Under the pieces are notes generated by a model. The model was not told where the DNA came from. It made no database searches and saw only the letters and a program-made list of their open reading frames with translations. This document shows, one piece after another, positions 1-64,000 of a stretch of DNA of 64,000 nucleotides. Source of the stretch: an uncultured Chryseobacterium sp. Its GTDB lineage: Bacteria; Bacteroidota; Bacteroidia; Flavobacteriales; Weeksellaceae. The stretch spans positions 1 through 64,000 of the forward strand of contig CAJYXJ010000004.1 of NCBI GenBank assembly GCA_913778085.1, read 5' to 3'. The position numbers and the translations under genes are program-made. The stretch's first letter is position 1; each line of letters starts with the position of its first letter.

Positions 1-315
1 ATTTTATCATCAGAAATCATAGCAGAAAATTTAGTTAAATATTTGAAATTCAATACCTTAAATATACTAATTTTTCTGCTTTTTTATAGCATAAATTTTA
101 TTTATTCTTATCCCGAACTCACGTTAATTAATAATCAAATCGATCATTTGGTATATAATGATGATACTAATTATCCTGATTGGGTAACAATTATTAGATT
201 CAAATCGCGTTCTGATGATCAATTATCTTTAAATATATTGAAAGATGAATTAGAAAACTTTATAGAACAAAACATTAATGATAAGATAATCTCGGAAATT
301 TTCATTGATGTTTAA
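1..315 (+). CDS. Partial unknown protein, C-terminal part
   Basis: The reading frame is open from the first base of the window to a TAA at 313-315, so the gene may begin upstream. A TTG at 43 is a possible internal start, and it would place a hydrophobic stretch (residues 4-20) at the N terminus like a signal peptide. The remainder is an acidic, AT-rich soluble region. I recognise no family. It precedes an orphan RHS toxin tip and could be an immunity or small accessory protein of the same island, but that is only position. It ends just before a strong hairpin terminator. Confidence 0.45.
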   Translation: MLSSEIIAENLVKYLKFNTLNILIFLLFYSINFIYSYPELTLINNQIDHLVYNDDTNYPDWVTIIRFKSRSDDQLSLNILKDELENFIEQNINDKIISEIFIDV

Positions 316-364
316 GTAATATAAGACTCCTTGTTGGCGTGAGCGCCAACTCGTCCGATTGATA

Positions 365-400
365 AAAACCAAACCTCACAATTTGCGAGGTTTGGTTTTA
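365..400 (+). terminator. Intrinsic terminator
   Basis: A perfect 13-bp stem (365-377 with 387-399) has a 9-nt loop and a T-rich 3' arm. It lies 50 nt after the stop of the first gene and separates it from the RHS toxin fragment. Confidence 0.75.
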
Positions 401-547
401 TAGGGTAGCTATATTTTTGAAATTAATATTTTTCAAAAGAAAGAACTCTGCCCAGAATTTATTTACCACGGAAGTAATTTTACCATCGAAATTACTGCAT
501 AAGATTACTAAAGATAGGGCTTGTACAAGGAAAAGTCTGTGTAGATT

Positions 548-1540
548 TTGCTTTCTGTAGATCTATTTGTATACATTGCAGATTCATCTTATGCTTATGT
601 CTGGAATGATCCTGTAAATTATTCAGATCCATCGTGGATGATGGGAGAAAGAGTTGGAGGTGAAGGACCTGGTGATCCTAAGAAAAGAAGCTGGATTAGA
701 AAAGCATGGGATTGGTTTACCGGGTTGTTTGGGAGTGGAGTAGATAAGGGATATAAATCTAATACCCGGCTACAAGTAAATAATAGATTGAATGTTGGTA
801 TTCCCACCAAAATGTCTGAAGAAGATTATCAGAATACATCTTGGGATAAAGGAGGAACACATTACCAGCAGGTTAGTCAAAATACTTTATTAACCTCTAC
901 AATAGGGGGATGGCATGAAAGAGGAAAATATCAATTTATTCTTCCGCAAAATATTGGAGGATGGAGTCAAGACGACACGGCTTCCGATGGCTTGATTTAT
1001 AAAGGATGTTTATCTTGCCACGCAGATAACGGAGCATTTACTTATGCCGTAAAAAATTCTCCTACAGCGGGAATAGGAAAAAGTATAGGTTTATTAGCAA
1101 CATTTTTATTACAAACACATTTATTTACTCCAGCAATTTCGGGAACGACCAATGAGACTGTTATTATAGGGAATGGAGGAGAATATGTTTCAGCCATGAA
1201 TATTGTTAGAGAAGTTAGAGAAAAGGAAAGCATTGCTGACTTGATAAGTTTTTGCCAAAATAGAACTTTAGTCACGGGTGTTGAACATGCTGTAGTAAAA
1301 CTTGGTCCTAATAGTATCGCCCCTGGAGAAAAGGTTATAGTAAGTGGAGGGCCACATGGTATTTCATTCAAAATAAATGAAGTATCAGTAATTTATGGAC
1401 ATACACATCCTTATGTAACAGGACCAAGCATGGGTGATTTTAAATCACTAGAAATTTTGAATCAGAGTAGGCAATATATTTTTGAAGGATTTAATCCTAA
1501 ACCAATGATGATTCGAAAACCTTTAATTCAAAAACCTTAA
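548..1540 (+). CDS. Orphan RHS toxin C-terminal tip with JAB-like motif
   Basis: The first 30 residues end like the conserved tail of an RHS/YD-repeat core (YAYVWNDPVNYSDPS, residues 15-29). The long beta-cage that should precede it is absent: an in-frame TAG lies at 542-544, directly upstream of the TTG at 548. A variable toxin region of about 300 residues follows. Near its end is HTHP (285-288) followed by GPS and Asp297, which resembles the HxH...SxxD metal-binding pattern of JAB/JAMM-like peptidase or deaminase-type toxin domains, with one residue less spacing than usual. A CLSCH motif (154-158) is also present. The piece may be a displaced toxin cassette kept by recombination. It may be silent, because no good start or ribosome site is seen. 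The gene for its probable immunity protein follows after 3 nt. Confidence 0.65.
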   Translation: MLSVDLFVYIADSSYAYVWNDPVNYSDPSWMMGERVGGEGPGDPKKRSWIRKAWDWFTGLFGSGVDKGYKSNTRLQVNNRLNVGIPTKMSEEDYQNTSWDKGGTHYQQVSQNTLLTSTIGGWHERGKYQFILPQNIGGWSQDDTASDGLIYKGCLSCHADNGAFTYAVKNSPTAGIGKSIGLLATFLLQTHLFTPAISGTTNETVIIGNGGEYVSAMNIVREVREKESIADLISFCQNRTLVTGVEHAVVKLGPNSIAPGEKVIVSGGPHGISFKINEVSVIYGHTHPYVTGPSMGDFKSLEILNQSRQYIFEGFNPKPMMIRKPLIQKP

Positions 1541-1543
1541 TTT

Positions 1544-2011
1544 ATGGCTATTATATTTGAAAACCAAACAATATGTCCATTGTGTAATGATGTGTTGAAT
1601 AAGTCAAGGGAATATATATTAATTCCTCCACTGATAAGCAACGAATTAGATGATCTATTTATATTTAGCGATGCCGGAGTTCATTTAAACTGTTTAGATA
1701 GGTCTTCTTTAAAAGAAAATTTATTCAAACACATAGACTTATATGGCCAATATTTAAATAGAATTAGATCAATGGCAACTCATCACAATAATTATGATAT
1801 AATCGGATTTAATTTACTTACTTCTAATAATGATGAGCCATTGTCTAAGTATAACTATTATATATTGTCAAAGCAAGAGTTATTGGATTGGAAAGAATTA
1901 GATATTTTTAAAAATATTGCAGAGACATTTTTAAAGGAAAAAAAATGGAAAGGATTCAATGACTTTAATTATTTGGATTATCTTTTGAAAATTGTAACAG
2001 AAATTTCTTAA
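1544..2011 (+). CDS. Probable immunity protein to the RHS toxin tip
   Basis: This small soluble acidic protein of 155 residues starts 3 nt after the RHS toxin tip, which is the usual place of an immunity gene. It has no signal peptide or membrane segment. Residues Cys11, Cys14, His47 and Cys50 form a CPLC...HLNC set that could bind zinc. I do not recognise the family. The immunity role is inferred from position, size and low GC alone. A remnant of a second, unrelated immunity gene follows directly. Confidence 0.6.
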   Translation: MAIIFENQTICPLCNDVLNKSREYILIPPLISNELDDLFIFSDAGVHLNCLDRSSLKENLFKHIDLYGQYLNRIRSMATHHNNYDIIGFNLLTSNNDEPLSKYNYYILSKQELLDWKELDIFKNIAETFLKEKKWKGFNDFNYLDYLLKIVTEIS

Positions 2012-2012
2012 T

Positions 2013-2132
2013 GACGGTATAGAAAAGTATATTAAAAGAATATCTGATGATGAAAAAAACCGCTTAGCAAAAGAAATGGCAATAGATAAAACTTCTTTAG
2101 GATTTTATTTAAACATACTAGCCTTAGGTTAA
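2013..2132 (+). pseudogene. 3' remnant of a SUKH-like immunity gene
   Basis: This open frame without a start ends in the same residues (SDDEK...LAKEMAIDKTSLGFYLN) as the intact gene at 2346-2858, changed at only a few positions. It is the coding part of the 194-bp direct repeat 2031-2224/2757-2950. It probably arose by tandem duplication followed by deletion, or by recombination between immunity cassettes. Confidence 0.8.
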
Positions 2133-2224
2133 TTATTAAAACAAGTAAAATACTTATAAACAAACCAACCCTATTGCATCGCAATGGGATTGTGTTTTTG
2201 GTGATATTTAAACTCTTATAATTA
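2031..2224 (+). repeat. 194-bp direct repeat, copy 1
   Basis: This copy matches 2757-2950 at a constant offset of 726 bases, with about nine mismatches by eye. It covers the last 30 or so codons of the SUKH-like immunity gene, its stop codon and the hairpin behind it. Homology stops at 2224/2950. Confidence 0.9.
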
Positions 2225-2345
2225 AATAGAATTTTTTAAGTCCTGCATTAACTTCTACATAAGGAAAGCCTGCTGAGCTTATTATAAGCATATATAATCG
2301 AGTTGTCATACCGAAAGAAAATTTGAAAATTTTATACAGATTATT

Positions 2346-2858
2346 ATGGAAAATAGTATTACTAAAAATTTTGTAGAAGCAGCCGAGAATCATTACAAGG
2401 AAGGTGTCCAACAAGAACCTGATAATGAAGTAGCAGAAGAATGTTTAAGGATGTGTTTAGTTCTGGAAAGAAAAGACGCACCATATGTTTTTTTTGAAGA
2501 TCCAATTATAGATTTGGTTAAGAATTATATAGTTGATACGTTTGACATGGGAATGGTACATTTTTACGATTATGATGATTTGTCATCTGATGAGAATTTT
2601 ATTATGGTAGGATCAGATGGTGCTGGAGAATTTATATCTATTCATAAAGAATCAAATAAAATATATTTGATCGATGGCTATTATGAGATCATTTGTTTAT
2701 TAAGTAATTCTTCGGAGGAATTTTTAAATAATTTGCTAAAAATCGATGATGCAAATATTAAAAAAGTATCTGATGATGAAAAAAAACGGTTAGCAAAAGA
2801 AATGGCAATAGATAAAACTTCTTTAGGATTTTATTTAAACACACTAGCCTTAGGCTAA
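2346..2858 (+). CDS. SUKH-like immunity protein
   Basis: This is a 170-residue cytosolic acidic protein. The middle (about 97-140) reads FIMVGSDGAGEFISIH, then a hydrophobic strand, then SSEEFLNNLL. That order, a glycine-rich strand followed by a terminal S-x-E-E-F-L helix, is typical of the SMI1/KNR4 (SUKH) immunity superfamily, which protects against polymorphic toxins. The ATG at 2346 is the first start in frame. No toxin gene lies directly upstream, so it may be an orphan immunity gene left after toxin loss. Its 3' end is duplicated at 2031-2224. The SUKH assignment is a motif-level judgement. Confidence 0.6.
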   Translation: MENSITKNFVEAAENHYKEGVQQEPDNEVAEECLRMCLVLERKDAPYVFFEDPIIDLVKNYIVDTFDMGMVHFYDYDDLSSDENFIMVGSDGAGEFISIHKESNKIYLIDGYYEIICLLSNSSEEFLNNLLKIDDANIKKVSDDEKKRLAKEMAIDKTSLGFYLNTLALG

Positions 2859-2950
2859 TTATTAAAACAAGTAAAATACTTATAAACAAACCAACCCTAT
2901 TGCATTGCAATAGGGTTGTGTTTTTGGTGATATTTAAACTCTTATAATTA
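2757..2950 (+). repeat. 194-bp direct repeat, copy 2
   Basis: This is the partner of 2031-2224. It contains the intact 3' end of the SUKH-like gene and the hairpin at 2892-2918. The sequence diverges sharply after 2950. Confidence 0.9.
2892..2926 (+). terminator. Intrinsic terminator of the SUKH-like gene
   Basis: A 12-bp perfect stem (2892-2903 with 2907-2918) with a 3-nt loop is followed by a short T-run. The copy in the upstream repeat (about 2166-2192) has lost perfect pairing. Confidence 0.65.
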
Positions 2951-3034
2951 GTTGCTTCTTAAATTTGACTTAATGTGCTGAATATTAGTTGTTTAAATTG
3001 AAAAACATTTGTTTTTTCTTGTAAGTTTTTGTAA

Positions 3035-3241
<207 letters not shown>

Positions 3242-3296
3242 ATTTTAATACAAAAATTTGCTTTCATTCATTTTTACAGGTTTACAAAGATAAATT

Positions 3297-3878
3297 ATGA
3301 AGCAAAAAATATTAGCAACTTTTCTTTTATTACTTTTTCTCTTAAGTTGTTCCAATAAGAATGAATTATGGAGTGATGCTGTTATAGATCCGTCATTAAA
3401 GCATGATAAAATATTTACATACCTTAAAAAAAGCCCGCAAAAGTATATTTATAAAGTACGTCCAGAAGTAATAAGTAGAAGGACTGCGTACATTGATAAC
3501 CATCACAAAAAGACAAATACTTATGAAAATGATAGTACTTTATTTGAATATTATCAAAGTAAAATTCGTTTTGTTGGGAAGGATACTTTAAATGTAAAAA
3601 TTGGAATTGATGGTGGATTAGGAGGTAATGGCATTTCTATTAAATATAAAGGAGGAAAGTTTAAAATTGTACCCTTCATATATACTGATCAACCAAATGT
3701 AAAAAATAATTCAGAAATTAAAATAATTCATCAAAATTTAATTTTAGATAAAGTTTCGTATAAAATCAATGATAGTATTTATGGTATTATTGACTTTGAA
3801 ATTCATGAAAAAAATCTTCAAGGCACAACTATTCATTCTGGTAAAATGTATTTTATGAATTTTATATCTAAAAATTAG
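3297..3878 (+). CDS. Lipoprotein of unknown function
   Basis: The protein has 193 residues. A signal peptide runs to the lipobox (FLLSC), with the lipidated Cys at 18. The mature part is lysine-rich and predicted to be mostly beta strand. No acidic pair follows the Cys, so surface export is not indicated. No family is recognised. The gene stands alone between a transposase fragment and an IS3 remnant and shares the low GC of the island, which fits acquired DNA. Confidence 0.6.
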   Translation: MKQKILATFLLLLFLLSCSNKNELWSDAVIDPSLKHDKIFTYLKKSPQKYIYKVRPEVISRRTAYIDNHHKKTNTYENDSTLFEYYQSKIRFVGKDTLNVKIGIDGGLGGNGISIKYKGGKFKIVPFIYTDQPNVKNNSEIKIIHQNLILDKVSYKINDSIYGIIDFEIHEKNLQGTTIHSGKMYFMNFISKN

Positions 3879-4119
3879 TAGAGGACCAGTAGTCGGATTC
3901 TAAAGTTCTTCCAGAGCTTTCCTTCAGATTCTGTTGCACTATCCCGCTAATGTGGAAAATGCAGATTTTTTGGCGAATTTTAGTCAGAGTTGTCAGTAGT
4001 CGGTGTGGTACGCGTTTCCGAAGCTTTGCTTAAGGTACCATTGCGGTAGGCTAAAATAGTGTCCGACAGCAGCTGTTCCAACAGTCTATCAAATGCGAAA
4101 TGCTTAAAGAATTTTAGGC

Positions 4120-4505
4120 GGATTTGCTGGGGCCGTGTAATTTCAAAAGCAATCTTTTAGTACTCGGTTTATTTTTCAATTTGTAATAGCCAGTGGACTT
4201 AGCTTTAAAACATGACACATCTTTTCAATCGGTAATAAAGATTCATTATTTTTTAAAAATTTATACTTCATCGAGCACTCTTAAAGAAAATGTCGATTGC
4301 TTTTTTTAGCTCATGAATCTTTTCCTGTTCAGGTGTTAGTTTTTAAATTTCCATTTCCCGGAAAACTACCTTCCCTAAATTCTTCATACTCTTAAGCCAT
4401 TTAGAAAGCAACGTGACTGAGTTCTGAAGCATTAGTTCGTTCTTTGCTTGGGCTGAACAGCTTTCCTTTCAAAGCGGGATCGTAGATTTTTCTCTCCCGT
4501 TTCAT
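4120..4505 (-). pseudogene. Degenerate IS3-family transposase (orfA and start of orfB)
   Basis: Read on the minus strand from ATG 4505, the frame begins MKRERKIYDPALKGK and later EYEEFREGSFPGNGNLK, which are hallmarks of IS3-family OrfA (IS150-like helix-turn-helix). Several stops and frameshifts break it. OrfB starts at ATG 4271 with MKYKFLKNNESLLPIEKMC and continues through STGYYKLKNKPSTKRLLLKL after a shift. Below about 4120 the similarity fades in a stretch with many stops down to about 3890, where the rest of OrfB has decayed or is deleted. No terminal inverted repeats could be fixed. Confidence 0.8.
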
Positions 4506-4583
4506 AAGTTAAAGTTAAGGTTTTATGCTTGACTGTAACTGAACACAAAATTAGTACATCCAGTTTCAGAAAGTAAAGAACTT

Positions 4584-4832
4584 GACATCAAGACAAAAAT
4601 AGAAAACGCCCTTGATTCAATGGAAAACCTCTAAAACCTTTACCAGCAGGGCGATCTGATGACAAAAAGAACGATTGGGTGTTTGATATTTCCCGAAAAA
4701 GTTGAATTTGACGCAAAAGGTTTTCAAACACCTAAAATGAATATTGCCGCTCAGTGTATCTATCAGTATAATAGTGGATTATAAAATAAAAAAACCGACA
4801 TAAGAGAGTGGAGTCTTCAAATGCCGGTCTAG
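4584..4832 (+). pseudogene. Recombinase C-terminal remnant running up to tRNA-Arg
   Basis: One frame reads DIKTKIENALDSMENL, stop, NLYQQGDLMTKRTIG, then FPEKVEFDAKGFQTPKMNIA, QYNSGL, stop, NKKTDIREWSLQMPV and a final TAG at 4830-4832. This matches the C-terminal tail of serine recombinases of Bacteroidetes mobile elements as I know them (LYQ.GD...K..I..IFPEK..FD...FRT). Two in-frame stops and loss of the catalytic N terminus make it a pseudogene. The final stop abuts the 3' end of the tRNA, as expected for an element inserted there. Confidence 0.7.
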
Positions 4833-4906
4833 TGACCTCGACAGGATTCAAACCTGTAACCTTCTGAGCCGTAATCAGATGCGCTATTCAGTTGCGCCAC
4901 GAGGCC
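4833..4906 (-). tRNA. tRNA-Arg (ACG)
   Basis: The minus strand folds into a 74-nt cloverleaf. The acceptor arm pairs GGCCTCG with CGAGGTC plus discriminator A. The anticodon stem TCTGA/TCAGA encloses loop TTACGGC, giving anticodon ACG. The T arm contains GGTTTGAATCC. No CCA is encoded. Its 3' end faces the accessory island, and recombinase remains abut it. Confidence 0.93.
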
Positions 4907-4954
4907 GTTGTTTAATGGTTTGCAAATATAGCACTTTTTTCTTTTCTTTGAAAG

Positions 4955-6001
4955 ATGAAATCAAGAATTTTACTATTAACCGCGTTTTTGGCGCTAACGT
5001 CTTGTAAAAGAGAACAAAAAATTTCGTCCCAGGAAGCGGTTTCTGTTTCCAATTTGGTACAGTATACGGAGGACCAGGGCGGGCTGCACATCAAATCGGG
5101 AAATTTTACCTATGATATTAAGAAAAACCAGGTTCCTTTCAAAAAAATTATACTGCTCAATGCCAGCATGGCGGGCTATATCGGTGAACTGCATGCTGAA
5201 GATCTAATTATCGGGATTTCCAGTCCGGAATACATTTACTCTGAAAAAATTCAAAACTTATTGAAAAAAGGGAAAATTCAAAATGTCGGCAGCGAACAGA
5301 AATATGATGTCGAAAGAATTATTTCCATGAAGCCGGATGCCGTTTTTACCAATCATATCACCAGTTTTGATAATACATACCAGCTATTGAAGAACAACGG
5401 GATTCAGGTGATCTTCCTGGATGAATACCTGGAGCAAAAACCGTTGGAAAAAACAGGCTATATTAAACTTTTGGGAAAACTTTTGGGAAAAGATAAACAA
5501 GCAGAGAAAATTTATAAAGACGTAGAGAAAAATTATGCTGAATTAAAAGAGCTGGCTCTGAAAGCAAAAGAAAAACCGACGGTTCTGGCCAATGAAATGT
5601 ATGGCGATGTCTGGTATCTGCCTGGTGGAAAAACAGCCGCCGCCCATTTTATCTCGGATGCCAATGCCGGATATATTTTAAAGAACAATACCGATGAAAA
5701 AGCGGTAACCATGAGTTTTGAGGAAGTTTTCGTCAAATCAGGTAATGTAAAATACTGGATTAACGCCGGAAACCATGTTTCCAAAAAAGAAATGCTGGGC
5801 ATGAATCCTTTTTATAGTAAGCTGAATGTTTTCAATAAAGGAAAAATTTACGTGATTACAGGCAAGGAACACGGGCAGGCCAATGACTTTTTTGAAAGCG
5901 GAGTAGTACGGTCGGATCTTGTGCTGAAAGACTACATTAAAATTTTTCATCCGGAATTGCTGCCCGGCTATCAGCTTACTTACATGAAAGAACTTAAATA
6001 A
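4955..6001 (+). CDS. BtuF-like ABC transporter substrate-binding lipoprotein
   Basis: A 348-residue lipoprotein (lipobox LTSC, Cys17) of the periplasmic binding protein class that includes BtuF and siderophore-binding proteins (PF01497). Visible marks are the first-lobe strand ([16 protein letters not shown]), the segment around [12 protein letters not shown], the helix start [15 protein letters not shown], and [20 protein letters not shown] leading into the long inter-lobe helix. It should capture a cobalamin- or iron-chelate-like ligand for an inner-membrane importer, but no permease or ATPase gene is adjacent. The residues after Cys17 are basic (KREQ), consistent with periplasmic retention. 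The ATG lies only 48 nt downstream of the tRNA 5' end. Confidence 0.8.
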
Positions 6002-6015
6002 TCAGACTATTTGCT

Positions 6016-6023
6016 TATTTTTG
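6016..6023 (+). promoter_or_regulatory. Candidate -7 box for mtgA
   Basis: TATTTTTG matches the Bacteroidetes TAnnTTTG -7 element and lies 18 nt before the ATG of mtgA. No clear -33 TTTG is found. Confidence 0.4.
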
Positions 6024-6041
6024 CTTCTCATTTTACAGATT

Positions 6042-6686
6042 ATGTGGAAAAGAATTAAACAGATTATATTCATCATCTTGATCCTGAATGTAGTATTTAT
6101 CGTATGGGGAAGGTTCTTCAATCCGCCGATTACCCTTACCCAGATCGGAGGGCTTTTTGAGTACGGAAGACTGCAGCGGGATTATATTTCCTATGATGAA
6201 ATGGGAAGCAATGTAAAAAAGGCGGTGATCGCTTCGGAAGACCAGAAATTTTTCGTGCATGACGGTTTCGATTATAAGGCCATTGAAAAAGCCATGAAAC
6301 ATAATGAAACAGGAAAAAGAATAAGGGGCGGAAGTACGATTTCCCAGCAGACGGCCAAAAATATTTTCCTGTGGCAGGGCAGAAGCTGGGTAAGAAAGGG
6401 TCTGGAAGCTGTTTATACCTTTATTATCGAAAAAGTCTGGAGCAAAGACATCATCTTAGAACGATACCTGAATTCCATCGAAATGGGGCAGGGCGTTTTC
6501 GGGATTGAAGCGGCTGCACAATATTATTTCGGAAAATCATCAAAGGATCTTACAACCTCCGAAGCAGCTTGGATTGCTGCGGTACTGCCCAATCCGAAGA
6601 AATATGATCCCAAGAATCCTTCACCTTATCTGAGGAAGAAGCACAATTGGATCATGCGGCAAATGAGGAATGTGAGTTTGAAATAG
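6042..6686 (+). CDS. mtgA: Monofunctional peptidoglycan glycosyltransferase
   Basis: A GT51 enzyme of 214 residues that polymerises lipid II into glycan strands at the outer face of the inner membrane. One transmembrane helix (about 7-23) precedes the GT51 domain. The catalytic glutamate is in [14 protein letters not shown] (Glu66). Other motifs are [37 protein letters not shown] and [17 protein letters not shown]. There is no transpeptidase domain, and length and order fit MtgA. I chose ATG 6042 (MWKRIK) over the TTG at 6021, because the TTG lies inside the candidate -7 box and adds no conserved residues. The PF10136 gene follows after 13 nt. Confidence 0.93.
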
Positions 6687-6699
6687 TATCTTTGTACCC

Positions 6700-8730
6700 A
6701 TGAAATTCTTCAACGCCGGTACAAATTTCGAATCCGTTCTTAAAAAGTATTTTTCTTTTGAGAACGAAACCCTTTTCCTGGATCCGCTTGCGGAGCTGTT
6801 AGAAGGTATAAAAAATGCTGATTTTACAGAAGTGCTCAGTTTTTTGAAGAATAATAACGAAATTACGGAGCATTTTAAATATTACCTGCATCATATCTTT
6901 GATGAAAAGCCTTTTAACCTTTCTCTGACGGAAGCCAATATCCTGTCGGAAAATGCTTTTATTCCGGAATTAAAAAAAAGAATATTAAATAAAATCCTGC
7001 CGCCGGTCGTTAATGAAAATACGGTCTGGTACATGATCGACAATGTCAGTGTTAGGCCACGCAGCGATCTAAAATACTTCCAGAATCTTCCGGAAGAGGA
7101 AGTCAGCGAGATGTTCAGGCTTCTGGGAATTGATGATTTCATCACCAAACCGGGTGTGAAAAAGGAAATGCTGTTCTCCATGAACATTCTTTCCTGGCGG
7201 GTTACCGGATCGGCGATGGAAGTGGAAGTGGTGCGGATGGCGCCGCAGTACAGGAACTTCGACAATCCTTTCCTTGCTTTGCAGAATGAGTTGGAAGGAC
7301 TGGCAGAAGAGCTCGAACAAAATCCTGAATTGCAGCTTCATTCAAAAGACAGCCGCTACAAGCAGATCAAAATTTATCTTGAACAATGCCTGGAATTCGT
7401 TAATATCTCCTTTAAAAATTCCTCCAAGTATGGGATTTCCGGGAAAATTAATCAGTCATTGATCAAAATCCGGCAGCAGATCCAAAGAATTTACGAGATT
7501 GTACAGCTCCTGGTAATTGATAAGGAAGAGGATGTTCTTATTAATTCCAAATTGCTTGTTTTTAATGTTTTAAGATACAAGTCCCATAAGAATAATATTT
7601 CGGATCTTATCAATGACAGTACCCGTTTGATTTCGCATTTAATTACCAACCATACCGCAGAGACCGGAACACACTACATTACCTCAACCCGTAAAGAATA
7701 TATGCGGATGTTCTACAAGGCCAGCGGCGGCGGAATTATCGTCGGAGCATTGTGTGTTCTCAAAATGCTGTACGGATACATTCCCGGAAGTGATTTTTCC
7801 CATGCTTTCCTGTATTCCATGAATTATGCGATGGGCTTTGTCATGATCTATCTGATGGGCTTTACACTGGCTACCAAACAGCCGGCCATGACAGCAGCAA
7901 CGATGACCAAAGTATTGTCCGAAGAAGGGAATATCAAAAGCAACAGCACGGAATTCGCACATCTGGTTTCCAAGCTGTTCCGGAGTCAGTTTATTGCTTT
8001 TGTAGGAAACGTCCTCCTGTCATTTCCTATTGCTTTGCTGATTATTTACGGGCTAGACGTATTTTTCTCACAGAATCTGGCAGTGGAGCGGTCGGACAAA
8101 CTATTGAAAGATCTTGATCCTTTTAAGTCGAAAGCCATCCTTCATGCCTGCATTGCCGGGTTTTACCTTTTCATCTCGGGGATTATCTCAGGAAATATCG
8201 GTAACAACTCGGTGTTCTACCAGATTCCGGAAAGAATTTCAAAAAACCTTTCCATCAGAAGATTGTTCGGGAACAAATTTGCCAAAAACCTGTCAAAATA
8301 TTATGCTAAAAACTGGCCCGGCATTGTTTCGAACTTCTGGTTCGGGGTATTTCTGGGCGCTACGGCTCCGGTTGGATTATTTTTGGGACTTGATCTTGAC
8401 ATCCGCCACATCACTTTTGCCGCGGGAAACTTTGCGCTGGGACTTTACGGTAAAGATTTTACCATCGATTCCTATACCTTCTGCATTTCGCTGATTACGG
8501 TTTGCCTCATCGGGTTTTTCAATTTCCTGGTCAGCTTCAGCTTATCGATGTTCCTAGCCTTCCGTTCGCGGAAAATGAATCTTGGGCAGGTGAGTGAAAT
8601 TTACAAAGGGATTTTCAGGTATTTTATCAAAAATCCACTGAGGTTTTTCCTTCCTTTAAGATCCGGACTGGATCAAAAAACGGACGAGCTGATGAGCAGT
8701 ACGGTTGCTACAAAATCTGAAGAGCATTAA
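6700..8730 (+). CDS. PF10136 'site-specific recombinase' family membrane protein
   Basis: This 676-residue protein matches the family usually annotated as site-specific recombinase (Gcr, PF10136). The first 320 residues are soluble and helix-rich. From about 340 on there are five or six hydrophobic segments (GGGIIVGALCVLKML; FVMIYLMGFTLATKQPAMTAATM; FVGNVLLSFPIALLIIYGL; FYLFISGIISGNIGN; FWFGVFLGATAPVGLFLGL; ISLITVCLIGFFNFLVSF). No serine- or tyrosine-recombinase catalytic motif is visible, so the recombinase name is historical and an envelope role is more plausible. The gene follows mtgA closely. A TATCTTTG box at 6687-6694 could give its own short-leader transcript. Confidence 0.75.
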   Translation: MKFFNAGTNFESVLKKYFSFENETLFLDPLAELLEGIKNADFTEVLSFLKNNNEITEHFKYYLHHIFDEKPFNLSLTEANILSENAFIPELKKRILNKILPPVVNENTVWYMIDNVSVRPRSDLKYFQNLPEEEVSEMFRLLGIDDFITKPGVKKEMLFSMNILSWRVTGSAMEVEVVRMAPQYRNFDNPFLALQNELEGLAEELEQNPELQLHSKDSRYKQIKIYLEQCLEFVNISFKNSSKYGISGKINQSLIKIRQQIQRIYEIVQLLVIDKEEDVLINSKLLVFNVLRYKSHKNNISDLINDSTRLISHLITNHTAETGTHYITSTRKEYMRMFYKASGGGIIVGALCVLKMLYGYIPGSDFSHAFLYSMNYAMGFVMIYLMGFTLATKQPAMTAATMTKVLSEEGNIKSNSTEFAHLVSKLFRSQFIAFVGNVLLSFPIALLIIYGLDVFFSQNLAVERSDKLLKDLDPFKSKAILHACIAGFYLFISGIISGNIGNNSVFYQIPERISKNLSIRRLFGNKFAKNLSKYYAKNWPGIVSNFWFGVFLGATAPVGLFLGLDLDIRHITFAAGNFALGLYGKDFTIDSYTFCISLITVCLIGFFNFLVSFSLSMFLAFRSRKMNLGQVSEIYKGIFRYFIKNPLRFFLPLRSGLDQKTDELMSSTVATKSEEH

Positions 8731-8738
8731 ATAAAAAA

Positions 8739-8760
8739 AGAGCTACATTGCTGTAACTCT
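8739..8760 (-). terminator. Terminator of the bacteriocin-like gene
   Basis: On the minus strand a 9-bp stem (8752-8760 with 8739-8747, one G-U pair) is followed by a run of seven T's (8732-8738). It lies 10 nt after the stop of the small minus-strand gene and between two convergent genes. Confidence 0.7.
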
Positions 8761-8770
8761 GATCTGTTAA

Positions 8771-8938
8771 TTATACACAATCCGGTACTAGAGGACACAT
8801 TACTTTTGGCTCTGTCCAAACGGCACATTCATCGGTTCCGCAGTATTTTACACAGCAAATTGATCCGGTAGCACCGCTCCCTTTAATTTCTTTCAGATTC
8901 TGTCTGGATAATTTCTTGGTAGAAAGTAATTTTTTCAT
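8771..8938 (-). CDS. Six-cysteine bacteriocin-like peptide
   Basis: This 55-codon gene reads MKKLLSTKKLSRQNLKEIKG and continues as a short tail with cysteines at 28, 29, 33, 38, 48 and 54. The LSRxxLKxIKG leader ending in a small-residue pair (GS) is the pattern of Chryseobacterium bacteriocin-like or double-glycine-leader peptides. Six cysteines in 27 residues suggest disulfides or modification after export. A TATATTTG box (8968-8975, minus strand) lies 29 nt upstream and a terminator follows the stop, so it looks like a complete single-gene unit. No transporter or modification enzyme is adjacent. The function (antimicrobial, signal or other) is unknown. Confidence 0.75.
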   Translation of the reverse strand: MKKLLSTKKLSRQNLKEIKGSGATGSICCVKYCGTDECAVWTEPKVMCPLVPDCV

Positions 8939-8967
8939 GTTGATTTGATTTGTTTAGTTAACGTATC

Positions 8968-8975
8968 AAATATAA
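8968..8975 (-). promoter_or_regulatory. Candidate -7 box for the bacteriocin-like gene
   Basis: TATATTTG on the minus strand fits TAnnTTTG. It lies 29 nt before the start codon. The -33 partner is not clear. Confidence 0.45.
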
Positions 8976-9025
8976 AAATTTTTCGCAATGGTTGGAATTA
9001 ATTTTTAATTATCCGATATTTTTTC

Positions 9026-9322
9026 CTACAAAATCTGAAGATCATTAAAATCGTCTGTTCCGAATTTATCCTGAAACTTCTTCAGAAAAAAGCTCTTCCG
9101 CATCTGAAAATCGTGTTTCAGCAATGGTGAATTTATTTTAATAATAACACACCTCTTTTCAATATTGACGCTTTCAATTTCATTAAAAAGGGTTTCGTCA
9201 AGGTAGTCCTCCAGGAAATCTTTGATCTCAAAGGCTAAAAGCTTATTTTCAAAGCCATATATTTTTGCAAAAGAGCGTACCAGTTCTGAGGACTGGAATT
9301 CGCGTTTTTTCTTCTTTTTCAT
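9026..9322 (-). CDS. DUF721 (DciA-like) protein
   Basis: A 98-residue basic protein of the DUF721 family, distantly related to DciA, which loads the replicative helicase in bacteria without DnaC. The N terminus is KKKKKR-rich, followed by an amphipathic helix (SSELVRSFAKIYGFENKL) and the KH-like core with NIEKRCVIIKINSPLLKHDFQ and KFFQDKFG-type ends. It starts 2 nt after the stop of recF and is last in a three-gene operon, a common flavobacterial arrangement. A replication or repair role is supported by family and neighbour, not shown directly. Confidence 0.8.
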   Translation of the reverse strand: MKKKKKREFQSSELVRSFAKIYGFENKLLAFEIKDFLEDYLDETLFNEIESVNIEKRCVIIKINSPLLKHDFQMRKSFFLKKFQDKFGTDDFNDLQIL

Positions 9323-9324
9323 GG

Positions 9325-10404
9325 TTAAATCTCAAAGATAATACTTTCCTCATTGATCCTTTTTACCACATTCTCCGTGCGTTCGCGGTGGGTATCTGTA
9401 ATAAAAATCTGGCCGAAACTTTCCCGGTTTACCAGTTCGATCAGCTGCGAAACGCGGGTGTCGTCCAGCTTATCGAAAATATCATCCAGCAGAAGGATAG
9501 GCGTTTTCTTTGTCAGCTCTTTGATCAGGCTCATCTGGGCAAGTTTCAGGGAAACAAGAAACGATTTCTGCTGGCCCTGCGAACCGATTTTCTTAATCAA
9601 AACTTCGTCCATCTCGAAAAGCAGATCATCCTTATGAATTCCTTTTGATGTGTAGGTAAGCATCCGATCCCGTTCCAGGCTTTTTTTGAGCAGATTTTCT
9701 AAAGAATCTTCGAGAAGATGGGATTCGTAGACCACCGAAACGGTTTCTTTACCGCCGGATATAATGTGATAGAAATTTTTGACGATCGGGTTCAGTTGTT
9801 CAACAAAATCTTTTCTTTTCGTGAAGATTTTAGTTCCGAACCGGATGATAGGCTCATCATAGATTTCCAGCGAGTCTTTGTCCCAGGTTCTGTTTTTGGC
9901 AAAATATTTCAGCAAAGCATTTCTCTGCTGGATCGTCTTCTGGTATTGGATCAGATTAAAAAGGTATTCGGAGTCCGTCTGTGAAATCATAGAATCCAGG
10001 AACTTTCGTCTGCTCTCCCCGGCATCCGAAATCAGGTTGGAATCATAAGGCGAAATCATGACGCTCGGCAGATACCCGATATGGTCGGCCATCCGGTCGT
10101 AGCTTTTATCATTTTTTTTGATGATTTTCTTTCCTTCTTTCGGCTGCAGGATTTTAATGATGTCTTCGCTGTCGCTACTCCCGATTTCCGCTTCAATTGT
10201 GAAAAAGTCCTCTTCGTTTTTGATGTTGTTCAGATCCGTATTTCCCAAGAAACTTTTGCCTACCGAAAGATAATGCAGAGCATCGAGGATATTGGTCTTT
10301 CCCGCGCCGTTATTTCCTACAAAACAGTTGATCTGCGGGGAAAATTCGAATTTTTTTTCACCATGGTTCTTAAAATTGTACAGGGAAAGTTTCGTGATAA
10401 TCAT
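9325..10404 (-). CDS. recF: DNA replication and repair protein RecF
   Basis: A 359-residue SMC-like ATPase that with RecO and RecR loads RecA at gaps. The N terminus has the strand KLSLYNFKNH and Walker A VGNNGAGKTNILDALHYLS. The ABC signature region is GSQGQQKSFLVSLKLAQ and Walker B is PILLLDDIFDKLDD, followed by the D-loop and QIFITDTHRER. The length is typical. It starts 3 nt after the UbiA-like gene and ends 2 nt before the DUF721 gene, so the three are probably co-transcribed from the promoter at 11168-11199. Confidence 0.96.
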   Translation of the reverse strand: MIITKLSLYNFKNHGEKKFEFSPQINCFVGNNGAGKTNILDALHYLSVGKSFLGNTDLNNIKNEEDFFTIEAEIGSSDSEDIIKILQPKEGKKIIKKNDKSYDRMADHIGYLPSVMISPYDSNLISDAGESRRKFLDSMISQTDSEYLFNLIQYQKTIQQRNALLKYFAKNRTWDKDSLEIYDEPIIRFGTKIFTKRKDFVEQLNPIVKNFYHIISGGKETVSVVYESHLLEDSLENLLKKSLERDRMLTYTSKGIHKDDLLFEMDEVLIKKIGSQGQQKSFLVSLKLAQMSLIKELTKKTPILLLDDIFDKLDDTRVSQLIELVNRESFGQIFITDTHRERTENVVKRINEESIIFEI

Positions 10405-10407
10405 TTG

Positions 10408-11163
10408 TCAAAAATACTTCATTATTACTGAAAATAAAAAAGGAAGTGCCGAACAGGTTTCCACACCGAATGAAAAATAAGCATCACTGCGCTCATTTCC
10501 AGAAAAGTAGATCAGAATATATGTTATGGTTCCCGAAAGAAAAAAAGCGGTCGAGTACGGTATATCAAGATAAAAAGCAGAAAGCAGGTTACTGATAAAA
10601 ACCAGTACGTAAGCCAGATATTTGGTATTCTGTACGCCAATAATAGTGGGAAAGGTCTTCACCGTATCTATTTTCATATCCCGAATATCAAAAGGCAGCA
10701 CCAGAGCGGTAATGTAAAAAAAGCTGATGAAAAAAATCGGGAAATTAAATTCCGGCAAGGTGAGCCAGCAGTTCATCAGGGCCCAGACCAGTCCTACGTA
10801 AAATACTTTCAGCAAAGGGATTTTCCGGATATACGTTTCCAGAAAGAAGCTGTTGTAGAGAAGTCCGAGAACGACGATGATAAACCACTTGACCAGCCGG
10901 ATTTCATTATGGTTATAGATAATAAGAAAGGCACAGACAATTCCGGCGATCACATTTAAAATTAAAATTTTAGAAAAATGCCGGGTCTTCTGATATTTCG
11001 TATACAGATAACCGCTGAAATAAGTGATAAAAATAAAAAATACCGTAGGATAGCGGAAGGTCTGCTGCTCCAGCATAAAAAATACCGAAAAAAGAGTTCC
11101 CGTTAAGGATACGTAAAGCTGGCTGTCGATAACGGATTTTTTCAGTACTTTTAAAGAATTCAT
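10408..11163 (-). CDS. UbiA-superfamily-like membrane protein
   Basis: This 251-residue polytopic protein has about eight hydrophobic helices. It carries a DIRDMKID motif (about 160-167) like the second Asp-rich motif of UbiA prenyltransferases, followed by KTFPTIIGVQ. The first NDxxD motif is not recognisable: the equivalent loop (LLYNSFFLETYIRKIP) has no paired aspartates. It may therefore be a divergent or inactive UbiA relative. It is first in the operon with recF and the DUF721 gene. Its ATG lies only 18 bp from the divergent alpha-2-macroglobulin start, and the promoter overlaps that start. Confidence 0.65.
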   Translation of the reverse strand: MNSLKVLKKSVIDSQLYVSLTGTLFSVFFMLEQQTFRYPTVFFIFITYFSGYLYTKYQKTRHFSKILILNVIAGIVCAFLIIYNHNEIRLVKWFIIVVLGLLYNSFFLETYIRKIPLLKVFYVGLVWALMNCWLTLPEFNFPIFFISFFYITALVLPFDIRDMKIDTVKTFPTIIGVQNTKYLAYVLVFISNLLSAFYLDIPYSTAFFLSGTITYILIYFSGNERSDAYFSFGVETCSALPFLFSVIMKYF

Positions 11164-11167
11164 TTAT

Positions 11168-11199
11168 CAAAATTAAGACCTATGAAAATCAACTCCAAA
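11168..11199 (-). promoter_or_regulatory. Promoter of the UbiA-like/recF/DUF721 operon
   Basis: On the minus strand TTTG (11196-11199) is followed after 20 nt by TAATTTTG (11168-11175), an excellent match to the Bacteroidetes TTTG-N19-21-TAnnTTTG promoter. The ATG at 11163 is 4 nt downstream, so the transcript would be leaderless or nearly so. The promoter overlaps the start codon of the divergent alpha-2-macroglobulin gene. Confidence 0.65.
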
Positions 11200-14100
11200 T
11201 GTCTTTTGCTATTTCTTGCCTTTTTTTCATATTCCGTTTTTTATGCACAGGATTTTTATGATCAGGAATGGAAGAAAGTGGCGGAAGGTTATCGTCAGGG
11301 AGAATTCAAATCCAGCCTGCCGCTTATCCTCAATATTCAGCAGAAGGCTATTAAAGATAAAAATGCCGTAGAAATTATCAGATCCCTGAAAGCTGAATTT
11401 GTGATCTACAAAACGACGCAGGATGATCCTAAAAATGACTACGCCTCGGTATTTTTCTCTAAAATCAGAGAAACGGAAAACCTTCTGAAAGGAGAAGACC
11501 TGCTTTTGTTTAAAGTACTGGAACTTGAATTTTTCGAGGATTATTTTAACCTTAAAAAATGGGATATCCAGAAAAGGACAAACCTGGAGCATACGGATAT
11601 TGCGAAAATAGAATCCTGGACAAAACTGGATTATAAAAACTTTTACACCCGGAAATTCCAGGAACTTACGAAGATCGACGGCAAGCTTAAAAAAGTGAAG
11701 CTGGATCAATATAAAGATGCTTTTAAAGCGGTAAGCAGTTTTGATTTTTATCCTACACTTTATGACTGGAAAGTAAAAAAGAATATCGATTTCCTTCAGG
11801 AGCAATATATTTTTACAAAAGATGAACTAAAAGAAAACCAGCCGAAAGTATTGTCCCTCTATCAGGATCTTATCAATGGAAATGACGGGAATCCGAAACT
11901 GTACTTTCAGCATCAGAAATTAATTTTTGAAAATCAGGTTGCTAAAAGACCGGATTTTTATGACCGCCTTAAAGATCTTGCCGGATCTCCGGTAAAAGGA
12001 GATTATAAAATAATGATCGTTAAAAGCATAGCCGAGGAACTGCAAAGGAAATCGAAATTTCCGGAAGCGGTGAATGAGATTGAAATGATAAAAAAAGAAT
12101 ATCCGGATTCAAAATTCAGCAATAACATTACCTCTCTTGAAAATGATATCAAAAGATCTTTTCTCTACCTTACCTACGACCTTCACAATGAGCCCGAAAA
12201 ACCGATTCAGCTTGTAGCAAAGCACAAAAACCTTAATGATTTTGAAATAAAAATATATCAGGTCAATAATGTTAAAAAACAGCTTCAGTACCTACAAAAT
12301 CTGGATTATGAGGAATATTATAAAAAAATAGACAAGTCGCTGCTTCGTACGGATAATTTTATTTTGCCCAATAGAAAAGATTATATTCAGCATGCTACGG
12401 CATTAGAAATGAATCCGTTACCAAAAGGGCTCTATATCGGAGAATACATCAATGGGAAAGATATATCGAAATTCCTGCTCATCGTCACCTCTTCAAGGGT
12501 AATTTTTGATAAAAACAAAGATTACATTCTGGTTTCCCGCGATAAAGGGGAGCCGCTGCCAAACACCAGATTGCTGAGATACGATTTCAGGGATTATTCC
12601 CAAATTAAGGAAACGGAGATTCTTATACAGACAGATAATTTTGCCAGGTTTGCTGCTGTTAAAGAAGATTATGATGAAAATCCTTATCTTATTTATGACC
12701 CTGTGTCCCAGGATTTTAATCTTTTGAACAGCGAATATATCTACAGAGACAGGCAGAATCCTTATCCTGCGGACCAGATCTTTCTGGACAGGGCGATCTA
12801 CAGGCCGGGCCAAACCGTTCATTACAAAATAATTTCAACAAGACCGGATTATAAAAAATTACACGATGTGGTAATTCCAGGGAACGAACATGAAATTTTC
12901 CTGTATGATGCCAATCATCAGGTTGTTGAATCAAAGAAATTCAGGACCAATGAATTCGGATCCTTCAGCGGTACTTTTACACTGCCTAAAGACAAACTGA
13001 ACGGAACTTTCAGCCTAAGGACCGAATTTTCCGCAGACGATTATACAAATGGTGGCTACAAAAGTTTTTCCGTAGAAGAATATAAACGCCCGAAGTTTGA
13101 AATTGTTTTTGATACCATAAAAAGTGATTATAAATATGGGCAGACCATAGAAATCAAAGGAAAAGCAGTCAGTTTTTCAGGAATTGCCCTGAACAATACC
13201 AAAATAAATTTCGAAATAAAAAGGGAAAATATCAGGAGCCGGTATTTTTGGTGGTATGCAGAAGAATATAACAACGAAAATCCCATACTTGAAACGGCCG
13301 AGACCAATGAAAAAGGAGAATTTGTTTTAAAACTGACCCTTAAAAAGGATGAAAATAAAGAAGGGCTGCAGGTTCATAATTACAGAGTGAAAGCATCGGC
13401 AACCGATATTAATGGGGAAACCCAATCCGCAGAGACTGATGTGAAGGTGGCATCCGTCTCCCATTACCTGATCGCCGATAAGCTGGACGAAGTTTTTGCC
13501 GAAGAAGAGGTAAAGCTGAATGTCGAAAGCTTTAATTACAATGATATTCCGCTGGATAAAAGCTATCAGGTAAAGCTTGTTCAGCTGAAGCAGCCGGAGC
13601 GCGTGCTGAGAGATAATTTTAAAGATAACCTTCAGGATCTGCCGCTGCTTTCAAAAGAAGAATTCCTCGATAAGTTTCCGCACGACCGGTACGATAAATA
13701 CGAAGACCGAAAATACTGGCAGACATTAAAAACAATTATCGATCATAAAACCTGGAACGGAAAGGCATTGAATCTCGGAAAACTGGAACCTGGTGATTAC
13801 CGGCTTCTTATTTACAACACGGAAAATAAAGATACCATTAAGACCGAACAGGACTTCAGCGTTTGGGATAAAACAAGGCTTGGAAAAGACCAGTATCCTT
13901 TCCTTAAGATCATTGCCCCAAAAGAAAAGGTGAAAAGAGGAAGTGTGCAGACCATCTATGCCTATTCTGCAATTCCTGACGCATTGGTAAATGTCTATGT
14001 TCAGGACGGAACAGGCAATGCTTTGATGGAGCGGAAAAAATTCACCAATGGCATCCTGGCTTACCGCCTTCCTGTTTCCCGGAATAAGGAGATCGTAAAA

Positions 14101-17076
14101 TACAACATACAGTTTGTGCTTGCCCATTACAATGACGTACAGAATAAATTTGCCTCCATTGTTATAGAAGAAAATAAAGAAGCGCTGAATATTGAACTAA
14201 CGACTTTCCGCGATAAGGTTCAGCCGAATTCAAAAGAAAAATGGAGCATCAGGGTATTGGGACCGAATAAAGAGAAAGTAGTCGCTGAAGTTCTCGCGAA
14301 TATGTATGACAAGTCTCTGGATAAGTTTGCTAAAAACGAATATTCGTGGACAAAAATGTACAGACCTAAAAACCATGTCATGGATTATGAAATCCGTAAT
14401 TATCTGCAGTCTCTGAATTGGGTTCAGAAAATAAATTATCTGGAATCCAGACAGGTGGTAGCTCCTTTATTTCAATGGTTTGATGAGGAGGTTTTCCGGG
14501 ATCTTCTGCGGAAATATAATTTAACGGTAGATACCGATGGTGATGGAGTTGATGATATCGATGATGCCTGCCCCACCGTTCCGGGACTGGAAGCTTACAA
14601 TGGCTGCCCAAAACCGAAAAGGGTAACAGCGGAAGAGGTTGTTTCAAAGAGAAGCATGGCTAATCTTCGCTTTGGAGATGTTGATCATGACGGTGTTCTG
14701 GATAAGGACGATATGTATTTTCCTAAAAAATCCAGTGCTAAAGAAGAGGCAATGGATCGTGTACAAGTCCGCCGGAACCTGAATGAAACCGCATTCTTCT
14801 ATCCCCATCTGAGAACCGATGCCAACGGAAATATGAATTTTGAATTCACTACTCCTGAAGCGCTGACAAAGTGGAAGCTGATGTTCCTGGCCCATACAAA
14901 AGATACTAAAAACGGAATCCTGGAAAAAGACATCGTTACCCAGAAAAAGCTTTCCGTAACCCCAAACTATCCCCGGTTTCTGCGCGAAGGAGATAAGCTG
15001 AACTTTCAGGCCAAAATTTCCAATCTTTCCGATAAAGCATTTACAGGCGATGTTTCTCTGAAAATTTTGGATGCCGCCACCAATGAAGATGTTTCTTCCC
15101 TTTTTGGAATTGCTCCGCTGCAAAAGTTCAGCGCGGATAAAAACGGGAATACGGCAGCCGGCTGGAACATTAAAGTACCTTTTAACAGGACAAGTTCCGT
15201 GATTATAAAAGTCGTGGCTAAAGCAGGTTCCTATTCGGACGGAGAGCAGATTCCGGTTGCCGTTCTTTCCAACAGGATGCTGATGACCGACGCCGTACCG
15301 GTTTTCGTGAAAGAAGGGCAGACCAAAACCTTCACATTGGACAATTTGAAAAATAATATTTCTCCAACGGCGGTCAATTTCAGCAATACATTGGAACTGA
15401 AAACCAATCCGGTCTGGGAAATCATTTTTGCGCTCCCGGATCTGAACCGATATATCAAATTAAGTTCCGACGCATGGTTCAATTCCTGGTTTGGCGATGT
15501 GGTAGGCTCTGAAATTTTTAAAGCCAATCCAAGGATGAAAGCGGTTTTCGATGAGTATAAAACGGCGGATATCCTGAAAAGCAATCTGGAAAAGAATCAG
15601 GAATTAAAGCAGGTCCTGCTCGAAGAAACCCCTTGGGTATTACAGTCGCAATCCGAAACGGAAAACATGAATGCCGTTTCAAGGCTTTTTGAAGTTAATG
15701 AGATGAACAGATCCATCAATGAGGACTGGAGTACACTGCTGAAGTACCAGAATGGCGACGGCGGTTTTCCCTGGCTGCAGGGATATGACAGCTCATACAG
15801 CAATTCCCTGTACATTCTGCGTAATTTAGGAAAAATGAATGCATGGCTGAAAGACGGCATTTCCGGATATCAGCAGTCGGGTCAGAAAGAAATGGTTTCC
15901 CGGCTTATCGGATATATCGACGGTCAGCTGGAGCGATACTGGAAAGAAGATGAGAACGATCCGTGGAGCAATTTTGCGCTTGATTATCTGGATTCAAGGC
16001 TGTATTGGGAAAAGGAATATCCGGTTACCGGAAAAGGGCAGCGGCTGAAAGAAATGATTATCATCCGGGCTGATAAATTTAAGGTGACAGATCTCACTTT
16101 CTACGGATTACATCGCGCAGCACTGATCTACCAGAGTTACGGACTGAAAGATACGGCCCGGAAACTGATCCGTTATTTAAAGGAAACCTCCACATCTTCC
16201 GAAACCCAGGGCATTTACTGGAAAAAGAATCTGGACGACTGGGGCTGGTATTCTTCCAAAGCGATCAACCACGCCGGAGCCATCGAGGCTCTGTCTAAAA
16301 TTGATCCTGCCGATATTGATTTTATTGAGGAAGCCAAAGTATGGCTGGCCACTCAGAAAGAAGCCAACTCGTGGGGAAATTCAAGAACGACGGCTGAAAT
16401 TATTTACATCATGATGAATTCCGGAAAATCCTGGACAACGCCTGAAGCCGATAAAGCGACGGTTATCTGGGGCGGAAAGGAAATTTCGCCGCAAACAAAG
16501 ACCACGGGCTATTTAAAACAAATTATTAAATCCGATAAAGTTGATACGAAACTGAGTGAAGTTACCGTTACAAAACCAGGACCGGGTATTGTGCAGGGTG
16601 GACTGTTCTGGCAGTATTATGAAGACCTGAGCCATGTGAGATCTACGGAAACCTACATTTCCATGACCAGGGAATATTACAAAAAAATACAGACGGCCAA
16701 TGGCGGGCAGCTAATTAAGATATCGGAAAACAGTCCGTTGAAAATAGGGGACCGGCTGACGGTAAGAATGATCCTGAACACCGACCGGCCGATGCAGTAT
16801 GTCCACCTGAAAGACATGAGGGCCGCGGGGCTGGAGCCGGTAGATGTACTTTCGGGATACCAGTGGAAGAACAACCTGGGATATTACCAGGCAACCAAAG
16901 ACGCTTCCACCAATTTTTACATCTATTACATGCCGAAAGGGCAGTATGTATTTGAATATGATCTTGTCTGCAATGCTTCCGGCAGCTTCTCAAGCGGTTT
17001 TGCCACCCTGCAGAATTATTACGCACCGCAGATGAATGCCCGGACAGAAGGCGATAAAATAGAGATAAATAAATAA
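11182..17076 (+). CDS. Alpha-2-macroglobulin-like protein A, thioester lost
   Basis: A secreted protein of 1964 residues (signal peptide ending FYAQ, about 22). An N-terminal helical region (1-330) is followed by macroglobulin domains: DRAIYRPGQTV near 536, FGSFSGTF, VEEYKRPKFEI, and LRTDANGNMNFEFTTPEALTKW near 1210-1230. A terpenoid-cyclase-like helical domain and a receptor-binding-like end (KPGPGIVQGGLFWQYYED) close it. The thioester motif CxEQ is replaced by Ser-Ser-Asp-Ala at 1428-1431, so covalent trapping is impossible. A calcium-binding TSP3-like segment (DTDGDGVDD, near 1117, then DVDHDGVLDKDD near 1160) lies in the bait-like region. It probably guards the periplasm or envelope. A paralogue follows after 7 nt. 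Confidence 0.88.
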   Translation: MKINSKCLLLFLAFFSYSVFYAQDFYDQEWKKVAEGYRQGEFKSSLPLILNIQQKAIKDKNAVEIIRSLKAEFVIYKTTQDDPKNDYASVFFSKIRETENLLKGEDLLLFKVLELEFFEDYFNLKKWDIQKRTNLEHTDIAKIESWTKLDYKNFYTRKFQELTKIDGKLKKVKLDQYKDAFKAVSSFDFYPTLYDWKVKKNIDFLQEQYIFTKDELKENQPKVLSLYQDLINGNDGNPKLYFQHQKLIFENQVAKRPDFYDRLKDLAGSPVKGDYKIMIVKSIAEELQRKSKFPEAVNEIEMIKKEYPDSKFSNNITSLENDIKRSFLYLTYDLHNEPEKPIQLVAKHKNLNDFEIKIYQVNNVKKQLQYLQNLDYEEYYKKIDKSLLRTDNFILPNRKDYIQHATALEMNPLPKGLYIGEYINGKDISKFLLIVTSSRVIFDKNKDYILVSRDKGEPLPNTRLLRYDFRDYSQIKETEILIQTDNFARFAAVKEDYDENPYLIYDPVSQDFNLLNSEYIYRDRQNPYPADQIFLDRAIYRPGQTVHYKIISTRPDYKKLHDVVIPGNEHEIFLYDANHQVVESKKFRTNEFGSFSGTFTLPKDKLNGTFSLRTEFSADDYTNGGYKSFSVEEYKRPKFEIVFDTIKSDYKYGQTIEIKGKAVSFSGIALNNTKINFEIKRENIRSRYFWWYAEEYNNENPILETAETNEKGEFVLKLTLKKDENKEGLQVHNYRVKASATDINGETQSAETDVKVASVSHYLIADKLDEVFAEEEVKLNVESFNYNDIPLDKSYQVKLVQLKQPERVLRDNFKDNLQDLPLLSKEEFLDKFPHDRYDKYEDRKYWQTLKTIIDHKTWNGKALNLGKLEPGDYRLLIYNTENKDTIKTEQDFSVWDKTRLGKDQYPFLKIIAPKEKVKRGSVQTIYAYSAIPDALVNVYVQDGTGNALMERKKFTNGILAYRLPVSRNKEIVKYNIQFVLAHYNDVQNKFASIVIEENKEALNIELTTFRDKVQPNSKEKWSIRVLGPNKEKVVAEVLANMYDKSLDKFAKNEYSWTKMYRPKNHVMDYEIRNYLQSLNWVQKINYLESRQVVAPLFQWFDEEVFRDLLRKYNLTVDTDGDGVDDIDDACPTVPGLEAYNGCPKPKRVTAEEVVSKRSMANLRFGDVDHDGVLDKDDMYFPKKSSAKEEAMDRVQVRRNLNETAFFYPHLRTDANGNMNFEFTTPEALTKWKLMFLAHTKDTKNGILEKDIVTQKKLSVTPNYPRFLREGDKLNFQAKISNLSDKAFTGDVSLKILDAATNEDVSSLFGIAPLQKFSADKNGNTAAGWNIKVPFNRTSSVIIKVVAKAGSYSDGEQIPVAVLSNRMLMTDAVPVFVKEGQTKTFTLDNLKNNISPTAVNFSNTLELKTNPVWEIIFALPDLNRYIKLSSDAWFNSWFGDVVGSEIFKANPRMKAVFDEYKTADILKSNLEKNQELKQVLLEETPWVLQSQSETENMNAVSRLFEVNEMNRSINEDWSTLLKYQNGDGGFPWLQGYDSSYSNSLYILRNLGKMNAWLKDGISGYQQSGQKEMVSRLIGYIDGQLERYWKEDENDPWSNFALDYLDSRLYWEKEYPVTGKGQRLKEMIIIRADKFKVTDLTFYGLHRAALIYQSYGLKDTARKLIRYLKETSTSSETQGIYWKKNLDDWGWYSSKAINHAGAIEALSKIDPADIDFIEEAKVWLATQKEANSWGNSRTTAEIIYIMMNSGKSWTTPEADKATVIWGGKEISPQTKTTGYLKQIIKSDKVDTKLSEVTVTKPGPGIVQGGLFWQYYEDLSHVRSTETYISMTREYYKKIQTANGGQLIKISENSPLKIGDRLTVRMILNTDRPMQYVHLKDMRAAGLEPVDVLSGYQWKNNLGYYQATKDASTNFYIYYMPKGQYVFEYDLVCNASGSFSSGFATLQNYYAPQMNARTEGDKIEINK

Positions 17077-17083
17077 CCGTTAT

Positions 17084-20000
17084 ATGAAACACCTGAAGAT
17101 CATCATGTTGATTCTTTGCCTGGGCCTTTTCAGCGAGGCTTACACGCAGAAATACTATGACGAACAGTGGAAAAAAATTGCTGATAATTCTAAAAAAGGA
17201 CTTCAAAAATCCAACCTTCCCATTATTTTACAGATTCAGAAACAAGCTATGAAAGACAATAATGTTACCCAGCTAATTCTTTCTTTAAGAAATGAATTTT
17301 CGGTGGTTTACCTTACCCAGGATGACGAAAAAAACGACCTTACTTCCCGGTTTTTCAGGAAGCTTCAGGAAACGGGTGAAAAGCTTCAGGGGAAAGAAAA
17401 ACTTGTATATGCTATTTTTGAAAGCGGTTTTGTAAGGGATTATTTCGCACATAATTCATGGAAAATAAAAGCACGCACCAATGTCAACTCTCAGGATCTC
17501 TCCCAGATCGAAACCTGGAGCAAACTTGATTTTAAAAATTATGTTACGGCAGACTTTCAGAAACTGGATCTGCAGAAGCCGGAAATGAAAAATATTATTT
17601 TAAAAGACTACAAGCCGCTGTTTTATGATCTGGAACGTCCCGAATATTTTCCCTCGCTGCTCGACTGGTATCTGCTGAATAAAAAAGAATTCTTGTCGGA
17701 CAGCAGTTATTTTACAACCGATGAATTGCAGGAGAACAGGAAAAAAGTGGAAGGGATTTATAATGAGTTGATTACAGGAAATACAGGCAACTCCAGGTTG
17801 TACTTCGTGCATGATAAAATTACGGATGACTGCAACGTTACCAATTGCAGCAACAAGCTTGAACAGCTGCAGGAACTCGTAAGATCCGAGGTGGAAGGAG
17901 ATTACAAAGTCTTGGTCATGCGGGAGATGATGGAGATTCTTGTCGAGAAAAAACAGGCTAAAGAAGCATTGGAAGTCGCCGGGCAGGCAAAAAAAATATA
18001 TCCCGCGTCCCCGTTTTTAAAAGATATTGAAAATGAAATCAACAAAATTATAAACCCGGCCTTAACAATCGGTTACGAAGCGAATACCCAGAGCAATAAG
18101 CCGATACATGTAGTGGCCGAACATAAAAATGTATCCCAATTCATATTGAATATCTATGATGTTACCACAAACTACGGAGCATTTCTACAATATGTATCAG
18201 GCTCTTTTGATAAATTTGAAAAGAAATTGGTAAGAAAAGAACTGTATACTTTACCGGATCGTAAAGATTACTTACAGCACACCACCGCTTTGGAAATAAA
18301 GCCGTTGCCTCCCGGAATTTACATTGCCGAGTTTTCGGTTGTCGGCGCAGATCTTAAGGATCCGGAAGCAAGAAAAGACTTCTACTTTCTTGTCTCAGAT
18401 CTAAATACCGTTTCCCAAAGTAATGAATACGGCAATAATCCACAGCCGGAATTCCGATTGGTAAATAGTGAAAACGGAAAACCTCTTACGAATCAGGACC
18501 TTATTTTATACGAGTATGTTTCAAATAAATCACCGAATACGATTAAGGCAAAAACCGATGCCAGAGGAAACTTCAAAATACCTGATACAAAAGACAGTAA
18601 TTATTACAGATATATTCTGGTTCAGCAGGCAGGAACTAATAATTTTCGTTTGATCAATATTTACGGTAACAATTTTTATGACAGAAGCTCAAATCCTAAT
18701 AAGCAGGACCGCTCTTCATCTCAGATCTTTACGGACAGGGCTGTTTACAGGCCGGGGCAGACGGTATACTTTAAAGTAATCAATACAAAAATTGAAAATG
18801 AAAAAGAATCGGTAATTGCGGGTTTAAAACAATCCGTTATGATGTTTGATGCCAATCGTAATGAGGTCTCATCGCAGTCGTTTATCACGAATGAATTCGG
18901 GTCTTATCACGGGAGTTTCGTTATTCCTAAGGGTACATTAAACGGAAGATTCGAAATGATGACGGATGACGATATGGTCGTAAAGAAAGCTTTCGATGTG
19001 GAGGAATATAAAAGGCCGAAGTTTGAGATTACTTTTGAGCCGGTAAAAGATGAATATAAATACGGTCAGACCATCGAGCTCAAAGGAAAGGCGGCAATGT
19101 TCTCAGGAGTTCCGCTCAGCAATGCTGTAGTAAGCTACGAGGTTAAAAAACAGAACATCCGATGGAAATATTTCAGCTGGTACGAACAGGATTACGATAA
19201 TTATGAAAACTCGATTCTCGGTGAGGCAAAGACAAACGAAAAAGGAGAATTTAGCATTACTTTGGATCTGAAAAAAGATCCTTTCTTAAAGGGAATTCAG
19301 GTAGATAATTATAATATCAAGGCATCAGTAACGGATATCAACGGTGAAACGCAATCTTCAGAAACAGACCTGAATGTCGCTTCAGTTTCATATTATATTA
19401 AATCTCCCGATATTAACAATACTTTTACCGATGAGCCCCTGAAAGTGAAGGTGGAAACAAAGAATTACAACGATCAGCCGGTTCAGAAATCTTATCACGC
19501 TAAGCTTTCTAAACTGATCTCTCCGGACAGGATTATAAGAAACAACTTTAAAAGCGGAGTGCAGGATCTGCCTTTCTTCTCAAAGGAAGAATTTACAGCA
19601 AAATTCCCTCACGATCTTTTTGATAAAAGTGAAGAACAGCAAAACTGGAAAACAGAAAAAATGATAACCGATAAAATCCAGGAATCCTCCGTCGAACTGA
19701 ATTTCGGAAAACTGGAGGCTGGAGATTATCATTTGGAATTGTACGATATTCAGGATAGTGACACTATAAAATCGGTACAGAATTTCAGTGTTTGGGATAA
19801 AAATGCTTTAGCAGCAGATCAGAAAACATTTTTAACAGTTGTGCAGCCCGACAAAAAGTTTTTCAGGGGTGAAAAGGCAAAGATTTATGCTTACTCTGCG
19901 GTTCCGGATGCGCTGGTAACAATCTACATTCAGGACGGTTCAGGAACAACACGTACCGAAACCCGTAATTTTATCAATGGTGTTTTGGAATATACCATTG

Positions 20001-22978
20001 ATATTCCTAATGTAAAATCTATGTCGGTTTTAAATTTACAGTTTCAGGTAGCTGCCTTTAACGATGTGCAAACGCAGGAAATAAAGCTGGATATAAAAGA
20101 TTCGGAAGAACCTCTGAAAATAGAAACCATAACCTTCCGCGATAAAGTGGAGCCGGGTTCAAAAGAGAAGTGGGCCATAAAAGTCTCAGGAGACAAAGGC
20201 GAAAAAATAAATGCGGAGGTATTGGCCAATATGTATGACATGTCTCTGGATCAGTTCAGCGTAAACGATTTCAATTGGAGCAGGCTCTACCAGCAGCTTG
20301 ATCATTATTTCAACTATAATCAGCAGAACGGGCTTAAAAGAGAATCGTATATCAAGAGAATAAATTATGGACAGGGAATATATATTAATGTTCCCCGCTT
20401 CAACTGGTATGACGGAGAATTGCCTCCGGGTTATGGATTGGCAGGAAGTGCTGCTATGTATGGCAATGCTGTTCCGGCTGCTGCACCGCGTTCGGGAGTT
20501 AGAATGAGACTGCAGAGTGTAAGAATGGATGATGCCGCGGTAGATATTGTAAATTCAGGAAGACAGCTTACAGCAATGGAAATGAAAGAGTATACAGATA
20601 TTTATACGCCTGGTTATGAAGAAAAAAAGCTGGAAAAAATCCCGGTCCGCCAGAACCTCAACGAAACCGCCTTCTTCTACCCGGATCTGAGAACCGATTC
20701 CGAAGGCAATGTAAGCTTTGAGTTTACTTCGCCGGAAGCTTTGACGAAATGGAAGCTGATGTTCCTGGCCCATACAAAGGATGCAAGGGCAGCTACTCTG
20801 GAAAAAGAAGTGGTGACCCAGAAAGAATTTTCCGTAACGCCTAATTATCCGAGGTTTGTGAGGGAAGGAGATGAGCTGAACCTGCAGTCGAAATTATCAA
20901 ATCTGACGGAGAAAAAGCTGAACGGTTATGCGGGATTACAGATCCTGGATGCTTTTACCAATCAGGATATTTCGGATAAATTCGGGTTGAGCGCGCTTAC
21001 AGCAGTTGCAGGATACAACAAGGAACAGGCTTTTTCACTGGAGGCTAACGGAAACTCCGTGGTGAGCTGGAAAATAAAAGTACCTGAAAATGTCTCCTCG
21101 GTTATTTTTAAAGTAGTTGCTAAAGCCGGGAAATATTCGGATGGTGAACAGAATGCGGTGGCAGTTCTTCCCAATAGGATACTGGTAACCGATGCCCTTC
21201 CGATATTCGTAAAAGAAGGGGAAACCAAAACTTTCGACTTGGAAAATCTTAAAAATACAGATTCTAAAACCATCACGAATGTCTCCAATACCCTTGAACT
21301 CACAACCAATCCGATCTGGGAAATAATGTTTGCGCTTCCGAGCCTTAAAAATGATCCCAATAGTTCAGCAGAGGTAATCTTCAACAAATGGTTCGCGGAT
21401 GTGCTGGCTTCGGAGATTTTTAAAGCCAACCCTAAAATAAAAACGGTATTTGAACAGTATCAGGAAAAAGGAGTATTAAATTCAAACTTTGAAAAAAACC
21501 AGGAGTTGAAGCAGATGCTGTTGGAAGAGACCCCTTGGGTACTCGAAAGCAAAAATGAAAATGAGCAAATGCAGAAACTGGCCCTGCTGTTTGATGCCAG
21601 CACCATGAAAAACTCGATTAGTAAAGATTGGGAAGATTTGAAGAAACTCCAGAACCCGGACGGCAGCTTTTCCTGGTATCCCGGCTATCCCGGATCATAT
21701 TCAACATCGCTGTATATCCTGAAAAATTTAGGTAAAATTAATGTATGGCTGAAAGATAATCTGGTATACTATCAGAATGCCGATCAGAAAGAAATGGTAA
21801 AAAAACTGATCGGATATATCGACGGCGAAATCGAAAAATATACGGATGCTAAAGGGAAGAATATCTGGACGAACTGGACCCTGGATTATCTGGATTCAAG
21901 GAATTACTGGGAAAAAGAATATCCGCTAAAAGGAAAAGGTGCCAGTTTAAAAAATCTGGTAAAACAGAAAGCGAAAACAGCAATGCTTACCGACTTTACC
22001 TTTTTCGGGCTGCACCGTGCGGCACTGCTGATGAATGATTACGGTTTAAAAGAGGTCTCCGGCAAGATCATAAATTATTTAAAGGAAACCTCCGTAACCT
22101 CAAAAACCCAGGGCATTTATTGGAAACAGAACCTGGACGACTGGGGTTGGTTCAGCTCAAAAGTAGTCAATCATGCCGGTGCCCTGGAAGCTTTTAACAA
22201 ACTGAACCCTGATGACCAAAAGTTCATTGAGGAAATGAAGATCTGGCTGATTACCCAGAAAGAGGTCAATTCCTGGGGCAGTTCCAGAGGTACGGCAGAG
22301 GTCATCTATACGATACTTAATTCAGGGAAATCCTGGACCGGAACAGAAAGCGATAAGGCAACGATTATCTGGGGCGGAAAAGAACTGAAACCCGAAACCC
22401 AGGCTGCAGGTTATGTAAAATCAACGGTAAAATCAGATGTTTTGGATAAAAATTTAGCAACGGTTACCATTACCAAACCGGGGCCGGGAATTGTACAGGG
22501 CGGACTGTTCTGGCAGTATTACGAAGACCTGGATAAGATAAAATCTTCCGAAACGTACCTTTCCATGACAAAAGAACTGTACAGGAAGATCAAAACCATA
22601 AACGGGGAAGAGCTTCAGAAAATCACACCGGAAACCCCGCTGAAAGTAGGAGATAAAGTCACGGTAAGAATGATTTTGAATACCGACCGTCCGATGGAAT
22701 TTATCCATATCAAAGACATGCGGGCTGCCGGATTCGAGCCGGTGGATGTGATGTCAGGATATCAGTGGAGAAACAGCTTAGGCTACTACCAGTCGACCAA
22801 AGATGCTTCTGCCAATTTCTACATCGAGCGGATGCCGAAAGGGAAATATGTATTTGAATATGACCTGGTGGCCAATGCCTCCGGAAAGTTCTCCAACGGG
22901 ATCACCACCATCCAGAACTATTATGCACCGCAGATGAATTCGCATACGAAAGGGCAAAACGTAACCATTTCAGAATAA
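17084..22978 (+). CDS. Alpha-2-macroglobulin-like protein B, thioester lost
   Basis: The tandem paralogue of the preceding gene has exactly the same length (1964 residues) and co-linear domains: signal peptide ending AYTQ (22), DRAVYRPGQTV near 551, VEEYKRPKFEITFE, LRTDSEGNVSFEFTSPEALTKW, and KPGPGIVQGGLFWQYYEDL near the end. At the thioester site CAEQ is replaced by Ser-Ala-Glu-Val (1428-1431). Where copy A has TSP3-like calcium repeats, this copy has a Gly/Ala/Met-rich segment (about 1125-1160), so the bait-like regions differ although the scaffolds match. The short spacing to copy A and the terminator behind it suggest a two-gene operon. Confidence 0.88.
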   Translation: MKHLKIIMLILCLGLFSEAYTQKYYDEQWKKIADNSKKGLQKSNLPIILQIQKQAMKDNNVTQLILSLRNEFSVVYLTQDDEKNDLTSRFFRKLQETGEKLQGKEKLVYAIFESGFVRDYFAHNSWKIKARTNVNSQDLSQIETWSKLDFKNYVTADFQKLDLQKPEMKNIILKDYKPLFYDLERPEYFPSLLDWYLLNKKEFLSDSSYFTTDELQENRKKVEGIYNELITGNTGNSRLYFVHDKITDDCNVTNCSNKLEQLQELVRSEVEGDYKVLVMREMMEILVEKKQAKEALEVAGQAKKIYPASPFLKDIENEINKIINPALTIGYEANTQSNKPIHVVAEHKNVSQFILNIYDVTTNYGAFLQYVSGSFDKFEKKLVRKELYTLPDRKDYLQHTTALEIKPLPPGIYIAEFSVVGADLKDPEARKDFYFLVSDLNTVSQSNEYGNNPQPEFRLVNSENGKPLTNQDLILYEYVSNKSPNTIKAKTDARGNFKIPDTKDSNYYRYILVQQAGTNNFRLINIYGNNFYDRSSNPNKQDRSSSQIFTDRAVYRPGQTVYFKVINTKIENEKESVIAGLKQSVMMFDANRNEVSSQSFITNEFGSYHGSFVIPKGTLNGRFEMMTDDDMVVKKAFDVEEYKRPKFEITFEPVKDEYKYGQTIELKGKAAMFSGVPLSNAVVSYEVKKQNIRWKYFSWYEQDYDNYENSILGEAKTNEKGEFSITLDLKKDPFLKGIQVDNYNIKASVTDINGETQSSETDLNVASVSYYIKSPDINNTFTDEPLKVKVETKNYNDQPVQKSYHAKLSKLISPDRIIRNNFKSGVQDLPFFSKEEFTAKFPHDLFDKSEEQQNWKTEKMITDKIQESSVELNFGKLEAGDYHLELYDIQDSDTIKSVQNFSVWDKNALAADQKTFLTVVQPDKKFFRGEKAKIYAYSAVPDALVTIYIQDGSGTTRTETRNFINGVLEYTIDIPNVKSMSVLNLQFQVAAFNDVQTQEIKLDIKDSEEPLKIETITFRDKVEPGSKEKWAIKVSGDKGEKINAEVLANMYDMSLDQFSVNDFNWSRLYQQLDHYFNYNQQNGLKRESYIKRINYGQGIYINVPRFNWYDGELPPGYGLAGSAAMYGNAVPAAAPRSGVRMRLQSVRMDDAAVDIVNSGRQLTAMEMKEYTDIYTPGYEEKKLEKIPVRQNLNETAFFYPDLRTDSEGNVSFEFTSPEALTKWKLMFLAHTKDARAATLEKEVVTQKEFSVTPNYPRFVREGDELNLQSKLSNLTEKKLNGYAGLQILDAFTNQDISDKFGLSALTAVAGYNKEQAFSLEANGNSVVSWKIKVPENVSSVIFKVVAKAGKYSDGEQNAVAVLPNRILVTDALPIFVKEGETKTFDLENLKNTDSKTITNVSNTLELTTNPIWEIMFALPSLKNDPNSSAEVIFNKWFADVLASEIFKANPKIKTVFEQYQEKGVLNSNFEKNQELKQMLLEETPWVLESKNENEQMQKLALLFDASTMKNSISKDWEDLKKLQNPDGSFSWYPGYPGSYSTSLYILKNLGKINVWLKDNLVYYQNADQKEMVKKLIGYIDGEIEKYTDAKGKNIWTNWTLDYLDSRNYWEKEYPLKGKGASLKNLVKQKAKTAMLTDFTFFGLHRAALLMNDYGLKEVSGKIINYLKETSVTSKTQGIYWKQNLDDWGWFSSKVVNHAGALEAFNKLNPDDQKFIEEMKIWLITQKEVNSWGSSRGTAEVIYTILNSGKSWTGTESDKATIIWGGKELKPETQAAGYVKSTVKSDVLDKNLATVTITKPGPGIVQGGLFWQYYEDLDKIKSSETYLSMTKELYRKIKTINGEELQKITPETPLKVGDKVTVRMILNTDRPMEFIHIKDMRAAGFEPVDVMSGYQWRNSLGYYQSTKDASANFYIERMPKGKYVFEYDLVANASGKFSNGITTIQNYYAPQMNSHTKGQNVTISE

Positions 22979-22999
22979 TAAAAAAACAATCATTATCAT

Positions 23000-23032
23000 A
23001 AAACGGCTTCCTTTTTAAGGAGCCGTTTTTTA
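23000..23032 (+). terminator. Terminator of the alpha-2-macroglobulin operon
   Basis: AAAACGGCTTCC (23000-23011) pairs with GGAGCCGTTTT (23019-23029) with one bulged T, followed by a T-run. It lies 22 nt after the stop. Confidence 0.8.
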
Positions 23033-23038
23033 TCTTTG
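23031..23038 (+). promoter_or_regulatory. Candidate -7 box for the SWIM gene
   Basis: TATCTTTG fits TAnnTTTG and lies 13 nt before the ATG at 23052, directly after the terminator. No -33 element is obvious. Confidence 0.4.
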
Positions 23039-23051
23039 GAAAAAAATTCAG

Positions 23052-24701
23052 ATGTACAACCTATCGGACTTACAGAACCAGTTTTCAAAACAAAAAATAA
23101 ACAAAGCAAAGAAGCTGTCAATAAGAGAATTTGAAGAAAGTGAAAAAAACCGTTTTGTCTGTTTTGTAGATGAAGAAGCAGCGTCTTATGATGTTGGCAT
23201 GACTATAGATGCAAAAGCTGAAATTACGGAATATTCCTGCGAATGCGGCAGTAAGGATTTCTGTATCCATGCTTTAGCGATGGGTATTTTTATGTCGGAA
23301 AACAAGACGGGCAAAACCGCTTCCCGTCGAGGACCCAGAAAGAAGATCTCCGAAACCGAACTGGTAATGGAAGATCTTAATTCGGAAGAATTAAAAAGCT
23401 GGCTGTTGGAATTCTTTAAAAAGAACAAAGACGCAGAAATGCAGTTTATGCTCAGTTTCGGACAGAAGAAAAAAGAATTTTCGGAAGCTGAGATTTCAGA
23501 GCTTATTAAAAATGCCATTGCCTTCGTAGCCGGAAAAAGAAAAAGCCTTACCGCACCGGAAGTTAAAAAAATAGTTGATCTTCTCACAAAAGCATTGGAG
23601 CCGGTGGAGGAGTATCTTATGCAGAACCCAAACAAAAGAGAAAGCATTAAAAGATTCTTATGCTTGAGTGAACAGATTTCCTTATACACGAGAAAGATTC
23701 TCTTTGCGGGCACCAGGATGGATACTTTTCAGAAAAAATTGAGAGCGCGCTTTATTGCCAATCTTAACCACATGAAAGATTTCGACCTGTGGAAAGAAAT
23801 GGCTGCTGAAAATTGGTATCTGTTTCTGAGAAGCAAAGAGGCGATGACGTTCGATTTCTATTATTTCATCAGAGAATTATACCACGACGGTAACTCCGAT
23901 CAGAAAATGTACATTGCCGGACTGGTAAGGGATGAGATTAAAGTATGGATGAAAATCGGTTTCGACCTGAGAACTTCCTTGAAGCAGGATTTGTTGGAGA
24001 TCATTGCCGAAAACGGTTTTTTTGCCGAGCTTCAAAGCTATTTTCCAATTGAAAGGTATCAGAATTCCTACAACCTCCAGGTCATCAGTGAAATCATGAA
24101 GATCGATCTTAAGAAGGCGGAAAAGGCCTGCAAGATGGTCATTGAATCCAATGTAGATGAAAGATTTAATCTTCCTTATTACGAAATACTGGGAAAAATA
24201 TATGAGACAGAGGGCTGCCCGGCAGACATGGCCTACATTAAAAGGAAAAGATTCTGGGAAACACTTTCTCTGGATGATTATATTTTTATTGCGGAAAATG
24301 AGGCCGATGCAGAGGAATTCAAAAAGTTCAGGAATAGGGTATTGGCTTTCCTGAAAAATTCTTTTTTTAATTACAAGGAAACAACGGAACTGTATTTCGG
24401 TATTCTGGATTATGAAAAAAACTATAAAAAGATGCTCGACGTTATCGACAGCAACACCCCAACTTCCGTCATTAACCTCTATGCTGAAAAATTATATTTA
24501 ACCCATAAAAATAAGTTTCTCATGGCCGTGAGATCACGAAATGAATGGAACAGCACGGAAGAAGATGAAGAAGTACTGGCCGACTTTCTTACCTCAAAAT
24601 ACGATGCCGGGCAGCTGGAGGATTCTTTTGCTAAAAAATACTACGGCTTCGGATCAGACCGGTTTTCAAAAAAGGTTTTAAGAAAAGCAGGACTCTCTTA
24701 G
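23052..24701 (+). CDS. SWIM zinc-finger protein
   Basis: A 549-residue cytosolic protein. A SWIM-type zinc finger near the N terminus reads YSCECG...FCIHALA, with ligands Cys63, Cys65, Cys71 and His73 in the CxCx5CxH pattern. A basic linker (KTASRRGPRKK) and a long helical region without recognised motifs follow. SWIM domains bind DNA or protein partners; in bacteria they often belong to proteins near SNF2 helicases or MoxR/VWA genes, but none is adjacent here. The function is unknown. Confidence 0.75.
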   Translation: MYNLSDLQNQFSKQKINKAKKLSIREFEESEKNRFVCFVDEEAASYDVGMTIDAKAEITEYSCECGSKDFCIHALAMGIFMSENKTGKTASRRGPRKKISETELVMEDLNSEELKSWLLEFFKKNKDAEMQFMLSFGQKKKEFSEAEISELIKNAIAFVAGKRKSLTAPEVKKIVDLLTKALEPVEEYLMQNPNKRESIKRFLCLSEQISLYTRKILFAGTRMDTFQKKLRARFIANLNHMKDFDLWKEMAAENWYLFLRSKEAMTFDFYYFIRELYHDGNSDQKMYIAGLVRDEIKVWMKIGFDLRTSLKQDLLEIIAENGFFAELQSYFPIERYQNSYNLQVISEIMKIDLKKAEKACKMVIESNVDERFNLPYYEILGKIYETEGCPADMAYIKRKRFWETLSLDDYIFIAENEADAEEFKKFRNRVLAFLKNSFFNYKETTELYFGILDYEKNYKKMLDVIDSNTPTSVINLYAEKLYLTHKNKFLMAVRSRNEWNSTEEDEEVLADFLTSKYDAGQLEDSFAKKYYGFGSDRFSKKVLRKAGLS

Positions 24702-24843
24702 AATATTTGTACGACAGTGTAACAATAGAAACAGTCATCTAACAGATCTTATGATAAGGTTTTAAAAAAGATAAAACTAAAATGAACAAAACACTGAGTT
24801 TGATCTTCAAAGATCGTAATCGTCTTGTTGTGATATTGACATC

Positions 24844-24888
24844 AAAAAACTTCCGACACCCAGCATCCCTCTTCCTGCCTTTTAATCT
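24844..24888 (-). repeat. Dispersed intergenic repeat, copy 1
   Basis: The reverse complement of this stretch matches 28279-28321 at roughly 35 of 43 positions by eye (core GATTAAAAGGC.GGAAGA.GGA.GCTGG). It lies in the 276-bp gap before the DUF1569 gene. No convincing gene is seen in the rest of that gap. Confidence 0.6.
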
Positions 24889-24946
24889 CAAATACCAATT
24901 CAAAAAACAAAATTAATTTCATGTAGTTTCTGTATCGAAAAACTGA

Positions 24947-24954
24947 TATATTTG
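24947..24954 (+). promoter_or_regulatory. Candidate -7 box for the DUF1569 gene
   Basis: TATATTTG fits TAnnTTTG and lies 23 nt before the ATG at 24978. A TTTC at 24927-24930 is a weak -33 candidate. Confidence 0.4.
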
Positions 24955-24977
24955 CTTTTCAACATTCAGATAAAACT

Positions 24978-25433
24978 ATGGAAAACGTTTTTGAAGCAAA
25001 AGATGCTCAACATTACATTGACAGGATCAACAGGCTTACTCCGGAAACTAAGGGGTTGTGGGGGAAAATGACGGTGGATCAGATGTTGGCACACTGCAAC
25101 GTATTGTACGAGATGGTCTATGAACCCGAAAAACACAAGAAGCCGGGAGCCATCGCAAAATTCATCCTTAAAAACTTCGTAAAGCCCAAGGTAGTCGGTG
25201 AGAAGGCATACGCGCAGAACGGACCGACGGCACCGCAGTTTATCATTTCCGACCCTAAGAATTTCAATGAGGAAAAGAAAAGGCTCATCGGATTCATCCA
25301 GAAAACCCAGCAGCTGGGCGCATCGGCTTTTGACGGCAAGGAATCTTTTTCTTTCGGAAAACTAAAAGCCTGGGAATGGAACAATATGTTTGCCAAGCAC
25401 CTCAACCATCACCTGGCCCAGTTCGGGGTTTGA
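24978..25433 (+). CDS. DUF1569 (DinB-like) protein
   Basis: A 151-residue cytosolic protein of the DUF1569 branch of the DinB/YfiT four-helix fold. Visible features are the opening helix (YIDRINRLTPETKGLWGKM), VDQMLAHCNVLYEMVY with a likely metal-ligand His, and the C-terminal WEWNNMFAKHLNHHLAQFG with His residues. Members are putative metal-dependent thiol-conjugating enzymes, but the substrate is unknown. The next gene starts 1 nt after its stop, suggesting co-transcription with the small secreted protein. Confidence 0.8.
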   Translation: MENVFEAKDAQHYIDRINRLTPETKGLWGKMTVDQMLAHCNVLYEMVYEPEKHKKPGAIAKFILKNFVKPKVVGEKAYAQNGPTAPQFIISDPKNFNEEKKRLIGFIQKTQQLGASAFDGKESFSFGKLKAWEWNNMFAKHLNHHLAQFGV

Positions 25434-25434
25434 T

Positions 25435-25968
25435 ATGAAAAAGCTTCTGTTATTTTTTCTCGCAATATTTGCTGTTTCACTTTCTTTTGCACAGGTAAAG
25501 AAATTCCCTCTGGAAAATGAAAACTTCAGTGAAGTCGTCCTCAATAAAAAAATGAATTTTGAAGGATTCATGACGGGAAACGTACCCTTTAAGCTGTCAT
25601 TTGACAGTGTATTTAAAAATCCTGAAAAACCGGCCTCATATTTTATTGCGGGACAGTCTGAAATCGATGGTAATACTTCTGACTTTCTGGGAGAAATGGT
25701 TTTTACTGAAAAATACGATGTGAAAGGCAGTCCCGACCAAATGCTTGTTTTCGGAAATTTTTACTTTGTCGGAGGTGAAAGCAGGAATAATTCCGGTACG
25801 TTTAGAGGAAAATTCAGGATTCAGCTAACTAGAGATCTTAACAGTATAGAGAAATTCTCCACCCTCACTTTTAAGGGAAAATGGAAAAGTGATGCCGGTG
25901 CAGCAGACATTGATGTCTGGTGGGCAAACTATACCCCTGCCGATATTTCAAAAGTGATATTTAAATAA
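25435..25968 (+). CDS. Secreted protein of unknown function
   Basis: A 177-residue protein with a clear signal peptide (MKKLLLFFLAIFAVSLSFAQ, cleavage after Ala19 or so). The start is ATG 25435: earlier in-frame starts lie inside the DUF1569 gene and would bury the signal peptide. The mature part is rich in beta strands and ends TFKGKWKSDAGAADIDVWWANY. The next gene has the same layout and a related FKGKW/LKGNWKS ending, so the two are probably diverged relatives. Function unknown. Confidence 0.65.
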   Translation: MKKLLLFFLAIFAVSLSFAQVKKFPLENENFSEVVLNKKMNFEGFMTGNVPFKLSFDSVFKNPEKPASYFIAGQSEIDGNTSDFLGEMVFTEKYDVKGSPDQMLVFGNFYFVGGESRNNSGTFRGKFRIQLTRDLNSIEKFSTLTFKGKWKSDAGAADIDVWWANYTPADISKVIFK

Positions 25969-25982
25969 AACAACAACCGATT

Positions 25983-26453
25983 ATGAAAAGACTTTTATTA
26001 TTTTTTGTCCTTCTTTCAGGACTTACTTTCGCACAGATGCCGGATATTTCCAATGTATGGCTGAATAACAGCAAAGCGTATGTAGGAACCATCGGTAATC
26101 AAAACCAGGAAATCAAACTGAAAATCGATATTTCCGAGCAGAACAGAAAAAACGACCAGGAATATTTCGTTTCCGGTTATACCCTGGTGGATAAAGTCTA
26201 TGCCAAATTTGAAGGCAAATTTACCATAACCCAATATAAGGATGCCCGAAAAAAAGGAACGGTTTTCGGAGAATATGAACTGGCGGAAGAAAACAAAGGC
26301 AGGCATTCGGGAACTTTAAAAGGCAAATTCGTCTATACCTTCCGTTGGAATAAAGACACGGAAAAAGTGGAAGACCAGGAAATCGAACTTAAAGGAAACT
26401 GGAAAAGTTATGACGGAAGCATGGATTTTAAAACCTTAATTAAAAATCAGTAA
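25983..26453 (+). CDS. Secreted beta-rich protein of unknown function
   Basis: A 156-residue protein with a signal peptide ending LTFAQ (about 18). The body has repeated strands of the form GTVFGEYELAEE, SGTLKGKFVYTF and ELKGNWKSYDGSMDF, like a small beta barrel. It resembles the previous gene in length and in the terminal KGxWKS element. It starts 14 nt after that gene. No family is assigned. Confidence 0.65.
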   Translation: MKRLLLFFVLLSGLTFAQMPDISNVWLNNSKAYVGTIGNQNQEIKLKIDISEQNRKNDQEYFVSGYTLVDKVYAKFEGKFTITQYKDARKKGTVFGEYELAEENKGRHSGTLKGKFVYTFRWNKDTEKVEDQEIELKGNWKSYDGSMDFKTLIKNQ

Positions 26454-26474
26454 CCCTTTAAATAAAATCAGGCT

Positions 26475-26846
26475 ATGGAATTAGGTGCATTTTCTATCAG
26501 TTTAAGTGTAAAAGACCTTCAAAAATCAAAAGACTTCTATGAAAAACTAGGATTCAGCAAAATGGGCGGCGCTATGGAGCAGAATTACCTCATCATGAAA
26601 AACGGAGACCATATCATCGGTCTTTTCCAGGCTATGTTCGAGGGCAATATGCTTACCTTCAATCCGGGATGGGACCAGAATGCACAAAACCTGGAAACTT
26701 TTGACGATGTGCGCGATATTCAGAAAAAATTAAAAGAGCAGGAAGTCGAAATTTTGAAAGAAGCCGATGAAACCACTTCCGGCCCGGAACATATCTACCT
26801 GAAAGACCCGGACGGAAACATGATCCTGATCGATCAGCACCGGTAA
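26475..26846 (+). CDS. VOC-family (glyoxalase-like) protein
   Basis: A 123-residue single vicinal-oxygen-chelate domain. The opening FSISLSVKDLQKSKDFYEKLGF, the middle NYLIMKNGDHIIGLFQ and the end GPEHIYLKDPDGNMILIDQ are diagnostic of the fold (PF00903). Such proteins are glyoxalases, dioxygenases or resistance proteins; the substrate cannot be told. The next gene is another VOC protein of a different subfamily. Confidence 0.82.
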   Translation: MELGAFSISLSVKDLQKSKDFYEKLGFSKMGGAMEQNYLIMKNGDHIIGLFQAMFEGNMLTFNPGWDQNAQNLETFDDVRDIQKKLKEQEVEILKEADETTSGPEHIYLKDPDGNMILIDQHR

Positions 26847-26888
26847 CGGTAAAACTAAACTCAAAATCAACCTTAATACAATCATCTT

Positions 26889-27335
26889 ATGGCAACAGTA
26901 AATGTGTATCTTACCTTTAACGGAAACTGCCGGGAAGCTTTCGATTTCTACAAATCCGTTTTCGGCGGCGAGTATCCTTACATCGGAACTTTCGGGGAAA
27001 TGCCTCCGGCGGAAGGCCAGGAAACGAAAGAAGAAGACCGGGACAAAATCATGCACGTTACCCTTCCGATCTCACAGGAAACAATATTGATGGGAAGCGA
27101 TGCAGGATGCGATCATGCCCCTCATCTTGTGATGGGAAATAACTTTTCCATTTCCATTAATGCAGAATCAAAAGAAGAAGCAGACCGCCTGTTTAACGGA
27201 CTTTCAGCAGACGGGAAAATTAGCATGTCTATGGAAGAAACATTCTGGGGCGCGTATTTCGGGATGTTTACCGATAAATTCGGGATCAACTGGATGGTTA
27301 ACTACGACGATCCTTCGAAAACGCAGCATTCCTAA
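26889..27335 (+). CDS. PhnB-like VOC protein
   Basis: A 148-residue protein of the PhnB / 3-demethylubiquinone-methyltransferase-like VOC subfamily (PF06983). Evidence includes VNVYLTFNGNCREAFDFYKSVFGGE at the start, IMHVTLPISQETILMGSD in the middle and FWGAYFGMFTDKFGINWMVNYD at the end, the typical WG.x.G...DkFGi.W pattern. Function unknown. A hairpin terminator follows 21 nt after its stop. Confidence 0.85.
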   Translation: MATVNVYLTFNGNCREAFDFYKSVFGGEYPYIGTFGEMPPAEGQETKEEDRDKIMHVTLPISQETILMGSDAGCDHAPHLVMGNNFSISINAESKEEADRLFNGLSADGKISMSMEETFWGAYFGMFTDKFGINWMVNYDDPSKTQHS

Positions 27336-27356
27336 TTAAACTTAGAAGCCTTTTTG

Positions 27357-27388
27357 AAACTGACGGAATTTCGTCAGTTTTATTTTTT
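27357..27388 (+). terminator. Intrinsic terminator
   Basis: AAACTGACG (27357-27365) pairs with CGTCAGTTT (27372-27380), followed by a T-rich tail. Confidence 0.75.
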
Positions 27389-27575
27389 TCTTAGAACCTG
27401 TTTAAATTCTAACTCAGAAATTTTCCGTTACTTATTCATAGTAATAATAAAATCGTGCAGTACCATACCGTCCTTATCCCATTTGCACAGGCAACCTACA
27501 ATTAACCAAGTCTTTTTGTGATTATTGATTTTAATTATTAAATTTGTTTTAGACGATAGATATTAATAATAAATA

Positions 27576-28253
27576 ATGGTAGGAATTGTAAGAAAAGCGG
27601 TACTGGGATTATTCACTATAACCGCTGCGATTTTACAGGCCCAGAAAAACGATCTCGGAGCCTGGTACATGTATTTCGGAAACAATAAAATCAGCAAAAA
27701 ATTAAACTTCCATAATGAAATCCAGTACCGGAACTTTGACGCCATCGGCGATCTGGAACAGCTGCTGGTCCGCACCGGGATCGGTTATGACCTGACGGAG
27801 AACAACAACAATATATTGGTGGGATATGGCTTTATCTTAAGCAAACCCTACGTCAATGGTGAAAAAACGGAAAACATCGAACACCGGATCTTCCAGCAGT
27901 ACATTACCAAACAAAAATTCGGAAGATTTAATATTCAGCACCGTTACCGTCTGGAAGAACGCATTCTGGAAGAAGATTTCAGGATGAGGTTCAGATATTA
28001 TTTAAACCTGAATATCCCGATCAATAATAAAGAGATGCTGCCTAAAACGCTTTATGCCTCAGTATACAATGAAATTTTCCTCCATCTGGATAGTCCGGTT
28101 TTCGACCGGAACCGGGTGTATGGCGCATTAGGCTATGTGATTAATAAGAATATAAGAATCGAAGCCGGATACATGAACCAGATCCAGGAAAACAAAAACC
28201 GCGGCCAGATCCAGATCGGGTTTTACAACAATATTCCATTTACTAAAGACTAG
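27576..28253 (+). CDS. DUF2490 outer-membrane-like protein
   Basis: A 225-residue secreted protein with an N-terminal hydrophobic signal ending ILQAQ. The mature part consists of alternating strands (AWYMYFGNNKIS, FHNEIQYRNFD, ILVGYGFILSKP, FNIQHRYRLEERI, MRFRYYLNLNIPI, IRIEAGYMNQIQ) that fit the DUF2490 family, a predicted outer-membrane beta barrel or porin-like protein. It stands alone between repeat-bearing intergenic regions. Confidence 0.78.
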   Translation: MVGIVRKAVLGLFTITAAILQAQKNDLGAWYMYFGNNKISKKLNFHNEIQYRNFDAIGDLEQLLVRTGIGYDLTENNNNILVGYGFILSKPYVNGEKTENIEHRIFQQYITKQKFGRFNIQHRYRLEERILEEDFRMRFRYYLNLNIPINNKEMLPKTLYASVYNEIFLHLDSPVFDRNRVYGALGYVINKNIRIEAGYMNQIQENKNRGQIQIGFYNNIPFTKD

Positions 28254-28278
28254 ATAATGGATGCTTGAAGAGTAATCA

Positions 28279-28321
28279 GATTAAAAGGCTGGAAGAAGGA
28301 AGCTGGATGCTGGGAGTTTTC
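28279..28321 (+). repeat. Dispersed intergenic repeat, copy 2
   Basis: It matches the reverse complement of 24844-24888 (GGCTGGAAGAAGGAAGCTGG core). Both copies lie between genes. Confidence 0.6.
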
Positions 28322-28448
28322 CTGCTAAGATAGAAAGTCTGCAAGTTTACTGTTTGATCAATCCTAAATATGAGTGAAAAAGTAATTAAATTAATAGCAG
28401 TAAAATATAACTAAGAATCCATAAACAGAGAACTTTTCTAAGAAAGAC

Positions 28449-28521
28449 AAACATTCCCCTCTGCCGGAGGGGTGGCGAAAATTCAAAGAATTTTTGACGG
28501 GGTGGTCAAAGAATCAGGGGA
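28449..28521 (+). repeat. Hairpin-rich dispersed element
   Basis: Two nested palindromes are visible: CCCCTC/GAGGGG (28456-28461, 28467-28472) and AAAATTC/GAATTTT (28478-28484, 28488-28494). GGGGTGG occurs twice (28469-28475 and 28499-28505). From memory, similar GGGGTGG-GACGGGGTGG blocks recur between genes in Flavobacteriia; this cannot be verified here. Confidence 0.5.
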
Positions 28522-28612
28522 GTTATCTAAGCAATTAATCCTCCTCACACAAACCATGAAGAAAAATTATTAATGATTAAAAACAGTTCAGTATTTTTAA
28601 AAAAAATTAATA

Positions 28613-30226
28613 ATGATTCACAGCTATGTTATTATATCAATTGCAGTCCTTCTGTCTGTAATGATTCTTGTCATGATCGGGCAGAAGCTCAAAGTAGCGT
28701 ATCCGATATTCCTGGTGATCGCCGGACTTATCATTAGCCTGGTTCCCGGGATGCCGCATATTGAAATTGAACCTGATCTCGTCTTTCTGATTTTCCTTCC
28801 GCCCATTCTTTTTGAAGCCGCCTGGTTCACTTCCTGGCAGGATTTCCATAAATGGCGAAAACAGATATTTTCCATGGCTTTCGGGCTGGTATTTCTAACC
28901 TCAATTGTCGTGGCATACCTTTCCTCATCCATTATTCCGGGGCTGACGGTAGCGATGGGGTTCCTGTTGGGAGGGGTAAATTCACCGCCGGATGCCGTGG
29001 CAGCAACTTCCGTCCTGAAGCATGTGAAAATCCCTAAGAAAATAACCACAATCCTAGAAGGCGAAAGCCTCATCAACGATGCATCGAGTTTAATTGTCTT
29101 TAAATTTGCCCTGGCAGCCGTTATTTCCGGTCAGTTTATTTTTGGGGAAGCTGTTAAAGACTTTTTTGCCATGGCCATTGGAGGAATTGCCGTAGGCGTA
29201 GGAGCGGGGCTGCTTTTCGGTGCTTTGCTGAGAATTATTCCGTCCAATTCCAATATCGATACCATTATTACCCTGATTGTTCCGTATATCATGTACATTG
29301 CAGCGGAACACTTTCATTTTTCCGGTGTGCTGGCTGTAGTCGCCGGAGGCCTGGTAATGTCCTATAATTCCCACTGTTATCTTAGCCATACGTCCAGGAT
29401 ACAGTCGGGAAATGTTTGGAGTGTGCTGATCTTTTTGATGAATACGATTATTTTCATTCTGATCGGACTGGAGCTGCCTGTAGTAGTAGCGGCTATGAAA
29501 GATTATACCATTTCCGAGGGTATCATTTACAGTATTGTCATCGGAGGAGCTATCATCGGAACGAGGATTCTCTACAGTTATGCATTAATGTACTTTCCAA
29601 GGGTTTTCTCCAAGGAAGTATGCCGGAGAAATCCGAAACCCGACTGGCGCGAGCCGTTCATCATCAGTTTTGCTGCGATGAGAGGTGTCGTTTCCCTGGC
29701 GGCAGCCCTTTCCATCCCTGCATTTTTACCGAATGGAGAAGCCTTTCCGCACCGGAACATCATTCTTTTCGTCACCTTTGTGATTATACTGATTACACTG
29801 GTAGGGCAAGGGCTTTTACTGACACCGATCCTGAAACTGTTAAAAATACAGGATGCGGGAAGCGAACTGCCGGAAGAAAAGCAGGAAGTTATTTTAATGC
29901 GGAAACTTAAAGAAACGGCGCTCCATAAACTTGAAAACGATTTCTCTGATCTGGCAGAAAAAAACAGCCTGGTACAGCATCAGAAACACCGGCTGGAAAA
30001 TGAAATGATCATGATGGCCGATAAATCGCAGTGCCTGGCTTCCGCAGGTGATTATGTAACCGCAATGAATGAAAACAAAGAAGTAATGCGGCAGCTGATC
30101 CAGGCCCAACGGAACGAACTGCACCGCATGAAACGGGAGAAGATTTTTGATGACCATGTGATGAGAACCATCGAGATGCAGCTGGACTTCGACGAAGCCA
30201 AAATCACCGGATTTTCCCATGGGTAG
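28613..30226 (+). CDS. CPA1-family Na+/H+ antiporter
   Basis: A 537-residue inner-membrane exchanger with about 12 transmembrane helices up to residue 410 and a cytosolic helical tail of about 125 residues. Key motifs are FLPPILFEAAW, GGVNSPPDAVAATSVLKH with the conserved Asp, and LEGESLINDASSLIVFKFAL with the ND pair used for cation exchange. FAAMRGVVSLAAALSIP is a late CPA1 signature. It should export Na+ (or K+) for protons, supporting pH and salt tolerance. The tail may regulate it. It is monocistronic. Confidence 0.92.
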   Translation: MIHSYVIISIAVLLSVMILVMIGQKLKVAYPIFLVIAGLIISLVPGMPHIEIEPDLVFLIFLPPILFEAAWFTSWQDFHKWRKQIFSMAFGLVFLTSIVVAYLSSSIIPGLTVAMGFLLGGVNSPPDAVAATSVLKHVKIPKKITTILEGESLINDASSLIVFKFALAAVISGQFIFGEAVKDFFAMAIGGIAVGVGAGLLFGALLRIIPSNSNIDTIITLIVPYIMYIAAEHFHFSGVLAVVAGGLVMSYNSHCYLSHTSRIQSGNVWSVLIFLMNTIIFILIGLELPVVVAAMKDYTISEGIIYSIVIGGAIIGTRILYSYALMYFPRVFSKEVCRRNPKPDWREPFIISFAAMRGVVSLAAALSIPAFLPNGEAFPHRNIILFVTFVIILITLVGQGLLLTPILKLLKIQDAGSELPEEKQEVILMRKLKETALHKLENDFSDLAEKNSLVQHQKHRLENEMIMMADKSQCLASAGDYVTAMNENKEVMRQLIQAQRNELHRMKREKIFDDHVMRTIEMQLDFDEAKITGFSHG

Positions 30227-30325
30227 GTATTAATTAGTTTCTTAATAATTAAAAAAATTGAGCAGATAATATAAATGTTGCTGATTATGTGTAACTTGGC
30301 ATAAATTTTTTCGTTTAATTCATAA

Positions 30326-30766
30326 ATGGAAAATATGAGCAATCCCATTATTACAGAACATAAAATAAACGCCCCGATCGAAAAAGTCTGGAAAGCAATT
30401 ACGGATCAGGAAGAAATGAAAGTCTGGTATTTTGATATGGATGACTTTGAATTAAAAGAAGGGAAAGTTTTTAATTTTTATGAACCCGGTAACGAAAAGC
30501 GATACCACCATCAGGCTGAAATTTTGGAAATCATTCCCCATCAAAAGCTGAAACATTCCTGGGCATATCCGGAATTTTCCGATCAGAAAACAACGGTGAC
30601 CTGGGAACTCCAGTCGGATGGAAGCGGAACATTAGTCAGGCTGATTCATGATCATATCGACCGTTTCGGGAACTTAGGAGAAAACTTCTCTCGGGAAGCT
30701 TTTACCGATGGCTGGAGTGGGATCTTTACCCAAAGCCTGAAACCTTATCTTGAAAGTTGCGGATAA
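30326..30766 (+). CDS. SRPBCC/AHSA1-type START-like protein
   Basis: A 146-residue single Bet v 1/START-like domain (AHSA1, PF08327). Marks are IITEHKINAPIEKVWKAITDQEEMKVWY at the start, a strand pattern through LEIIPHQKLKHSWAYPEF, TVTWELQSDGSGTLVRLIHD, and the closing GWSGIFTQSLKPYLE helix. These proteins bind hydrophobic ligands or modulate Hsp90-like partners; the ligand here is unknown. ATG 30326 is used, and ATG 30335 is an alternative. A VOC protein follows after 21 nt. Confidence 0.83.
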   Translation: MENMSNPIITEHKINAPIEKVWKAITDQEEMKVWYFDMDDFELKEGKVFNFYEPGNEKRYHHQAEILEIIPHQKLKHSWAYPEFSDQKTTVTWELQSDGSGTLVRLIHDHIDRFGNLGENFSREAFTDGWSGIFTQSLKPYLESCG

Positions 30767-30787
30767 CATGTAATTTTAAAAGTAACC

Positions 30788-31171
30788 ATGCCTGTCTTTA
30801 ATACACTTCAGCCTGTCCTCTGGACGGAACAATTCGATGAAACAATCAGCTTTTATACCGAACTGCTGGGATTTTCCGTGCAGGAAAGAAATGATGGCTG
30901 GCAGTGGGCTTCTCTTGAAAAAGATAAGATCGGTATCATGGTCTCAAAACCGAATGCCCATGAAAATTTCGAGAAGATCGGCTTTACAGGTTCTTTTTAT
31001 TTTAAAACAGATGATGTTGGCAAACTTTGGGAAAACCTGAAAAACAAGGCGAAAATCTGTTATAAAATAGAAACGTTCGGATGGGGAATGAGGGAATTTT
31101 CCATCTATGATAACAACGGCTATATATTACAATTTGGTCAACCTGTCGATGAAATTAGTTCGGAGGGATAA
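30788..31171 (+). CDS. VOC-family (glyoxalase-like) protein
   Basis: A 127-residue single VOC domain: VLWTEQFDETISFYTELLGFSV at the start, WQWASLEKDKIGIMVSKP in the middle, and WGMREFSIYDNNGYILQFGQP with the usual metal-ligand-like Glu and final strand. The substrate is unknown. It probably shares a transcript with the preceding START-like gene. Confidence 0.82.
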   Translation: MPVFNTLQPVLWTEQFDETISFYTELLGFSVQERNDGWQWASLEKDKIGIMVSKPNAHENFEKIGFTGSFYFKTDDVGKLWENLKNKAKICYKIETFGWGMREFSIYDNNGYILQFGQPVDEISSEG

Positions 31172-31207
31172 ATTTTGCTAATTTTGGGGAAATTATTTAG
31201 AAATTCA

Positions 31208-32230
31208 ATGAAAAAAAATATTTTAATAGGATTTGTTGCGGTTATGATGCTGGCTTCGTGCAAGGATGATAAAAAGGTGCTTGATTCACTGGCGGATTAC
31301 AATAATTCGATGATGGAGAAAGGCTACCACTTCGGAGATAAATTAACTCTGCCAAAGGAGGTGACTGACGATGCGGAAAGCATTTCCATCAGCTTCGGCG
31401 ATAAGGAGACTTCCAGCCTGACGATTGATCCGAAATATTTCACTTTGGGCGATAATGCAGTGACTTTTAATATTAAAACCAAAGGCGGCGAAACATTAAC
31501 GCAGGACGCCACGATCAATGTTTTTGCTAAGAACCCGGAACAGAAAATCAATTATGAAATCGTAGCGGAATACCCGCATGATCCTAAAAACTTCGTACAG
31601 GGATTCCAGATCGAAGGCAATACGATCTATGAAAGCGACGGGCAGAACGGTTCTTCACAGATCTTAAAATATACACTGGGAACCACAACGCCTTTAGCCT
31701 CTACCAAGCAGGCGCAGGAAGATTTTTCCGAGGGAAGCACAATTGTTGGGGACAAAGTTTATCAGCTGACCTGGCAGAGCAAAAAAGGATATATCTACGA
31801 CAAAAGTTCACTGAAGCTTTTGTCCGAATTCCCGTATCCAAATGTCTTGGGTGAAGGCTGGGGGCTGACGTATGACGGCAAAAACCTGATCGCCTCGGAC
31901 GGAAGCAAATTGCTGTATTTCCTGGACCCGGCAAACCCTTCTAAGCTGGTAAAATATATTGCCGTAGCCGGAAGCTCTCAGGCCTATGATCAGCTGAACG
32001 AGCTTGAATACCACAACGGGTTTATTTATGCCAACGTGTGGCAGAAACCGGTTATTTTAAAAATCAATCCTGCAAACGGGGAAGTGGTAGGAACATTTGA
32101 TTTCACGGATATTGCCAGACAGAATACCAAAGGCAGCGACGATGTACTGAACGGAATCGCTTTCAAAGGAGATCATATGCTGGTAACCGGGAAAAACTGG
32201 CCAAAGATCTATGAAGTAGCCATCAAATAA
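31208..32230 (+). CDS. Glutaminyl-peptide cyclotransferase lipoprotein A
   Basis: A 340-residue lipoprotein (lipobox LASC, then KDDKK) with an extra N-terminal domain (about 20-110, Ig-like strands ending ATINVFA) and a C-terminal plant-type glutamine cyclotransferase beta propeller (PF05096). Motifs are VAEYPHDPKNFVQGFQIEG, YESDGQNGSSQI, EGWGLTYDGKNLIASDGS, LNELEYHNGFIYANVW and DDVLNGIAFKGDHMLVTGKNWPKIYEV. The enzyme forms N-terminal pyroglutamate, which is plausible for T9SS cargo and other secreted proteins whose mature N terminus is Gln. Acidic residues after the Cys suggest surface display. ATG 31208 places the signal peptide at the N terminus. Confidence 0.9.
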   Translation: MKKNILIGFVAVMMLASCKDDKKVLDSLADYNNSMMEKGYHFGDKLTLPKEVTDDAESISISFGDKETSSLTIDPKYFTLGDNAVTFNIKTKGGETLTQDATINVFAKNPEQKINYEIVAEYPHDPKNFVQGFQIEGNTIYESDGQNGSSQILKYTLGTTTPLASTKQAQEDFSEGSTIVGDKVYQLTWQSKKGYIYDKSSLKLLSEFPYPNVLGEGWGLTYDGKNLIASDGSKLLYFLDPANPSKLVKYIAVAGSSQAYDQLNELEYHNGFIYANVWQKPVILKINPANGEVVGTFDFTDIARQNTKGSDDVLNGIAFKGDHMLVTGKNWPKIYEVAIK

Positions 32231-32245
32231 TTAATTGATATTTTA

Positions 32246-33271
32246 ATGAAGAAAAGTTTTATCACAGGCTTTGCTGCACTACTGCTGCTGGTTTCCTGTA
32301 AAAACGATGAAAAAATCCTGAACAGTCTCGCGGATTATAATAATTCCATGGAAGAAAAAGGCTATCATTTCGGGGACCGGCTAAATCTTCCGGCAGAAGT
32401 AACGGATAATGCCGAAAGCATTTCTATAAGCTTTGGTGATAAAGAAACTTCGGATTTAACGATCGATCCCAAATTTTTTGAATTCGGGGACAATGAAGTA
32501 ACTTTCAATATCAAGACCAGAAGCGGAGAAACTTTGAGCCAGGATGCGACGATCAATGTTTTTTCCAAAACGCTGGAGCAGAATATCGCGTATAAAATCG
32601 TAGCGGAATATCCGCATAATCCGGAAAATTTTGTGGAAGGATTCCTCCTTGAAGGCAATACGGTTTACGAAAGCGACGGATTGGAAAAAGCATCCCAGTT
32701 GATCAGATATCCGTTGGGAAGTACGATGCCAACCACGGTTGAAAAACAGCCTGCCAATGTATTTTCCGAAGGTATTGCTATTGCCGGAGATAAAGTTTAT
32801 CAGCTGACGTATCAGAACAAAATCGGGTTTGTGTATGATAAAAATACCTTAAAGAAAATCTCGGAATTTCCTTTACCGAATGAGTTCGGCGAAGGGTGGG
32901 GGCTTACCTACGACGGAAAGAACCTTATTGCGGATTCCGGTTCCAATGACCTTTACTTTCTTGATGTCAATAATCCTTCAAAGGTTGTAAGAACACTGCC
33001 TGTTGGCGGAAACAAAACGATCTATAACAAGATCAACGAGTTGGAATACCACAATGGGTTTATTTATGCCAACGTCTGGCACCAGCCGTATATTTTGAAA
33101 ATTAACCCGTCTACGGGAGAAGTGGTCGGAAAATTCGATTTTACGAAAATTACGGAAGAATATACGAAAAACAACAGTGAACACGTTCTGAACGGGATCG
33201 CGTTTAAAGGAGATAACATGCTCGTGACCGGGAAAAACTGGGCGAAGATTTATGAAGTCGCTATTCAGTAA
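32246..33271 (+). CDS. Glutaminyl-peptide cyclotransferase lipoprotein B
   Basis: The tandem paralogue of the preceding gene (341 residues) starts 15 nt after it. Lipobox LVSC is followed by KNDEK. The same two-part layout is present: an N-terminal strand-rich domain with SLADYNNSMEEKGYHFGD and a propeller with VAEYPHNPENFVEGFLLEG, EGWGLTYDGKNLI, INELEYHNGFIYANVWHQPYILKINP and VLNGIAFKGDNMLVTGKNWAKIYEV. Sequence similarity is high throughout, indicating a recent local duplication. Confidence 0.9.
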   Translation: MKKSFITGFAALLLLVSCKNDEKILNSLADYNNSMEEKGYHFGDRLNLPAEVTDNAESISISFGDKETSDLTIDPKFFEFGDNEVTFNIKTRSGETLSQDATINVFSKTLEQNIAYKIVAEYPHNPENFVEGFLLEGNTVYESDGLEKASQLIRYPLGSTMPTTVEKQPANVFSEGIAIAGDKVYQLTYQNKIGFVYDKNTLKKISEFPLPNEFGEGWGLTYDGKNLIADSGSNDLYFLDVNNPSKVVRTLPVGGNKTIYNKINELEYHNGFIYANVWHQPYILKINPSTGEVVGKFDFTKITEEYTKNNSEHVLNGIAFKGDNMLVTGKNWAKIYEVAIQ

Positions 33272-33358
33272 GTTAAAATCGGTTACAATATCCATCCGAC
33301 TCAATAAAAACCGTAAATTGGCAGCCTACCTTTCAGGGAAATATGATCGTAAAATAAT

Positions 33359-34336
33359 TTGAAACTACTCCATTTAATATTTGCTTTGTTTTTCTGTTCC
33401 GTTACGGCGCAGAAGGCTCTTCCTTTAGACACACTGAAGCTTAAGGATGCGAAGGATATGCTCGTTGACGATTACGGAAGCCTATACATCTACAAGAATA
33501 AAGAATTCAGCTTTACCAAATACGACTCTTTAGGAAAGCAGATCGGTAAAATGATGCTTACGGTGCCTTACAAAGTACAGACCGTTCAGAACCCTCTCAG
33601 TGTTCCGTTGTTTTCGGAGAATGCCCAGGAAATGAAATTCGTAGACCAGAATCTCAATGAAATTCAGCGTGTGGATTTCCGGCAGAAGTTTGGTTTCATT
33701 AAAATGGCCTATGCTGAGGATCTGCAGCAGATCTGGCTCTTGGACGACAGTACCAAGCGACTGATCCAGTATAACTTCAGGAACGACAATACCATCAATT
33801 CCTATCCTTTTGATGCGAGCTTTGATGATCTGATGGATCTTTTGGTGTATGAAAACAGGGTTTATATCCTCACCCGGAATCATATCAGGATATTTACTTT
33901 AAAGTTTGAAAAGATATTTGAAGCTCCTGTCGAAAACGGAAAGCGTTTCAGAAGAGAGAACGAGACCATTCTCGTAATAACTAATAATTCGGTTCTGCAA
34001 TACATTCCTGAAAAAGAAATGGTTAAGATTTTCGGAGATCCCGCTGCGCAGATTGTGGATAAAAATGTTCTGTCTTATTTTGAAATAAAAGCCAACAACC
34101 TTTATCTTTACAGCCTGGAAAAAAACAAGGAAAAAGAGCCGGAAAACGGGTCGGATTCTCTTCGGAAAACTACGGAAAGGGATGTGGAAAAACCAGCGGA
34201 AAAACCTGCAGAACCCGACAGTCCGGAGCAGAAGCTGGAGCAGAAAACCCAGGAAATCGAAAGCAAAAATCCTGCTGAAAGTTCTCTGCAGAAACTTATG
34301 GATGAAAGTTCGGAGGTTCAGGCGGCCGGCGTTTAG
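33359..34336 (+). CDS. Secreted protein, propeller-like with charged tail
   Basis: A 325-residue protein with a TTG start (an upstream ATG at 33344 is closed by a stop after four codons) and a signal peptide ending SVTAQ (18). The body has repeated strand-turn units (DYGSLYIYKNKEF, EDLQQIWLLDDSTKRLIQYN, YENRVYILTRNHIRIF, NSVLQYIPEKEMV) like a small beta propeller. The last 75 residues are highly charged and rich in E, K and P and are probably disordered. No family is recognised. The kinase gene follows after 37 nt. Confidence 0.65.
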   Translation: MKLLHLIFALFFCSVTAQKALPLDTLKLKDAKDMLVDDYGSLYIYKNKEFSFTKYDSLGKQIGKMMLTVPYKVQTVQNPLSVPLFSENAQEMKFVDQNLNEIQRVDFRQKFGFIKMAYAEDLQQIWLLDDSTKRLIQYNFRNDNTINSYPFDASFDDLMDLLVYENRVYILTRNHIRIFTLKFEKIFEAPVENGKRFRRENETILVITNNSVLQYIPEKEMVKIFGDPAAQIVDKNVLSYFEIKANNLYLYSLEKNKEKEPENGSDSLRKTTERDVEKPAEKPAEPDSPEQKLEQKTQEIESKNPAESSLQKLMDESSEVQAAGV

Positions 34337-34373
34337 TTTAATCAGAACATATTAAATATACTAAAGGATAAAT

Positions 34374-34988
34374 ATGCATATTGCAGTTACAGGAAATATC
34401 GGAGCAGGAAAAACCACATTAACGACGATGCTTTCTAAGCATTACGGTTGGGATGCCCAGTTTGAAGATGTAGATCACAATCCTTACCTGGAAGATTTTT
34501 ATGCCGATATGAGCAAATGGAGTTTTGCACTTCAGATTTATTTTCTCGGCAGCCGCTTCCGTCAGGTAAAAGAAATCCGGGAAAGCGGTAAAAACATTAT
34601 CCAGGATCGTACGATTTACGAAGATGCCCACATCTTTGCTGAAAACCTGAACGATATGAACCTGCTCTCGGACCGGGACTTCAGAAATTACGAATCGGTT
34701 TTTAATCTGATGAAGTCTTTCGTTTCGGCACCGGATCTTCTGATCTACCTGAAATCCGATGTTCCGAACCTGGTAAAGAAGATTTACAAAAGAGGAAGAG
34801 AATATGAAGCATCAATCAGCATCGAATACCTGTCCAAGCTAAACCAGAAATATGAAAAGTGGATTTCCAAATACACAGAAGGAAAGCTGCTGATCATCGA
34901 AGTGGATGATCTGGATTTTGTGGAAAAACCCGAAGATTTCGGATTCATTTTAGAGAAAATCGAAGCGGAACTGAACGGTTTGTTTTAA
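34374..34988 (+). CDS. Deoxynucleoside kinase
   Basis: A 204-residue kinase of the dNK/dGK-dCK family (PF01712) that phosphorylates deoxynucleosides in salvage. The P-loop is GNIGAGKTT (7-15). EDVDHNPYLEDFY follows, with QDRTIYEDAHIFAENL as the ERS/DRT-like catalytic and base-binding segment, and KRGREYEASISIEYLSKLNQKYEKW containing the lid arginines. The length is typical. The preferred base cannot be told from sequence alone. Confidence 0.9.
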   Translation: MHIAVTGNIGAGKTTLTTMLSKHYGWDAQFEDVDHNPYLEDFYADMSKWSFALQIYFLGSRFRQVKEIRESGKNIIQDRTIYEDAHIFAENLNDMNLLSDRDFRNYESVFNLMKSFVSAPDLLIYLKSDVPNLVKKIYKRGREYEASISIEYLSKLNQKYEKWISKYTEGKLLIIEVDDLDFVEKPEDFGFILEKIEAELNGLF

Positions 34989-35070
34989 TGAAGTTTTACC
35001 CTGAGCTAATCTTGGTAAGTTAATTGCTGCTACTGTTTAAAATAAATTCTATTTAAATACAATTAAAAAG

Positions 35071-35421
35071 ATGGTCGTGAAAGTTTTACATAACGGAAAC
35101 TGCTCAAAATCAAACGCAGTTCTGGAATATCTCGATGAAAACGGTGTTCCTTTCGAGATCATCAATATCGTGGAAGATCCGCTGAGCGAGCTTGAAATTA
35201 AAACGCTTTTAAAAAAGCTGAATCAGAGTGTTTTTCATATCATCAGAAAAAATGAGAAGCTGTACATGGAAAAGTATGCCGGAAAAAACCTTTCGGAAGA
35301 AGAATGGATCAAGATCCTGGCTGAAAATCCGTCGCTGATCCAAAGACCGATTATCATCAAAGGCTCTGTGGCAATGCTCGGAAGACCAATTGAAAACGTA
35401 AAATACTTTATTGATAAATAG
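35071..35421 (+). CDS. ArsC/Spx-family reductase-like protein
   Basis: A 116-residue thioredoxin-fold protein of the ArsC (glutaredoxin-dependent arsenate reductase) family. The active-site Cys11 lies in NGNCSKSNAVLEYL. NPSLIQRPIIIKGSVAMLGRP carries the conserved RPI element. It would either reduce arsenate or act on another oxyanion or redox substrate; no ars operon genes are nearby, so a non-arsenic role is possible. Confidence 0.85.
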   Translation: MVVKVLHNGNCSKSNAVLEYLDENGVPFEIINIVEDPLSELEIKTLLKKLNQSVFHIIRKNEKLYMEKYAGKNLSEEEWIKILAENPSLIQRPIIIKGSVAMLGRPIENVKYFIDK

Positions 35422-35433
35422 TAAACGTTAAAG

Positions 35434-35469
35434 AAAGCAAAAGCCAGCAGTAATGCTGACTTTTGCTTT
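35434..35469. terminator. Bidirectional terminator
   Basis: A 16-bp stem (35434-35449 with 35454-35469, one mismatch) has a 4-nt loop with A-rich and T-rich flanks. It serves the convergent ArsC-like and DUF493 genes. Confidence 0.8.
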
Positions 35470-35775
35470 TTACAACAGAATTACGCCTTCAATTTTGGCA
35501 ACCTCCTGATAAATCTGCACTACCTGATCCGCATCCAGAACAAATGCATTGATGTTGCAGGCCGTATATTTTCCGTTTTTACTTTCCCGGTTTCCCAGGG
35601 TAAACTTGATTCCGTCGAATACTTTATAAATCTCCGTCAGTTTTGCCTGGTCTGTAGGAATAATAAATTTAAATAAATAATCTTCCGGAAAATCATGATG
35701 ATCTTCCAGTTTCTCCCGTAAAGAAATATAAAAATCTTCTGGGCTTGCATGTTGATTTCCTTGTAATATATCCAT
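35470..35775 (-). CDS. DUF493 (YbeD-like) protein
   Basis: A 101-residue cytosolic protein of the DUF493/YbeD family, an ACT-like alpha/beta fold of unknown or regulatory role. Features are YISLREKLEDHHDFPEDYLFKFIIPTD, a middle strand (FTLGNRESKNGKYTACNINAFV) and the closing ADQVVQIYQEVAKIEGVILL. It is separated from the DUF4197 gene by 38 nt on the same strand. Confidence 0.82.
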   Translation of the reverse strand: MDILQGNQHASPEDFYISLREKLEDHHDFPEDYLFKFIIPTDQAKLTEIYKVFDGIKFTLGNRESKNGKYTACNINAFVLDADQVVQIYQEVAKIEGVILL

Positions 35776-35813
35776 CTGCTTGTAATATCTCTATAAATAT
35801 ACTGAAAAATTAT

Positions 35814-36488
35814 TTACTTTCCAAGAGGCCCCAGCAGTGAACCGGAGTTCCGGATTTCATAATCTTCGATAATATTAAATATCCCGTTCACAAGCTGTTC
35901 TGAAGCCAGTTGGCTCAACCCTTCCGAATTGACGGCTGTTTTGCTTCCTAATAGGCTTCCCAGGAAATTGCTTCCGGATAAAGCGGTATTGATGCTTTTT
36001 ACAATCCCATATTGATTAAGCTGCTCATCCACCTTCGGCATAATGGCCGCAATCAGCTGCTGGGAAGTTTTTTCCTTTAAAATCAATGTAGCTGTTCCCT
36101 TTTCTCCCTGAATGATTCTCGTAACGTCCTGCGCATTTAAGCTGTTGACTGCCCCTACTAAGATTGGCTTTGAAATATTAACGGTATAGGCTGCTGCATC
36201 AGCAATATAAGCACGTTCTTTTGCGACCAGTGAAGGTGCTACCTTTTCCAGTACCGAATTAATATCCCTCAGCTGTTTCGGCAACGCTTTATCAACCATA
36301 TTGTTCTGCAAAAATGCATCCCGGTTGCTGTAAATGCTCGCCCCTTTATCGATTCCATTAAGAAGAAGCCTTTTAATGATCGATAATCCAAGATCAGACG
36401 TTGCCAGTGTCGTGCAGGATTGCACAGTGGTATTGATAACAGCTCCGGTTCCGACAAGTAAAGCTGCAGCGATGATGTATTTTTTCAT
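35814..36488 (-). CDS. DUF4197 secreted protein
   Basis: A 224-residue exported helical protein. The signal peptide has a possible lipobox (TVQSC, Cys25). The body follows the DUF4197 pattern: a first helix with GIDKGASIYSNRDAFLQNN, KALPKQLRDINSVLEKV, a middle helix with SKPILVGAVNSL..QDVTRIIQGEKGTATLILKEKTSQQLI, and a C-terminal LASEQLVNGIFNIIEDYE..IR. The function of the family is unknown. Confidence 0.8.
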   Translation of the reverse strand: MKKYIIAAALLVGTGAVINTTVQSCTTLATSDLGLSIIKRLLLNGIDKGASIYSNRDAFLQNNMVDKALPKQLRDINSVLEKVAPSLVAKERAYIADAAAYTVNISKPILVGAVNSLNAQDVTRIIQGEKGTATLILKEKTSQQLIAAIMPKVDEQLNQYGIVKSINTALSGSNFLGSLLGSKTAVNSEGLSQLASEQLVNGIFNIIEDYEIRNSGSLLGPLGK

Positions 36489-36604
36489 TGGTATTGATTA
36501 AAAAGTATAAGATCTCAAATAGTGAACCAAATTTATGACGCCGGACTTAGTTTAACAAATTTTAAAAGAATTATATTAATTCATTATGTGTTGAAATATT
36601 TTTA

Positions 36605-36612
36605 TATTTTTG
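36605..36612 (+). promoter_or_regulatory. Candidate -7 box for the T9SS cargo gene
   Basis: TATTTTTG lies 22 nt before the ATG at 36635, inside a stretch (TTTTTATATTTTTGA) that is nearly identical to the one upstream of the SusC gene at 38693-38708. Confidence 0.45.
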
Positions 36613-36634
36613 AATATCAAATTAAAAATATATT

Positions 36635-38242
36635 ATGAAACAGACTTTTTTACTTCTTTTTGGGTTTATAACCTTACTCGTTAAGTCACAGATGACGGTT
36701 GGATTTAAAGATTTTAAGGTGAATGGTAATGAGCAAAGTATTAATTCTCCCATTAATTTATGGACAAACTCTTCGGCGAATGTTAAGTTCACAATAACCT
36801 ATTCTAAATCTTCTACTTATGTCGTAGGAAACTGTACCGTATTCGTACGGTCCTATAATAGCAATGGGCAATATACGGATCTGATCACTCCTATCAATAC
36901 CTATTTTGCAGATTCCGTAACCAGTTTTGCTACGGCTATTGATACAGATATTTATGCAAATAATATCACCTTCAACTCCGGAAATTACTTAGTGGTAGAA
37001 GTGGTACGATCGGGTGGCGGCGGATGGTCTTCTCCAAAAGTTGACATCGTAAAGACCCCTACTTTTACATTAAATCCTGTTAGTGTTGCCATTCCTTGTG
37101 GTTCTGCAAATCCGGTAACATTTACCTGTAATAGTAATACTGAGATTGGCGCATTTTCCTATAAGTGGAATGTAGGAACCGGATGGAGCAGAGACGGAAA
37201 TCCTGTTTCAGGTAGTATTACCACCAATACGAATTCTCTTACTTTAACACCAACTAATCCTACGGTATTGCCATCAGGCGTTTCAGTGGATGTTACTTGG
37301 AATAGTAATTATTCATTTACCAGATACTGTGAAGTTAAAAGGCAGGCTTTTGATAATTCCAATTCATTACAGATAACAGGAAGTGATATTACAGTTTGTA
37401 CTTTTCCAACCACCTTATCGTATAATATAAATGCTGCCAACGGAGATTCCGTCTCATGGACGAGCTCTGACAGTACGATCGGTGAACTGCAAAATACAAG
37501 TGGTACTTCGGTAAACGTAATTATAAAAAGGCAGGGTGAAATTACACTGACAGCTGTTGTTACGAATTCATGCGGACAGAATAAAACAGTGAGCAGAAAA
37601 ATATGGGCAGGTACTCCTCTGGTTTACATGCCGAATGTTTCATGCGGTAATCCTTACGATAGTGTATGTTTTAATTCCAACTATAATGTTCAGACCGGAC
37701 AGTATAGCAATATAGTGGTGGATGCATTAGGCTTTGATGCGACAGCAAATCCTAATACAGACTTTGAGTGGGAAAAAATCAGCGGTCCCTTTACCTTCGT
37801 TTCTTATGGAAATGGCAACTATTCAAATGTGTCAAACAATGGAAATAAAGTAACAGGTAGAATGGCCATTATGTATATTACTTCCGGTTATAATTACATA
37901 CAGGTAAGAGCGAGGGCAAAAAACAGCTGTGGCTGGGGACCGTGGAAAAGCATCCTGTTCCAAAGCGGCGGCTCAAGAATGTCGATGGAAGTAAAAAAAT
38001 ACATGGTTTCACCAAATCCCGCGTCGGACTTTGTCCATATTGCTTTATTTGATAAAGCCGATTCGCAAGAACCCAATGGAGGATATGCTGAGCTGTACAA
38101 TGCATCAGGAAACAAAGTTGGTAAGACCGATCTCGAGAACAACAGTGGAAAAATTTCTGTGATGGGACTTATAAAAGGAATTTATACCTTAAAAATATAC
38201 TCCGGAAAAATACAGGAAAATCATCAGTTGATTGTAAAATAA
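36635..38242 (+). CDS. T9SS type A sorting domain protein
   Basis: A 535-residue secreted protein. It has a signal peptide ending LVKSQ (about 18), Ser/Thr/Asn-rich Ig-like or PKD-like strands with paired cysteines (for example IPCGSANPVTFTC and VSCGNPYDSVCF), and a C-terminal type A sorting domain of about 80 residues. That domain begins YMVSPNPASDFVHIALF and ends GLIKGIYTLKIYSGK..ENHQLIVK. The sorting domain sends it through the type IX secretion system to the surface or medium. The function of the mature part is unknown; adhesion is plausible. Confidence 0.85.
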   Translation: MKQTFLLLFGFITLLVKSQMTVGFKDFKVNGNEQSINSPINLWTNSSANVKFTITYSKSSTYVVGNCTVFVRSYNSNGQYTDLITPINTYFADSVTSFATAIDTDIYANNITFNSGNYLVVEVVRSGGGGWSSPKVDIVKTPTFTLNPVSVAIPCGSANPVTFTCNSNTEIGAFSYKWNVGTGWSRDGNPVSGSITTNTNSLTLTPTNPTVLPSGVSVDVTWNSNYSFTRYCEVKRQAFDNSNSLQITGSDITVCTFPTTLSYNINAANGDSVSWTSSDSTIGELQNTSGTSVNVIIKRQGEITLTAVVTNSCGQNKTVSRKIWAGTPLVYMPNVSCGNPYDSVCFNSNYNVQTGQYSNIVVDALGFDATANPNTDFEWEKISGPFTFVSYGNGNYSNVSNNGNKVTGRMAIMYITSGYNYIQVRARAKNSCGWGPWKSILFQSGGSRMSMEVKKYMVSPNPASDFVHIALFDKADSQEPNGGYAELYNASGNKVGKTDLENNSGKISVMGLIKGIYTLKIYSGKIQENHQLIVK

Positions 38243-38273
38243 AATTGGTTATTCCATATAACTAGATAAAATT

Positions 38274-38306
38274 AAAAGCTGTTTCAAATTTTGAAACAGC
38301 TTTTTT
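38274..38306 (+). terminator. Terminator of the T9SS cargo gene
   Basis: A perfect 14-bp stem (38274-38287 with 38291-38304) with a 3-nt loop is followed by T's. Confidence 0.88.
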
Positions 38307-38374
38307 GTAAATCTTTTTTACTTTACAATTATGCTGCAAATTATAATTTATTAGAAAAAAGTTAAATAATTTTA

Positions 38375-38414
38375 CATATTGCCATATTGCCATATTGCCA
38401 TATTGCCATATTTC
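38375..38414 (+). repeat. Five tandem 8-bp units (CATATTGC)
   Basis: CATATTGC occurs four times head to tail, followed by CATATTTC. It lies 396 bp upstream of the SusC start, between a terminator and a promoter-like box. Confidence 0.9.
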
Positions 38415-38699
38415 CAGATTATCATTTATAGATAAAATATATCCCTAGTGATTATAAATAGGTACGAAACTACATGATATCTTTGAAAAAATAATTATGA
38501 TAAGAAGAAAATATTAAAAAGTGTTAATTAATTTTAGTCAAGATATAATTATATTATGTTGTTTGATTAAATTGATTTGTTGATTTATTATTTATATATG
38601 TATAGTACAGAGTGGAATAAATTGTATAATTCACAAATAACTAATTTAAAGTTAATGTAAAAATTTTAAGTAAAATTAACATTGTTAAATATATTTTTA

Positions 38700-38707
38700 T
38701 ATTTTTG
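38700..38707 (+). promoter_or_regulatory. Candidate promoter of the SusC/SusD operon
   Basis: TATTTTTG (38700-38707) fits the TAnnTTTG -7 box. A TTG at 38682-38684 lies 15 nt upstream, a little short for the -33 spacing. The predicted leader to ATG 38810 is about 100 nt, long enough for leader regulation. Confidence 0.45.
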
Positions 38708-38809
38708 ACTAATGTCTTTTTTTGAGAATACGCAGAATGTTATCGGAAAAAGTATGAAAAGGCTTTTCCTTTTCAAAGATAATTGATTGTACGAATAAAT
38801 TTAAACTAT

Positions 38810-41650
38810 ATGAAACAACGTGATTTAAAGTATTCATGTCTCATTGCCGTTCTCTATTTCGGAATGAATGTGAATGCACAAACAACACCAAGAGATACTG
38901 TTGCCAAAGAGCAGAAGATTGAGGAGGTGGTGATGATTGGGTATGGTAGTGCTAAGAAAAGAGATTTGACGGGATCTATTGCTAAAGTAAGCGGTTCTGA
39001 TCTGGCAGATAAACCTAATGCAAATGCAGCAGCATCGCTACAAGGTAAGGTAGCTGGTTTAGCTGTAGTTAACTCCGGGCAACCAGGATCAACACCCGAT
39101 ATCAGAATTAGGGGAACAGTAAGCCGATACAATTCCAGACCACTTTATGTAGTGGATGGTATATGGTCTGATAATATGGATTTCGTTAATTCAAATGATA
39201 TTGAATCTGTAGAAGTTTTAAAGGATGCTTCCTCACTAGCTATCTTCGGGGTAAGAGGTGCTAACGGTGTTATTATAGTTACCACAAAAAGAGCTAAAAC
39301 GGGTAAGCCTACTATTAATTTCAGTTCTTCCTTGGGGACAAAATTTTTAACGGGAAAACCGGAATTAACCAATGCGGCGGAGTTCAGAACTTTATATGAC
39401 AGAAACAGAGCAAACCAAGGTCTTGCACCTTACAGTTATTATAATGTTTTCAATGCTGATACAGATTGGATTGATGCTATTACCAACAATGGAGCTACAA
39501 TTATTAAAAACGATATTAGCTTTTCCAGTTCCACAGAAAAAAATAAAACTTATTTTGGTATAGGGCAATTGGAAGAACAAGGAATTATTAATAATGAGCT
39601 TTTGAAAAGATTTAATGTTAATTTTAACAATGAATTTAGTTTCAGCAAAAATTTTAAAGTTGGTTTTTCAGTTAACGGATCTTATACAAATAACCCAAGA
39701 CTACAAAGTTATGCATCATCACTTGTAGCAGTTCCTATCGTTGAACCTTTTAATAACAACGCAGGACTATATAATCAACTTCCTATCGGATTGGGAGATG
39801 CTCAGGTTGGAAACCCACTACTTTCAGTAGATTATTTGAGCGGAACACAAATTTCAAAAACATATAGAATATTAGCCAATGCTTTTGCCGAGTTGAAATT
39901 TTGGAATGATTTTACTTTCCGTACCAATTATATGGTGGATCTAGGGATGACACGTGCAAGAGGATATAATCCTGTTACCAAGTTATACGTTGGAGAAACA
40001 GGAGGTACTACAAATGCTTTTGGAGGAAGACAGCTTACTTCAGTTTATCAAAACTCTACGGACAATATCATTACACAACAAGAGTATTTGCTGACATGGA
40101 ATAAAAACTTAAACGGGCATAACATCACAGCAACTGCAGGATATACAGTTTATGATGAAAAATTTGAGCAAATGAGTGGTAATGTTACACAGAAAGCTGG
40201 TGAGCAAAATGCAATTCCGTGGAATAAAAGATTTTGGTATTTAGATACTTATCCATTTGGTGATCCTGCAACAAGAACTGCAAATTCATCTGAATATGAT
40301 GACGGAGCTAGTATTTCTTACCTTGCAAGGATTTTATATAATTACCAGGGGAAATATATTTTTAATGCTTCCTTCAGAAGGGATGGATCCGCGACCTTTG
40401 CAGCAGATAACCCGAATCAGTATCAGAATTTCTGGGCATTGGGTGCTGCATGGGATATGGGTAAAGAAAATTTTATGAATGGCGGGTTTTTTAATTCATT
40501 GAAATTAAAGGGATCTTATGGACAGTTGGGGAACAGATTCTCACCATACAGATATCCGAACTATCCAGGGTATGTAAGTGGAGCTAACGCGGTATTTGCA
40601 GACGTGGCTTTCCAAAAAGAACTTTATCCAGGATATGTTTTAGCATGGCAAAATTCTCCAAATTTGAAATGGGAAGTAATCACGAGTTATGAAGCGGGGT
40701 TTGAAGCCTCAGCATTTAATAATAGACTTAGCGTAGAAGGAGTTTATTACAATAAAAGAACGAAAGATTTACTTAACTATGTAACAGGAGTTCAAAATTA
40801 TTTTAGAAATTCCGGAGAAATTGAAAATAAAGGTATTGAAGGATCAATATCTTGGAGAGATAAAATCGGTGAGGACTTTAGTTATTCTATCGGAGGAAAT
40901 ATTACAACGTATAATAACAAAGTATTATCTGTATTTGAACCTGGATACAGAATTTTTGATGGAAATTCCGTAACGGAAGCAGGATATCCAATCGGATATT
41001 TCTATGGATATGTTGTTGAAGGAATTTATCAGACAAATGCTGATGTTTTATTATCTCCGACAAGTACTTTAGGAACATATGGTCCTGGAGATCTAAAATT
41101 TAAAGATTTGAACGGCGATGGTAAGATAGATGATAAGGACAGAACAATTATTGGAAATCCTACTCCTGATTTCACATATGCTCTGAATCTTAATCTTAAT
41201 TATAAAAACTGGTCATTAGGAATTGACGTACAAGGAGTTTATGGTAATGAAATTTTAAGAAATTGGGGTAACGGAAGTACATTTGCCCAGTTTAATTATA
41301 GAAGAGATCGGCTACAGGCTTGGAATGGGCCAGGAACATCGAACTGGGAACCTATTATCAATGACGGAAATAATTATAACACGAATAATGTTTCTAATTA
41401 TATGATCGAGGATGGAAGTTATGTAAGATTAAGAAATATTCAGCTGGGTTATAATTTTAATCCAAATGTGGCTAAATCAATTGGTTTGAGTAGTCTTAAG
41501 CTTTATCTAAACGCCCAAAACCTTGTTACATGGAAAAACAATTCAGGTTTTACTCCCGAAGCTGGCGGTACACCAACACAATTTGGTGTAGATAATGGAG
41601 GATATCCTTTACCTATTATAACGACTATGGGTGTAAATGTAACATTTTAA
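38810..41650 (+). CDS. SusC/RagA-family TonB-dependent transporter
   Basis: A 946-residue outer-membrane barrel that imports oligosaccharides with its SusD partner using TonB energy. After the signal peptide (ending MNVNAQ, about 25) comes a TonB-box-like KIEEVVMIGYG, then a plug domain with ASLQGKVAGLAVVNSGQPGSTPDIRIRG, YVVDGIW, NSNDIESVEVLKDASSLAIFGVRGANGVIIVTT. Repeated barrel strands run to the C-terminal aromatic-ended strand (ITTMGVNVTF). The usual N-terminal carboxypeptidase-D-like domain is absent, so the protein is short for the family. ATG 38810 is preferred to the TTG at 38783. SusD follows after 10 nt. Confidence 0.94.
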   Translation: MKQRDLKYSCLIAVLYFGMNVNAQTTPRDTVAKEQKIEEVVMIGYGSAKKRDLTGSIAKVSGSDLADKPNANAAASLQGKVAGLAVVNSGQPGSTPDIRIRGTVSRYNSRPLYVVDGIWSDNMDFVNSNDIESVEVLKDASSLAIFGVRGANGVIIVTTKRAKTGKPTINFSSSLGTKFLTGKPELTNAAEFRTLYDRNRANQGLAPYSYYNVFNADTDWIDAITNNGATIIKNDISFSSSTEKNKTYFGIGQLEEQGIINNELLKRFNVNFNNEFSFSKNFKVGFSVNGSYTNNPRLQSYASSLVAVPIVEPFNNNAGLYNQLPIGLGDAQVGNPLLSVDYLSGTQISKTYRILANAFAELKFWNDFTFRTNYMVDLGMTRARGYNPVTKLYVGETGGTTNAFGGRQLTSVYQNSTDNIITQQEYLLTWNKNLNGHNITATAGYTVYDEKFEQMSGNVTQKAGEQNAIPWNKRFWYLDTYPFGDPATRTANSSEYDDGASISYLARILYNYQGKYIFNASFRRDGSATFAADNPNQYQNFWALGAAWDMGKENFMNGGFFNSLKLKGSYGQLGNRFSPYRYPNYPGYVSGANAVFADVAFQKELYPGYVLAWQNSPNLKWEVITSYEAGFEASAFNNRLSVEGVYYNKRTKDLLNYVTGVQNYFRNSGEIENKGIEGSISWRDKIGEDFSYSIGGNITTYNNKVLSVFEPGYRIFDGNSVTEAGYPIGYFYGYVVEGIYQTNADVLLSPTSTLGTYGPGDLKFKDLNGDGKIDDKDRTIIGNPTPDFTYALNLNLNYKNWSLGIDVQGVYGNEILRNWGNGSTFAQFNYRRDRLQAWNGPGTSNWEPIINDGNNYNTNNVSNYMIEDGSYVRLRNIQLGYNFNPNVAKSIGLSSLKLYLNAQNLVTWKNNSGFTPEAGGTPTQFGVDNGGYPLPIITTMGVNVTF

Positions 41651-41660
41651 TATTTAAATT

Positions 41661-43109
41661 ATGAAAATCAATACAATTATTAAATATTCATTATTCACGG
41701 CAGCATGCTTTTTATCTTTAAATTCCTGCAGTGATGATTTTTTAGACAGAAAACCATTAGGAGTTGCTACTGAAGGGGAAGCGGGAATCGGAGGAGCTGA
41801 GGCTAAAATATTTGGATTATATAGTCAGCTTAGAACTGAAGGAGGAGTAACAGACTGGACAAGACACTGGTTTCAAAGTATTCGTTCAGATGATGCTATG
41901 AAGGGAAGTATACCGGCAGATGCTTCAGCTATGGGAAATATAATGGATAATTTTCAATATTCTAAAACAGAAGGTACAGCTGTTGCTAACTGGAACGGAC
42001 ACTATAAACTTATTTTTGCATGTAATGGAGTAATAGCGGATATTGAGGCAATTCAAAATCCGGATGCTGCAACATTAGTAAATTTGGGAGAAGCAAAAGC
42101 TGTTAGAGCTTTTGCATACTTTGATCTCAGAAGAGATTATGGTGAAATTCCTTTGATAACTAAAAAGGTTCTTAATCCTCAGGATGAGATTAAGGCCAAA
42201 TCAAGTGTAGCAGAAGTTGATGCCCAAATTAAAAGTGATTTGCAATTTGCCGCTTCTGTTTTACCAGCAGAATGGCAGAGCCAAAAAGGAAGAGCTACAA
42301 ATGGTATGGCAAAATCCTATCTTGCTAAATTAGCACTTTATCAAAAAAGCTGGGGAGAAGCACTGGCTTTTTCAGAAACTGTAATTAATTCGGGAATGTA
42401 TTCTTTATTGTCTTCTTATTCAACTTTATTTACTGATCAAGGAGATAATAGATCTGAATCTATCTGGGAAGTGCAGTTTGCAAGAATCAACAAAATTAAT
42501 TATTCCAACAACTATTGGGAGTCTCAAGGTGTAAGAGGCTCAGGAAGTTGGGATTTGGGATGGGGTTTTAATGTGCCAACGATGAATCTGGTAAATGCCT
42601 ATGAATCTGGAGATGTACGTAAAGCAGCAACAATACTTGCTTCAGGGGGCCCGGAAGGTGTCCCTACCACTTTAGCATCTATTCAACCTTATTGGAATAA
42701 AAAGGCATATACTGATCCTGCAAGAAGAGCTCAAGAAGGAGAAAACAAAAATCATTGGACAAACATTAAATTAATGAGATATGCTGATGTAATTCTTATT
42801 GCGGCAGAAGCCGCTAATGAAATTGGGAATATCGCAAAAGCAACGACATATCTGAATTTAATAAGAACACGAGCAGGATTAGGAAATACAACTGCTGTTA
42901 CACAGACTCAACTGAGAGATGCTATTAAGCAGGAAAGAAGAGTTGAATTTGCTATGGAAGGAGAAAGATTCTACGATTTGGTTCGTTGGGGAGATGCTGT
43001 AACAGTACTTGGTTCTTTAGGGTATCAAGATAGAAATAAATACTTCCCGATCCCACAGGAAGCTATCGATAAATCACAGGGTGTTTTAATTCAAAATCCT
43101 AACTATTAA
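41661..43109 (+). CDS. SusD/RagB-family glycan-binding lipoprotein
   Basis: A 482-residue surface lipoprotein that forms the lid of the SusC barrel. Lipobox LNSC (Cys23) is followed by SDDF, matching the lipoprotein export signal described in Flavobacterium. The N-terminal SusD-like region has DRKPLGVATEGEA, and AVRAFAYFDLRRDYGEIPLITKK is diagnostic. The C-terminal RagB region has LMRYADVILIAAEAANEIGN, YLNLIRTRAGL, IKQERRVEFAMEGERFYDLVRWGDA and YFPIPQEAIDKS. Ten bp separate it from both neighbours, so it sits in the SusC-led operon. Confidence 0.94.
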   Translation: MKINTIIKYSLFTAACFLSLNSCSDDFLDRKPLGVATEGEAGIGGAEAKIFGLYSQLRTEGGVTDWTRHWFQSIRSDDAMKGSIPADASAMGNIMDNFQYSKTEGTAVANWNGHYKLIFACNGVIADIEAIQNPDAATLVNLGEAKAVRAFAYFDLRRDYGEIPLITKKVLNPQDEIKAKSSVAEVDAQIKSDLQFAASVLPAEWQSQKGRATNGMAKSYLAKLALYQKSWGEALAFSETVINSGMYSLLSSYSTLFTDQGDNRSESIWEVQFARINKINYSNNYWESQGVRGSGSWDLGWGFNVPTMNLVNAYESGDVRKAATILASGGPEGVPTTLASIQPYWNKKAYTDPARRAQEGENKNHWTNIKLMRYADVILIAAEAANEIGNIAKATTYLNLIRTRAGLGNTTAVTQTQLRDAIKQERRVEFAMEGERFYDLVRWGDAVTVLGSLGYQDRNKYFPIPQEAIDKSQGVLIQNPNY

Positions 43110-43119
43110 TTTTTTATTC

Positions 43120-43932
43120 ATGAAAAATATTATAAAAGTAATAAGTATATCTTGTTTATCATTGATTTTAGCCAATTGTCAGGATATGGAAAGACCTGAA
43201 TTAGGAGAGTATCCGTTGGATCAAGCTAACTTGCCAGCAGGTAATTTAAGATTTTTTGTACCCTTTGATAAAAGTGGTACAGATCTAAAAAATAAATTTG
43301 CTGAGGAATTATCAGGATATCCGTGCTTTGCTCCAGATAATACGATAACACAAATAGACGGAATTTCAGGTAAAGCCTTTAAAGGCGGAAGCTCTGAAGT
43401 TTTTTTAAAATATCTTAACTCTAATGATTTTGCAACAAAAGCAGGAAGTTTTACGGTAGCGTTTTGGGAAAGAAATGGAGATTCAAGTAATACTGAATTT
43501 GCATTTAGTATGACAAGTGACAATTGGGCTAAAGCAAGCATGTTCGCTCTTTTCGAAGGTACGGCAGCATCTCCTACGGTTAAATTTTTTGTTGATGAGC
43601 AACCGGGTGATAAATGGTTTGAATGGCCATCCGATACAAGCTTGTCAGGCATTTATGATAATCAATGGCATCATTTGGCCTTTGTATATGATGCTACTAC
43701 TTCCGGGATGACGCTATATGTAGATGGAATAGCAAAGTCTACTAAAACTTGGGCTGGCCATGGAGCGATTAAATTTAATGTTGCTAAAATTAATGGATTT
43801 AGAATTGGAGGTTCAGGAAATCCAAGCGAAGGTTGGATGAAATCGTGGTCGGGAAGCTTAGATCAGTTCAGAATGTATGTCAATGCGCTTACAGTTACTG
43901 AGGTAAATGATCTATTTGTTAATAAAAAATAA
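43120..43932 (+). CDS. LamG/concanavalin-like surface lipoprotein
   Basis: A 270-residue lipoprotein (lipobox LANC, Cys20, then QDME, acidic and therefore probably surface-exposed). A single LamG/laminin-G-like jelly roll (about 50-270) shows SFTVAFWERNG, DNQWHHLAFVYDATTSGMTLYVDGIAKST, INGFRIGGSG and the closing WSGSLDQFRMYVNALTVTEVNDLF. In this position after SusD such proteins act as extra surface glycan-binding proteins, analogous in role to SusE/SusF. Whether it has catalytic activity is unknown; no catalytic residues are apparent. Confidence 0.85.
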   Translation: MKNIIKVISISCLSLILANCQDMERPELGEYPLDQANLPAGNLRFFVPFDKSGTDLKNKFAEELSGYPCFAPDNTITQIDGISGKAFKGGSSEVFLKYLNSNDFATKAGSFTVAFWERNGDSSNTEFAFSMTSDNWAKASMFALFEGTAASPTVKFFVDEQPGDKWFEWPSDTSLSGIYDNQWHHLAFVYDATTSGMTLYVDGIAKSTKTWAGHGAIKFNVAKINGFRIGGSGNPSEGWMKSWSGSLDQFRMYVNALTVTEVNDLFVNKK

Positions 43933-43943
43933 TTTAGATGATG

Positions 43944-43973
43944 GATAAAAGGAAGAGAAATCTTCCTTTTATC
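43944..43973 (+). terminator. Hairpin between LamG and GH144-like genes
   Basis: A 13-bp perfect stem (43944-43956 with 43961-43973) has a GAAA tetraloop. It lies 12 nt before the next start codon. The 3' arm is T-rich, but no long T-run follows, so it may attenuate, stabilise the upstream mRNA or sequester the leader. Confidence 0.6.
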
Positions 43974-43984
43974 ATATTTGTGAT

Positions 43985-45373
43985 ATGAAAAAAGTTTTAA
44001 CAATAGCATTTTTTACAGGATGGATATTCAATTCTTGTTCATCTGATGATGCATCGTCAATATCTGAAGTACCCAATGAAGGCAGCACTAACAATCCCAC
44101 AAACAACTACACCGATTCCCAGCTCATCGAAATGGTCCAGAAAGACGCCCTAAAATATTTCTGGGATTATGCCGAAACCAATTCGAAATTGGCGCGTGAA
44201 AGGTACCATACGGATAATCCGGGACAGGACGCCAATATCGTTACGACGGGAGGTTCAGGTTTTGGATTGATGACGATTCTGGTAGGGGTTAAAAATGGAT
44301 ATATTTCAAGAGCAGAGGCAGTTTCCAGACTTACCACATCGCTAAACTTCCTTCAGAATGCCAGTCGTTTTCATGGAGCGTGGCCGCACTGGATCAATGG
44401 AACCAATGGCCAGGTAGTACCTTTCAGTCAGTACGACAATGGTGGAGATCTTGTTGAAACGGCTTTTTTGGCGCAGGGATTAATCTGTGTAAGGGAATAT
44501 TTCAAAACGTCATCTGATGCTACGGAACTTTCGCTTTCCCAAAAAGCCGATGCACTTTGGAAAGGAGTAGAGTGGAACTGGTACACCCAGGGGCAGAATG
44601 TCCTGTATTGGCATTGGTCTCCAAATTACAACTTTCAAATCAACATGCAGCTGAAAGGTTTTGATGAAACCCTGATGACTTACGTAATGGCTGCTGCTTC
44701 ACCGAACTACTCCATTAGCAAATCCGTTTACCAGCAGGGATGGGCAAGAAGCGGAAGCATCAAAAATACAGGTTCCCAATACGGAATTCCTTTAACAGTC
44801 AATCATAACGGAGCCAGTGGAACGGTTGGACCGATGTTTTGGTCGCATTATTCATTCTTGGGATTGGATCCTAGAGGTTTATCAGATGAATATGTTAACT
44901 ATGGCGATGCAACGACCAACCATGCAAAAATTATGTACCAGTACTGTGTTACGAATCCTAAAGGATGGCAGGGCTACAATTCAAAAAGTTGGGGACTTAC
45001 CGCAAGCTATTCCAGAAATTCGGACGGTTCCACAGGATATGCAGCACACCAGCCAAACAATGATCTAGGAGTGATTTCTCCTACTGCTGCCCTGTCAAGT
45101 ATGCCTTATACACCAACGGAAAGTATGAGTATGCTCAGGTTTTTATACAATGAAAATTACAATAAATATGTGGGCGTTGCAGGACCATATGATGCCTATT
45201 CTGTTCAGTATAATTGGGTAACGCCAAGATATCTGGCAATTGACCAGGGAACCATTGCCCCCATGGTGGAAAATTATAAAAATCAATTCCTTTGGCAGTT
45301 GTTTATGAATGCCCCGGATATTAAGCAGGGCCTTATTAAACTAGGTTTTCACTCCTCACAATATGGATTTTAA
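43985..45373 (+). CDS. Glucoamylase-family (PF10091, GH144-like) lipoprotein A
   Basis: A 462-residue lipoprotein (lipobox FNSC, Cys18, then SSDDAS) with an N/T/S-rich linker (30-43) and a catalytic (alpha/alpha)6-type domain. Conserved blocks include KDALKYFWDYAETNSKLARERYH, TTGGSGFGLMTILVGV, GAWPHWINGTNG, NGGDLVETAFLAQGL, VEWNWYTQGQNVLYWHWSPNY, MFWSHYSFLGLDPRGL, SWGLTASYSRNSDG and YLAIDQGTIAPMVENYKNQFLW. Bacteroidetes members of this Pfam family include GH144 endo-beta-1,2-glucanases. The acidic residues after Cys suggest surface location. A paralogue follows. Confidence 0.85.
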   Translation: MKKVLTIAFFTGWIFNSCSSDDASSISEVPNEGSTNNPTNNYTDSQLIEMVQKDALKYFWDYAETNSKLARERYHTDNPGQDANIVTTGGSGFGLMTILVGVKNGYISRAEAVSRLTTSLNFLQNASRFHGAWPHWINGTNGQVVPFSQYDNGGDLVETAFLAQGLICVREYFKTSSDATELSLSQKADALWKGVEWNWYTQGQNVLYWHWSPNYNFQINMQLKGFDETLMTYVMAAASPNYSISKSVYQQGWARSGSIKNTGSQYGIPLTVNHNGASGTVGPMFWSHYSFLGLDPRGLSDEYVNYGDATTNHAKIMYQYCVTNPKGWQGYNSKSWGLTASYSRNSDGSTGYAAHQPNNDLGVISPTAALSSMPYTPTESMSMLRFLYNENYNKYVGVAGPYDAYSVQYNWVTPRYLAIDQGTIAPMVENYKNQFLWQLFMNAPDIKQGLIKLGFHSSQYGF

Positions 45374-45380
45374 CTAACCT

Positions 45381-45420
45381 AAACTTTGTCAAAAATTTTA
45401 ATTTTTGACAAAGTTTTATT
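45381..45420 (+). terminator. Terminator between the two GH144-like genes
   Basis: A perfect 17-bp stem (45381-45397 with 45400-45416) is followed by TTTT after one A. The stem sequence (ACTTTGTCAAA/TTTGACAAAGT) recurs at 53402-53433. Confidence 0.85.
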
Positions 45421-45435
45421 TTAACAAGATTAACA

Positions 45436-46821
45436 ATGAAGAAGATCGTTTTTACACTGGCATTAACAGCAGCTGTAATATCCTGCAAAACCACCCAACT
45501 CCAAAACGCGCAGCCATCCAAAAACCAAACCGCAAACATCAATCTTACCGATGTCCAGCTTATGGACCTCGTTCAGAGAGAATCCCTGAAATATTTTTGG
45601 GACTATGCCGAACCGAACTCGAAACTCGGCAGGGAAAGGTACCATGAAGACAACATCTATCCGGATAACGACAGGCATGTAGTAACGATCGGCGGTTCGG
45701 GATTCGGGCTGGCCACGATATTGGTAGGAGTAGAGAGGGGATTCGTACCGCGTAAAGAAGCAGTGAAACGATTGACCACCATGATGGATTTTCTTGCGAA
45801 AGCTGACCGTCACAAAGGGGCATGGTCCCACTGGATCAACGGTGAAACGGGAAAAACCGTGCCTTTCGGGAAAAAAGATAACGGCGGCGACTTAGTGGAA
45901 ACGGCATTCCTTACTTCAGGAATCCTGATGGTCCGTGAATACTTTAAAAACGGAAACAACGAAGAGAAAGCATTGGCTAAGAAATGCGACGAACTCTGGA
46001 AAGGCATCCAATGGAACTGGTACACCAAAGGCGGGGAAAAAGTTCTTTACTGGCATTGGTCATCCGATTATCAGTGGCAAATGAATTTTCCGCTGCAGGG
46101 GTATAACGAATGCCTGATCACTTACATTTTAGCCGCTTCATCACCCACTTATCCGATTGATGCGGAAACCTATTACAAAGGCTGGACAAGAAACGGAACC
46201 TACCTTTCAGACAAAGAAAAATACGGGCTGCCAATGTATGTTAAACACAATGGTGCTGAAGAATACGGCGGTCCGCTGTTCTGGGCCCATTACTCTTACA
46301 TTGGCCTGGACCCGACGAACCTTTCCGACAAACTCATTAAAAATTACTTCGACTTAAATAAAAACCAGGTTCTCATTGATTACAAATACTGCGTCGAGAA
46401 TCCGAAACACTGGAAAGGCTATGGGCCGAATTATTGGGGTTTAACTGCAAGCTACTCGCGAAACCAGGATGGAGGAGTCGGTTATGATGCCCATTTCCCG
46501 CAGAACGACCGCGGCGTCATTACGCCCACTGCGGCATTGAGCAGTTTTCCGTACACCCCAAAAGAATCAATGGACTTCCTGAAATTTTTATACACTCAAA
46601 AACCTCAATTTATTGGATCGGCAGGCCCTTACGATGCGAATTCCATTCATTATGACAACTGGACGACGCCAAGATATTTAGCCATTGATCAGGGAACCAT
46701 TGCTCCGATGATCGAGAATTACAGGACCGGATTTCTCTGGAAACTCTTCATGAATGCCCCGGAAATCCGGCAGGGACTGAAAAAGCTGAGTTTTAAGTCT
46801 GGAAAATACAACATCAGGTAA
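45436..46821 (+). CDS. Glucoamylase-family (PF10091, GH144-like) lipoprotein B
   Basis: A 461-residue paralogue of the preceding enzyme. Lipobox VISC (Cys17) is followed by KTTQ with no acidic residues, so it is more likely to stay in the periplasm. Conserved blocks: RESLKYFWDYAEPNSKLGRERYHED, TIGGSGFGLATILVGVERGF, GAWSHWINGETGK, NGGDLVETAFLTSGIL, VLYWHWSSDYQWQMNFPLQGYNE, LFWAHYSYIGLDPTNL, YWGLTASYSRNQDGGVGYDAH, RYLAIDQGTIAPMIENYRTGFLW. It probably cleaves oligosaccharides after import through SusCD. Confidence 0.85.
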   Translation: MKKIVFTLALTAAVISCKTTQLQNAQPSKNQTANINLTDVQLMDLVQRESLKYFWDYAEPNSKLGRERYHEDNIYPDNDRHVVTIGGSGFGLATILVGVERGFVPRKEAVKRLTTMMDFLAKADRHKGAWSHWINGETGKTVPFGKKDNGGDLVETAFLTSGILMVREYFKNGNNEEKALAKKCDELWKGIQWNWYTKGGEKVLYWHWSSDYQWQMNFPLQGYNECLITYILAASSPTYPIDAETYYKGWTRNGTYLSDKEKYGLPMYVKHNGAEEYGGPLFWAHYSYIGLDPTNLSDKLIKNYFDLNKNQVLIDYKYCVENPKHWKGYGPNYWGLTASYSRNQDGGVGYDAHFPQNDRGVITPTAALSSFPYTPKESMDFLKFLYTQKPQFIGSAGPYDANSIHYDNWTTPRYLAIDQGTIAPMIENYRTGFLWKLFMNAPEIRQGLKKLSFKSGKYNIR

Positions 46822-46852
46822 CCGTTAAAATAAATTTTAGTAATTTGAAGCT

Positions 46853-47010
46853 GTTTCCCGCTTTCCGCTATTACTCCTCGCTCACCTTTCAGGCTCGCTG
46901 TGGGGTAGCCGCTGCAATCGGGGCTAAAAAGAACAACACAGGATCAACGTTCTCCCAAATATAGGAAGTTTGTAAACTAAGACAAAATAAAAGTGGCTTC
47001 AGCCCAAACA
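46853..47010 (+). repeat. Probable dispersed intergenic element
   Basis: This non-coding block has a GC-rich core (TTCCCGCTTTCCGCT, then GGCTCGCTGTGGGGTAGCCG, then CTGCAATCGGGGCTAAAAA) and ends GTGGCTTCAGCCCAAAC. Similar CTGCAATCGGGGCTA blocks recur in Flavobacteriia genomes from memory; this was not checked. It separates the second GH144-like gene from the alpha/beta hydrolase gene. Confidence 0.45.
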
Positions 47011-47020
47011 GGAAATAAAA

Positions 47021-47728
47021 ATGACAATGAAACTGAAACATCTGCCGCTCTTGCTTTTGCCCCTTTCATTAAGCGTCAACGCTCAGGAAATAAAGGCGGA
47101 GCTTAATAAAGAATCCAAAAGGCAGGAGAAAATATCCTATATCCTCGATTATCCGCAGGGCACCAAAGGAAATGTCCCTTTAATCGTTTTCCTTCACGGT
47201 TCCGGCGAAAGAGGGAACAACCTGGAAATGGTAAAAGCCCACAGCCCGTTCACCTACAAAAACCTGATCAAGGAGCCGGTAGCGATCCTGGCACCCCAGT
47301 GCCCGGAAAATACCTGGTGGGATACGGTAACCCTCTACAATCTTATAAAAGAAATTCAGTCTAAGTACAAAGTGGATGCTTCCAGGATTTACCTTACCGG
47401 CCTTTCGATGGGGGGCTGGGGAACCCTGAAGCTGGCGATGGAACATCCTGAAATGTTTGCCGCCGTTGTTTCGGTATGTGCTCCCACAGACCGGGTGATG
47501 TACGCCAATATCCATCAGTACAAAGACCTCAACATAAAAATTTTTCACGGCGGAATGGATGACGTCGTGCTTCCGGAAAACGCTTTCAACTTTTATCAGA
47601 AGCTGCATCCGGTAAACCCGTCGGCAGAACTCACCATCTTCCCGAACGACAACCACAATTCCTGGGATTCCACGTATTCCAATCCGGAATTGTACCGCTG
47701 GATGCTGTCTAAAAGAAAAGAGAAATAG
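47021..47728 (+). CDS. Secreted alpha/beta hydrolase (esterase-like)
   Basis: A 235-residue secreted hydrolase (signal peptide ending SVNAQ, about 22). The oxyanion-hole segment is VFLHGSGERGNN, the nucleophile elbow is YLTGLSMGGWGT (Ser in GLSMG), the acid is likely in KIFHGGMDDVVLPEN, and the His is in FPNDNHNSWDS. This fits carboxylesterase/phospholipase-type (CE1-like or dienelactone-hydrolase-like) enzymes found in polysaccharide utilisation loci. It may remove acyl decorations such as succinyl or acetyl groups, but the substrate is inferred only from context. ATG 47027 is an alternative start. Confidence 0.82.
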   Translation: MTMKLKHLPLLLLPLSLSVNAQEIKAELNKESKRQEKISYILDYPQGTKGNVPLIVFLHGSGERGNNLEMVKAHSPFTYKNLIKEPVAILAPQCPENTWWDTVTLYNLIKEIQSKYKVDASRIYLTGLSMGGWGTLKLAMEHPEMFAAVVSVCAPTDRVMYANIHQYKDLNIKIFHGGMDDVVLPENAFNFYQKLHPVNPSAELTIFPNDNHNSWDSTYSNPELYRWMLSKRKEK

Positions 47729-47732
47729 CATC

Positions 47733-48947
47733 ATGACATTGCTGCCCGAGAGTTTTTTCGGTTCTTTCAATGCGGAAAGAATGACCGGTGAGATAAAGAA
47801 TTTTACTCTTCTTCATTATAAAAATGGAGAATTACTCTGTGATTGCCGGTATGAAGATGGAATGCTGCTGGAACGAAAAGATTTTGATAAGGAAGAAAGG
47901 CATAGGAGGATTTATGACTATTGTGGTAATTATAAAATTACAACGATTTACAATAAATCCGGTGAGGTTTCGTCAAAACGGATTTTTTTTGAAAATCATT
48001 TCAACATATCGGAAAGCACAAATTTCCCGATCAACGGAAATGAAGGTTGGGAAATAAAAAAAGACAAACCCGGGACTGAAGAAATTACTTTTAAAGGTAA
48101 AGAATATACAATTGCCTACCGTTTTGAAAATAATTTACAGGTAAAACTCCTTTTTGATATTTCCGGCTGTGATGGATCTTATATTATTAATGCTGCCTAT
48201 GATGACTTGGGCAGGATGATCTCATATACTAAAAAGCGGCTAAATGATGAATATGATTATTTGAATGAAGAACGTCGGCTGGAATATGAAGATGATCTGG
48301 TTATTGAAAAGCTTTATGAGGATGGCAGGGAAAGTTACAGGATTACCCTGCATGATGACCGGAAGAGGCCTCTTATAATTGCCGGTTTCGATAGCATTGA
48401 GTATCTTGAACCTGTCAAAAGATATGTTAAAAATCCAGATGAGAAAAATCTGTTGCCGGTTATAAAGATCATCCGGCTTGAGGTTTTTGATTATGATAAA
48501 TTCGGGAACAGGACCTGGTATGAAGAGAAGTATTACAGACCGGATTTTTCAAAAGACGGATTAACTTACTACATTCAGGATTACCGCTATTGTGATAAGT
48601 ACAATATTGAATATGGGTATTTTTACGGTAAAACTAAAGAAGATTATGATGACTGCAGCGAAGACCTTACCAGACTGGAATATTCTGAAAATAAAGTCTG
48701 TCAGTACCGGGATGATCAGCTGATGGCTATTCATTACATAGAAAATGAGAAAAAGATAAAATCTGAGTATTTCAGACATCTTTCAGTTATCAGGGAAACA
48801 GATGAGGAGGGAAATTCTGAAGTTCTAATGCAGGAAATCGATGTTATTGAAAAATACGATACCTTTGGAAATACGGTTGAATCCTGGGTGAAAAATAGCA
48901 CAACCGGAAAAGAGGATCATTATGAAATTAAAGTAATAAGAAATTAA
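47733..48947 (+). CDS. Cytosolic YD-motif protein of unknown function
   Basis: A 404-residue acidic protein without signal peptide or membrane segment. It is rich in aromatic, charged strand pairs with YD-x-x-G turns (AAYDDLGRMISYTKKRL, FDYDKFGNRTWYEEKYY, EKYDTFGNTVESWV, LLHYKNGELLCDCRYEDG), reminiscent of RHS/YD or MORN-type beta hairpins. No known catalytic motif is apparent. It starts 4 nt after the esterase gene and ends 31 nt before the GH3 gene, so it may be co-transcribed with them. Its lack of an export signal is odd among secreted enzymes. It may be a later insertion. Confidence 0.6.
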   Translation: MTLLPESFFGSFNAERMTGEIKNFTLLHYKNGELLCDCRYEDGMLLERKDFDKEERHRRIYDYCGNYKITTIYNKSGEVSSKRIFFENHFNISESTNFPINGNEGWEIKKDKPGTEEITFKGKEYTIAYRFENNLQVKLLFDISGCDGSYIINAAYDDLGRMISYTKKRLNDEYDYLNEERRLEYEDDLVIEKLYEDGRESYRITLHDDRKRPLIIAGFDSIEYLEPVKRYVKNPDEKNLLPVIKIIRLEVFDYDKFGNRTWYEEKYYRPDFSKDGLTYYIQDYRYCDKYNIEYGYFYGKTKEDYDDCSEDLTRLEYSENKVCQYRDDQLMAIHYIENEKKIKSEYFRHLSVIRETDEEGNSEVLMQEIDVIEKYDTFGNTVESWVKNSTTGKEDHYEIKVIRN

Positions 48948-48978
48948 AAAAGAAACTATAATTAAAGAAGATAGAGTA

Positions 48979-51306
48979 ATGAAAAAGTTAATTGTAATCG
49001 CCACACTGGCACTGGCTCCCGTATTTTCGGCCCAGGAAATGGTGACAAAGCCGGTGCAGGCTTATCAGACAGCACAGTATCAGGCAAAAAAGAAAGCCTT
49101 TGTTGAAAGCCTGCTTGCGAAAATGACACTGGATGAGAAAATCGGACAGCTGAACTTACCCAGTTCAGGAGATTTTACCACCGGACTGGCAAAAAGCTCG
49201 GACATCGGTAAAAAAGTAGAGCAGGGATTGGTCGGGGGACTGTTCAACATAAAAGGGGCTGATAAAATCAGAGCCGTACAGAAAGTAGCGGTGGAAAACA
49301 GCCGTCTTAAAATTCCTTTGATCTTTGGGATGGATGTCATCCACGGCTACGAAACTACCTTTCCGATTCCTTTGGGATTGGCTGCTTCATGGGACATGAA
49401 TCTGATCCAGCAGTCGGCAAGGGTAGCGGCAAAAGAAGCATCTTCCGACGGAATCAACTGGACTTTCTCGCCAATGGTGGATATCTCCCGCGAACCAAGA
49501 TGGGGAAGGGTTTCCGAAGGCTCCGGTGAAGATCCTTATCTGGGAAGTGAAATTGCCAAAAACATGGTGTATGGGTATCAGGGCAAAGATTTATCCATAG
49601 GAAATACCATTTTAGCCTGTGTTAAACACTATGCATTGTACGGAGCAGGCGAAGCGGGACGTGATTACAATACCGTAGACATGAGCCACGTAAGAATGTA
49701 TAACGAATATTTCCCCCCATATAAAGCGGCTGTGGATGCAGGGGTAGCTTCCGTAATGGCTTCTTTCAATGAAGTAGATGGCGTTCCGGCAACCGGCAAC
49801 CGATGGCTGCAGACCGAAGTACTCAGAAACCAGTGGAAATTCAAAGGTTTTGTTGTAACCGATTATACCGGGATCAACGAAATGGTTGACCACGGAATGG
49901 GTGATCTGCAGCAGGTTTCTGCATTGGCTCTAAAAGCAGGTATCGATATGGATATGGTTGGGGAAGGATTTTTAACGACTCTTAAAAAATCTCTGGCGGA
50001 AGGAAAAGTTACCCAGGCTGAAATCGACATGGCAGCAAGAAGAATCCTGGAAGCCAAATATGATCTTGGATTATTCACCGATCCTTATAAATACGGGGAC
50101 GCAAAGCTGGCGGCAAAAGAAGTCTACAGCATGGAAAACCGAAATATTGCCAGAAGCACGGCAGCACAGTCGATGGTATTGATGAAAAACGACAACCAGG
50201 TGCTTCCTTTGAAAAAATCCGGAACCGTAGCGGTGATCGGACCATTGGTGAATAACTCCCTGAATATGGCCGGAACATGGAGTGTGGCGGCAAAAGCCGA
50301 CCGGTCGGTCAACTTAATGCAGGGGCTACAGGAAAACTTTGGGAAACAAGTGAAATTCCTTTCCGCAAAAGGTGCCAACCTCGATTATGATGCGAAGCTT
50401 GAAGATATTTATGCGGCACACGGAAAAAAGACCGATAGAGACAACCGTCCGAAAGAAGTTCTGTTAAGGGAAGCTGTTGAAGTAGCAAATAAATCGGATG
50501 TTATCGTGCTGGCGATCGGAGAATCAGCAGAGATGAGCGGGGAATCTTCTTCAAGAACCGAAATTACCATTCCACAATCTCAGGTTGATTTATTAAATGA
50601 ACTGAAAAAAACAGGAAAACCGATTGCCGTAGTATTGTTTACAGGACGTCCTTTGGCCTTAACCAATATTAAAGAGACACCGGATGCAATCCTTAACGTT
50701 TGGTTTGCAGGTTCTGAAGCGGGAAATGCAATTTCCGATGTTCTTTTCGGAAAAGTAAACCCATCCGGAAAACTGCCGATGACCTTCCCTAGAAGTCTGG
50801 GACAGGTTCCTATTTATTATAATGAAAAAAATACCGGCCGCCCGTTGGATCAGAAACTGGTTGATAAATGCGAATTCCAGAGATTCCGTTCCAATTATAT
50901 GGATGAATGTAATACGCCGCTGTATCCATTTGGATATGGATTGAGTTATACCAAATTTAACTATTCGGATATCACTATTTCCAATGCCAATCCGAAAGGC
51001 AACCAGACGGTACAGGCATCCGTTACCGTTACCAACTCCGGAAATTACGATGGGGCGGAAGTCGTGCAGCTCTACATTCGAGATATGGTGGGAAGCATCA
51101 CCAGACCGGTAAAAGAGCTGAAAGGCTTCCAGAAAATCATGTTGAAAAAAGGTGAATCTAGAAAAGTAACCTTCGACATTACACCGGAAAACCTGAAGTT
51201 CTACAATGGCGATCTGAAATACGATTGGGAACCGGGAGAATTCGATATCATGATCGGAACCAGTTCTTCTGATGTGAAACATTCAAAAATCAACTGGACA
51301 AAATAA
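48979..51306 (+). CDS. GH3 beta-glucosidase (BglX-like)
   Basis: A 775-residue secreted enzyme (signal peptide ending PVFSAQ, about 19). The GH3 N-terminal barrel has KMTLDEKIGQLNLP, MDVIHGYETTFPIPLGLAASWD, REPRWGRVSEGSGEDPYLGS, CVKHYALYGAGEAGRDYNTVDM and the nucleophile segment FVVTDYTGINEM (Asp in VTDY). The C-terminal GH3 domain has VIVLAIGESAEMSGESSSR, and a fibronectin-III-like end follows (GLSYTKFNYSDI...VTNSGNYDGAEVVQLYI). It should release glucose from beta-gluco-oligosaccharides made by the GH144-like enzymes. In Bacteroides a GH3 enzyme specific for beta-1,2-linked glucose is known. Confidence 0.92.
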   Translation: MKKLIVIATLALAPVFSAQEMVTKPVQAYQTAQYQAKKKAFVESLLAKMTLDEKIGQLNLPSSGDFTTGLAKSSDIGKKVEQGLVGGLFNIKGADKIRAVQKVAVENSRLKIPLIFGMDVIHGYETTFPIPLGLAASWDMNLIQQSARVAAKEASSDGINWTFSPMVDISREPRWGRVSEGSGEDPYLGSEIAKNMVYGYQGKDLSIGNTILACVKHYALYGAGEAGRDYNTVDMSHVRMYNEYFPPYKAAVDAGVASVMASFNEVDGVPATGNRWLQTEVLRNQWKFKGFVVTDYTGINEMVDHGMGDLQQVSALALKAGIDMDMVGEGFLTTLKKSLAEGKVTQAEIDMAARRILEAKYDLGLFTDPYKYGDAKLAAKEVYSMENRNIARSTAAQSMVLMKNDNQVLPLKKSGTVAVIGPLVNNSLNMAGTWSVAAKADRSVNLMQGLQENFGKQVKFLSAKGANLDYDAKLEDIYAAHGKKTDRDNRPKEVLLREAVEVANKSDVIVLAIGESAEMSGESSSRTEITIPQSQVDLLNELKKTGKPIAVVLFTGRPLALTNIKETPDAILNVWFAGSEAGNAISDVLFGKVNPSGKLPMTFPRSLGQVPIYYNEKNTGRPLDQKLVDKCEFQRFRSNYMDECNTPLYPFGYGLSYTKFNYSDITISNANPKGNQTVQASVTVTNSGNYDGAEVVQLYIRDMVGSITRPVKELKGFQKIMLKKGESRKVTFDITPENLKFYNGDLKYDWEPGEFDIMIGTSSSDVKHSKINWTK

Positions 51307-51311
51307 TTCTT

Positions 51312-51339
51312 AAGTCACTCAAATCGAGTGACTTTTTTT
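51312..51339 (+). terminator. Terminator of the GH3 gene
   Basis: AAGTCACTC (51312-51320) pairs with GAGTGACTT (51326-51334), followed by TTTTT. It closes the polysaccharide utilisation locus. Confidence 0.85.
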
Positions 51340-51383
51340 GTATATTTAGTGTAATAAAACCGTAGAAATTTAAAAACATACAC

Positions 51384-51797
51384 ATGAAAAAAACAATCTT
51401 ATTCAATTTATTGTTCCTTGCATCTTTAGTGCTTGCTCAGAAAAATCCGACGGTTGTAGGAAATGACCGTGATATTCATGGATGTATTGGCTCTGCGGGC
51501 TATACGTACTCCCAGATAAAAAACGAATGTGTACGCGTTTTTGAGCAGAAAATCAAGCTTAAAGAAATGGATGGAGACAAAAGCTATTCCACGATGACAG
51601 CGGTTATTTTCAGCAAAAACATGAAAAAAGCAGAAATTTTTATTCCGGATGGCGCTGCGAAAAGCATTATCCTTGAAAGACAGGGAAAAAGTAAGATCTG
51701 GAAGAGCGGTAAAGCCGTAAAAGATGCTTATGTCCTGGTTCCTTATCGGAAAAAAGGCTACCAGATTAAGAAAAATGATGTAGTAATTTATCAATAA
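51384..51797 (+). CDS. Small secreted protein with a CxxSAGY motif
   Basis: A 137-residue secreted protein (signal peptide ending LVLAQ, about 19). The mature N terminus reads DRDIHGCIGSAGYTYSQIKNECVRVFE, a pattern (C-x2-SAGY-[ST]-x7-C-[IV]-R) I recognise from a family of small periplasmic proteins of unknown function; the two cysteines probably form a disulfide. A lysine-rich beta region follows. It is monocistronic between two hairpin terminators. Confidence 0.7.
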   Translation: MKKTILFNLLFLASLVLAQKNPTVVGNDRDIHGCIGSAGYTYSQIKNECVRVFEQKIKLKEMDGDKSYSTMTAVIFSKNMKKAEIFIPDGAAKSIILERQGKSKIWKSGKAVKDAYVLVPYRKKGYQIKKNDVVIYQ

Positions 51798-51805
51798 CGA
51801 AACAC

Positions 51806-51831
51806 AAAGCCATTCGCAAGAGTGGCTTTTT
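51806..51831 (+). terminator. Intrinsic terminator
   Basis: A 10-bp stem (51806-51815 with 51820-51829, one G-U pair) with a T-rich 3' side lies 8 nt after the stop. Confidence 0.7.
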
Positions 51832-51910
51832 ATCATTTAATTCTCATCTGTTAACTATTTTTATAATACGACTCAGTCGCGAACGATTTTCAACTCTCGC
51901 TGAAAAATCT

Positions 51911-51918
51911 TATTTTTG
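51911..51918 (+). promoter_or_regulatory. Candidate -7 box for purB
   Basis: TATTTTTG fits TAnnTTTG and lies 23 nt before the purB start. TTTT at 51887-51890 is at the right distance (20 nt) for a weak -33 element. Confidence 0.5.
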
Positions 51919-51941
51919 CATACCTAAAAGTAAAAGAAAGA

Positions 51942-53369
51942 ATGAATTCCTACAAAAATCCATTGGAAGAGCGCTACTCCAGTGAAGAAATGTTATTTAA
52001 CTTCTCACATAATAACAAATTCCGCACCTGGAGAAAACTTTGGATCGCGCTTGCTGAAATCGAGAAAGATCTAGGCCTTGACATCACCGACGAGCAGATC
52101 GCAGAACTGAAAGCCAATGCTGAAAACATCGATTACGATAAAGCGGCAGAATATGAGAAAAAGTTCCGTCATGACGTAATGGCTCACGTTCATACCTATG
52201 GAGATGTGGCACCTTCTGCCAAAGGAATTATCCATTTAGGAGCAACTTCTGCTTTTGTAGGCGATAATACAGACCTGATCCAGATCCGTGACGGGCTTTT
52301 AATCCTGAAGAAAAAACTCGTTAATGTAATCAAGAATTTGGCAGATTTTGCCATTGAATACAAAGACCTTCCGACATTAGGGTTTACCCACTTCCAGCCG
52401 GCCCAGCTGACCACCGTAGGAAAAAGAGCCACGCTTTGGTTACAGAGTCTGGTACTGGATATCGAAGAACTTGATTTCTTTCTGGAAACCCTGAGGTTCA
52501 GAGGCGTAAAAGGAACCACCGGAACAGCGGCCAGCTTTCTGGAACTTTTCAACGGAGATTATTCTAAAGTAAAGCATTTGGATAAAGAACTATCTAAAAG
52601 ATTCGGATTCGAAAAAGTATTCGGTGTTTCCGGACAGACTTACGATAGAAAAATTGATGCTAAAGTAGTGGCCTTGTTAGGAAATATCGCACAATCTGCT
52701 CATAAATTCACCAATGATCTGCGTTTGCTTCAAAACCTGAAGGAAATTGAAGAGCCGTTCGAGAAAAACCAGATCGGTTCATCGGCCATGGCTTACAAGC
52801 GTAACCCGATGAGAAGCGAAAGAATCGGGGCCCTGGCAAAATATGTAATGTCACTGACTACCAGTTCTGCAATGGTCGCTTCAACACAGTGGTTTGAAAG
52901 AACCCTGGATGATTCTGCCAACAAACGGTTAACCATTCCACAGGCATTCTTAGCCGTGGATGCAATCTTATTGATCTGGAACAATATCATGAACGGTATT
53001 GTTGTATATCCGAACAGGATCAACAAACATATCATGGACGAGCTTCCTTTCATGGCAACGGAATACATCATCATGGAAGAAGTGAAGGCCGGCGGAGACC
53101 GTCAGGAAATCCACGAAGTAATCAGGGTTCACTCCATGGAAGCATCCAAGCAGGTAAAAATGGAAGGGAAAGAAAACGACCTGATCGAAAGAATCCTGAA
53201 CGACGACTCCTTAAAATTCGATAAATCGAAACTGAAAGAAGTGCTGGATCCTAAAAACTTCATCGGTTTTGCCCCGATCCAGACCGAAGAATTTATCAAA
53301 AACGAAGTACAGCCGATCATCGATCAGAACAAAGACCTGATCGGGCTCGAAGCTGATCTTAAAGTATAA
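51942..53369 (+). CDS. purB: Adenylosuccinate lyase
   Basis: A 475-residue enzyme that cleaves SAICAR to AICAR and adenylosuccinate to AMP in purine synthesis. Features of the fumarase/aspartase superfamily are ERYSSEEMLFNFSHNNKFRTWRKLW near the start, HDVMAHVHTYGD and HLGATSAFVGDNTD (catalytic His loop), GFTHFQPAQLTTVGKR, and the flexible signature loop GSSAMAYKRNPMRSE. The length is typical of eukaryote-like bacterial PurB. It stands alone; purL lies 2.3 kb downstream across a repeat-rich region. Confidence 0.95.
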   Translation: MNSYKNPLEERYSSEEMLFNFSHNNKFRTWRKLWIALAEIEKDLGLDITDEQIAELKANAENIDYDKAAEYEKKFRHDVMAHVHTYGDVAPSAKGIIHLGATSAFVGDNTDLIQIRDGLLILKKKLVNVIKNLADFAIEYKDLPTLGFTHFQPAQLTTVGKRATLWLQSLVLDIEELDFFLETLRFRGVKGTTGTAASFLELFNGDYSKVKHLDKELSKRFGFEKVFGVSGQTYDRKIDAKVVALLGNIAQSAHKFTNDLRLLQNLKEIEEPFEKNQIGSSAMAYKRNPMRSERIGALAKYVMSLTTSSAMVASTQWFERTLDDSANKRLTIPQAFLAVDAILLIWNNIMNGIVVYPNRINKHIMDELPFMATEYIIMEEVKAGGDRQEIHEVIRVHSMEASKQVKMEGKENDLIERILNDDSLKFDKSKLKEVLDPKNFIGFAPIQTEEFIKNEVQPIIDQNKDLIGLEADLKV

Positions 53370-53373
53370 TACC

Positions 53374-53400
53374 ATATGCAGTCCTTTTGGGCTGCATATT
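53374..53400 (+). terminator. Terminator of purB
   Basis: ATATGCAGTCC (53374-53384) pairs with GGGCTGCATAT (53389-53399, one G-U pair). It lies 4 nt after the stop. Confidence 0.65.
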
Positions 53401-53401
53401 T

Positions 53402-53436
53402 ACTTTGTCAAAGCTTAAAGTTTTTGACAAAGTTTA
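53402..53436 (+). terminator. Second hairpin after purB
   Basis: ACTTTGTCAAA (53402-53412) pairs with TTTGACAAAGT (53423-53433). The stem is the same as in the terminator at 45381-45416, so it may be a recurrent terminator module. Confidence 0.65.
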
Positions 53437-53463
53437 AAATTAAACCATCATCTTTCTCGGCAC

Positions 53464-54387
53464 ATGAATAAATTATTCGGAGCTCTTTTATTGGTACCTA
53501 TGCTTTCTTTTTCCCAGCAGAACGAGATACTAGAGTATTTTAAATCGAAAGACTCTTTGGTTGGCGTTAAAGATCAGCATGGAAAGATCATTGTTCCGGC
53601 GCAGTTTAAAATTTTTTCATATCTCGAAGACGGCGAATTGGTAAAAGGTGAAACCATTTATTTTGACGGATACAGAGAAGATGATGAAGAAAAAAATGCA
53701 TCGGGATATGTGTATGACCGGAAAGGAAATTTCCTGTACCGGCCCTTTGCGTATGATAACGGAGCCGATTATTTCTCTGAAGGTTTAAGACGTTTTGTTA
53801 AAAACGGAAAAGTTGGTTTTGTCGACAGAAACGGCAAAGTTATCATTGAAGCCAAACACGATTTCGTCTCATCTTTTCATTACGGCTATGCAGCTTACTG
53901 CGACGGCTGCGACTGGGAAAAAACGGAAGACGAACATAAAGCGATTGTCGGAGGAACCTGGGGCGTGATGAATTTTAAAGGACAGACGGTAAATCCTGTG
54001 GAAATGTCGTGGAACACGGTGCCAGTAAACGGGAAAAACTATCCGTATCCATTTTCTTACAATCAAAAAGAGAAAACTATCCTTCAGTTTTTTGAAAAGC
54101 AGAACAAAAAGCTTTCCGAGCTCTATTATGTTAATCATTATACAAAATTGTCTGATGACGAAAAGAAATTATTCTTTGAACTCGTAGAACGTCCGAAAGA
54201 AAATTTTCCGTTTTATCAGGTCAATGCCTACGATTACAGGAAGGTAGAGGCTGGCTTATCCGGCTTGAAATTTCTGGTTTCAGAAGACGGCAGTAAAGTT
54301 TTCGCCCTCGAATATGATGATGAAAAAATTCCGTTTGAAACATGGCTGAAAGAACAACGGAAGCAAGCTGAAGAATTTCAGAAATAA
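53464..54387 (+). CDS. Secreted WG-repeat protein
   Basis: A 307-residue secreted protein (signal peptide ending LSFSQ, about 18). WG/KWG-type repeats are visible: DSLVGVKDQHGKIIVPAQFKIFSYLEDG, SGYVYDRKGNFL, NGKVGFVDRNGKVIIEAKHDFVSSFHYGYA, and GGTWGVMNFKGQTVNP. Such repeats form beta-rich, probably protein-binding modules. The last 100 residues are charged and helical. Function unknown. Confidence 0.82.
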   Translation: MNKLFGALLLVPMLSFSQQNEILEYFKSKDSLVGVKDQHGKIIVPAQFKIFSYLEDGELVKGETIYFDGYREDDEEKNASGYVYDRKGNFLYRPFAYDNGADYFSEGLRRFVKNGKVGFVDRNGKVIIEAKHDFVSSFHYGYAAYCDGCDWEKTEDEHKAIVGGTWGVMNFKGQTVNPVEMSWNTVPVNGKNYPYPFSYNQKEKTILQFFEKQNKKLSELYYVNHYTKLSDDEKKLFFELVERPKENFPFYQVNAYDYRKVEAGLSGLKFLVSEDGSKVFALEYDDEKIPFETWLKEQRKQAEEFQK

Positions 54388-54512
54388 CATCCGGATGCCC
54401 CGAATAAGTTGAATGCACTGCAAAAATAATGATGACAAAAAATAATAGGTTGTTGTTTTAGATTTTCGCATCACCGATGTGACAATTCAGGACACCTATT
54501 TATTTTGATATT

Positions 54513-54578
54513 CATTCCGTAGGAATGGAATCTGTGTAGCAAGAATGTAAATAGTACATCTGCATTCCGTAGGAATGC
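54513..54578 (+). repeat. REP pair upstream of the RAYT gene
   Basis: Two palindromes (CATTCCGTAGGAATG at 54513-54527 and GCATTCCGTAGGAATGC at 54562-54578) lie about 50 bp apart. The first is followed by GAATCTGTGTAGC (tail A), the second by TATCTTTGTA (tail B). Confidence 0.85.
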
Positions 54579-54586
54579 TATCTTTG
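54579..54586 (+). promoter_or_regulatory. -7-like box in REP tail B, upstream of the RAYT gene
   Basis: TATCTTTG fits TAnnTTTG and directly follows the REP palindrome, 23 nt before the RAYT start codon. Confidence 0.35.
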
Positions 54587-54609
54587 TACGGTGATGAAAA
54601 TAAATTTAC

Positions 54610-55083
54610 ATGCCCAATACCTATATACAGATTTACATTCAGGTTGTTTTTGCTACAAAAGGACGTGACATTAAGATAAGCTCTAATGTCCTTAATGAAA
54701 TAGAAAAATATATTTGTGGAATATTTACAGCTAAGAAACAGAAAGTATTGGCCATTTATGCCAATCCGGATCACATACATATTTTTTTTAGCTATAAAAA
54801 TCTACAAATCACCATTCCAGAGCTAATGAAAACCGTGAAAATAGAGTCTACAAATTTTATTAATGAAAAGAAATTATGTTTAGGGAAATTTTCGTGGCAG
54901 GAAGGATACGGTGCCTTTTCCTATGCTAAAAGCCAGAAAGATAAAGTCGTAAATTATATTTTAAATCAGGAAAAGCATCATTTAAAGAAAAGTTTTAAAG
55001 AAGAATATTTGGAAATGCTAAAAGCTTTTGAAATTGAATTTAAGAATGAATATCTTTTTGAATTTTATGATGGAGGAAGATAG
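54610..55083 (+). CDS. REP-associated tyrosine transposase (RAYT/Y1, IS200-like)
   Basis: A 157-residue Y1 (HUH) single-strand transposase. The first strand is YIQIYIQVVFATKGRD, the HUH motif is NPDHIHIFFSYKN, and the C-terminal helix has FSWQEGYGAFSYAKSQKDKVVNYILNQEKHH with the likely catalytic Tyr. It is surrounded by REP-like palindromes on both sides rather than by IS200 ends, which identifies a RAYT/REP system. The stop codon (TAG 55081-55083) abuts an inverted REP unit. Confidence 0.85.
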   Translation: MPNTYIQIYIQVVFATKGRDIKISSNVLNEIEKYICGIFTAKKQKVLAIYANPDHIHIFFSYKNLQITIPELMKTVKIESTNFINEKKLCLGKFSWQEGYGAFSYAKSQKDKVVNYILNQEKHHLKKSFKEEYLEMLKAFEIEFKNEYLFEFYDGGR

Positions 55084-55151
55084 CATTCCTCTGGAATGCC
55101 GATTTTTATGGATTATAATAAGCTACACAGATATGATTCCTCTGGAATCAT
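55083..55151 (-). repeat. REP pair directly downstream of the RAYT gene, inverted
   Basis: Palindromes at 55083-55099 (GCATTCC-TCT-GGAATGC) and 55133-55151 (ATGATTCC-TCT-GGAATCAT) have their tails on the left, so the pair is inverted relative to the upstream pair. The first unit begins at the last base of the RAYT stop codon. Confidence 0.8.
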
Positions 55152-55229
55152 GGATGTTATGAAATAAGATAATTAAAATTTGTATCTAAAATATTTTAAC
55201 ATCGGAGATATTTAAAATAGATATTATTA

Positions 55230-55295
55230 ATTCCATGGGAATAAAATATGTGTAGAAATATAGCATCGGATAGGAAATGCATTCCGGAGGAATGC
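55230..55295 (+). repeat. REP pair, degenerate
   Basis: ATTCC-ATG-GGAAT (55230-55242) with tail ATATGTGTAG is followed 50 bp later by GCATTCC-GGA-GGAATGC (55279-55295) with tail TATCTTTATAATCA. The order A then B is the same as upstream of the RAYT gene. Confidence 0.75.
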
Positions 55296-55354
55296 TATCT
55301 TTATAATCATTCCTAAATGCTGATTGTTGTAGGTACAATTAGCTACACAGATAC

Positions 55355-55369
55355 AATTTCTATGGAATT
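55355..55369 (-). repeat. Single degenerate REP unit, inverted
   Basis: AATTTC-TAT-GGAATT is preceded by AGCTACACAGAT, the reverse complement of tail A. Its tail-B partner is not recognisable. Confidence 0.6.
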
Positions 55370-55498
55370 TAGAGAAATTAAATTTATAGAATATGTGTAA
55401 TTCATTATAAAATAATTAATTTATAAAGTTGAAAGGATTGTGTATGGCGATACCCATAATCTGTATAGAGTCAAAAATAATTAAAGTAGTTTTTTATT

Positions 55499-55565
55499 CA
55501 TTCCGGAGGAATGAAATCTGTGTAGAAATATCGTATCAGATAGGACATGCATTCCGTAGGAATGC
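55499..55565 (+). repeat. REP pair upstream of purL
   Basis: CATTCCGGAGGAATG (55499-55513, tail ATCTGTGTAG) and GCATTCCGTAGGAATGC (55549-55565, tail TATCTTTGTA) have the same spacing and order as the pair upstream of the RAYT gene. Confidence 0.85.
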
Positions 55566-55573
55566 TATCTTTG
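55566..55573 (+). promoter_or_regulatory. -7-like box in REP tail B, upstream of purL
   Basis: TATCTTTG fits TAnnTTTG and lies 70 nt before the purL start, directly after a REP palindrome. Confidence 0.35.
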
Positions 55574-55643
55574 TAATCACAAAAATGGCAAATGCCAAAA
55601 AACATTGAAATAAAAAATAAATCTAAATAAAAACTGACATCTA

Positions 55644-58600
55644 ATGTCTCAAAACAAAAGAATTTTCGTAGAAAAAAGAGGAATTTTCGATGTGGAAAGT
55701 CCAAAAATTTTTGATGAAGTAAAAGCGGTGGTACCTGCCGTGCAGAAAGTAAAAGTGTATAATGTATACGACATTTTCGGCCTGAAAGACGGGGAATTTG
55801 AAAAAACAGTCAACAGTACATTCGTAGATCCGGTGACGGATATTCTGCATGAGGAAAATCCGGCTTCATCCATCCATTTCGCCATGGAATTTTTGCCGGG
55901 GCAGTACGACCAGCGGGCAGATTCGGCACAACAGTGCATCGCTTTGCTTACGGAAAATGAAAAATCGAAAGTAAGAAGCGGAAAACTGATCGAATTTGAA
56001 GGTGTTTCAGAATCGGACCTGGTAAAAATCAAGGACCTGCTGATCAATAAAGTAGAATCTCAGGAGAAAGATTTATCCATTCTGGATATTCCCGCTGAAG
56101 AAGCACCGTCGAAAGTGATTACCCACGAAAATTTCATCAGTTTTGACGACGCCCAACTGGAAGTTTTCTACAACAACCATGGATTTGCTCTAGGTCTGGA
56201 TGATTTGAAATTCATTCAGGAATACTTCAGATCTGAACAGCGGAATCCTACCGAAACGGAACTGAAAGTTCTGGATACTTATTGGAGCGACCACTGCCGT
56301 CACACGACTTTCGAAACGGAACTTTCAAACATTGGATTTGAAGGGCAGTTTAAACATACGCTAGAAACGATCTTCAGCGACTATATCGAAAAAAGAAAAT
56401 TCTTAGGCCGCGAGCTGAAGCCGATTTCCTTAATGGATTTGGCTACCGTTTGTGCCAGATATTTCCATAAAACAGGCAATTTGGAGAACTTGGTGGTTTC
56501 CGATGAAATCAATGCCTGCACCATCCAGATTGAAGCGGAATACGATGGTAAAAAAGAACCTTGGTATTTATTATTCAAAAATGAAACCCACAATCACCCT
56601 ACGGAAATCGAACCTTTCGGAGGAGCTTCCACTTGTTTAGGCGGCGCGATCAGAGATCCTTTATCCGGACGTTCTTTCGTATTCCAGGCGATGAGGTTAA
56701 CCGGTGCGGCGGATGTACTGGAATCGGTTAATCAAACCTTGCCGGGAAAATTACCTCAGAAAACCATTACCAAACAGGCAGCCAACGGATATTCATCATA
56801 CGGAAACCAGATCGGGTTGGCTACAACCATGGTTTCCGAAATCTATGATGAAGGCTATAAAGCTAAAAGAATGGAAGTCGGTTTCGTAACCGGAGCCGTT
56901 CCTGTGGATTGGGTAAGAAGGGAGAAGCCGGAAGCCGGGGATTCCGTCATTATCCTTGGTGGCGCCACAGGCCGTGACGGAGTAGGAGGTGCGAGCGGAA
57001 GTTCCAAAGAACAGGACGAAACATCAATCCACACCATGAGTTCGGAAGTTCAGAAAGGAAATGCAGTGGAAGAACGCAAGATCCAGAGGCTGTTCAGAAA
57101 TCCTGAAGTAACGAGGCTGATTAAAAAATCAAACGACTTCGGAGCCGGAGGTGTTTCTGTTGCTATCGGTGAAATCGCTGATTCTCTGGAGGTAAACCTG
57201 GATGTTCTGCCTTTGAAATATGAAGGACTGAACGGAACCGAACTCGCTATTTCAGAATCCCAGGAAAGGATGGCGGTTGTAGTAGATCCGAAAGATAAAG
57301 AACAGTTCATTAAATTCTGTAAAGCGGAAAACATCGTCGCGGTTGAGGTAGCGAAAGTAACCGACTCCGGAAGAATGCAGATGTTCTGGAAGGGCGATAA
57401 AATTGTAGATCTTTCAAGAGAATTCCTGGATACGAATGGTTGTTCTAAAACCCAGGAAGTGAAAATTACCCATCTGGATGAAGTAAAAGAGGATACTCAG
57501 GCTTTCAGTGAAGAGAATTTCTTAAAAATATTAAGCGATAAAAATGTAGCGTCCCAGAAAGGATTGCTGGAAATGTTCGACTCTTCCATTGGCGCAACAA
57601 CCGTTGCCATGCCTTTAGGCGGAAAATACCAGCAGACCCTGATGGAAGGAAGTGTTCAGACCTTGCCGATCATCGGAGCAAAAGACATCGAAACCGTTTC
57701 TCTGGCAAGCTGGGGCTTTGATGCGGAGATTTCCAAGCAGAATTCACTGTTGGGCGCTTCTTATGCCGTAGTGGAAAGCGTGGCGAAAATCGTAGCCATG
57801 GGTGGTGATTACAAAAACATCAGGCTGAGCTTTCAGGAATATTTTGAAAAACTAGGGCAGAACCCTGAAAAATGGGGGAAACCGTTGGCTTCATTATTAG
57901 GAGCTTATGACGCTCAGATGAACCTTGGGCTGGCTGCCATCGGAGGGAAAGACTCCATGAGCGGAACCTATCAGGACCTGAATGTGCCGCCAACCCTGAT
58001 TTCATTTGCCTGCGCCAATGGCGAAAAAAAGAACATCATTTCTCCTGAATTTAAAAAAGCCGGAAATAAAATCTATTTCTTCAGCCATACCGCTCAGGAA
58101 AGCGGACTGCCAAATTACGATGCTTTAAAAACGGTTTTCGAACTGATCTTTGAAAACATTAAAGCCGAAAAAATCGTTTCCGTAAAAACCGTGAAAGAAG
58201 GCGGTGTTGCGGTTGCCCTGGCGAAAATGAGCTTTGGGAACAGATTAGGAGCCGAGGTGAATGCAGAAGAAACAGCTTTGTTGTCTAAAAATATCGGAAG
58301 CTTAATTATCGAATCTACGGAAGAACTGAGCTCTGTTGACCTTCAGTTGATCGGAGAAGTTAAAGAGGATGCTAACATCAGAATCAATGGTTCCGAATTT
58401 GCTATTGAGAAATTATTGAAAGCCAACACCGGTACTTTTGAAAACCTTTTCCCGACGGTCGAAAAAGAAAAACTGACGATTGAACTGGACGAAAAATTAA
58501 ACTCCGTCAATCCGAGAAACATCATCATCAGAAAACACGGAATCGCCCAGCCGAAAGTATTCGCGCCGGTATTCCCGGGAACCAACTGTGAATACGATAC

Positions 58601-59339
58601 GCTGAATGCTTTTGCTAAAGAAGGCGCGGCCATCAGTAGCTTGCCGTTGATCAACATCAATCACCAGTTGCTGGAAGAAAGCATCGATGCATGGGTGAAG
58701 GAAATTGCCTCTTCCCAGATTTTAGCGTTCTCAGGAGGGTTCTCCGCCGGTGACGAGCCGGACGGTTCTGCCAAATTCATCGTGAATGTGCTGAAGAACG
58801 AGAAGATGAGAAATGCGGTTCATGAATTATTAGACCGGGACGGGATGATCATCGGGATCTGTAACGGGTTCCAGGCTTTGGTAAAATCAGGATTGTTGCC
58901 TTACGGAAGAATTAAAGACCTGGATGAAAATTCTCCTACTTTAGCTCACAATGCCATCAGAAGGCATATTTCCCAGATGGTGAACGTAAGAGTGGTGAAT
59001 GACGAATCGCCTTGGCTAAAAGGAATGAAGGACCAGGTATTCACCATCCCGATTTCTCACGGCGAAGGACGTTTTATGGCTTCAGAAGCCGAAATCCGGA
59101 AGCTGTATGAAAACGGACAGATCGCTACCCAATACCTGGACCTGGAAGGAAACGTTGCCCACGGCATGCCGTTCAACCCGAACAACTCTTTATTCGGAAT
59201 TGAAGGGGTTACCAGCCCGGACGGAAAAATATTCGGAAGAATGGGCCACCCGGAACGTTTCGCAGAAGGATTGATGAAAAACATCCCGACCGCAAATTAC
59301 CACAACATCTTTAAGAATGGGGTGGAGTACTTTAAATAA
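55644..59339 (+). CDS. purL: Phosphoribosylformylglycinamidine synthase, large single-chain form
   Basis: A 1231-residue enzyme that converts FGAR, glutamine and ATP to FGAM in purine synthesis. It is the fused type found in Proteobacteria and Bacteroidetes, so purS and purQ are not needed. Order: N-terminal domain; linker with TYWSDHCRHTTFETEL; first AIRS-like half with FKNETHNHPTEIEPFGGASTCLGG and LGGATGRDGVGGASGSS; second half with MGGDYKNIRLSFQEYFEK and IGGKDSMSGTY; and a C-terminal glutaminase with PGTNCEYDT, FSGGFSAGDE, GICNGFQALVKSGLLP (nucleophile Cys) and GRMGHPERF (His/Glu). Confidence 0.97.
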   Translation: MSQNKRIFVEKRGIFDVESPKIFDEVKAVVPAVQKVKVYNVYDIFGLKDGEFEKTVNSTFVDPVTDILHEENPASSIHFAMEFLPGQYDQRADSAQQCIALLTENEKSKVRSGKLIEFEGVSESDLVKIKDLLINKVESQEKDLSILDIPAEEAPSKVITHENFISFDDAQLEVFYNNHGFALGLDDLKFIQEYFRSEQRNPTETELKVLDTYWSDHCRHTTFETELSNIGFEGQFKHTLETIFSDYIEKRKFLGRELKPISLMDLATVCARYFHKTGNLENLVVSDEINACTIQIEAEYDGKKEPWYLLFKNETHNHPTEIEPFGGASTCLGGAIRDPLSGRSFVFQAMRLTGAADVLESVNQTLPGKLPQKTITKQAANGYSSYGNQIGLATTMVSEIYDEGYKAKRMEVGFVTGAVPVDWVRREKPEAGDSVIILGGATGRDGVGGASGSSKEQDETSIHTMSSEVQKGNAVEERKIQRLFRNPEVTRLIKKSNDFGAGGVSVAIGEIADSLEVNLDVLPLKYEGLNGTELAISESQERMAVVVDPKDKEQFIKFCKAENIVAVEVAKVTDSGRMQMFWKGDKIVDLSREFLDTNGCSKTQEVKITHLDEVKEDTQAFSEENFLKILSDKNVASQKGLLEMFDSSIGATTVAMPLGGKYQQTLMEGSVQTLPIIGAKDIETVSLASWGFDAEISKQNSLLGASYAVVESVAKIVAMGGDYKNIRLSFQEYFEKLGQNPEKWGKPLASLLGAYDAQMNLGLAAIGGKDSMSGTYQDLNVPPTLISFACANGEKKNIISPEFKKAGNKIYFFSHTAQESGLPNYDALKTVFELIFENIKAEKIVSVKTVKEGGVAVALAKMSFGNRLGAEVNAEETALLSKNIGSLIIESTEELSSVDLQLIGEVKEDANIRINGSEFAIEKLLKANTGTFENLFPTVEKEKLTIELDEKLNSVNPRNIIIRKHGIAQPKVFAPVFPGTNCEYDTLNAFAKEGAAISSLPLININHQLLEESIDAWVKEIASSQILAFSGGFSAGDEPDGSAKFIVNVLKNEKMRNAVHELLDRDGMIIGICNGFQALVKSGLLPYGRIKDLDENSPTLAHNAIRRHISQMVNVRVVNDESPWLKGMKDQVFTIPISHGEGRFMASEAEIRKLYENGQIATQYLDLEGNVAHGMPFNPNNSLFGIEGVTSPDGKIFGRMGHPERFAEGLMKNIPTANYHNIFKNGVEYFK

Positions 59340-59363
59340 GTAATCAGATACCTAAAATACTAT

Positions 59364-59397
59364 AATGCCTTTGTTGTAAAAACAGAGGCATTTTTCT
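59364..59397 (+). terminator. Terminator of purL
   Basis: AATGCCTTTGT (59364-59374) pairs with ACAGAGGCATT (59382-59392, one G-U pair), followed by TTT. Confidence 0.8.
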
Positions 59398-59421
59398 TTG
59401 CTTCCGTTTTCACAAATATTT

Positions 59422-59464
59422 CCGGTTTACGGAAAACCGTAATGAAAATGCTGAAAACCGCAAT
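59422..59464 (+). promoter_or_regulatory. Candidate operator: direct repeats of GAAAACCGYAAT
   Basis: GAAAACCGTAAT (59432-59443) and GAAAACCGCAAT (59453-59464) are 21 bp apart, two helical turns. A facing CCGGTTTAC (59422-59430) adds partial inverted symmetry. The array lies 45-87 bp before the start of the GTPase operon and looks like a binding site for a dimeric or LytTR-type regulator. Confidence 0.45.
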
Positions 59465-59508
59465 ACCTTGCCGAAGTAAAAAAGAATTTAAAAACAAGAC
59501 TTTTAACT

Positions 59509-60540
59509 ATGAATACAAAAATTACGGTAACCGACCTCTTTCTCGGTATTTTAGCTGTAATGCTTATTGGTGTCAGCTTTTACCAGACCTGGATGGGTCT
59601 GCAGCAGATCTTCGGAGGAAGTTCATTTATTGTCGCTTTGGTGCTTTCGCTGATCCTGCTTTTTCTTCTCTGGCAGATCAGGCGTGCAAAATCTACAGGA
59701 GGATCGGCGTCATCGCTGGGCTGGATTTACTTTTTCTTCGCCATCTTCTGCTTTGTAGCAAATTTCAATGCATTGTATACCCGGTTCATGAAAACCGATA
59801 TTTACACCACCGAGCTTCGGGATGTCAATGAAAAATTCACCAGGCTGGAAACGGATGTTGAATCCAAGCTGAATTATTCGGTGCCGGATGCTAAAATTCG
59901 GCAGGCCATAAGAAGCGAACTGAATCTGCTGAAAATCCAGATCAGCGATCCTAAAAACGTTGGGATCGGCCCCGAAGCAAGACAGATCCTGGCAAGAATC
60001 GAGAAAATGATCGGTAAGAAAGTTACTCCGCTTACCCCGGTGAGCGAAACCCCTGAAGGATATGCCGACCTGGCCGACCGGATGGAAGAACAGATTGTCC
60101 AGATGGTCTACAACCTGACGCCCGAAGAGAAAAATCTCATGAGCGACATCAGTAATGCTTCCTTAAAGTGGAACAAAGAAATCCAGAACCTTTTGCAGAT
60201 GACACCGGATGTGATCAATGGGATGGCGCAGGGCCAGATCGATAATTCTCTGACGGAATACAACCGTTTGGGCAGCAAGGCGGAATCGATCCTGGGAAGG
60301 GATAAGCTGAAGTTTGAGCCGGCACATTCCGAAACGCAGGAAGTGGGGAAAATAGGATATGCCTTCAGCCATGCCATCAAAAATTTCGGAATGTTCCCAT
60401 TAGTGGTGCTGGCAGGTTGTATTCTGCTGGACTTCGGGATTATGCTGATTATCCTTTTGATGCCGACGGAAAACAACAGGAATACAGGCCGGAACGAAAG
60501 TATTTTTAACAGCAGACGCAGCGGAAAAACAATAATCTGA
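59509..60540 (+). CDS. Four-helix membrane protein of the GTPase operon
   Basis: A 343-residue protein with transmembrane segments at about 10-30, 37-57, 70-90 and 292-314. The 200-residue middle loop is helical and coiled-coil-like (VNEKFTRLETDVESKL, IRQAIRSELNLLKIQI, MEEQIVQMVYNLTPEEKNLM, SNASLKWNKEIQNLL). No enzymatic motif is seen. It is first in a three-gene operon: the GTPase gene starts 13 nt later and the GAP1-like gene overlaps that. It is probably the membrane anchor or effector of the system, perhaps forming a pore or sensing the envelope. No family is recognised with confidence. Confidence 0.65.
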   Translation: MNTKITVTDLFLGILAVMLIGVSFYQTWMGLQQIFGGSSFIVALVLSLILLFLLWQIRRAKSTGGSASSLGWIYFFFAIFCFVANFNALYTRFMKTDIYTTELRDVNEKFTRLETDVESKLNYSVPDAKIRQAIRSELNLLKIQISDPKNVGIGPEARQILARIEKMIGKKVTPLTPVSETPEGYADLADRMEEQIVQMVYNLTPEEKNLMSDISNASLKWNKEIQNLLQMTPDVINGMAQGQIDNSLTEYNRLGSKAESILGRDKLKFEPAHSETQEVGKIGYAFSHAIKNFGMFPLVVLAGCILLDFGIMLIILLMPTENNRNTGRNESIFNSRRSGKTII

Positions 60541-60553
60541 TAAACGAAAAAGC

Positions 60554-61516
60554 ATGGATTGGAATAACGAACCTCTGAAGCCATTGTCTTTTAATAAAGG
60601 CAGTGAAGCGCTTAAACCTTTTAATTTTGATGATGACGATGCATTAAAGCCGTTGTCCTTAGATGATAAAAAAGAAACCATTGACGATCATTTTGTACCC
60701 ATTGCAAAAGGAAATGTTTCGGAAATCAAGAATAAGGACAGTAATTTTGTTTTCTTTTTCGGAACGGCATCTTCCGGAAAATCGGTGATACTGGCTACTA
60801 TGCTGTATTATCTCCGTTCAACAGCGGGAGTCATCAGGCCGAAAATAGGAACGCCGAATACCGCGGAGGCGGAAAGTCTGCTGTACGATTTTTTCGAGAA
60901 TATCAGCAAAGGCATTTTACCTGCAGGAACCGTCAAGGATCAGGTAACCCGGCTGGATCTGGTTTTTGAACCCAACAATAAATCGAAGAAGGTCAGTCCG
61001 ATCAACCTTACGTTTTTGGAGACTTCAGGAGAAAATCATAATGAAATCAGAAGAGGAGGAAACTATCACAGCAGTATAGAAACTTATCTTTCAGCAAATT
61101 TACCGCTTACGTTTATTATTGTAACAAGCTATGAAAATGCCCATAAGGATGATATCCTGATTAATACTTTCCTGAATAAACTTGAAAAATATGAGAAGCG
61201 ATTACGATCCGTCAATATTATTCTGGTCATTTCAAAATGGGATAAATCCGGAAGGACAGAAGTAGAGGATTCCACACAGCTGGACGATTTTATCAGGGAA
61301 AGGCTTCCGATGACTTCCACTGCCATGGATACCTACAGCCTGGCCAAAACATTTTATACCGTAGGCGAACTGAATGAGGATACAAACAGGGTAAGCTTAC
61401 TGAATCTTGACCGGGCCCAGAAGTTATCGGAATGGCTCTATGAAAGCATTTCTGGGTATCCGTTATATTACGAAGGGACTTTCTGGGAGCGTATAAAATT
61501 TAGTTTTACCAATTGA
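60554..61516 (+). CDS. P-loop GTPase of a conflict-type operon
   Basis: A 320-residue cytosolic protein. The N terminus (8-38) repeats an LKP motif three times (LKPLSF, LKPFNF, LKPLSL) in an acidic, disordered context. The GTPase-like domain follows: Walker A FFGTASSGKS (70-77), a G3-like LETSGE (155-160) with Glu instead of Asp, hydrophobic strand LPLTFIIVTSYENAHKDD, and strand IILVISKWDKSG whose SKWD (227-230) resembles the G4 [NT]KxD base-specificity motif. This fits the TRAFAC-like 'DO-GTPase' type described in predicted NTP-dependent conflict systems. The family label is inferred from motifs and neighbours. Confidence 0.65.
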   Translation: MDWNNEPLKPLSFNKGSEALKPFNFDDDDALKPLSLDDKKETIDDHFVPIAKGNVSEIKNKDSNFVFFFGTASSGKSVILATMLYYLRSTAGVIRPKIGTPNTAEAESLLYDFFENISKGILPAGTVKDQVTRLDLVFEPNNKSKKVSPINLTFLETSGENHNEIRRGGNYHSSIETYLSANLPLTFIIVTSYENAHKDDILINTFLNKLEKYEKRLRSVNIILVISKWDKSGRTEVEDSTQLDDFIRERLPMTSTAMDTYSLAKTFYTVGELNEDTNRVSLLNLDRAQKLSEWLYESISGYPLYYEGTFWERIKFSFTN

Positions 61517-62880
61517 TGAGCAGTGTTAATTTAATCGCCTTCGGAACATTCGGAAATCCCAATGGGTTTACCCAGACCTTTTTTGCAGGAAATCCGCTTT
61601 CCGTAAAAACATTTGATATCAGGGGTTCTATACTCGTTTATCCGGAAAGTACGTTATATTCGATCCGTAAAGAATATAAAGACGGAGCTTTCATGGTTTC
61701 TTATGCGGTGTACACCTATGCAAAAGAACCGACTTCTGCAAGGGAAGGATCCTTTATCGGATCTGCCATCCTGTTTATCGATGAAATTGCGGAAGAAAAT
61801 ATCACCATCCGTTGCCTGAATGAGTTTCACGAAAACCTGATCGGCAAAAACGTCGAGAACGACACACTTTCGGTTAATCATTCAGATAACTTTTTAGTAA
61901 GTAAACTCTCTGATTTTGATAAAGTTAGATTTAATCTGAAGAAAATCAATACGCTGGATGCTGCTGAAATCACCAACAAACAGTTAATGGTTTATTGTGA
62001 AACGAATCCTTCCGCGTTACAGCCGATGTTCAAAAGATCCCTCGATTTGCTGAATGTGTATGATACGATTTATTTTACCTCGAATCAGGAAGTCGCAAAA
62101 CTTGTCCACCAGAAAAACATATTCCAGTTTGTTCAGAAAGACGGGTTTGAAAATGAAATCGGGAAGTTGGCGGAAGAAAGGAAAAGGAAGATTCAGGAGG
62201 CAATTGCAGAGTTTGAGAAGGAAAAAATAAGGCTGCAAGATGCTGAAAAGCAGACCCAAGAAGATTTTAAATCTAAAATTGAAAAGAACAAACAACAGCA
62301 TGCGGCAAACGGTGAAAAAATTGCAGCGTCTGAAAGAAATCTGGCCAGGATCAATGAAATCTATCAGGCATTTTCCAGGAAGATTGATGAGCTTTTAAGC
62401 CGCTTAAAAATGGCTGACAGTGATGCATTACCGGGAATCAGGCAAGCCTATAATCAGAACAGAAGTATTTTTACGGAACAGATGAGGGATCTGAAAATAC
62501 CTGACCTTGGAATGGTTTCCGATCCAAGACCGGCATCCAGGCCGGAACCTTTCACGCAACTGGGACATCAGTCTTACCGTTATGGAAGGGAACAAAACGA
62601 AAGTAAGGATCAGCTGGATCCTTTTAAAATTGCAACCGTCGTTTTGTCCGTCCTGTTAGCGGCTGCAATTTCCGGTTTGGGATGGCTTTACTGGGAACAT
62701 TACGAGAAAGAACAGCAGGCCGTTGCTGAACAGGGCTACAACCAAATTAACCAAAATAGATCTGAACAGGATACCGTTTCCACAATCCTGGTGAAGGATT
62801 CAGGACGGGGCATTCGTTCCGAATCTAATAAACAAGTTGAATCACACATTAAAAGTGATATTAATACAAATTTAAAATAG
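61516..62880 (+). CDS. GAP1-N-like coiled-coil membrane protein
   Basis: A 454-residue protein. It starts at ATG 61516, overlapping the stop of the GTPase gene by 1 nt (TGATG), so the two are translationally coupled. Residues 1-190 form a globular domain beginning NLIAFGTFGNPNGFTQTFFAGNP and SVKTFDIRGSILVYPESTLYSIRKEY, which resembles the GAP1-N1 domain of GTPase-centred conflict systems. A coiled coil follows (about 210-300), then a P/Q-rich linker, one transmembrane helix (about 375-393, VVLSVLLAAAISGLGWLYW) and a polar tail. It probably links the GTPase to the membrane. Confidence 0.62.
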   Translation: MSSVNLIAFGTFGNPNGFTQTFFAGNPLSVKTFDIRGSILVYPESTLYSIRKEYKDGAFMVSYAVYTYAKEPTSAREGSFIGSAILFIDEIAEENITIRCLNEFHENLIGKNVENDTLSVNHSDNFLVSKLSDFDKVRFNLKKINTLDAAEITNKQLMVYCETNPSALQPMFKRSLDLLNVYDTIYFTSNQEVAKLVHQKNIFQFVQKDGFENEIGKLAEERKRKIQEAIAEFEKEKIRLQDAEKQTQEDFKSKIEKNKQQHAANGEKIAASERNLARINEIYQAFSRKIDELLSRLKMADSDALPGIRQAYNQNRSIFTEQMRDLKIPDLGMVSDPRPASRPEPFTQLGHQSYRYGREQNESKDQLDPFKIATVVLSVLLAAAISGLGWLYWEHYEKEQQAVAEQGYNQINQNRSEQDTVSTILVKDSGRGIRSESNKQVESHIKSDINTNLK

Positions 62881-63018
62881 AAACTTTAATCCTATTTACA
62901 TCGGTGATTGGCAATATATTCTCCTGTTTTGGTTAAAAGAATTGTTTTGTAAATTTAGAAAGCCGTAACTTTAAACTGATGAAAACTCGCGAAAAGTTGT
63001 ACTTTCTGGGCAATAAAA

Positions 63019-63402
63019 ATGAAAAAAGAAAATAATAAACAAAAAATGACGGTCATCAATGGCCGTCATTTTTCAGATCTGGAAGGATTCTACGAAGAAG
63101 TTTCCCGGCTCCTGATGAAAGACGAAGACTGGAAAGTAGGGACACTGGACGGTTTTGATGATATCCTCTACGGATTCCAGGGCCAAATTACCTGGAAAGA
63201 TTCTCAGAAGTCCCGTGAAGATCTAGGATTGGATCAGACCAAAGAATTCTATGAAAAGAAAATCAGGCAGGGAAAACCGTTTAATGTGGTGTTGATCCAA
63301 CAGAAACTGGATGAACTGACGACAGGAAGAGGACAAACCCTATTTGAAATTTTATTGGACGTTATACGATCCCATAAAAAGATTACGCTAATTTTGGACT
63401 GA
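63019..63402 (+). CDS. Barstar-like protein
   Basis: A barstar-family (PF01337) protein. The core reads VINGRHFSDLEGFYEEVSRLL, WKVGTLDGFDDILYGFQG, ITWKDSQKSREDLG, ending LDVIRSHKKITLILD, which is the barstar order. Barstars inhibit barnase-type RNases. No barnase or other toxin gene is adjacent, so it may be an orphan inhibitor. The ATG at 63019 gives 127 residues; ATG 63046 (MTVINGRHF, 118 residues) fits the family length better but lies inside a terminator-like hairpin. Confidence 0.8.
   Translation: MKKENNKQKMTVINGRHFSDLEGFYEEVSRLLMKDEDWKVGTLDGFDDILYGFQGQITWKDSQKSREDLGLDQTKEFYEKKIRQGKPFNVVLIQQKLDELTTGRGQTLFEILLDVIRSHKKITLILD
63044..63073 (+). terminator. Terminator-like hairpin at the start of the barstar-like gene
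   Basis: AAATGACGG (63044-63052) pairs with CCGTCATTT (63063-63071), followed by T's to 63073. It lies inside the reading frame, over codons 9-18 or over the start if ATG 63046 is used. Confidence 0.55.
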
Positions 63403-63418
63403 TTTAATATAACAATAA

Positions 63419-64000
63419 ATGAAGTACGGATTATTTTTCGGCGACAGCATTACCTATGGAGAATATGACGGTGTATTTGGCGGCTGGGTAGATATTCTGA
63501 AGCGGTATGCTTTGCAGAAATACAATGAAGGAAGTAATGAGCTCATTCTCTTCAATCTGGGAATCGGAGGTGAAACAACCGAAGGGCTTGCCAGAAGAAT
63601 TTCCTACGAAATGGAAGCACGCAATTCTGCAGGAGGAAATATGGTATTCATTGGTTACGGAGCGAATGATCTTGCCATGAAAGAAGGCGTACAGGCAGTA
63701 GAGCCGGAGCGTTTTAAAGCCAATATTTTAACGGCGGTGCAAAAGGCACAACAGTACTCGGAAGCTATTTACCTGATCAGTATTCTTCCCATTTCCGAAA
63801 AAATAGATGGTATACAAACAGCGTCCGGAAAACTGAGAAGCACGTCGGAGATATTAAAATACAATCAGCTGATTAAAGAAATTGCCGATGAAAATGCTTT
63901 GTACCATCTGGATTTTTATTCCGGATTTGTAGCCGATAAGGAGGTCCTGCTTTCAAAAGACGGTGTTCATCCGAATGAAAAAGGATATGGAATGATGGCC
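63419..64000 (+). CDS. SGNH/GDSL-family hydrolase, 3' truncated by the window
   Basis: The first 194 codons of a cytosolic SGNH hydrolase run off the window end. Block I is FFGDSITYGEYDG (nucleophile Ser in GDS), block II has LGIGGETTEG, block III is GYGANDL and block V is KDGVHPNEKGYG with catalytic Asp and His. It probably hydrolyses a small ester or acts as a lipase/acylhydrolase like TesA. ATG 63419 is 16 nt after the barstar-like stop. Confidence 0.88.
   Translation, partial: MKYGLFFGDSITYGEYDGVFGGWVDILKRYALQKYNEGSNELILFNLGIGGETTEGLARRISYEMEARNSAGGNMVFIGYGANDLAMKEGVQAVEPERFKANILTAVQKAQQYSEAIYLISILPISEKIDGIQTASGKLRSTSEILKYNQLIKEIADENALYHLDFYSGFVADKEVLLSKDGVHPNEKGYGMMA

Follow-up and report, generated by a model that had tools for sequence, protein, structure and literature searches.

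A membrane-bound three-gene GTPase cassette of patchy distribution in Bacteroidota and its proposed role as a trans-envelope switch

We describe a three-gene cassette that is a real, patchily distributed, membrane-bound GTPase module and a divergent relative of the DO-GTPase systems. It lies in a stretch of 64,000 nucleotides (hereafter, the window) at the start of contig CAJYXJ010000004.1 of an uncultured Chryseobacterium sp. (GCA_913778085.1). We tentatively propose that its genes, A, B and C, form a trans-envelope GTPase switch that is exchanged horizontally among Bacteroidota. Taken with the full mechanism given below, this reading has in our judgement a little less than an even chance of being right.

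Gene A occupies positions 59509-60540 (343 aa), gene B 60554-61516 (320 aa), and gene C runs from 61513 (TTG start) or 61516 (ATG start) to 62880 (455 or 454 aa); these genes, and the features of the cassette located below, are on the forward (+) strand. A and B are 13 nt apart, and the TGA of B (61514-61516) overlaps C by 1 nt with the ATG start and by 4 nt with the TTG. The three-gene operon and its spacing are thereby confirmed as an earlier, sequence-only reading had given them, the start coordinate used there (59422) lying upstream of the A gene. A scan of genome contigs returned 63 loci, some of them in metagenome bins. Since the three genes are adjacent in 62 of these, the exception (L067) starting at B, their linkage goes beyond chance, and judging from gene order A, B and C are one unit. 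In L061 and L094 the contig ends inside C, and in L116 and L121 both B and C are fragmented; L150 and L151 also have A, B and a third, C-like gene, their B being 21-25% identical to the other rows compared. The gene after C (63019-63402) is weakly barstar-like (Pfam E 0.024, below the cut-off) and has a homologue in 64 of 70 genomes of the genus.

The taxonomic distribution of the cassette is patchy. Of 118 relatives, among which we count the window's genome, 29 have B, all within one genus, as do 9 of 395 genomes sampled across the phylum; conservation throughout Flavobacteriia, which the sequence-only reading had named as evidence against itself, was not found. Carriers belong to Chryseobacterium, Epilithonimonas, Kaistella, Halpernia, Flavobacterium, Pedobacter and Chitinophagaceae, as well as to Dyadobacter, Flectobacillus, Emticicia, Rhodonellum, Saprospiraceae and others. 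We read 18 loci that are free of the cassette at the site used in the window: purL and the barstar-like gene lie within ~150 bases of each other in 14, and in the remaining four other sequence, 2 to 3.3 kb long, separates the two (by eye, a sigma-factor-like operon in L207 and L217, and two other genes in L215). Because most of these cassette-free loci have purL next to the barstar-like gene, the cassette was gained or lost between purL and this common neighbour. Seven of the 18 genomes without a cassette at this site have one elsewhere. In a tree of B, built quickly and with several long branches, family labels change 13 times (least possible 9, shuffled mean 20.5), and B appears to be largely clustered by family, with some exchange.

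The hydropathy of A peaks in four segments, which bears out the four-helix membrane protein expected as the first gene. Together with a structure model (pLDDT 77), it gives an architecture (59509..60540) in which three membrane helices at the N terminus are followed by a helical domain of ~200 aa, a fourth helix and a basic tail ending in GKTII. Because the loop joining helices 2 and 3 is rich in Arg and Lys and the C-terminal tail is basic, the positive-inside rule would place the ~200-aa domain between helices 3 and 4 (residues 93-290, 59785..60378, from model and hydropathy) in the periplasm and the tail (60460..60537) in the cytoplasm. C has a single hydropathy peak, corresponding to the transmembrane helix that had been claimed for the third protein, and the system as a whole is indeed membrane-bound.

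The GTPase motifs previously read in B are all present: Walker A GTASSGKS (60761..60784), the Walker B/G3 motif TFLETSGE (61010..61033), with Glu in place of Asp at the Walker-B position, and the G4-like SKWD (61232..61243). Its acidic N-terminal extension holds three LKP repeats (LKPLSF, LKPFNF and LKPLSL, 60575..60661). The repeats suggested as a docking tail are therefore real, but they are not universal, as a loose pattern finds at least one copy in 57 of 68 B homologues and none in the other 11. The window's B scores 21.1 bits against DO-GTPase1 (PF19975), under the Pfam cut-off of 27 bits; all 29 close homologues match this family at E<=0.1 (best 4e-7), and the distant homologue L129 clears the cut-off with 31.6 bits. 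When B was compared at profile level with nine DO-GTPase1 proteins (plasmid records supplied seven of them and genomes two), E was 2e-14 at a probability of 98; for their ZnR-bearing partner GTPases it was 1.4e-7. A conserved Walker B glutamate, probably the one that characterizes DO-GTPase1, is also seen in the B alignment, with FLE in 14 of 15 rows and GE after FLE in 12 of 15. Family searches placed the GTPase in no housekeeping family; the B of L128 has a weak match to Gtr1/RagA (E 0.0014, below that family's cut-off). By these profile matches B is a divergent DO-GTPase1, in line with the PF19975-type assignment made earlier.

The partner protein C (61513..62880) is predicted, from a model of the long relative L070 and from hydropathy, to comprise a longin-like N-domain (residues 1-143, 61513..61941), an alpha/beta domain, a coiled coil (residues 209-326, 62137..62490), one membrane helix (62623..62679) and a shortened periplasmic tail. 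The FGTFGNPNGF motif noted near its start is found at residues 10-19. In the L070 model the N-domain has a pLDDT of 80-97 by blocks. Among VIA-align rows covering residues 1-143, the ten best are eight longin/DENN-type entries and two TagF entries, with subunit identities taken from entry titles and chain lengths rather than chain by chain. The former are Lst4 (score 7.1), FLCN-FNIP2-Rag (6.3), KICSTOR-GATOR1 (5.8 and 5.7), DENND10/Commander (5.3), the FLCN GAP complex (5.1), SEA (5.1) and SEAC-EGOC (4.8), and the latter score 6.0 and 5.4. TagF is a regulator of type VI secretion, and the sequence identity is 8-9%. This structural comparison hints at a possible longin-like fold of the N-domain. 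Arg77 (codon at 61741..61743) is the same in all 50 C proteins aligned and sits in the loop that joins strands 4 and 5 of the model (residues 59-69 and 81-89). In DENN-family GAPs the catalytic arginine finger occupies the beta4-beta5 loop (PMC12803157), and Arg77 corresponds by position to the beta4-beta5 arginine of longin GAPs, a catalytic role being predicted. No DENN domain was found in C by Pfam search. We infer that the N-domain is an arginine-finger GAP acting on B, and C may be a partner comparable to the proteins that regulate growth-control GTPases in yeast and animals.

Certain parts of the cassette seem to travel as a set. L102 has 78-94% DNA identity to the window (in 200-base steps) in purL, in the barstar-like gene and over the greater part of A. 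Identity is only 52-68% in a block that starts at the A tail, which diverges jointly with B and the C N-domain, takes in B and ends near residue 150 of C. Past this residue identity is 71-83% to the window and 73-87% to L059, up to a variable C end. The block consists of the A tail, the GTPase and the longin-like domain, the parts expected to be in contact. The B of L102 groups with those of Pedobacter and Dyadobacter (support 100 in the B tree). The operon is thus not only patchy: in at least one strain it has been exchanged between distant lineages. Over 58 cassettes, B distances correlate at 0.82 with those of the C N-domain, at 0.71-0.77 with parts of A and at 0.68 with those of the coiled coil. 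B tracks the N-domain somewhat more closely than the other parts, by modest margins, and common ancestry accounts for some of the correlation. Of the parts measured, the coiled coil has diverged furthest, with a mean distance of 0.675 vs 0.272 for the GTPase. Between L093 and L095, identity is 64% in the periplasmic domain of A, 72% in the coiled coil of C and 93% in the GTPase.

Genes for exported enzymes sometimes follow the cassette. A retropepsin-like lipoprotein starts -17 to 10 bases from the C end in 12 of 63 loci (Pfam gag-asp_proteas E 8e-15 for one), an SNase-domain nuclease lies at most 1.5 kb behind C in 11 (SNase E 5e-23 for one), and either enzyme is present in 19; both families carry export signals. 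Such enzymes accompany 17 of 30 long-C loci and none of the 29 short-C loci (Fisher 6e-7, kinship among loci ignored), and the two further enzyme-bearing loci, L116 and L121, both have a broken C. Among 1019 ORFs, 15 have the motif CxHPE in their N-terminal 45 residues, and these are all 12 proteases and 3 of the 11 nucleases. Searched against the 118 relatives, the protease has one match in the genus, adjoining its cassette, and two at 30% identity in one other genome. Seven nuclease matches reach 62% identity, and each lies on a cassette contig at ~4 kb or less from B; one partial match (61%) is in G026, a genome without B; a commoner nuclease, with ~40% identity to the query, is spread through the genus. 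In the distant G330, A and B are followed by a C-like gene and then by genes for a DUF805 protein and for a lipoprotein protease that lacks CxHPE. G507 repeats this order, its protease frame being shorter and close to where the contig stops.

Neither a retropepsin-like protease nor an SNase nuclease lies downstream of the window's own copy. Its C ends shortly past the membrane helix, and beyond the stop there is a possible remnant of the end of the long-C periplasmic domain (62879..62929, outside the open frame), a weak match of 47% over 17 residues (E 0.15) that is clearer in the relative L060 (67% over 18 residues, E 3e-4). On these two grounds we regard the window's copy as a reduced, core-only form, and its C has probably lost the periplasmic domain.

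In the mechanism that we propose, the periplasmic helical domain of A would read a periplasmic signal, and its cytoplasmic tail, with the N-terminal extension of B, would hold B at the inner membrane. The N-domain of C would be a longin-type GTPase-activating domain whose Arg77 enters the active site of B from the beta4-beta5 loop and ends the signal. The coiled coil and membrane helix of C would pass the nucleotide state of B to the periplasm, where the periplasmic domain of long C proteins would act on exported effectors encoded by the next genes. These effectors would be a retropepsin made as a lipoprotein and a nuclease that is either secreted or a lipoprotein, and many of them have the common CxHPE leader. 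The use of entry titles to identify the structural rows, and the partial nuclease match in G026, away from any cassette, take slightly from our confidence in the full mechanism. Being core-only, with its periplasmic domain probably lost, the window's copy would signal without adjacent effectors, either via the membrane complex alone or via effectors encoded elsewhere.

The same downstream genes could be read in terms of envelope stress, with A and C sensing damage to the inner membrane or cell wall, or osmotic stress, and the GTPase gating exported proteases that remodel the envelope. We consider this unlikely, although it has precedents: in Pseudomonas, osmotic tolerance depends on secreted retropepsin-like proteases, which also influence cell shape (PMC12239564), and a DO-GTPase occurs in some PspFABC operons, the family being predicted to act in membrane-related stress (PMC11237479). 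The export signals on both enzyme families would also suit it. However, a nuclease is not an obvious tool for such a task, both enzymes are missing from 13 of the 30 long-C loci and from all 29 short-C ones, and the module is patchy inside one genus.

Slightly more improbable is that the cassette belongs, in a membrane-bound form, to the published DO-GTPase1/GAP1-N1 conflict systems and is directed against phage or other invaders. In those systems there are two DO-GTPase genes, of which one carries a zinc ribbon, together with GASH, GAP1-N1 and GAP1-M/GAP1-C domains (PMC7159879). The DO-GTPase1-like B, the patchy distribution, the empty sites, the fast-diverging C and the nuclease and protease neighbours all fit a conflict role. 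By eye, C and GAP1-N1 also have the order G-x-N/D-G ... R-x-G in common, and a fold common to the N-domain and GAP1-N1 is possible. Yet the GAP1-N likeness proposed for C is not supported by sequence: GAP1-N1 (PF20012) was detected neither in the window's genome nor among 10 diverse C N-domains, and 22 of 200 shuffles did as well in a profile comparison with C. Aligned to GASH, A and C gave E of 0.57 and 0.15, with no Pfam match to GASH in A, B or C, and a general Pfam search of C returned neither GAP1-M nor GAP1-C. The second, ZnR-bearing GTPase is absent, with one B match per genome in all 29 positive relatives and one B per operon (in broken pieces in L116 and L121). The claim of a GTPase-centred conflict system also sits poorly with the neighbours of the cassettes, which show no clear enrichment in defence genes over comparison neighbourhoods, and with the lack of B matches at E<=1e-3 in 72,556 plasmid and 50,697 phage records. 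A regulator of polarity or surface motility, like the GTPase MglA and its GAP MglB of Myxococcus (PMC9481161), is very improbable given the patchiness inside one genus, the association with exported hydrolases, and the fact that MglB is a roadblock protein while B is nearest to DO-GTPase1.

The trans-envelope switch that we favour is best placed by comparison with known systems. DO-GTPase systems are known from the description of gene neighbourhoods, and the main text of that study contains neither 'longin' nor 'roadblock' and uses 'arginine' twice, both times for MoxR-like ATPases, so that a GAP role for GAP1 is seemingly not proposed there (PMC7159879). The small, stable three-gene form and the invariant candidate arginine finger make it testable whether the partner is a GAP. 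If it is, the cassette would be a bacterial counterpart of the Rag-GTPase/longin-GAP pair and would offer a route for a cytosolic GTPase to control enzymes beyond the inner membrane. The broadest form of this idea is that a longin-type arginine-finger GAP works with a DO-GTPase in bacteria, that GAP1 proteins are literal GAPs built like FLCN/NPRL2, and that in Bacteroidota the switch spans the inner membrane and controls proteases and nucleases that are exported and often bear a CxHPE tag; we hold it to be rather doubtful. Like the GTPase-centric conflict systems (Kaur et al. 2020, PMC7159879), the cassette has a GTPase of the same family, a partner gene just downstream, variable genes further on and membrane segments, present in part of those systems. 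It differs in having a single GTPase where they have two, in lacking a zinc ribbon, GASH and any GAP1-N1 match, and in having a C with added coiled coil, membrane helix and periplasmic domain, exported enzymes downstream, and an A for which no counterpart was found among them. The Rlo retropepsin-like osmotic-stress operon of Pseudomonas likewise joins an exported retropepsin-like protease to a transmembrane protein, but it has an ATP-grasp protein and an inactive transglutaminase, and no GTPase is named in its description (PMC12239564). With the longin GAPs of Rag/Arf GTPases (FLCN-FNIP2, GATOR1 and C9orf72-SMCR8; PMC8213707) and the DENN GAPs (PMC12803157), C has a predicted resemblance in fold and, by position, an invariant beta4-beta5 arginine in common, and like the longin GAPs it is the partner of a GTPase, here by gene; in contrast to them it is bacterial and membrane-anchored, with no DENN domain seen, helix alpha1 missing from the N-domain model and its GAP activity predicted.

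The cassettes of L093 and L095 have B genes (the divergent DO-GTPase1) that are 93% identical, whereas the predicted periplasmic domain of the membrane protein A is only 64% identical, and this contrast suggests that the putative sensor part of A has been exchanged. In L102, a block at about 6500-8000 that comprises the tail of A, B and the N-domain of C looks like a Pedobacter/Dyadobacter-type allele swapped into an otherwise conserved Chryseobacterium locus. In two Niabella loci (L116 and L121), B and C are both split over several frames and are followed by a nuclease gene; these are perhaps decaying copies or sequencing errors.

Short proteins that look exported and share a conserved YH...CRGL..C motif are encoded behind the cassette in L064 (12661-12879), L097 (10283-10537) and L107 (11127-11336), and upstream of it in L116 (1748-1954). 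A DUF805 membrane protein (L151, 3987-4661) separates the C-like gene from the lipoprotein protease in the distant cassette of G330 and, judged by position, in that of G507, which is also distant.

In L207, L215, L217 and L221, the site between purL and the weakly barstar-like gene is occupied by different inserts, 2 to 3.3 kb long. Inspection by eye of those in L207, L215 and L217 pointed to a sigma-factor-like operon in two of them. Upstream of purL, the window encodes at 54610-55083 what we take, from its appearance, to resemble a small IS200/REP-type transposase.
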